IMG/VR virus record: IMGVR_UViG_3300035698_011903
Span: 1-22,056 of that record
Source: a virus
Length of the DNA stretch: 22,056 bases
Strand: one strand, 5' to 3'
The number at the start of each line of letters is the position of its first letter. Within the stretch, counting starts at the first letter, position 1. The translations under genes were made by a program, and so were the position numbers. This document shows positions 1-22,056 of this stretch, piece by piece. Below the pieces are notes generated by a model that did no database searches, was not told the DNA's origin, and saw only the letters and a program-made list of their open reading frames with translations.

Positions 1-159
1 AGCAGAAGCATAAGCAGCAGCAGCAGCAGCAGCAGCAGCATGAGCAGCAGCATAAGCATCAGCAGTAGCATAAGCAGCAGCAGCAGCAGCAGCAGCATGA
101 GCAGCAGCATGAGCAGCAGCATAAGCAGCAGCATAAGCATCAGCAGCAGCAGCAGCAGC
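1..159 (-). repeat. GCT-rich triplet repeat coding an AAAY/AAAH-type alanine tract
   Basis: All 53 codons in this stretch belong to the open frame of the gene above. Nearly all alanines use the same codon, GCT. Interruptions by TAT, CAT or GAT fall mostly on a four-codon (12-bp) rhythm. Such a tract can change length by slippage or unequal recombination without breaking the frame. The tract continues beyond the window. Confidence 0.9.
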
Positions 160-603
160 ACTTGACCATTCACTATCAGTTACACTCTCCCCATTAATCT
201 TTCTTTCATATAAATCTGCAACCCTTTGAGTCACATCTTTATCATAAGAATAATTTATTACACCATTCTCTTTATCAACCAATAACCAGTGCATAAACTT
301 AGAAGCAACTAGTGATAAATCACTACCTACTTTTATCATCTTTAAGAATCGTAGCGGAAATTCTTTGGCTATATCATTCGGTAATCCTTCAAAGATAGAA
401 TCCTGTAATCTTGCGATAGCACGAGGTATACCTAGTTCAGTTTCATATGCAGCATGATCAGCACTATGTAAAGTACATCCTACTGCACAACCCTTGCCAC
501 CTTTCCAATACTGCCCTTTTACAATTTCATCAGCATCATAATGAGCTTGCACCCTAGCTATATATTTATCTTTTATCTTTTGGTCGTTATGAAATGCTTT
601 CAT
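1..603 (-). CDS. Phage protein with Imm-5-like N-terminal part and alanine-repeat tail (3' partial)
   Basis: The frame is open from an ATG at 603 to the left edge (201 codons, no stop), so the C-terminus is missing. Residues 1 to about 145 form a compact, non-repetitive part containing KGCAVGCT and HWLLVD. From memory this resembles phage and bacterial proteins annotated as Imm-5-like putative immunity proteins; no homology search was done. The remaining codons (1-159) are almost pure alanine with Tyr, His or Asp about every fourth residue. It is the last gene seen in the leftward early operon, two bases after the preceding stop, so it is probably translated by coupling. Immunity to a toxin is only suggested by the family name; no partner toxin is visible here. 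Coding is certain, function is not. Confidence 0.85.
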   Translation of the reverse strand, partial: MKAFHNDQKIKDKYIARVQAHYDADEIVKGQYWKGGKGCAVGCTLHSADHAAYETELGIPRAIARLQDSIFEGLPNDIAKEFPLRFLKMIKVGSDLSLVASKFMHWLLVDKENGVINYSYDKDVTQRVADLYERKINGESVTDSEWSSAAAAAADAYAAAYAAAHAAAHAAAAAAAAYATADAYAAAHAAAAAAAAAYASA

Positions 604-605
604 TC

Positions 606-917
606 TTATTTTTCCTCTGTGATTTTAACAAGTGAAGGCCATGCCATTTCCAAAGTATCTGCCATGTCTCTAAAAGTTTTGATTGCCCGATTAATATTCG
701 CTTCATTTTCTCTCATTTTCTCAGAACGTTTAAATATCGTAGATAAGTCAATTTCAACGTTATCAAGTTTTAATTGTTCATTATAACGAAGCTGATATTT
801 ACTGACGAGTTCACGCCAACCATCACTATAAAGACTATCAAATCCATATAACTTACAAATCTCATATTCACTCAATTCAGCTAGGTAATTAGCTTTCATA
901 CGCCCTATAATTTTCAT
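606..917 (-). CDS. Hypothetical phage protein, 103 aa
   Basis: I do not recognise a domain. The N-terminus (MKIIGRMKANYLAELSEYEI) reads like a small beta element followed by a helix and a YGF turn. The C-terminal half is charged and helical (KRSEKMRENEANINRAIKTF), which suggests a short coiled coil. It has no membrane segment or signal peptide. The gene ends two bases before the start of the alanine-repeat gene, and the two are in the same leftward operon. The purine-rich stretch upstream of the ATG is only a weak ribosome binding site. Confidence 0.75.
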   Translation of the reverse strand: MKIIGRMKANYLAELSEYEICKLYGFDSLYSDGWRELVSKYQLRYNEQLKLDNVEIDLSTIFKRSEKMRENEANINRAIKTFRDMADTLEMAWPSLVKITEEK

Positions 918-951
918 ACTACTATCTCTCTCTCATTATTTAGTTAGGTGG

Positions 952-1164
952 TTAATCGCCATAATATTCGTCATAATATTCGGACTGCTCTTTGCGCATA
1001 ACTGTAAAGTTAACCCTCCAATCCGCACAGATAACAAATTCCTTTCTACAAGATTCGAATTCAACTAGATGCTCTCCCTCATCATTAACGCTATATAATT
1101 CTGTATCACAATGCACCTCAGTAGTACAAATACCATGGTTACATAGGGGGCAACTAATCAACAT
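952..1164 (-). CDS. Small zinc-ribbon-like protein with a degenerate second knuckle, 70 aa
   Basis: The protein opens with MLISCPLCNHG, a CPxC zinc knuckle. About 30 residues later it has EFESCRKEF, at the place where phage zinc-ribbon proteins usually carry a second CPxC before (K/E)F. Only one of those cysteines remains, so metal binding is uncertain. The C-terminus is acidic and tyrosine-rich (YYDEYYGD). Start: an AAAGGAAAG ribosome binding site lies about 10 bases upstream of the ATG. Its function is unknown. It lies in the distal part of the leftward early operon. Confidence 0.7.
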   Translation of the reverse strand: MLISCPLCNHGICTTEVHCDTELYSVNDEGEHLVEFESCRKEFVICADWRVNFTVMRKEQSEYYDEYYGD

Positions 1165-1206
1165 TTCTTTGCTTTCCTTTCTAATCGGTTAATTCTTGAT
1201 ACTTAC

Positions 1207-1231
1207 GATATGTAAATCATTTTTACATATC
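1207..1231. promoter_or_regulatory. Perfect 10-bp inverted repeat (GATATGTAAA, 5-bp loop) in an intergenic gap
   Basis: The arms GATATGTAAA (1207-1216) and TTTACATATC (1222-1231) are perfectly complementary. They lie in the 181-bp gap between 1164 and 1346, which otherwise holds no gene I can support. The same ten bases occur at 5007-5016, in the leader of the leftward early promoter. It could be a protein-binding site for the downstream genes. The hairpin is AT-rich and has no U-tract, so a terminator is unlikely. Confidence 0.4.
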
Positions 1232-1345
1232 AAAATAACGTGCAAAGAAAAACCGCTTTTCCTTTACATTACCCCATATGCTTTTTACGTTCGGCAGCAG
1301 CATAGGGTTCATACTTCTTAATTTAATGTTATTGATAGAGGAGGG

Positions 1346-1606
1346 CTATGAACTCGCGTTGCAGCACCCACAAGTCTTAGATTCCGACAGTTTATGCAAA
1401 ATATAAACCGCATCTGATCTCTTTAATCCTTTATTTTTCATAATTTCACCCATCTCTTTTCTTACCTTGGTTTCTCCCCATCTAACAGGGCATTCTTCAG
1501 ATGAATATTTCGACCTTCTGCGTTCCAATTCCTGCTTGCACTTTACTAAGTCTAGTTTTATTCCTGTCGGTATACTTTGTGATAATTTATTATAGTCAAT
1601 TGCCAT
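1346..1606 (-). CDS. Hypothetical phage protein, 86 aa
   Basis: A small basic protein with no domain I recognise. The middle is helical and charged (KQELERRRSKYSSEECPVRW), followed by a segment that could form a small helical domain (residues about 50-75). It ends in a cysteine cluster, TCGCCNASS. The ATG overlaps the end of the preceding replication-region gene by 11 bp and lacks a good ribosome binding site, so translational coupling is likely. Confidence 0.7.
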   Translation of the reverse strand: MAIDYNKLSQSIPTGIKLDLVKCKQELERRRSKYSSEECPVRWGETKVRKEMGEIMKNKGLKRSDAVYILHKLSESKTCGCCNASS

Positions 1607-2201
1607 TGATCGGGGTCAAATCTATTAGTTTTTGTAGTTGTTTAATGCGAAACTTAGTTGATTCTTGTATGCTAAAAACCTGCCCTTTTCTTGATTGGTT
1701 AATCGAGTCCCATACCCCTTCATACCCTTCGATTTGCCTTATTAAGTGGCAAGGTGTTGGGCGTGTAGGAAATTTTCTACAATGCTCCTTAAAAGCCTGT
1801 TCTACCAACAGCATTGGGTATTTATGCAAATGGCCATACATACCCTCGCTGTATAGGGTTTTGCCCTCTGTGTGTTTGTAATCGGTAGATGTAAGCTCAA
1901 AGGCTGTAGCTACGATTAATTTGAAATAATCCTTAGCACTAACAAATTGTTTATCAATGACTCCGGAGGTCTTTTTTGCATAGTTTCTACGGTCTTCAAC
2001 TAGTGGTGTTGCAAGTTCAGAACTTAGGTTTTTAACGGCAATAGCAGCTTGCTTTACTGTTATACCATTGCCTTGTATTTCAATATCCTCAAGGTTTTTG
2101 CATTTCCAAAGGTTAGCTTCCAAAATCTTCGCTAAGATCAAGTCCCCAAGAGGATTTTGAGCTGGCTGCTTGATGAGCATTGCCACACAATTTGTTGTCA
2201 T
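1596..2201 (-). CDS. Replication-region protein of unknown function, 201 aa
   Basis: This gene directly follows and overlaps the replication initiator gene, the position usually held by a helicase loader or its partner. The sequence is soluble and mostly helical. Its second half carries KYPMLLVEQAFKEHCRKFPT followed by a Pro-x-Pro turn and a helix; this pattern of an aligned W/YP helix and then (K)FPTP is common in phage replication accessory proteins. I chose the ATG at 2201 over an in-frame TTG at 2213 because GAGGG lies six bases upstream of that ATG. The overlap with the upstream gene is 89 bp. A helicase-loader role is inference from position only. Confidence 0.75.
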   Translation of the reverse strand: MTTNCVAMLIKQPAQNPLGDLILAKILEANLWKCKNLEDIEIQGNGITVKQAAIAVKNLSSELATPLVEDRRNYAKKTSGVIDKQFVSAKDYFKLIVATAFELTSTDYKHTEGKTLYSEGMYGHLHKYPMLLVEQAFKEHCRKFPTRPTPCHLIRQIEGYEGVWDSINQSRKGQVFSIQESTKFRIKQLQKLIDLTPINGN

Positions 2202-2937
2202 AATTACCCTCAATAATTTTGGTTAAATTCTTTGGCTCCAAAACCCAATCAATACTTGCATTCCAGTCCTTTACCCGCCCCATCAGGTAGTTACTTCCAG
2301 CGATTCTGATGCAGCATTCCCGCCAATCATCAAGCGAGTTCTTGAATTCGTGCTTAAGCCTTTTGCGCAGTTTCGGCATTCGTGTATCGGTTAGCTTTAC
2401 CTTCCCAGGGGAGTTTTCCAGTTTTGACCAAACTTCCTCATTCCAAACCTCAATCATTTTTTGAAAGTCGGATCTTGTATGAGTATGTGTATCAGGAGAA
2501 GGAGAATCAGGAATCAGGAGATGTGTATCAGGAGAAGGAGAATCAGCCCGAGTGCTCATGTTTTTTCCTGAAATTACTGGAGTCTCTATAACCTCTTGTT
2601 TTTCCTCAATAATTTCATTAGAGGGGATCTCGCTGTCTTTTTCGTTCTTATGTGGATTTTGGTGTTTACTAAAGTTATTTATTTGTATGTATTTCATACC
2701 ATCAACAGTGTAGCGAGTTATAAAGGAGCGCTCATGTAATTCCTCTAGTAGTCCAGAAATTTCTAGATTGTCATATGGAAGTATTTGCGCTTTGATACGT
2801 TTAGGGCGATCCTCTAGCCTTCCTTCTTTATCAGCAAGCATCCATAAGCCAGGGAAAATATATCTAGCTTCCATACTGCATTCAGCTAATACTTCATTCT
2901 CATATATTCCCGGCTTTATATTTCTAGCTCTAGGCAT
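2113..2937 (-). CDS. Phage replication initiator (lambda O-like organisation)
   Basis: The N-terminal part (residues 1 to about 100) matches the winged-helix N-domain of phage replication proteins: it has MPRARNIKPGIYENEVLAE, GLWMLADKEGRLEDRPKRIK and YIQINNFSKHQNPH. A proline/serine-rich linker with an internal duplication follows (about 110-155). The C-terminal part has the WxxEVW, LTDTRMPKLRKRLK and WNASIDWVLEPKNLTKI blocks typical of this protein type. It would bind the phage origin and recruit the helicase. The start at 2937 has an almost ideal ribosome binding site, GGAGGTGATT, directly before ATG; an upstream in-frame GTG at 2943 is less likely. The gene lies just downstream of the C4-like leader, as the replication genes do in P4. 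Confidence 0.88.
   Translation of the reverse strand: MPRARNIKPGIYENEVLAECSMEARYIFPGLWMLADKEGRLEDRPKRIKAQILPYDNLEISGLLEELHERSFITRYTVDGMKYIQINNFSKHQNPHKNEKDSEIPSNEIIEEKQEVIETPVISGKNMSTRADSPSPDTHLLIPDSPSPDTHTHTRSDFQKMIEVWNEEVWSKLENSPGKVKLTDTRMPKLRKRLKHEFKNSLDDWRECCIRIAGSNYLMGRVKDWNASIDWVLEPKNLTKIIEGNYDNKLCGNAHQAASSKSSWGLDLSEDFGS
2485..2546. repeat. 26-bp direct repeat inside the initiator gene; candidate iteron origin
   Basis: Two identical 26-bp copies lie at 2485-2510 and 2521-2546, with a period of 36 bp. The short motif ATCAGG recurs at 2491, 2506, 2513 and 2527 on the plus strand. The repeat codes the DSPSPDTH linker of the initiator. In lambda the origin iterons sit inside gene O between its two domains, which is the same relative place. 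Whether this is an origin or only a duplicated linker cannot be decided from the sequence. Confidence 0.45.
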
Positions 2938-2995
2938 AATCACCTCCGTAATAAAAAAATATCTTCCAAATCTTTTTCTTGAAAGCTAAACTGTA

Positions 2996-3214
2996 TCATA
3001 ACACCGTCCCGAATATACGGGCGCTGTGCAAAGCTTCCTCATGAGATTGGTTTGTTCTAAAAATATCGCAAACCTTGCGTTCAGACTCCGACATTTTGCA
3101 GAACTCCACAACAACACCAGAAGATTGCTTAGGAGCTTTCTTTTGTTTTTTAACTGCTTGGGTAGGAAAATTGATTATTGCGCACGTATGACGCTTAAGA
3201 TTGATTTTAGACAT
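2996..3214 (-). CDS. Icd/Ash-type small protein downstream of a structured leader, 72 aa
   Basis: The start at 3214 is set by a strong ribosome binding site (AAGGAGACAGTA then ATG). The protein is small and basic, with a Lys/Gln-rich middle (KKQKKAPKQS), a cysteine at EFCKM, and a helical end. The frame stays open upstream for another 78 codons to 3448, and that extension reads through the RNA element. Small genes annotated as Icd-like or Ash family in enterobacterial phages show the same arrangement, with the annotated N-terminus often read from the C4-type RNA. I therefore call only the part after the ribosome binding site. Function is unknown; inhibition of host division is known for P1 Icd but is not shown here. 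Confidence 0.7.
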   Translation of the reverse strand: MSKINLKRHTCAIINFPTQAVKKQKKAPKQSSGVVVEFCKMSESERKVCDIFRTNQSHEEALHSARIFGTVL

Positions 3215-3406
3215 TACTGTCTCCTTTTGGTTTAATGAATTGAGTACCAAGAACATCTTGGTGCTGGGAGCTTCGTACAGTCCAAAAGATACTGCTTGCT
3301 TATTTACCTTGCGGTTTATTACACAAACTCCCAGCCTAAAACTGGGTGCAAAAAAAGCACGCTGACGTGGTGCATAACGCTTTTGGTGGAGATACGAAGC
3401 TCCACC
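3215..3406 (-). ncRNA. C4/P4-CI-like structured immunity RNA leader (candidate)
   Basis: Read on the minus strand, the element begins with a perfect 7-bp hairpin (3400-3406 with 3385-3391, loop of 8). It continues with two small hairpins (3357-3360/3346-3349 and 3342-3346/3330-3334). Near its 3' end is another hairpin (3257-3262/3246-3251), followed by the ribosome binding site of the 72-aa gene. Two long-range complementarities converge on the same downstream segment: 11 bp between 3393-3403 and 3267-3277, and 8 bp between 3328-3335 and 3263-3270. Alternative pairing of an early hairpin with a later target is how C4 RNA of P1/P7 and CI RNA of P4 act. I could not run a covariance search, so the family assignment is inference. 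Confidence 0.5.
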
Positions 3407-3410
3407 TCCC

Positions 3411-3439
3411 ACTATGCCGTAATTGCTTTTTACTGTCAA
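3411..3439 (-). promoter_or_regulatory. Promoter for the structured RNA leader
   Basis: On the minus strand a perfect -35 TTGACA (3434-3439) is followed by a 17-bp spacer and CATAGT (3411-3416), which matches four of six -10 bases. The expected start, six or seven bases on, falls at the first base of the GGTGGAG hairpin of the RNA element. This supports an RNA made independently of the upstream early promoter. Confidence 0.55.
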
Positions 3440-3460
3440 GCTACGCATTCTTCTCTCACC

Positions 3461-3904
3461 TTATTTTTTTAAAACTGGTTGTACGCGAATATCCAGGCAT
3501 GGCTTTTCGCTGTACTTCTTATGAGCTATAATGCTAGTTACTAGGGAGTCATCGCGGTAAACTATGCCGTTCATCCCATCTAACGCACTTTTTATGTAAT
3601 TATCGATATCAGGCTTTTTAGCCGGCAATATATCACCAGACAAAGCCATAGCTTTCTTCTTCTTCGACTTAGTAATGTAACCAGGCATACAAACATAAGC
3701 CGTGATTAAAACGTTCACAGCTTCATCTAAAGGATTACGGCCTTTCATAGAGCAAGCAGCATCACTTCTTATACTACTCTCATAATTACGCGTTTCTTTA
3801 GGGGTATAGATAATAGAGCGACCATCAGCAAGTTTTCCTATTTTGCCTCGGCCCTTTGCAACAGGGTTGCCGTATGTAACAAACCTAACAACACTATTTT
3901 CCAT
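3461..3904 (-). CDS. rusA: RusA-family Holliday junction resolvase
   Basis: This is an endonuclease that cuts four-way DNA junctions, made here with the replication genes. The catalytic block is clear: KPDIDNYIKSALDGMNG at about residues 97-113, then YRDDSLV. It supplies acidic residues D99, D101 and D118/D119 plus K105, in the arrangement of E. coli RusA (D70, D72, K76, D91). The N-terminal strand (VRFVTYGNPVAKGRG) is also typical. The length of 147 aa is usual for phage RusA. The ATG follows a G-rich ribosome binding site. It probably resolves junctions made by the ERF/YqaJ recombination genes on the other early operon. Confidence 0.93.
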   Translation of the reverse strand: MENSVVRFVTYGNPVAKGRGKIGKLADGRSIIYTPKETRNYESSIRSDAACSMKGRNPLDEAVNVLITAYVCMPGYITKSKKKKAMALSGDILPAKKPDIDNYIKSALDGMNGIVYRDDSLVTSIIAHKKYSEKPCLDIRVQPVLKK

Positions 3905-3978
3905 TAGACACCCCCATCTATTTAACTATCTATTGAGCCTTTTAATCACTCATGCTCAGGAGGATTGCAGAACGCCCT

Positions 3979-4242
3979 CTACTTACTATCAAGCTCAGGC
4001 AGCATGCCTAATGCTCTTTTGTATGTATCAAGCAAATATTCAGCTTCTTCAATTTCGCTCTGCTCTTTGGCTCTAAGCTTGATTATTTCCTTAAGGGTTT
4101 TTACATCAAAGCCACTACCTTTAGCTTCTGCAAAAACCTCTTTAATATCCTGGGATATATTTTTCTTCTCTTCTTCTAAACGCTCAATGCGTTCAACAAA
4201 TTGCTTTAAATATTCTGCTGATAATCCGTTGCAGGTATTCAT
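3979..4242 (-). CDS. GapR-family (DUF2312) nucleoid protein
   Basis: The full-length 87-aa match to DUF2312 is visible: [20 protein letters not shown], then [20 protein letters not shown], and the [11 protein letters not shown] end. In Caulobacter, GapR is a dimeric or tetrameric coiled-coil protein that binds AT-rich, overtwisted DNA ahead of moving polymerases and forks. It is essentially an alphaproteobacterial family and so points to the host group. Here it lies between the regulators and the replication genes in the leftward operon, with a strong AAGGAG ribosome binding site. A role in phage replication or in masking host GapR sites is inference. Confidence 0.93.
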
Positions 4243-4324
4243 TTCCTTCTCCTTTTTGGTTAAATTAAAATTGATTCATGGTCGTATCGAGTTAATAGCA
4301 AGATAGATACGTCACTACCTTTTG

Positions 4325-4624
4325 CTATTCTTGGTTGGTATCTTTTATCATTTTATTTACACTTACGATTGTAAAGTCGTCACCTAAACATGACGCGCTA
4401 GTTACTTCACAGAAAAAATCAACACCTAAAACAGAAGCCATAAAAAAGAATTTATCAATTCTTGGAAGGCTCACTCCATCAAGGTAATCATGTAGCATAG
4501 TCTTGCTTACACCGATTAATTCCGCGTATTTATCCAGCGACATAGATGAAGCTGCATAAGATTGACGCAAAGCATCTCTAAATTTATGCCTAGTAAAGTT
4601 TTCTATTAAATCTAAATTAGCCAA
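4325..4624 (-). CDS. XRE-type helix-turn-helix regulator, 99 aa
   Basis: Residues about 28-70 form an HTH of the Cro/C1 type: MSLDKYAELIGVSKTMLHDY is followed by LDGVSLPRIDKFFFMASVLGVD. The start is a TTG at 4624, preceded by a perfect AAGGAGG about ten bases upstream. An internal ATG at Met28 would truncate the domain and has no such site. It is the second regulator of the leftward early operon and could act on the nearby operators. Ligand and target are unknown. Confidence 0.82.
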   Translation of the reverse strand: MANLDLIENFTRHKFRDALRQSYAASSMSLDKYAELIGVSKTMLHDYLDGVSLPRIDKFFFMASVLGVDFFCEVTSASCLGDDFTIVSVNKMIKDTNQE

Positions 4625-4659
4625 GGACTCTTTCCCTCCTTGCCGATATAATTACGGCT

Positions 4660-4773
4660 ATGAAAAATGAAGACATTAAGTTAATATTTTATGGAAGCTC
4701 TTGCTGTTACTATCCCTCTTGGGTGGTATATAGCCTTGCTGCTACAAGGTGGTTAGCAGAAAAAGAGGCTTAG
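4660..4773 (+). CDS. Possible leaderless 37-aa micro-protein, antisense to the operon
   Basis: The ATG lies eight bases after a perfect TATAAT (4647-4652), so a transcript could start at or near the A of the ATG. There is no ribosome binding site. The peptide starts MKNEDIKLIFYGSSCCYYPS and ends WLAEKEA. It fills the 145-bp gap between two minus-strand regulators and ends four bases inside the 3' end of the 71-aa gene. The -35 (AGGACT) is poor. It may be chance. Confidence 0.25.
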   Translation: MKNEDIKLIFYGSSCCYYPSWVVYSLAATRWLAEKEA

Positions 4774-4985
4774 ATTGCCTTTTCAACAGGAAACCAATGT
4801 ATAATTAATATTTCCCCTCCTGTTGACTCTTCAATCTCAATCTTTTTTTTGTCAGAAGGTGAGCGCTCGCCGTTTATATAGCGACGAACTGTTTCTTTGG
4901 AGCAGCCTATTAAGGTTCCGATATCTTCCTTCCCTTCCCTTTCAACCATTCTCTTTAATAATTGCCTTGCAGGTATATTTTTCAT
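4770..4985 (-). CDS. Cro-like small DNA-binding regulator, 71 aa
   Basis: The protein has a compact HTH: ARQLLKRMVEREGKEDIGTL leads into IGCSKETVRRYINGERSP, then IEESTGGEI. The final IExxTGGE pattern is the hallmark of lambdoid Cro and YdaS-like repressors after their recognition helix. It is the first gene of the leftward early operon, whose promoter contains two operator palindromes, so autorepression is likely. The start has AAGG five bases before ATG. It is the best candidate in this window for the protein that reads the AACACC operators; that link is inference. Confidence 0.82.
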   Translation of the reverse strand: MKNIPARQLLKRMVEREGKEDIGTLIGCSKETVRRYINGERSPSDKKKIEIEESTGGEILIIHWFPVEKAI

Positions 4986-5019
4986 GAGTCCTTAACCTTG
5001 TTATTTGATATGTAAAAAG

Positions 5020-5048
5020 ATAACACCACATTGGTGCTAAAATGTCAA
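5020..5048 (-). promoter_or_regulatory. Leftward early promoter (pL-like)
   Basis: On the minus strand: -35 TTGACA (5043-5048), 17-bp spacer, -10 TGTTAT (5020-5025). The spacer contains one operator palindrome. Transcription would start near 5013 and read the Cro-like gene after a short leader of about 28 bases. The 23 bases after the -35 agree with the rightward promoter at 18 positions. Confidence 0.75.
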
Positions 5049-5074
5049 TAACTATTTAACACCTAAACGGCGTT
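5022..5074. promoter_or_regulatory. Two operators of the leftward promoter
   Basis: Operator 1 is AACACC-ACATT-GGTGCT at 5022-5038, inside the promoter spacer and touching the -10. Operator 2 is AACACC-TAAAC-GGCGTT at 5058-5074, just upstream of the -35. Both have 6-bp half sites around 5 bp. Their centres are 36 bp apart, close enough to three helical turns for cooperative dimer binding. Repressor bound at operator 1 would block polymerase. Confidence 0.7.
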
Positions 5075-5101
5075 AGTTTACTAGGGTAAATTAGTGTAAT
5101 T

Positions 5102-5355
5102 ATGAATTATGGTAAAAAATTTGATTAAACAATTTCCAGCCTAAGAATTCTACCACCCAAAACAAGCCCAGCCAAAAGTGTGAAGTTATAAATCTAGAGC
5201 AAGCCTCTGAATTTTCTAAACTACAAGAAATATTAAATCTTCCTAAATGCCCTAAGGTAAGATTCTGCCTTTTTTCTCAAAAAAATAATCCTTATGAGTG
5301 CTCTGGTTTTGAAAAATGCCGAAAAAACAAGGCTTTGTTTGATTATTTTAACTAG
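5102..5355 (+). pseudogene. Small cysteine-rich gene broken by a one-base frameshift (or lacking a normal start)
   Basis: From 5125 to 5355 a 76-codon frame is open and protein-like, with KCPKVRFCLFSQKNNPYECS and FEKCRKNKALFDYF; four cysteines could bind metal. It has no ATG, GTG or TTG near its start. The ATG at 5102 opens another frame that stops at 5126. One extra T near 5125 would join the two into an intact 84-aa protein. So it is either a frameshift mutation or assembly error, a recoded gene, or a remnant. It lies exactly between the two early promoters, where lambda-type phages keep their repressor, but no HTH is visible. A second ATG at 5109 in the third frame would need a shift near 5135. 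Confidence 0.5.
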
Positions 5356-5365
5356 GTTAAGCAGT

Positions 5366-5418
5366 AAAACACCTTTTTGGTGTTTTTATTGTTGACACTA
5401 AAGCACCAATATGGTGTA
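5366..5418. promoter_or_regulatory. Two operators of the rightward promoter
   Basis: Operator 3 at 5368-5384 is AACACC-TTTTT-GGTGTT, a perfect palindrome that extends to 8-bp arms (5366-5373 and 5379-5386). Operator 4 at 5402-5418 is AGCACC-AATAT-GGTGTA, inside the promoter spacer. Their centres are 34 bp apart. They mirror the pair at the leftward promoter in both position and sequence. Confidence 0.72.
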
Positions 5419-5420
5419 AT
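5392..5420 (+). promoter_or_regulatory. Rightward early promoter (pR-like)
   Basis: A perfect -35 TTGACA (5392-5397), a 17-bp spacer and -10 TGTAAT (5415-5420, five of six bases). The start would fall near 5427, leaving a leader of about 26 bases with a GAGGAA ribosome binding site before the first gene at 5453. An operator fills the spacer, so a bound repressor would shut the promoter. Confidence 0.8.
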
Positions 5421-5452
5421 GGCTTCATAAGCAAAAAACATTTGAGGAAATA

Positions 5453-5746
5453 ATGAGCAAGCAATACATCCACACATGGAAGTGTAAAAATGGTAAGGCA
5501 TTTATTCAAGAGCACGATGTTGCAATAGGTAATATTGATGCTGCGATAGAAGAATATTACCAGCAACAAAGCATCAGCTTTCGATATTCCCATACATTGG
5601 TGATTGATACAGAAACTCTAGCTTGTCACATGGTAAATATAGAAGCGGAAATTGAATTTAGGGAAGAGCAAGAAGAAGAAGATAGCAAGCCTGAATATGA
5701 AAGCCTTACAGGCCATGAAATGGGTGTTTGTGCAGGGAGGGTTTAG
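5453..5746 (+). CDS. Hypothetical early protein, 97 aa
   Basis: This is the first gene of the rightward early operon. It has a GAGGAAATA ribosome binding site directly before ATG. The protein has a mixed strand/helix first part (MSKQYIHTWKCKNG, then NIDAAIEEYYQQQ) and a very acidic region (EIEFREEQEEEDSKPEYES). No known domain is recognised. First genes behind a pR promoter are often regulators or host takeover factors, but no DNA-binding motif is visible. Confidence 0.75.
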   Translation: MSKQYIHTWKCKNGKAFIQEHDVAIGNIDAAIEEYYQQQSISFRYSHTLVIDTETLACHMVNIEAEIEFREEQEEEDSKPEYESLTGHEMGVCAGRV

Positions 5747-5748
5747 TT

Positions 5749-5901
5749 GTGGCAAATGAAATCTACATACGCTGGAACCAGCCACATTACACCATAGAAA
5801 CTTGGTCTAAGCTAATGGCTATAACTATGCACAATTGCTTAAGCCGTGGTGAGTCTTACTTCCCACCTAGATTAAAGCCATCACAGATTAAAAGAGGTTA
5901 G
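5749..5901 (+). CDS. Hypothetical micro-protein, 50 aa, GTG start
   Basis: The GTG start is supported by a strong GGGAGGG ribosome binding site seven bases upstream, inside the end of the previous gene. The peptide reads MANEIYIRWNQPHYTIETWS at its start and ends with a basic tail (RLKPSQIKRG). It fills the gap between two other early genes with only two bases on either side, as expected for a tightly packed phage operon. Function unknown. Confidence 0.65.
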   Translation: MANEIYIRWNQPHYTIETWSKLMAITMHNCLSRGESYFPPRLKPSQIKRG

Positions 5902-5903
5902 TT

Positions 5904-6131
5904 ATGGATATGCAACAAATATTCAATAAGTTTTCTGCTAGCAAAGCAGCTTTAGAAACCCTAGCACGCGATACTTTTGTTTCTGAAGAAGTTTATTCGA
6001 TGCTTGAAGCTTTGGAAGCACTAGAAAAAACAGAGCGTAAGAATTTAAAGCGCTTCCACGGTGCGTTATCTAATATTGCAGATAGAGCATCAAAGTTAAG
6101 TTCTAAAATACAATTGGAGTTAAGGAAATAA
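5904..6131 (+). CDS. Hypothetical helical protein, 75 aa
   Basis: The protein is almost entirely helical and charged (MLEALEALEKTERKNLKRFH), so a helical hairpin or short coiled coil is likely. It carries no cysteine, membrane segment or signal peptide. A GAGG ribosome binding site precedes the ATG. Its TAA stop overlaps the next ATG (TAATG), so the two are translationally coupled. No function is recognised. Confidence 0.72.
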   Translation: MDMQQIFNKFSASKAALETLARDTFVSEEVYSMLEALEALEKTERKNLKRFHGALSNIADRASKLSSKIQLELRK

Positions 6132-6286
6132 TGAGCAAAAATTATATTACAAAATTAGCAGCGGTAATGATTATTTCGGGCTTTGCTTTCGCAATTGATA
6201 GCCCACCAAAGGAATATTGCAATGCTGATTACTGCATTATGGAAGGCCAAACACTTGAACAAATAGGTATATATCATGGAAAATAA
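6131..6286 (+). CDS. Small secreted protein with signal peptide, 51 aa
   Basis: A 51-aa frame starts at the ATG that overlaps the previous stop, with AGGAAATA as ribosome binding site. The N-terminus is a clear Sec signal peptide: MSKNYITK, a hydrophobic core (LAAVMIISGF), and an AFA cleavage site before Ile-Asp. The predicted mature part is only about 29 residues, with two cysteines five residues apart (CNADYC) and an acidic, soluble tail. It overlaps the ERF gene by 11 bp. A periplasmic protein in a recombination operon is unexpected. It might act in superinfection exclusion or envelope modification, but nothing in the sequence proves this. Confidence 0.7.
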   Translation: MSKNYITKLAAVMIISGFAFAIDSPPKEYCNADYCIMEGQTLEQIGIYHGK

Positions 6287-7073
6287 CAAAGAAGAAATAG
6301 TAAGTGCTGAACTAAATAAATTAGATTTAACGGTAGATTCAAAAAGCAGTAAGGTTGCAATCTCTCAGCCTGAAGATGCAATGCTTGCCATGATTGACAG
6401 GGTTTGTTCAGACTCAAACTTTGACATAGCCAAGATGGAAAAGCTTGTTGACATGCGTAATTCCGAGTTGTGTCGTGTAGCAGAAATAGATTTTAATCGC
6501 GCATTTTCAGAAATGCAGAGTAGCTTACCAAGAGTTGTTGCTACGCATAAGAATACTCAGACAAATTCAAAGTATGCAAAAATTGAAGATATAAACAAAG
6601 CTGTTCTACCTGTACTTAATCAATATGGCTTTGGTATTTCATTCAGGATTCTATCACAAGAGAAGGAAGGTGTAATAGTACGTGCAGTTCTTACCCACTC
6701 AAGAGGTCACAAAGAGTCTACAGACCTGTTCATGCCATACGATAAAACAGGAGCACAAGGCAAAGTAAATAAAACCGATATCCATGCCACAGGCTCAACT
6801 ATCACCTATGCCAAGCGTTATGCGATGTGCATGTTGCTTGATATTAGCACTGGAGACAATGACGGCAACAATAAGCCAGCACAATTTATAACTCAACAGC
6901 AAGCAGAAGAAATTAACCGTTTATTGGAAGAAACCGCTTCCGACAAAGTAAAATTTGTACGTGATTATATGAGGGCTGAGGCGGTTACAAAAATCCTTTC
7001 TGGAGATTATAAAAAAGCCATTAACGCTCTTGAAACAAAACGTAAAAAAGGAAACAGCAATGCAAATTTATAA
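6276..7073 (+). CDS. erf: ERF-family single-strand annealing protein
   Basis: ERF proteins anneal complementary single strands and stimulate recombination in phages such as P22. The core is visible at about residues 65-200: AEIDFNRAFSEMQSSLPRVV, then TNSKYAKIEDINKAVLPVLN, GFGISFRI, and HATGSTITYAKRYAMCMLLD with a GDNDGN turn. The C-terminal helical region (TQQQAEEINRLLEET, then DYKKAINALE) is the usual appendage of this family. The length of 265 aa fits. The next gene is the partner exonuclease and overlaps it by 14 bp. Its own ribosome binding site is weak, so translation probably couples to the secreted micro-protein upstream. Confidence 0.93.
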   Translation: MENNKEEIVSAELNKLDLTVDSKSSKVAISQPEDAMLAMIDRVCSDSNFDIAKMEKLVDMRNSELCRVAEIDFNRAFSEMQSSLPRVVATHKNTQTNSKYAKIEDINKAVLPVLNQYGFGISFRILSQEKEGVIVRAVLTHSRGHKESTDLFMPYDKTGAQGKVNKTDIHATGSTITYAKRYAMCMLLDISTGDNDGNNKPAQFITQQQAEEINRLLEETASDKVKFVRDYMRAEAVTKILSGDYKKAINALETKRKKGNSNANL

Positions 7074-7686
7074 TGATATAGAGCAAGGTTCAGTTGAGTG
7101 GTATACCGTTCGATCTGAAAAACCTACCGCGTCTTGTTTTGACAAAATATTATCGCCAACGGGAAAACCTTCAACACAATCAGGAGCATATGCCGAAGTG
7201 TTGCTGGCTGAACTAATGACTGGAGGTTCAGTTGAAGAGTGGGAAGGGAATCAGTGGAGCGAACGAGGAAATAGCCTTGAAAGCGATGCTGTTCTTTTTT
7301 ACGAGCTACAAAATGACGTTGAGACTAAGAAAGTTGGTTTTGTTACTAATTATGGAGTTGGATGCAGCCCAGATAGATTTGTTGGAGATGACGGACTATT
7401 AGAAATTAAATGCCCGAAAGCCTCAACGCACGTTAAATATCTCTTAAATAATAAAATGGAACCAAAATATATACCGCAAGTTCAGGGTCAACTTTATGTC
7501 ACAGGGCGCAAGTGGTGCGATTGGGTTTCATACCACCCGCTAATGGCTCCGGTAATTATTCGAGTTGAGCGTGATGAATCGTATATCACGAAATTATCTG
7601 GAGAGTTACATAAGTTCCTAAAGCTATTGGAAAGCAAAAAACAGTGCATGATAGAGCTTGGGCACATTAAAGAGGAGGCAGTATAA
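7060..7686 (+). CDS. YqaJ-family recombination exonuclease
   Basis: This is a nuclease of the lambda-exonuclease/YqaJ group that resects DNA ends for the annealing protein. It has the start helix QGSVEWYTVRSEKPTAS and ERGNSLESDAV. The PD-(D/E)xK core is GCSPDRFVGDDGLLEIKCP (Asp, then Glu-Ile-Lys), and PQVQGQLYVTGRKWCDWVSY supplies the conserved QxQ motif. I chose ATG 7060 because AAAGGAAA precedes it; an upstream in-frame ATG at 7030 lies deep inside the ERF gene and lacks a ribosome binding site. The resulting 208 aa is typical. Confidence 0.93.
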   Translation: MQIYNDIEQGSVEWYTVRSEKPTASCFDKILSPTGKPSTQSGAYAEVLLAELMTGGSVEEWEGNQWSERGNSLESDAVLFYELQNDVETKKVGFVTNYGVGCSPDRFVGDDGLLEIKCPKASTHVKYLLNNKMEPKYIPQVQGQLYVTGRKWCDWVSYHPLMAPVIIRVERDESYITKLSGELHKFLKLLESKKQCMIELGHIKEEAV

Positions 7687-8726
7687 TGTCGGAATTATTA
7701 GCAGTACAGGAACTAACGCCTGCAATTTTTACCAATAACGGAGTTGACCCACTTCTGAAAGATATTCAGGAAAAGGTTGCCAATTTTAATGCCGACATAT
7801 CAACCGAGGAAGGTCGCAGCGAGATAAAATCTTTTGCCTATAAAATAGCAAGGTCAAAAACTGCTCTTGATGATATGGGTAAAGAGCTTGTTTCTGAATG
7901 GAAGAGTAAATCAAAATTGGTTGACGCAGAACGCAAACGTGTTCGTGATGCTATGGATGAAATGAGAGATGCTGTGCGCAAACCTCTTAATGACTGGGAG
8001 GATGAAGAAAAAGCCAGAATTGAAAATCACGAAAACACCATATTAGAAATTATTAACATGGGTGGTATAGCTGAAAAAGACTGGCAAACTTTGAATATAG
8101 ATTCTCTTAAGCGCAGCCTAGAACAAACACTAAAGAATTTTAAGGTAATGGATTGGCAGGAGTTTTCTGAAAGAGCAAATCAGATAATTCCTGAGGCAAT
8201 AGAAAAAATTGAGACTGCCATTGCAAAACGTGAGACGCACGATAAAGAGCAGGTTGAACTAGCTGAGTTCCGAAAAGAAAAAGCCGAACGTGATAAGCGT
8301 GAGTATGAAGAAAAACTAAAAGCCGAAGCTGCTGAAAAAGCTCGTATAGAAGCAGAAACTAAAGCTGCTTATGAAAGGGTCGAGACCGAGCGTAAAGTAA
8401 AAGCTGAGGCAGAACGTCACGAGCGTGAAAAGAAAGCTGCCGAAGAAGCAAATCAACGTGCAGAAGCAGAGCTGAAAGCTGCCAAAGAAAAAGCTAAACA
8501 TGATGCAGAGGAAGCCGTCAAACGTGAGCGCGAAAGAGTTGCTGCCAAACAGGAGGCAATACGCCAGAAAGAATTAAAGCGCGAATCCAACAAAAAGCAT
8601 AAAGCAAAAATTCACTTAGAAATAAAAGATGCACTTGTGCTTTGCGGTCTTAATCCTTTAGATGCAGATGCGGTTATTGAAGCGCTTTCTCGGGGTAAAA
8701 TCCCTAACATATTAATTAAGTATTAG
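7686..8726 (+). CDS. Coiled-coil phage protein of the recombination cluster, 346 aa
   Basis: The N-terminal third (about 1-170) is helical and includes LVSEWKSKSKLVDAERKRVR. Residues about 195-305 are an unbroken Ala/Glu/Lys/Arg coiled coil of the sort often mislabelled TolA. The last 40 residues form a small conserved module (DALVLCGLNPLDADAVIEAL then GKIPNILIKY) found in phage proteins that accompany YqaJ nucleases. There is no membrane segment, so a true TolA function is ruled out. Its stop-start junction with the exonuclease (TAATG) and a GAGGAGG ribosome binding site show coupled expression. It may be a structural partner in recombination; this is inference. Confidence 0.85.
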   Translation: MSELLAVQELTPAIFTNNGVDPLLKDIQEKVANFNADISTEEGRSEIKSFAYKIARSKTALDDMGKELVSEWKSKSKLVDAERKRVRDAMDEMRDAVRKPLNDWEDEEKARIENHENTILEIINMGGIAEKDWQTLNIDSLKRSLEQTLKNFKVMDWQEFSERANQIIPEAIEKIETAIAKRETHDKEQVELAEFRKEKAERDKREYEEKLKAEAAEKARIEAETKAAYERVETERKVKAEAERHEREKKAAEEANQRAEAELKAAKEKAKHDAEEAVKRERERVAAKQEAIRQKELKRESNKKHKAKIHLEIKDALVLCGLNPLDADAVIEALSRGKIPNILIKY

Positions 8727-8730
8727 GTAA

Positions 8731-8883
8731 ATGATTATGGTTGATAAAGAAATTGATAAAAGAACAGAGCTGGATTGGTCAAGAGAATGTGAAAACTGTG
8801 GAGAGACACTAATTGTTCCGCTAACCAGAATGTGCGGCCCATGTACTTTTGGTGAGGCTGACACACAGGGAGGGAATTGGTAA
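8731..8883 (+). CDS. Zinc-ribbon micro-protein, 50 aa
   Basis: Two intact knuckles are present: CENCGE at about residue 20 and CGPC at about residue 35, separated by 11 residues, which fits one zinc site. AGGTAA precedes the ATG; a second ATG two codons later is also possible. The stop overlaps the next start (TAATG), and GGGAGGG near its 3' end serves as that gene's ribosome binding site. Such ribbons are common in phage recombination operons; the partner is unknown. Confidence 0.72.
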   Translation: MIMVDKEIDKRTELDWSRECENCGETLIVPLTRMCGPCTFGEADTQGGNW

Positions 8884-9701
8884 TGATACCTCAAACCCTC
8901 ATAGAAAAAGCAAGGTTAAAAGGAACTGACGCAGAATTTCAAGCTTATGTGCGTAAGTTCCCTTCTTGCCTATCAAATTCATATAGTGAATTTATAAATG
9001 GCGAAGGGCGCTGTGAATTTTCACATGAAAGGCAGGTAGCAGATGGTTCTGGTTTGGGAATCAAGCCACAATATAGCGGAGTGCCACTTACAAGCTTTGA
9101 GCATAAAACCTGCCATCAGCGAGGGCAGTCATTTTTTAACAAGCCCGATTGGTGGAATAGGCAAAAAGTAAAATATCTGGTGAGCTGGATAAATGGAGTT
9201 GCACCCCCAAAGAGTGAAGAGCAAAAAACATGTTGGAAACAAGAATACATTATTGAAGATGCAAACCATCTAGATGCAATAAGGCATTTGCTTGAAAGGC
9301 ATTTTACTAAGCCTAATGCACCAGCCGTTAAGCTTACATTGCAACGCCATGTAAATAGGCGTAGCAATAAACAGAATCGTGCAATGTGGGGCGTTATATA
9401 TAAGCAATGCCTTGATATCTACAAAGGAAATGGCGTGGCATTTAAAAAGGATTTGGAGGCGTTCGCAACCAAGCTTGTTGATAATGCTGGCATAGCTCTA
9501 ACCACTGATTTTGTCCATGATATGTTTAAATTACTATTCAACGGCAATCAGTCAACGGCAAAGCTAAATACCATTCAGAGTAAAGAATATTTTGAGACGG
9601 TACGAGGGCATTTCCTACATAAACACCGCGAAGAAATAAAAGAACCCTTAAGCCCAGAACAATTTTATAACCAGCAAAAAGGAAAAACAAATGAGCGTTA
9701 A
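8883..9701 (+). CDS. HNH/Ref-like nuclease domain fused to a NinB-like domain, 272 aa
   Basis: Residues about 45-105 look like an HNH/DUF968/P1-Ref-type module: CEFSHERQVADGSGLGIKPQ, then GVPLTSFEHKTCHQRGQSFF and a YLVSWI helix, with histidines spaced as in these nucleases. Residues about 145-255 resemble NinB, a lambda recombination protein that binds single-stranded DNA: VKLTLQRHVNRRSNKQNRAM with WGVIY, and a C-terminal YFETVRGHFLHKH helix. The two parts are normally separate genes, so I read this as a natural fusion. Start: ATG at 8883 with GGGAGGG upstream, preferred over TTG 8877. It lies next to ssb. The domain calls are by eye. Confidence 0.72.
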   Translation: MIPQTLIEKARLKGTDAEFQAYVRKFPSCLSNSYSEFINGEGRCEFSHERQVADGSGLGIKPQYSGVPLTSFEHKTCHQRGQSFFNKPDWWNRQKVKYLVSWINGVAPPKSEEQKTCWKQEYIIEDANHLDAIRHLLERHFTKPNAPAVKLTLQRHVNRRSNKQNRAMWGVIYKQCLDIYKGNGVAFKKDLEAFATKLVDNAGIALTTDFVHDMFKLLFNGNQSTAKLNTIQSKEYFETVRGHFLHKHREEIKEPLSPEQFYNQQKGKTNER

Positions 9702-10116
9702 CAAGGTAATTATTTTAGGAAATGTGGGAAAAGAACCTGAAATTAGGTCAACAAAAAATGGCAAAGATATAGCTAATCTATCTATAGCAACCTCTGAAAG
9801 CTGGAAAGATAAAGCGACTAGCGAGCGCAAAGAAAAAACCGAGTGGCACAGGGTTGTTATATTCAACGAAGGAATTGTCAATGTAGTTAAGAACTACGTA
9901 AAAAAAGGCTCTAAACTATATGTTGAAGGCTCTTTGCAAACTCGTAAGTGGCAAGATAAAGATGGTAGCGATAGGTATAGCACAGAGGTAGTCTTGCAAG
10001 GGTTTAATAGCGCACTAAAGCTACTTGGCAGTAAAAAGCAAGAGAGTTCATCAACCTGCAACGAGCAGAGCAACGACATACCTGCTAATAACTTTGATGA
10101 CGAAATTCCATTTTAA
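9691..10116 (+). CDS. ssb: Single-stranded DNA-binding protein
   Basis: The OB fold starts with MSVNKVIILGNVGKEPEIRS and continues through TEWHRVVIFN, VKKGSKLYVEGSLQTRKWQD and a YSTEVVLQGF strand. A short disordered linker ends in the acidic tip DDEIPF, which in bacterial SSB recruits partner proteins. The 141 aa is typical of phage and small bacterial SSBs. AAAGGAAAA precedes the ATG. The gene overlaps the nuclease/NinB fusion by 11 bp and completes the ERF-YqaJ recombination set. Confidence 0.96.
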   Translation: MSVNKVIILGNVGKEPEIRSTKNGKDIANLSIATSESWKDKATSERKEKTEWHRVVIFNEGIVNVVKNYVKKGSKLYVEGSLQTRKWQDKDGSDRYSTEVVLQGFNSALKLLGSKKQESSSTCNEQSNDIPANNFDDEIPF

Positions 10117-10150
10117 GCAATTACAAATTATAAACAATTAGAGGTGTAAA

Positions 10151-10504
10151 ATGTCCAGAAAAACAGAAGAAACAAATGCAATAGATAAAGTCGTAGGGGA
10201 AAAAATACAAGAGCGACGTATTTCTATGGGATTATCGCGTATTGAGCTAGCAGAAAAAATAAACTGTAGTCACCAGCAATTATTAAAATATGAAAAATCA
10301 TATAATAGGATTTCTGCAGGAAGGCTATCTTTAGTTTCCAGTGCCTTAAACACTCCTATAGGGTATTTCTTTGATGGCTGCAACGCTGATTCATCTAATG
10401 AAAACAGCAGAATGGTTATCGAATTATCTCGAAATGCAATGAAGGTAGATAAAAATAAAAAAGATATCCTAGTTAAATTATCTAGAGACTTGATGGAGGT
10501 TTAA
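10151..10504 (+). CDS. XRE-family transcriptional regulator, 117 aa
   Basis: A Cro/C1-type HTH spans about residues 15-70: IQERRISMGLSRIELAEKIN, CSHQQLLKYEKS, then ISAGRLSLVSSALNTPIGYF. The C-terminal helix is lysine-rich and may aid dimer formation. There is no LexA-type protease domain, so a RecA-cleaved repressor is unlikely. This architecture is frequent in alphaproteobacterial genomes and phages. GAGGTGTAAA precedes ATG. It is expressed at the end of the rightward early operon and could act as a late repressor or activator; the target is unknown. Confidence 0.88.
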   Translation: MSRKTEETNAIDKVVGEKIQERRISMGLSRIELAEKINCSHQQLLKYEKSYNRISAGRLSLVSSALNTPIGYFFDGCNADSSNENSRMVIELSRNAMKVDKNKKDILVKLSRDLMEV

Positions 10505-11011
10505 GTGAAAGATAGCACTTTTTTAGACCAAGAAGAAATATGTGATCTTACAGGAAGGCGTAGAAAGGGTTCTCAACTTCATGCTTTACGTTTTATGGGG
10601 ATAGAGCATCGTGTCAGACCTAATGGTAGCGTTGCAGTGTTGAGAGATCATATTAGCAAGCAGATGGGTGGAAGTATTAACGCAGGAATTGCTACTCCTA
10701 ATATTGATATTAATTGGGATAGGGTAAATGCCTATTATTATCAAGTTCCACCAGGTTATGAATCTCACTGGGATAATAAAAAAACTTTTAAACTTGGTAA
10801 TTCTTTGTCTGTTTTAATCCTATTTTTTATACTCTTTAATCATCTTCTCACCAGACCTCCCAAGCACATACCCCCCAAGGCCGACTTTGATAATACCAAG
10901 CAATTCCAATTCTATAGCTTCACTCACACCAGGTGCAGTAAATCCCAGCCATTTAGCAACTACCAGCCCAACGAAAGTAACCATCGTTACCGGTCGCCAG
11001 TTTCTCTGTAG
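10505..11011 (+). CDS. DUF4224 protein with an anomalous C-terminal extension, 168 aa
   Basis: Residues about 5-50 match the small DUF4224 phage domain: FLDQEEICDLTGRRRKGSQL, HALRFMGIEHRVRPNG, SVAVLRDH. The GTG start has GGAGG five bases upstream and abuts the previous stop. After about residue 100 the frame runs on for 64 codons antisense to the holin gene. That part is low-complexity and not protein-like (KHIPPKADFDNTKQFQFY), as expected when a stop codon has been lost. Proteins of this type usually end around 75-100 residues. The function of DUF4224 is unknown. Confidence 0.75.
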   Translation: MKDSTFLDQEEICDLTGRRRKGSQLHALRFMGIEHRVRPNGSVAVLRDHISKQMGGSINAGIATPNIDINWDRVNAYYYQVPPGYESHWDNKKTFKLGNSLSVLILFFILFNHLLTRPPKHIPPKADFDNTKQFQFYSFTHTRCSKSQPFSNYQPNESNHRYRSPVSL

Positions 11012-11185
11012 CCAAGAATCCCCATTAGCTTCTGCTGTGATAATAGCTGATTGTGACTGCAGTAATGAATTTTGGATTTGCTGCGCTACTTGTTGCCGCT
11101 TTAATTCGTCTGCAGGATCTGGGAATAGACTCTTAGCAATCTGGTTTCCTATACCGCCAAAAACCTCTAAAGCTTTAAGAATCAT
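10820..11185 (-). CDS. Holin with three TM segments (GTA-type), 121 aa
   Basis: It matches the holin family of gene transfer agents and alphaproteobacterial prophages: a hydrophobic N-terminal helix (MILKALEVFGGIGNQIAKSL), a basic/polar middle ending in NGDSWLQRNWRP, then TM segment VTMVTFVGLVVAKWLGF and TM segment IIKVGLGGYVLGRSGEK. It would form the membrane hole that releases the lysozyme encoded just upstream. The ATG at 11185 has AAAGG eight bases upstream and is preferred over GTG 11194 and ATG 11191, which sit on or too near that site. It overlaps the endolysin gene by 11 bp and the convergent DUF4224 frame by 192 bp. Confidence 0.9.
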   Translation of the reverse strand: MILKALEVFGGIGNQIAKSLFPDPADELKRQQVAQQIQNSLLQSQSAIITAEANGDSWLQRNWRPVTMVTFVGLVVAKWLGFTAPGVSEAIELELLGIIKVGLGGYVLGRSGEKMIKEYKK

Positions 11186-11612
11186 AATCATCACCTTTCA
11201 GTATCATAGCTGCAACGCGCAGCGCCCTTTCAGGGGTATCACTTTTAGCCCATTTAGAATCTAAAGACTCCTCATACGCCTCTTGCCAATCTAAACGATT
11301 CATAGCTGCTAACATTTTCTTGAAGCCAAGTAATCCTTGTAACCCCAACTGGAAGCACATATTGCATAACGCCCTTCTTCTTGCTTCATTTAGATTTTTG
11401 AAGAATGGTAAATTATTTTCAAGTTGGTGGAGCACCTTATTGATATCATTTTGCAATAGGTAGTTCGCTTCATCTTCAGTTATCCCACCACCTTTACGGC
11501 TATCTATCAACCTACCAAAACCAATAGTAAGATATCCAAGGTGATCTTCATATGCGTGCAAGACTAACCCCTCATCATGTTTTAGATCTCTAGTTAGCTT
11601 TTCTTTGTTCAT
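11175..11612 (-). CDS. Endolysin, T4-type lysozyme (GH24)
   Basis: This muramidase cleaves the peptidoglycan sugar backbone at lysis. The catalytic triad is E14, D23 and T29, with the same spacing as T4 lysozyme (E11, D20, T26), within KHDEGLVLHAYEDHLGYLTI followed by GFGRLID. RRRALCNMCFQLGLQGLLGF and WAKSDTPERALRVAAMI cover the C-terminal lobe. The length of 145 aa is standard. There is no signal peptide or SAR anchor, so release depends on the holin. The ribosome binding site is GAGG. Confidence 0.95.
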   Translation of the reverse strand: MNKEKLTRDLKHDEGLVLHAYEDHLGYLTIGFGRLIDSRKGGGITEDEANYLLQNDINKVLHQLENNLPFFKNLNEARRRALCNMCFQLGLQGLLGFKKMLAAMNRLDWQEAYEESLDSKWAKSDTPERALRVAAMILKGDDYDS

Positions 11613-11955
11613 TTGGAACCTCTAATTTTTGTAATCTTTTTTCGTAAATATCAAATTTAAGGTTATAAAGCTGTTGATCTTTCATAGCATCTTTATAGGT
11701 ATATCTATCACGCCTTCTATCCTTAAGCACAGCCTCAATAACTCTAACTTTATCGTTCAGCCTTGATATCTTACCGTCCGTATTAACAAAAAGATTTTTT
11801 ATATCATTTTGAACAACCGCTAAAGTTATTGTGTTGTTATTTAAAACAGCAAACAAACCCAGTATACCTGTAACAACAAGCGCACTTACCACTCGTAGGG
11901 CTATTCGATCAATACTAGATAACCCTCTTTCATCATCATTAGCTTCTTTTTTCAT
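11590..11955 (-). CDS. Membrane-anchored coiled-coil protein of the lysis cassette, 121 aa
   Basis: A charged N-terminus is followed by one TM helix at about residues 17-40 (RIALRVVSALVVTGILGLFA), then a coiled-coil region with heptad-like leucines and isoleucines (LVQNDIKNLF-type start, ISRLNDKVRVIEAVLKDRRR). It overlaps the lysozyme gene by 23 bp and the upstream gene by an ATGA junction. The position and a TM-plus-periplasmic-coil design fit an inner-membrane spanin subunit or an accessory holin. No outer-membrane spanin lipoprotein was found nested in it, so the role is open. Confidence 0.75.
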   Translation of the reverse strand: MKKEANDDERGLSSIDRIALRVVSALVVTGILGLFAVLNNNTITLAVVQNDIKNLFVNTDGKISRLNDKVRVIEAVLKDRRRDRYTYKDAMKDQQLYNLKFDIYEKRLQKLEVPNEQRKAN

Positions 11956-12275
11956 GATTCTTCTACATAATTATTATCGACCATCCAATCGTAAGTCTTT
12001 ATAGAGCCGCCAGCAGATGGAATAGCCGTATTCTGTTCTTCCGTAATATCTTCATCACTTAAAAAGATAAACGCTTTGCCATCATCAGCTACAATTACAT
12101 TGCAGAATTTTGTAGTAGGAGTGTCTGTGACAACTACGCCAGACTTGTAACTATAAAGTGTACTACCGTTTTTTAATTCAGCAGGCTGCGTCACTAAGTA
12201 ATCACTCCATAAATCATCCGCGAAACTATTTGCAGCAGCTTCTGTGTTAAATAATATGTATTTTCCATTTTCCAT
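11952..12275 (-). CDS. Hypothetical virion-region protein, 107 aa
   Basis: A small acidic protein with no domain I recognise. It begins MENGKYILFNTEAAANSFAD and contains a beta-rich segment (GVVVTDTPTTKFCNVIVADD). Phage tail-fibre regions often carry such short proteins between fibre and lysis genes. It ends in an ATGA overlap with the lysis-cassette coiled-coil gene. No good ribosome binding site is seen; the leader TATATCATAAA is AT-rich. Confidence 0.72.
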   Translation of the reverse strand: MENGKYILFNTEAAANSFADDLWSDYLVTQPAELKNGSTLYSYKSGVVVTDTPTTKFCNVIVADDGKAFIFLSDEDITEEQNTAIPSAGGSIKTYDWMVDNNYVEES

Positions 12276-12355
12276 TTTATGATATAATCCCTATTCCAAA
12301 TTCAGTAGATAAATGATTAGTCTATCTATATCCGTAGTTGCGCCTGTAAATATGA

Positions 12356-13105
12356 CTACTGCTGGTATGGCTCCCAATAATCGTAATAATTCTCTACTCG
12401 TGATATTTCATAATCTGATAGAACACGATCGTAAATTGTGTACTCACCCATACCGCCAGAGAAGAATCGGCCTGCAACATTATTTTGTGAGCCCAGATAA
12501 ATAGTTGCAGCATCATCACGCGCACCTGTCGGACCTGTAACAGTGTTTTCCAGTTCGCCGTTAACATATATTTTCTCTAAACCTGTAGTAGATTTGCGAG
12601 TCCACGTGATAACATAGTTCTGGTTTAAAGAGTGCGCTCCACTAGCCATCGTGGTATCAGGGTTACCTATACCAGCAAGGAATTTTCCATTTGTGCCCAT
12701 AGCTAAACCAAAGTCGTCTACGACCGTCGCTGTTTCTGCGCTCATTATACCTCTACCAGAAAACCAGTTGTCACTAGAGCCATTAGCAGCAGGACGGCAA
12801 GCCATAGTAATTGTAAAGTCGTTCTGGAAAGTGTTAGGGTTCGCAAAAACTAACCTATCGTTAGTGCCATCAAAAGTTAATCCGGCTTTATTACCCATTG
12901 CGCTTGTACTGTATGTAGGTTTGTTACCTGTTGTACCTTCAGTAGCAGAAGCAACGCCAGCCACTTTATTAGCCCAAATACCACAACGGTTAGAGCCATC
13001 CAAGGAAAGGTCGTCTGTGTTTCTGGCACTTCCCCAAGCTGCTAAGCCGGGTATTTCATTTAGTAAATTTTTAGCTTTTAGTAAATTTAGTAGCTGTGAT
13101 GGCAT
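12356..13105 (-). CDS. LamG/concanavalin-like lectin domain protein, likely receptor-binding, 249 aa
   Basis: From about residue 70 to 245 the protein reads as a LamG-type beta sandwich: AGLTFDGTNDRLVFANPNTF, FTITMACRP, NYVITWTRKST, EKIYVNGELENTVTG, ATIYLGSQNN, FFSGGMGEYTIYDRVLSDYE. These strands and the final IYDRVLSDYEI signature are diagnostic. Such domains bind sugars, so in the tail-fibre cluster it is probably a receptor-binding or cell-adhesion protein. The ATG at 13105 has AAGG eight bases upstream and is preferred over GTG 13108. Confidence 0.85.
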   Translation of the reverse strand: MPSQLLNLLKAKNLLNEIPGLAAWGSARNTDDLSLDGSNRCGIWANKVAGVASATEGTTGNKPTYSTSAMGNKAGLTFDGTNDRLVFANPNTFQNDFTITMACRPAANGSSDNWFSGRGIMSAETATVVDDFGLAMGTNGKFLAGIGNPDTTMASGAHSLNQNYVITWTRKSTTGLEKIYVNGELENTVTGPTGARDDAATIYLGSQNNVAGRFFSGGMGEYTIYDRVLSDYEISRVENYYDYWEPYQQ

Positions 13106-13138
13106 CACACAAACCTTTTTAAACTATTGTTTTGATAT

Positions 13139-13633
13139 TTATAAAATATTTATTTTAGTTGCTGCCATATATGCTTTATCTATATTTTCATCATTTAGAT
13201 AAGTTACGGAAGTTTCTGCTATTTTATTTATCTCTTTAGGAATGAGGTAGGGTATTTCTTTTATATTAGACATACCTTCGAGTTCTTTTTTTACCGCCTC
13301 TGGTAATTCTCTAAGAGCCTTCTTTTGTTCGCTTACATCCTTGCCCTTTAGCTGCTCGCGATCTAACTCACGCATCTTTATATTACGCAATGCACGTATA
13401 CGACTCATTTGGATATCACGTGCTTTTTCTATACATATATCTATGGTCTTGGTGTTTGAATTATATGTCCAGGCCGCTCTAAATATGCGGTCAATAGGTA
13501 TATTTTTTTTATCTACTATGTGCCATTTTACTCCAGCAGGAATATCTTTCTTAGCCTGTTCAACGTCACCAAATGGAATAATTATCTGGTAGTTCCCTTC
13601 TTTGTCCTTAAATATGATTCTTTTGTCCGTCAT
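13139..13633 (-). CDS. Phage tail-fibre-associated protein, 164 aa
   Basis: The pattern of KDKEGNYQIIIPFGDV, VDKKNIPIDRIFRAAWTYN, KARDIQMSRIRALRNIKMRE and KKALRELPE is shared by small proteins encoded next to fibre genes in many phages (from memory, without a named family). The N-terminal part is probably a beta domain, followed by a long basic helix. A chaperone or fibre-attachment role is plausible from position. AGGG lies ahead of ATG. It is separated by only four bases from the upstream fibre gene. Confidence 0.75.
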   Translation of the reverse strand: MTDKRIIFKDKEGNYQIIIPFGDVEQAKKDIPAGVKWHIVDKKNIPIDRIFRAAWTYNSNTKTIDICIEKARDIQMSRIRALRNIKMRELDREQLKGKDVSEQKKALRELPEAVKKELEGMSNIKEIPYLIPKEINKIAETSVTYLNDENIDKAYMAATKINIL

Positions 13634-13637
13634 TACT

Positions 13638-14741
13638 CTACCCTATAATCATTAAATTTAGATGTGCTGGATCTCTATGACTACCGCCCAGAGACGTATT
13701 TTCAACTGTTATATTAGATGTAGTTCTTGGGGTTGTCGTGCTCTCTGAGGCTGCATTGTTACTGGATACATTAGGAATGCTTCCAGACATAACACATATG
13801 TAGTTGGCATTAGGCTGAGTACTAGAGAAGTTAACTGTAAACCTACCTGTTCCTAAATCTGTTATACTGGAAATACCTCTGTTTGCTCTTATCGTAGGCC
13901 CAGTTCCATCAAAATTAACATATCTACTTATTATGCCAGGATGATATTGAAGGCTTGCCGCATCAGGGTATTTATTACTAGTCTCCGAAGTTACCTCGGA
14001 TGATGTCGCTTTCTCTACTATTCCTGCAGTGGTAGTGGTTGCTGCAGATGGCGCGGGAGCCAAATCAATAATCCCTTGTACCGTATCAGTCTTAGGAGCG
14101 TTGCTATCACTAGTATCATAAAATGTTATTTTATCAGATAGAGCTATTGTCTCGTCTGATTTTCCTGCCAGATCAGCTGGCACTAAATCAACAATTCCTT
14201 GAACAGTATCACGCTTTAAACTTCCGCTATCACTAACATCACTTAATAATATAGAATCACCAGTTGCTATTTCTACTTCTGTTTTTCTGATGATAAACTC
14301 ATTGCCTATACTTAGCAGCGCCAATTCCCTTTCATCGGTGATATCAGAGTTAGCTATCTCAGTCATGCTAGTAGTTAAAGAGATTTGTGCGATTGGCAAA
14401 TATCCACTTGCAATACTAGGCGCTACAGGGCTTGCCGCCTCACTACCTGTGATAACTGATACTATACCGTTTGATTGGGATATAACCACACGATCAATAC
14501 GTGGGTTGGTAGATGGTGCAGTAATTGTTGTAGTGTTTTGAGCAGAAACATTGGTTATATCAGTTCCACCGATATATATCGCACCTGCCAGAACTTTTAC
14601 AGTCATGTTTGTAGTGGCTTGCGCTTGGCAATTAAATTGACCCGCTATCTTATTTAAAATAGCGATGGAGTTATCTATATTTGTTTTATAGGCAGTGCCA
14701 CCCTGAGAAGTAAAATCAGGTTGTGTGAATGGTGATGTCAT
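13638..14741 (-). CDS. Tail fibre protein, 367 aa
   Basis: The N-terminal 150 residues look like a fibre attachment domain: MTSPFTQPDFTSQGGTAYKT, then AGAIYIGGTDI and NPRIDRVVI, and ISLTTSMTEIANSDITDERE. The middle has two copies of a module ending DTVQGI(V/I)DLxPA, and TTTAGIVEKATSSEV is a classic fibre motif. The C-terminus is Ser/Thr/Asn-rich beta structure, likely exposed. It is placed directly after the J-like tip gene, two bases away. It probably contacts the host receptor. Confidence 0.87.
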   Translation of the reverse strand: MTSPFTQPDFTSQGGTAYKTNIDNSIAILNKIAGQFNCQAQATTNMTVKVLAGAIYIGGTDITNVSAQNTTTITAPSTNPRIDRVVISQSNGIVSVITGSEAASPVAPSIASGYLPIAQISLTTSMTEIANSDITDERELALLSIGNEFIIRKTEVEIATGDSILLSDVSDSGSLKRDTVQGIVDLVPADLAGKSDETIALSDKITFYDTSDSNAPKTDTVQGIIDLAPAPSAATTTTAGIVEKATSSEVTSETSNKYPDAASLQYHPGIISRYVNFDGTGPTIRANRGISSITDLGTGRFTVNFSSTQPNANYICVMSGSIPNVSSNNAASESTTTPRTTSNITVENTSLGGSHRDPAHLNLMIIG

Positions 14742-14742
14742 T

Positions 14743-17511
14743 TTAAACGCCTGTTAATGTTATGTTTACCTGGCCCCCAACATCGATACCAGAGGAGTTG
14801 AATATTTGCACCTTGCAGCTTGTTGTTGTAACGCTACTGTATGTCGCGTACAAAGCTGATGTGCTATTAACGCTTACTTGTATATTTGGTGTAAGATTAA
14901 ATTGCCTTATGTTGTAATCGCTATATGTGATTATCGTTCCACCACTAGCAGCGATTGTAACATCACCAGTTTTTTCAATACGCTCAACTGCATCCGCTAC
15001 AACTGTGAATTTTTGAATATATGGCACTGCTATGTCGTTTGTGGTAATTATTTTGTACTTTACATACCTTGCTGTTACCGTACCAATCGTCCAGTCTTCA
15101 AATGCACTTGGATTAGGCGAGTTGCCGTATGCCACTTGAAAATCATAATCAGGAACACCTGACTCACCCACTCCTACTGCAACCGCAATTGGATTGGCAT
15201 ACATCCGTACCACGGTAATGAATCCCAAGTCAATTTCACCTGTGATGTAAGTACTTGTCGTTTCTGAATTTAATACATAGGTGTCAAAAACATCAAAATT
15301 ATCACCTGAGCTATCTCCATTAGAGCTTTCTGGTACTAACCGACCAGATACATCGTGTATCAACGTATTGCTTAATGAGCCTACCCAGCGTGGGCTTTGT
15401 GCCAACGATTGAATAATATCGTATGTATTGATAATAGTTACATCAAATGAAGTATAGTTAGCAGATTCATTCCCACTAGTATCAACCGCTTTTATCGCCA
15501 CTGTATGGCTACCTGGAGGAAGCCCTGCATTTGTAACAAGGGTTCCTTTTGTTGCTTTAGTTAGTACGTTAGCATCCTCCCAAACAAAAGTACCTTGTGC
15601 CGAAAATCTTATTTCAAACCCCTGAACATCCTTGTCGCTTATATTATTCCAACGAAACGTAGTAACATTGCCATTTTGTTGCGCAGTAAAGCCAATTACA
15701 TCGCTTGGTGCAGCAGTTTTTCCTATAACAGTATGAGTACTTGATGTTGACCACTGCGATTTAATACCAAGTTGATTAATGAAGCGAGCACGTACAATAT
15801 AATTTTGACCATCTTCTACATCTAAAATATAATGAAAAGATTCAGCTCCATCAACATAACCAGCCTTTAAAAAATCGCTATCACCACTTTTTTGATATTG
15901 AATCTCTACCTGACCACCATCTATAACAAAAATATTAGTAGATTGTGTCCAACTAGCCTTTATGCGTGAAAATACAGTTCCATCTTGCCTGATAAACAGT
16001 TCATTTGTACCGCTAGTAAGCGTTAAGCTAACCGGAGCAGTCACACTATAAGGTGATGGTAAGTTAGTATTAGGGGAGTCATTTCCTTGCCCCTCGTCAC
16101 TGCTTGACCATGAATAACTAGAGCTGGCATCCTCTTGCAAGCGCAAAGATATTTCACCACCAGGCTCTAGTATCCATGACATGACTCTAAATACTTTATT
16201 AGACCAGCCAAGTGTTGCATTTGTTACTTTTACAGTGTCGTTAGCACGTAGTTGCATTGCATTAGCGTTGCATTGAAGGGTTGTAACAATTCCTTGTCGC
16301 GACTTTAATAGTAAAATCTTAGCTATACGCTGAGCACGAATAATATCTGTTTCAAAGGGCAGTTCAATATCTGTTATTAATTCTTCGCCACCGTCCTCAG
16401 TAACATAAGTACTGCTTGTCTGTGGTGGAAAGTCCGTAGGTTGCCACTGCTTTTCTGGAGATACAAATACACCACTTACTTTATTAAACCGCTCTCTCTT
16501 GCCTGGCCTTGAAACTAATACACCTTGACCTACTATCCAATCATTATCTATCGTAAGTGTTGGTGTTGCGTATGCTCCAGGATTTATATTATATGTTCCT
16601 GTAGTAAATGTTATATTACCAGCGATACTACTTAACAGCTTATCCATGTTTCTAGATACCTGGTCTTTTGTTGATAAAACACCATTACACGCATAACGCT
16701 TTTGTGTGCCTCCCCCTTCAAGACTAACATTTTCATCACATGTGTTTGCTGCTGCAGATATTTGCGTATCATCAAGATCACCTGATGTTGCGCCTATTCC
16801 ATAACTACTATTTGCAAGATAATCACGTATACATAATGCTGCATTGCTGCTATATGCAGTTGAAGTAGTTCGTGGGTCATATACCTTTTTACCCTTTATA
16901 ATAAAAGATATATTAGGTATTCCATTTGGAAACACATCAACACTTTTACGCAAGCGTATATATGCATAAGCAATTCCGCGCAGTCTGTGATTAGAAGTCC
17001 ACTCCTCTACCTCACTAACAAGGTCACTATCGGCAGATTGATTATTTGTGCCTAAATGTTTTTTAACACGAACATATGAAGTGCTATCGGCATAATAAGG
17101 TGCTTCATCAGCTTCTCCATTACTATCAAGGCTTACGGTATTTTCATCAAAATACATTTCTCCAATTTCCTGCACCTCATGCCCTGCTAGAGATATGATA
17201 AGATGCAAATATGTAACGCCGTTTGACTCTGAGGTGTCAGCATAAACTAAAGCTCCAGATACTTTTACTTGACCATATAAAACCCTGTGAGACTCAACAG
17301 ATGATTTTATAATAAGACTACGATTTCCAGCATCGATACTAAACGACGGACTTTGTATGTCATCTTTAAATATAGCCGCTCCGGCAAATCCAATGGCAGA
17401 TGCTACCGCCGCACCAACCAAGGCCGCGCCAATTGCACCAACAGTTGCTACCGTGGCAGTAGTGGCGGCAGCGGCAGCTACAGCAGCTACGAAAGGTATA
17501 GCTGGAGGCAA
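14743..17511 (-). CDS. Tail tip attachment protein, J/host-specificity type, 922 aa
   Basis: The protein begins with a very Ala/Val-rich hydrophobic stretch (about 1-50), usual in this family, where it may contact the membrane or TMP. Tip domains follow: EIGEMYFDENTVSL, HRLRGIAYAYIRLRKSVDVF, PNISFIIKGKKVYDPRT, NPAALxLRDYL-like AALCIRDYLANSSYGIGA, QWQPTDFPP, and RAQRIAKILLLKSRQ. Residues about 605-700 are a fibronectin type III domain (VIGFTAQQNGNVTTFRW ... GSHTVAIKAVDTSGN). The C-terminus is a beta-rich region. The start is TTG at 17511, supported by GGAG eight bases upstream. It forms the distal end of the tail and recognises the host. Confidence 0.92.
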   Translation of the reverse strand: MPPAIPFVAAVAAAAATTATVATVGAIGAALVGAAVASAIGFAGAAIFKDDIQSPSFSIDAGNRSLIIKSSVESHRVLYGQVKVSGALVYADTSESNGVTYLHLIISLAGHEVQEIGEMYFDENTVSLDSNGEADEAPYYADSTSYVRVKKHLGTNNQSADSDLVSEVEEWTSNHRLRGIAYAYIRLRKSVDVFPNGIPNISFIIKGKKVYDPRTTSTAYSSNAALCIRDYLANSSYGIGATSGDLDDTQISAAANTCDENVSLEGGGTQKRYACNGVLSTKDQVSRNMDKLLSSIAGNITFTTGTYNINPGAYATPTLTIDNDWIVGQGVLVSRPGKRERFNKVSGVFVSPEKQWQPTDFPPQTSSTYVTEDGGEELITDIELPFETDIIRAQRIAKILLLKSRQGIVTTLQCNANAMQLRANDTVKVTNATLGWSNKVFRVMSWILEPGGEISLRLQEDASSSYSWSSSDEGQGNDSPNTNLPSPYSVTAPVSLTLTSGTNELFIRQDGTVFSRIKASWTQSTNIFVIDGGQVEIQYQKSGDSDFLKAGYVDGAESFHYILDVEDGQNYIVRARFINQLGIKSQWSTSSTHTVIGKTAAPSDVIGFTAQQNGNVTTFRWNNISDKDVQGFEIRFSAQGTFVWEDANVLTKATKGTLVTNAGLPPGSHTVAIKAVDTSGNESANYTSFDVTIINTYDIIQSLAQSPRWVGSLSNTLIHDVSGRLVPESSNGDSSGDNFDVFDTYVLNSETTSTYITGEIDLGFITVVRMYANPIAVAVGVGESGVPDYDFQVAYGNSPNPSAFEDWTIGTVTARYVKYKIITTNDIAVPYIQKFTVVADAVERIEKTGDVTIAASGGTIITYSDYNIRQFNLTPNIQVSVNSTSALYATYSSVTTTSCKVQIFNSSGIDVGGQVNITLTGV

Positions 17512-17512
17512 T

Positions 17513-17923
17513 TTATATACTCCAAACTCTTATTGCTAACTTTATAGGCAAAATTACTAGGCCATCATTTGTTGTTAATGACATAAAACTTTCACCTACG
17601 CACAAGCCAAGAGCGTGTTCGCCATTTTCTGTTTGACTGTGTAAGACAACATCACCACGCTTTGCAAAGGCTACGGGCACTTGCTCAAATAATGAATTTA
17701 AATACTCATTTAATCCGCCCTTGCCATATTTTTTTATAGCTATCGCTGCGCCGCGAGCAGTTTTATATTTACCTCTAAAAGGTGAGGCAAAATCTTTATC
17801 TGTCATAGATAGTACAGCATTGGCAACAAAAAGAGAGCAGTCATGCTCACCCCATAAAAAAGGTTTTTTATCGATGTTCTCAAGATATTCATACAGCCTT
17901 TCAGGCCAATCTTCATTTCTCAT
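17513..17923 (-). CDS. NlpC/P60-like (DUF6950-type) tail protein, 136 aa
   Basis: The protein has the usual W...RL start (MRNEDWPERLYEYLE), then FLWGEHDCSLFVANAV with the candidate catalytic Cys29. It continues with SPFRGKYKTARGA, RGDVVLH and GEHALGLCVG with a candidate catalytic His103. In phages and gene transfer agents such a gene lies just before the tip gene and is thought to act on peptidoglycan during entry. The ATG at 17923 overlaps the previous stop (TAATG) and was chosen over TTG 17929. The end lies one base before the tip gene's start codon. Confidence 0.85.
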   Translation of the reverse strand: MRNEDWPERLYEYLENIDKKPFLWGEHDCSLFVANAVLSMTDKDFASPFRGKYKTARGAAIAIKKYGKGGLNEYLNSLFEQVPVAFAKRGDVVLHSQTENGEHALGLCVGESFMSLTTNDGLVILPIKLAIRVWSI

Positions 17924-18474
17924 TACCAAAATATCCTTTTATTTGTTGTTTGCTCAACAAACTCCAACCCAACATCTCCAGCGAATCGTGACAATTGAGT
18001 TTCGTTGTTATATCTTAGAACTTTTTTTCGATCCCAATCTGCTCTTAAATCAACAGCCTCTAATTTGATTGACGCATCATTAGCCCCAAGGCTTATAGCT
18101 TGCTTGTCAAGGCGACCTTTGAACATAACTACAGGGCTACTGATTAATTCCCATTCACTATCTAAAAATGCCATGAACAAAGTTATTCTACGCCCTAGAT
18201 AATCTTCGCCAAGAGCACTACTAATGCTTGCAGATGGTATCCCAGATAAAGTTACTGATATGCGGTTAGGCTCATTTGTTGTCTCCTCATCTACCGAGGA
18301 AACCCCACCATAACTGCCAACGCCCAAATAATCGTTGCTATCATATGTAATAGTTCTCGATGCGTTAGTGGCATAAATATTACCGCCATCATATTCAAGT
18401 TTAAATAGAAAGAACCAGCGGTTAACTGCTGCTGACACCTCAGCCTTTACTTCATTACTTAGAGTTCTTGTCAT
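17923..18474 (-). CDS. Baseplate hub-like protein, DUF2163-type, 183 aa
   Basis: Motifs of this tail family are visible: WFFLFKLEYDGGNIYATNAS, the YDSNDYLGVGSYGGVSSVDE strand pair, RISVTLSGIPSASISSAL, GRRITLFMAFLD, and VMFKGRLDKQAIS. The last segment (FVEQTTNKRIFW) is the usual end before the peptidase gene. It occupies the slot of GTA gp13, part of the hub under the tail tube. ATGA overlap with the upstream gene shows coupled translation. Confidence 0.85.
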   Translation of the reverse strand: MTRTLSNEVKAEVSAAVNRWFFLFKLEYDGGNIYATNASRTITYDSNDYLGVGSYGGVSSVDEETTNEPNRISVTLSGIPSASISSALGEDYLGRRITLFMAFLDSEWELISSPVVMFKGRLDKQAISLGANDASIKLEAVDLRADWDRKKVLRYNNETQLSRFAGDVGLEFVEQTTNKRIFW

Positions 18475-19082
18475 GAAAAAACCTCATAACCTGCAAGAGT
18501 TACCTGGTATAAGCCGTTATGATCTACGTCCCATGCGGCCATGTCGTCATTTAATGCAATCATAGGAACTTTTGCATTACTTACTATTATTGTCGTGTTG
18601 TCTGGAGGAGTAGCCCTAAGTGGAGGCTCAAAATTAATTGTTGCATCCCCACTACTATCACTGGTAACTGTCGATACCACCATTTTAAGCTCACCATTTA
18701 CACTAAAATAATCCCCTGCCAGCAAATAAGAAGTAGCACTTACCGGCAACCCATCTACATTAATAGAAGAACCCGTTTGGCTGCCACCATCTACTAATGG
18801 TGTGCCTGGGGCAGATGAAGATGAACCACGTGGAGTAATGCCAGCTGGATCATAAGCTTCAAATCTATTTATACGGCCTTTAAGGTTAGCAAGAAATGCC
18901 TGAAATAATGCTATTTCATCTCTTTTATGTAATGTAAATTGATATTGCGCTGTCCACCTTGCTCCATCAAGTTCGCGGCGTTGTGTGGCGCGTGAAAATG
19001 GGCTTTCAAAAGCTTGTGTATTATAACTTAAACCAAAACGAAAGCCACGAATGCGAATTGATGGTATGCTAAAGTCAGTCAT
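18471..19082 (-). CDS. Distal tail/minor tail protein, 203 aa
   Basis: The fold is beta-rich and matches a tail protein common in siphoviruses: PSIRIRGFRFGLSYNTQAFE, SPFSRATQRRELDGARWTAQ, FQAFLANLKGRINRFEAYDP and AGITPRG. A Gly/Ser/Thr middle follows (VDGGSQTGSSINVDG), and then LAGDYFSVNGELKMV. The pattern of an N-terminal half that ends with a short RFEAYDP strand, then a second beta domain starting at LLAGDYF, is typical. The name is from position between the tape measure and hub genes and from remembered sequence pattern. It overlaps both neighbours through ATGA junctions. Confidence 0.82.
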   Translation of the reverse strand: MTDFSIPSIRIRGFRFGLSYNTQAFESPFSRATQRRELDGARWTAQYQFTLHKRDEIALFQAFLANLKGRINRFEAYDPAGITPRGSSSSAPGTPLVDGGSQTGSSINVDGLPVSATSYLLAGDYFSVNGELKMVVSTVTSDSSGDATINFEPPLRATPPDNTTIIVSNAKVPMIALNDDMAAWDVDHNGLYQVTLAGYEVFS

Positions 19083-20662
19083 AAAGCGCCTCTCAAGGTC
19101 CTTGTCATTTTACCGCCTGATTGCATAGCCTCAATTACGCCGCCAAGCGCCTGCTTCTGTATAACAGGCAGCATCCCAGTTATTTCAGCTCTAACAGTTT
19201 GTTGCACTCCAGTAGAAATATTAACATTCTGGGTGAAGTTAACCCCTCCCATACCGCCAAGCTTATTATTGGGTATGATTGTGCCATTAGTACGAGGAAC
19301 AAATAGCTCAGCGCCTTTTTCACCTATAATTGATGGTCGGTTAATTGGTGGCTCTCCGCCTTCTGCAAATGGTTTAAGTGTTGGTGTTGGCACAAAACCG
19401 CCGCCGCCGCCTCCAGAGCTTCCACCACCACCACTAAAAAAGCCACCTATGCCACTACTTATAGCCCCTACAGCTGGTGAAATAACCTGTTGCTGTAGAA
19501 TTGCAGAAGCAATTTGCTGCATTGTCTTGGTAACAATGTCAGCAAAGCTTTTAAAATTTAAAGTGCTAGTTGCAATAGCATCTGAAAGACTGCTACTCAT
19601 CTGATCTGCTGCATACTCTGATTCATTGGCAATAGCTTCAAATGTGATTTGTGCTTCCGATTTAAGTTGCTTGAGCTGTTTTGCAGGGTTTTTTATTCCG
19701 ATATTTGACTCTTCAGAAACTAGAGGCCCTTTTTTTATTTGCTCACCTTTGATTTCAGATGCAAGTTCTTGTATCCTTTTTTTTACTTTTATAATGCTTT
19801 CTTCATATTTTGCGGCAGCTTCATTATCAAAAACACCTTTTGTTGCTTTTCTTAGCTCAAGACCAATTCTAGTTATCGATAATGTCAAAACATTAAATGT
19901 CTTTACTAGCTTTCTAGAAAATTCAATAATAGATTTTAAAATATCAGCAATGCCTATTAGCCCATCGGTTAGCCCTGAGTCACCAATATCTTTTATTAGC
20001 TTGTTAAAAGAATCACCCAAATTAGATAAAGCCACATTTAAGGTGCTGGCTTGATTTGCCATTGCATCTCCAAATGTATTGCTGCCAATTGAGCGTAAAT
20101 AACCTTCTATTTCTTTCGCATTTTTGCCAATAGTAGTACTAACACCCTGAAAAACAAATGTAACTTGCTCCCCTTGTGTCTTAGCTTTTATACCAAACTC
20201 TTTTAGCCTCTCAAACTCTCCTGTTGCTGCATCTGCAACGGCTTCAATAGCTTGATTCAGGCTTTTCCCCATCGCACTTGCAGTATTGCCATAGGACCTC
20301 AAAGCTTCTTCACTGGGCTTTAATCCCAATGCTTTTAGCTTTATAAATGCAGCAACAACTTCTTCTAACTGGAAAGGCGTGGTAGCTGCAAACTCTTGTA
20401 GACCATCAAAGGCTAGCTTTGCTGCCTCTGCGCTACCTGTAACAGTTAATAATGATGCTTCTAGCTTTTCAAAGGTGGTAATAACACTTACAAACCCACG
20501 AGCCGAACCTATAACGGCAATAGCTGCTGATATACTTGCAAAAGCTTTCTTGGTATCAAGAGCAAAGCCCTCAACTTTTTTCTTGCTCTTTTTAATTCCT
20601 GCTTCCAAGCCTTTTGTGTCTGCTTTCATCCGCAGTACTAAGGTTTCTAAATCAATTGCCAT
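19079..20662 (-). CDS. Tape measure protein, 527 aa
   Basis: The N-terminal part resembles the lambda gpH-type tape measure domain: MAIDLETLVLRMKADTKGLE, AGIKKSKKKVEGFA, FEKLEASLLTVTGSAEAAKL, AATTPFQLEEVVAAFIKLKA. A hydrophobic and helical centre (about 240-345) follows, then a Gly-rich stretch. The lambda gpH-like end is FAEGGEPPINRPSIIGEKGA followed by ELFVPRTNGTIIPN. It sets the tail length; at 527 aa it predicts a short to medium tail. The stop overlaps the next start (ATGA), and the start overlaps the chaperone gene by 11 bp. Confidence 0.95.
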   Translation of the reverse strand: MAIDLETLVLRMKADTKGLEAGIKKSKKKVEGFALDTKKAFASISAAIAVIGSARGFVSVITTFEKLEASLLTVTGSAEAAKLAFDGLQEFAATTPFQLEEVVAAFIKLKALGLKPSEEALRSYGNTASAMGKSLNQAIEAVADAATGEFERLKEFGIKAKTQGEQVTFVFQGVSTTIGKNAKEIEGYLRSIGSNTFGDAMANQASTLNVALSNLGDSFNKLIKDIGDSGLTDGLIGIADILKSIIEFSRKLVKTFNVLTLSITRIGLELRKATKGVFDNEAAAKYEESIIKVKKRIQELASEIKGEQIKKGPLVSEESNIGIKNPAKQLKQLKSEAQITFEAIANESEYAADQMSSSLSDAIATSTLNFKSFADIVTKTMQQIASAILQQQVISPAVGAISSGIGGFFSGGGGSSGGGGGGFVPTPTLKPFAEGGEPPINRPSIIGEKGAELFVPRTNGTIIPNNKLGGMGGVNFTQNVNISTGVQQTVRAEITGMLPVIQKQALGGVIEAMQSGGKMTRTLRGAL

Positions 20663-20843
20663 CTTGTTTTACTCTTCTAGTTGGCCTAGCTCGAGGCGAG
20701 TCAAATAACAGTTTTAATGCTTCAGGAGTTATTTCGCTTTCTGGCTCAACACCTTTAGATTCAAAGTAAGCATCATGGCACAGCCAAAATTCTAATGGTG
20801 TCATTAACCAGAATTCAGATGGTTGAATGCGCAGTACAGCCAC
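20652..20843 (-). CDS. Downstream half of the tail assembly chaperone (T-like part)
   Basis: The segment VLRIQPSEFWLMTPLEFWLC matches small GTA-type tail chaperones placed before the tape measure (rcc01693-like, with the LxPxEFWxMTPxE pattern). The first possible start is a GTG at 20843 without any ribosome binding site. The frame is open further upstream and meets the 108-aa gene exactly in its -1 frame at an A9-G slip site. I therefore think it is translated mainly as the C-terminal part of a frameshift fusion of about 183 aa (102 + 18 + 63 residues). Confidence 0.85.
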   Translation of the reverse strand: MAVLRIQPSEFWLMTPLEFWLCHDAYFESKGVEPESEITPEALKLLFDSPRARPTRRVKQDGN

Positions 20844-20875
20844 AGAAAAGCCATAAAAAAATTCACAGAAAGGTT

Positions 20876-21202
20876 TTACTTTTTCTGTGTTGTCTGCTTT
20901 TTTTTTGAACCAAATTTGCTGCTACCATTTAATGTGACTGCAACAAGGTCTGATATATTCTTTATATGGCTAGCTAATCCGTCTTTGAAAATTGCCTCAC
21001 CAATTTCATCTTTTGAAAGAGTGCAGTTAACAATTGTGTTGTGGTATACGCATATAATGTCGTCATAGGAAAAATTACTCTCGAATATATCAGAAGCAAT
21101 TTTTAACATTGGCTTGCCAAAATCCTGCTCAACCTTCTTAATATTTCTAAACTTTGGTACTAGTGTGTATTTATCGCCGTCAAGCGTTATATTTATATCC
21201 AT
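20876..21202 (-). CDS. Tail assembly chaperone, GTA gp10-type (G-like part), 108 aa
   Basis: This is a small protein with the usual beta start (MDINITLDGDKYTLVPKFRN) and helical middle (KVEQDFGKPMLKIASDIFES, then IYHNTIV-like VYHNTIVNCTL). It lies between tail tube and tape measure, the slot of the lambda G/T chaperones. The protein ends SKKKQTTQKK; the lysine run is coded by an A9 tract that also serves as slip site. AGG precedes the ATG at eight bases. It should coat the tape measure during tail assembly. Confidence 0.85.
   Translation of the reverse strand: MDINITLDGDKYTLVPKFRNIKKVEQDFGKPMLKIASDIFESNFSYDDIICVYHNTIVNCTLSKDEIGEAIFKDGLASHIKNISDLVAVTLNGSSKFGSKKKQTTQKK
20897..20906 (-). other. 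Programmed -1 ribosomal frameshift site (A AAA AAG)
   Basis: The minus strand carries nine A followed by G. In the chaperone frame the codons are TCA AAA AAA AAG, so the heptamer A AAA AAG (20903-20897) is in phase, the same as in E. coli dnaX. Slipping back one base leads to GCA GAC AAC and onward without a stop into the EFW frame at 20843. This is the expected arrangement for G/GT chaperones of long-tailed phages. Confidence 0.85.
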
Positions 21203-21216
21203 AATTTACCTATTAT

Positions 21217-21633
21217 TTATGAGAATGTAATTGCGCTAGAGCTTTCAAGAGTTAGGCTGAATGCTGCCGCTCCAGCAACCTCGCCACTTTCCTCAAAGGA
21301 TGTCGGCACGAATTTTCCAGTATAGGTTCCACCGCCAGTAGAGCCAGGAACGTCAAGCTCAAAATTTTCATGATTAGAAGCCAAGCAATCAGCACGTAAG
21401 GCAGCATATGCACTAGTGTCTACTGCATACCCTGTTGCGGTTGCTGTAACTGCCTGGTTAAATTTTCCTGATAGAAGCTCTCGAACTCCGGCACTCTCAA
21501 AGTCAGTTATATCAACTGTTTCATTGTTGATCGCAACTGTAACGTTAGTCAATGCTGCTATAGCTGTGAATGTCTCAGGGTCGTCATTATTGCTGCGCTT
21601 TAAAATAACGCTCCTTCCAAGTTGTTGTGCCAT
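21217..21633 (-). CDS. Major tail tube protein, 138 aa
   Basis: Typical tail tube features: MAQQLGRSVILKRSNNDD, then TNVTVAINNETVDITDFESA, RELLSGKFNQAVTATATGYA, and FELDVPGSTGGGTYTGKFVP before a FSLTLESSSAITF end strand. This is the GTA gp9/TP901-1-like family. It polymerises around the tape measure to form the tube. GGGAG precedes ATG. It is a separate protein ahead of the chaperone pair, the normal order in siphoviruses. Confidence 0.92.
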   Translation of the reverse strand: MAQQLGRSVILKRSNNDDPETFTAIAALTNVTVAINNETVDITDFESAGVRELLSGKFNQAVTATATGYAVDTSAYAALRADCLASNHENFELDVPGSTGGGTYTGKFVPTSFEESGEVAGAAAFSLTLESSSAITFS

Positions 21634-21645
21634 TTTATATACTCC

Positions 21646-22056
21646 CTAAGTGATTAAAAGATTGAATTCTATAACTGAGTGCCATGTGATACCGTCTGTA
21701 TCCTTAAACACGTCACTCGCGCCATCCATGATGATTTCTGTAACACTTCCGCTATCAAGCGACACGTTGCTCTCTTGCCTATTCAAAGCCGCGTAAACCT
21801 GTTCTTTTATTTGCATGGCAATGTTTGGAGAGCTTGACCTATCGAAGCCATGCGCTGTGATAATATGGCGCATGTTGCTTTTATCCTTTACTGCGTCAGA
21901 TCTGCTAGATATCTCAACAACCACATATGGAAATGTAGTGTCTTGCGGCACGTTAGTGTAAATACGTGTAATATCGTCATCTGTAACTAATGTGGAGAGC
22001 GCAGAAAAGCCTTTTAGGCGTGATATAACACCCTTTAAAGCAACCCTGCTTGTATC
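21646..22056 (-). CDS. Tail terminator/completion protein, DUF3168 family (5' partial)
   Basis: The frame is open to the right edge, so the N-terminus is missing. The visible 136 residues run from DTSRVALKGVISRLKGFSAL through TDDDITRIYTNVPQDTTFPY to VVVEISSRSDAVKDK. IITAHGFDRSSSPN and the VSLDSGSVTEIIMDGASDVF strand pair are typical of DUF3168 (GTA gp8). It caps the tail at the capsid joint. A GTG at 21951 is internal to the conserved domain and not the true start. Confidence 0.9.
   Translation of the reverse strand, partial: DTSRVALKGVISRLKGFSALSTLVTDDDITRIYTNVPQDTTFPYVVVEISSRSDAVKDKSNMRHIITAHGFDRSSSPNIAMQIKEQVYAALNRQESNVSLDSGSVTEIIMDGASDVFKDTDGITWHSVIEFNLLIT

Follow-up and report, generated by a model that had tools for sequence, protein, structure and literature searches.

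An sRNA-Xcc1-like RNA in the leader of phage replication genes, very likely a C4/CI-type antisense switch

The window, by which we mean the whole stretch of 22,056 nucleotides analyzed here, is a 22-kb phage fragment, virus record IMGVR_UViG_3300035698_011903. On the minus strand, its early region encodes two small HTH proteins, a GapR-like protein and a RusA resolvase, and contains the leader studied here together with genes for a 72-aa protein and a replication initiation protein. The GapR-like DNA-binding protein gene of this region (3979-4242; PF10073, 3.9e-32) is the main hint of an alphaproteobacterial host. Positions 1-160 hold a hexamer repeat array (AGCAGC, 26.7 copies) within a minus-strand open frame, where it encodes an alanine-rich tail. 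The 72-aa protein had no usable match in family scans (Pfam, PHROG), its AlphaFold model (pLDDT 53) was too poor for a fold search, and the related-locus search returned no relatives of the 150-aa frame in which it is contained. The parts of the locus, named by the roles that we propose for them, are the following.

3411..3439, minus strand: predicted sigma-70 promoter, TTGACA-17-CATAGT (10/12 consensus), start expected at ~3405
3385..3406, minus strand: target hairpin a1, perfect (GGTGGAG-CTTCGTAT-CTCCACC), beginning at about the expected transcript start
3403-3393, minus strand: a1 proper, GGAGCTTCGTA, 11/11 complementary to a' (3277-3267)
3380..3386, minus strand: target b1, CCAAAAG, the complement of b' (P3 loop)
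3350..3373, minus strand: terminator-like stem GCAC/GTGC plus T7 (sequence GCACCACGTCAGCGTGCTTTTTTT), loop CACGTCAG, family version CCCCGTCAG
3330..3346, minus strand: alternative hairpin CCCAG-TTTTAGG-CTGGG, which can occupy the 5' strand of P1; function putative
3260..3335, minus strand: antisense RNA domain, C4-like, with an sRNA-Xcc1-like fold (three-way junction)
3282..3288, minus strand: antisense site b', CTTTTGG, in the P3 loop, complementary to b1 (3386-3380) and b2 (3230-3224)
3267..3277, minus strand: antisense site a', TACGAAGCTCC, in the P3-P1 linker running into P1, complementary to a1
3224..3230, minus strand: target b2, CCAAAAG, overlapping the SD AAGGAG (3226-3221) of the 72-aa gene
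2996..3448, minus strand: 150-codon open frame spanning the whole element, its ATG (3448) upstream of the predicted transcript start
2996..3214, minus strand: 72-aa gene, the first under the leader (ATG 3214-3212, SD AAGGAG 3226-3221)
2113..2943, minus strand: replication initiation protein gene, next after the 72-aa gene and co-directional with it (best match 1e-49 among PHROG replication initiation families)

A sequence-only reading of this DNA had already described the promoter, the perfect hairpin at its start, the complementarities of 3403-3393 to 3277-3267 (11/11) and of 3335-3328 to 3270-3263 (8/8), the frame open across the whole element and a replication gene further on, all of which are present as described. 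The segment 3263-3277, which it took for a target, does lie before the ribosome binding site of the 72-aa gene, but 36 nt away (3263 to the SD) instead of about 50. The promoter (3439-3411) is the joint best sigma-70-like match within 1-8000, and its position relative to a1 is as in the P1/P4 leaders; taken alone it is weak evidence, since promoter-like matches are not enriched in 1-8000 (15 found versus 24.4 in shuffles). Measured from the RNA, a1 (AGCTTCGTA) lies at -65 and b1 (CCAAAAG) at -50, and the a1/a' run counts 9 nt in the family comparison, or 11 nt including two P1 bases. The terminator stem is short and weak, at about -4 to -5 kcal/mol, and a terminator search by energy alone misses it (-3.7).

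In the antisense domain, 3335-3328 (GCTGGGAG) pairs with 3270-3263 to form P1 (model-aligned strands GCUGGGAG/CUCCCAGC), P2 is capped by the GNRA loop CCGCAAGG (3314-3307), and P3 (3295-3291/3281-3277) is followed by the linker, with ACC after P1. The start codon stands 48 nt after P1, and the leader fold has a z of -2.95. An Rfam scan of the leader gave a single match, sRNA-Xcc1 (RF02221), at 3335-3255 minus with 35.1 bits, where the curated cutoff is 53 bits (E 0.0077 when all of Rfam is counted and 1.8e-6 when only this model is), aligned over positions 1-87 with the P1-P2-P3 topology, the GNRA-capped P2 and the 3' ACC. The C4 model RF01695, which the sequence-only reading had proposed for such a search, had no match in the window or in 3150-3500 up to E 10, with the positive controls P1 C4 (68.8 bits) and P4 CI (74.9 bits) recovered; the window RNA was therefore not assigned to RF01695. 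A covariance model of our own, built from eight sRNA-Xcc1 elements with the window excluded, gave one match in 630 kb, at 3336-3259 minus of the window (26.1 bits, E 0.0037), in an alignment where P2 and P3 of the window pair poorly. Judged by these scores and the shared topology, the window RNA is a divergent, sub-threshold relative of RF02221.

Weak model scores (35.1 and 26.1 bits) are what one might expect of hairpins and complementarities arising by chance in AT-rich DNA. In dinucleotide shuffles, however, an a'-complementary run of at least 9 nt within 100 nt upstream, combined with a second site CCAAAAG, as in a1 and b1, arose in 1/20000, and CCAAAAG within 60 nt downstream in 434/20000. 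Together with the single model match in 630 kb, a terminator motif that matches the family and a start spacing that fits it, these shuffles make chance so very unlikely an explanation as to be hardly credible.

To place the window in its family, viral and genome contigs were searched with the core pattern AATACAANACCCGNAAGGGGAAT, which yielded 203 distinct sRNA-Xcc1 elements. The fold covaries: among 97 aligned matches, both partners vary in 18/20 pairs and 96.1% of cells are paired, with a covariation score of 0.561 versus 0.166 in shuffles (0/500). For the antisense sites, each RNA's b' (P3 loop) and a' (P3-P1 linker) were matched against the flanks of its own locus and against those of other loci in 91 non-redundant elements (88 sRNA-Xcc1, the window and two copies from a related phage, L002). 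Upstream a' runs of at least 7 were found in 65% of own flanks versus 8% of mismatched ones, upstream b' matches in 75% versus 7%, and an ordered upstream a1-b1 pair with a sum of at least 12 in 82% versus 6% (0/5000 permutations in each case). Among viral loci a b' site lies 15-50 nt 3' of the RNA in 75%, versus 8% mismatched, and 37/44 of these downstream sites touch an SD with a start codon; the viral relative L121, for comparison, has CCAAAAGGAGTCAGAAATG as its b2. Between b1 and P1, 55/91 leaders have a T-run terminator whose loop reads CCCGTCAG or similarly, against 0.56 expected from shuffles; the conserved loop motif is a better argument for a terminator than energy. The loop itself, which a plain terminator does not need, is conserved in these leaders as at 3373-3350 of the window, and it may have a further pairing partner. 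The median distance of the start codon from P1 is 49 nt (IQR 44-54, 170 loci), and the window has 48. Sequence and statistics together show the fold, the complementary sites and the order in which these stand, and also that the sites are conserved in pairs.

The sequence-only reading had called for compensatory changes as support. Complementarity is conserved across the family, but no close relative of the window leader was found in the collections searched, nor by pattern searches for its own subtype, so compensatory change within its own lineage cannot be shown. The phage L002, whose Rep N-terminus is 67% identical, has two leader copies of similar geometry (L002:1673-1800 and 4170-4310), one before rep and the other before a 455-aa gene, with complementary a-sites that differ between the copies (ATAAGAGG/CCTCTTAT and AGCGGAAG/CTTCCGCT). 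As covariation evidence these copies were set aside as suggestive only, neither of the RNA models nor the b-sites being matched, and a pattern of the L002 type was discarded because its two matches fall in sequence without the element. A scan with RF02221 over 35 phages with related Rep gave no match, indicating that the element generally does not travel with this replication gene.

For an independent set, 263 genomes belonging to the same order as one alphaproteobacterial MAG were searched; 31 of them contain the RNA, with up to ten per genome. The a1-b1 pair was present in 89% versus 7% mismatched (36 elements, 0/5000), and the fold covariation was repeated in 37 rows, the window included. 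The b2 site was not above chance in these 36 chromosomal elements (22% versus 24%), from which it follows that SD occlusion is not universal. That MAG (G036) and its order (e.g. L338-L373) are small-genome Alphaproteobacteria, in which a1-b1 is kept and b2 at the SD is not. Many of the elements precede HTH-regulator-like genes, as judged from translations only.

These comparisons bear on which part of the leader is the antisense RNA. The sequence-only reading had proposed a C4/CI-type antisense element; the class is strongly supported, yet the anatomy is partly reversed. The segment 3263-3277 is not the target but part of the antisense RNA (linker a' and the 3' strand of P1), the start hairpin 3406-3385 is the upstream target a1, and 3335-3328 forms the 5' strand of the closing stem P1 instead of a second antisense contact. 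That reading also overlooked the sRNA-Xcc1-like fold, the second antisense site b' along with b1 and b2, to which it is complementary, and the terminator, whose loop is conserved in the family. In its version the antisense RNA would be a short transcript from 3405, carrying the hairpin 3406-3385 and ending at the terminator 3373-3350, with 3263-3277 as mRNA target, and a terminator after a1/b1 would indeed yield an RNA of ~55 nt, as with IsrK in P4-like leaders. We consider this version very improbable, as the conserved, covarying domain is 3335-3260, the P3 loop, with which b2 at the SD pairs, belongs to that domain, and the processed antisense RNA in P1/P4 is the downstream domain. With the antisense RNA assigned to 3335-3260, a stable RNA is expected to start near 3335, not 3405.

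The open frame had been likened to the Icd/Ash frames, and it could be argued that the repeats are by-products of coding for such a protein, with the frame open from 3448 to 2996. An Escherichia Oslovirus likewise has a frame (L082 2440-3231) that runs open through the entire RNA element into the regulated gene. The Icd/Ash-like role is not borne out: the 150-codon frame had no match to Phage_ASH or Icd-like protein families, its ATG lies upstream of the start set by the promoter, and the family is constrained in base pairing, which makes this explanation extremely unlikely.

The order of parts in the window, a1-b1-terminator-RNA-b2/SD-gene, is that of the P1/P7 C4 leader (RF01695; targets RF03163 c4-a1b1). 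In P1, a1 TTGACAG at -82 and b1 GTTAGTG at -68 are followed by the terminator, C4 and b2 GTTAGTGA at +27 at the SD. In both, the RNA has three stems, with b' lying in the loop of P3 and a' in the linker; the window differs from C4 in a shorter P1 and a different P2 with a GNRA loop and a conserved internal-loop motif, and further in lacking a C4 model match, in a regulated gene that is not ant, and in that no a2 target of at least 5 nt was found downstream of its RNA. P4 CI (seqA/seqB/seqC) has the same order as the window, with GTGAGAA at -160, TTCACAGG at -144, the terminator, CI and b2 TTCACAGGA at +40 on the SD; CI matches RF01695 (74.9 bits), whereas the window does not. The spacing of the parts in P1 and P4 also resembles that in the window. 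C4 is cleaved by RNase P on the 5' side of P1, with b' masking the ribosome-binding site and a' conferring specificity (PMC5320573), and P4 CI RNA controls replication genes, transcription being stopped by pairing with seqA and seqC (PMC4825925). The second gene of the window is likewise a replication initiator. From its layout, the window element appears to work like C4/CI though it is no RF01695 member.

We consider it highly likely that the leader, 3439-3215 minus, is a C4/CI-type antisense switch on an sRNA-Xcc1-like RNA, and the folded RNA with its target sites very probably switches the replication genes off as do C4 and CI of P1 and P4. A transcript from ~3405 would carry a1 in a hairpin loop, b1, the terminator, the antisense RNA, b2 over the SD, and the 72-aa and replication genes. 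Excision of the RNA domain would take place at the base of P1, with RNase P as the probable enzyme, since P1 resembles an acceptor stem with ACC after it. In a cell already holding the phage, a' and b' would pair with a1 and b1 of new transcripts, favouring a stop at the terminator, and b' would pair with b2 on read-through mRNA, blocking the SD. The replication operon would thereby stay silent in the lysogen, and likewise when a phage carrying the same a/b code superinfects. We infer termination and SD occlusion in the window from the C4 (PMC5320573) and CI (PMC4825925) literature, and processing, action in trans and the role in lysogeny are likewise proposed steps. The same sites could instead pair within one transcript as a purely cis leader of the attenuator or riboswitch kind that releases no free trans RNA: the lowest-energy fold of 3406-3215 pairs a1-a' and b1-b' in cis, and most collected loci keep target and RNA within one leader. 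We regard this as unlikely, given that b' matches b2 at the SD too, that the P1/P4 relatives of the same anatomy act in trans (PMC5320573, PMC4825925), and that sRNA-Xcc1 is a stable 88-nt RNA in Xanthomonas (PMC2996969).

Pfam on 118 representative downstream proteins gave Bro-N 26, pRha 12, P22_AR_C 12, KilA-N 10, and P22_AR_N, AntA and ORF6N 7 each, counts that overlap since one protein may carry several domains, and NCBIfam placed 25/118 in XAC0095; the collected elements thus stand mostly before phage antirepressors and regulators. The 72-aa gene that the window leader would control is not an antirepressor gene. Chromosomal copies in Xanthomonadaceae (L216, L246, L281, L258 and others) have XAC0095-family genes downstream, several with a1-b1 and without b2. 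A blastn lead pointed to an Escherichia Oslovirus in which two sRNA-Xcc1 elements exceed the cutoff (74.5 and 65.4 bits); each lies directly before an antirepressor-like gene, the second of which is AntA/AntB by Pfam. A single Oslovirus genome combines one C4 element with two of the sRNA-Xcc1 kind and so has three separate C4-like leaders. The Oslovirus leader elements are located as follows.

1937-2026 and 2476-2561 of L082 (Escherichia phage PPwrbA_EH2201): Oslovirus leader elements
14922-15009 of record LC645427.1: Oslovirus leader element

The collected sRNA-Xcc1 loci share the leader anatomy a1-b1-terminator-RNA-b2, and their fold is that of the window. In its first report, sRNA-Xcc1 measures 88 nt by RACE and is strongly expressed (PMC2996969), in keeping with processing to an RNA that begins at P1. 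Later sources place it in association with integrons and upstream of symE (PMC12444791) and treat it as a possible virulence or vesicle RNA for which targets have been predicted (PMC12189769). The literature also describes it as HrpG/HrpX-dependent, without a proven target. Among the papers surveyed that mention sRNA-Xcc1, the only one that also names 'C4 antisense RNA' gives the two as separate annotations. A link between sRNA-Xcc1 and C4 was not found in the portions of the literature examined, though the 2011 sRNA-Xcc1 and 2017 c4-2 papers may note it. The name c4-2 was reportedly introduced by a 2017 paper.

On the evidence of these loci, sRNA-Xcc1, a widespread orphan family, is probably the same kind of switch as C4/CI. 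Because a1-b1 is conserved as pairs and the downstream genes are mainly antirepressor or XAC0095 genes, we propose, as a likely reading, that sRNA-Xcc1 as a whole is a second, widespread C4/CI immunity scaffold, in which interchangeable a/b codes on a fixed RNA would control phage antirepressors. This scaffold would be reused on chromosomes and in integron cassettes, ahead of XAC0095, HTH regulators and symE; once captured there, a copy could provide anti-phage antisense immunity or an antitoxin-like brake. The proposal offers a function and a readable pairing code for a family known since 2010 without a proven target. The a/b code would predict from sequence alone which phages share immunity and which antirepressors are silenced, and it would explain why symE in Xanthomonas integrons is preceded by sRNA-Xcc1. 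Phage immunity through RNA, as in P1/P4, would then extend to many proteobacterial phages, alphaproteobacterial ones included.
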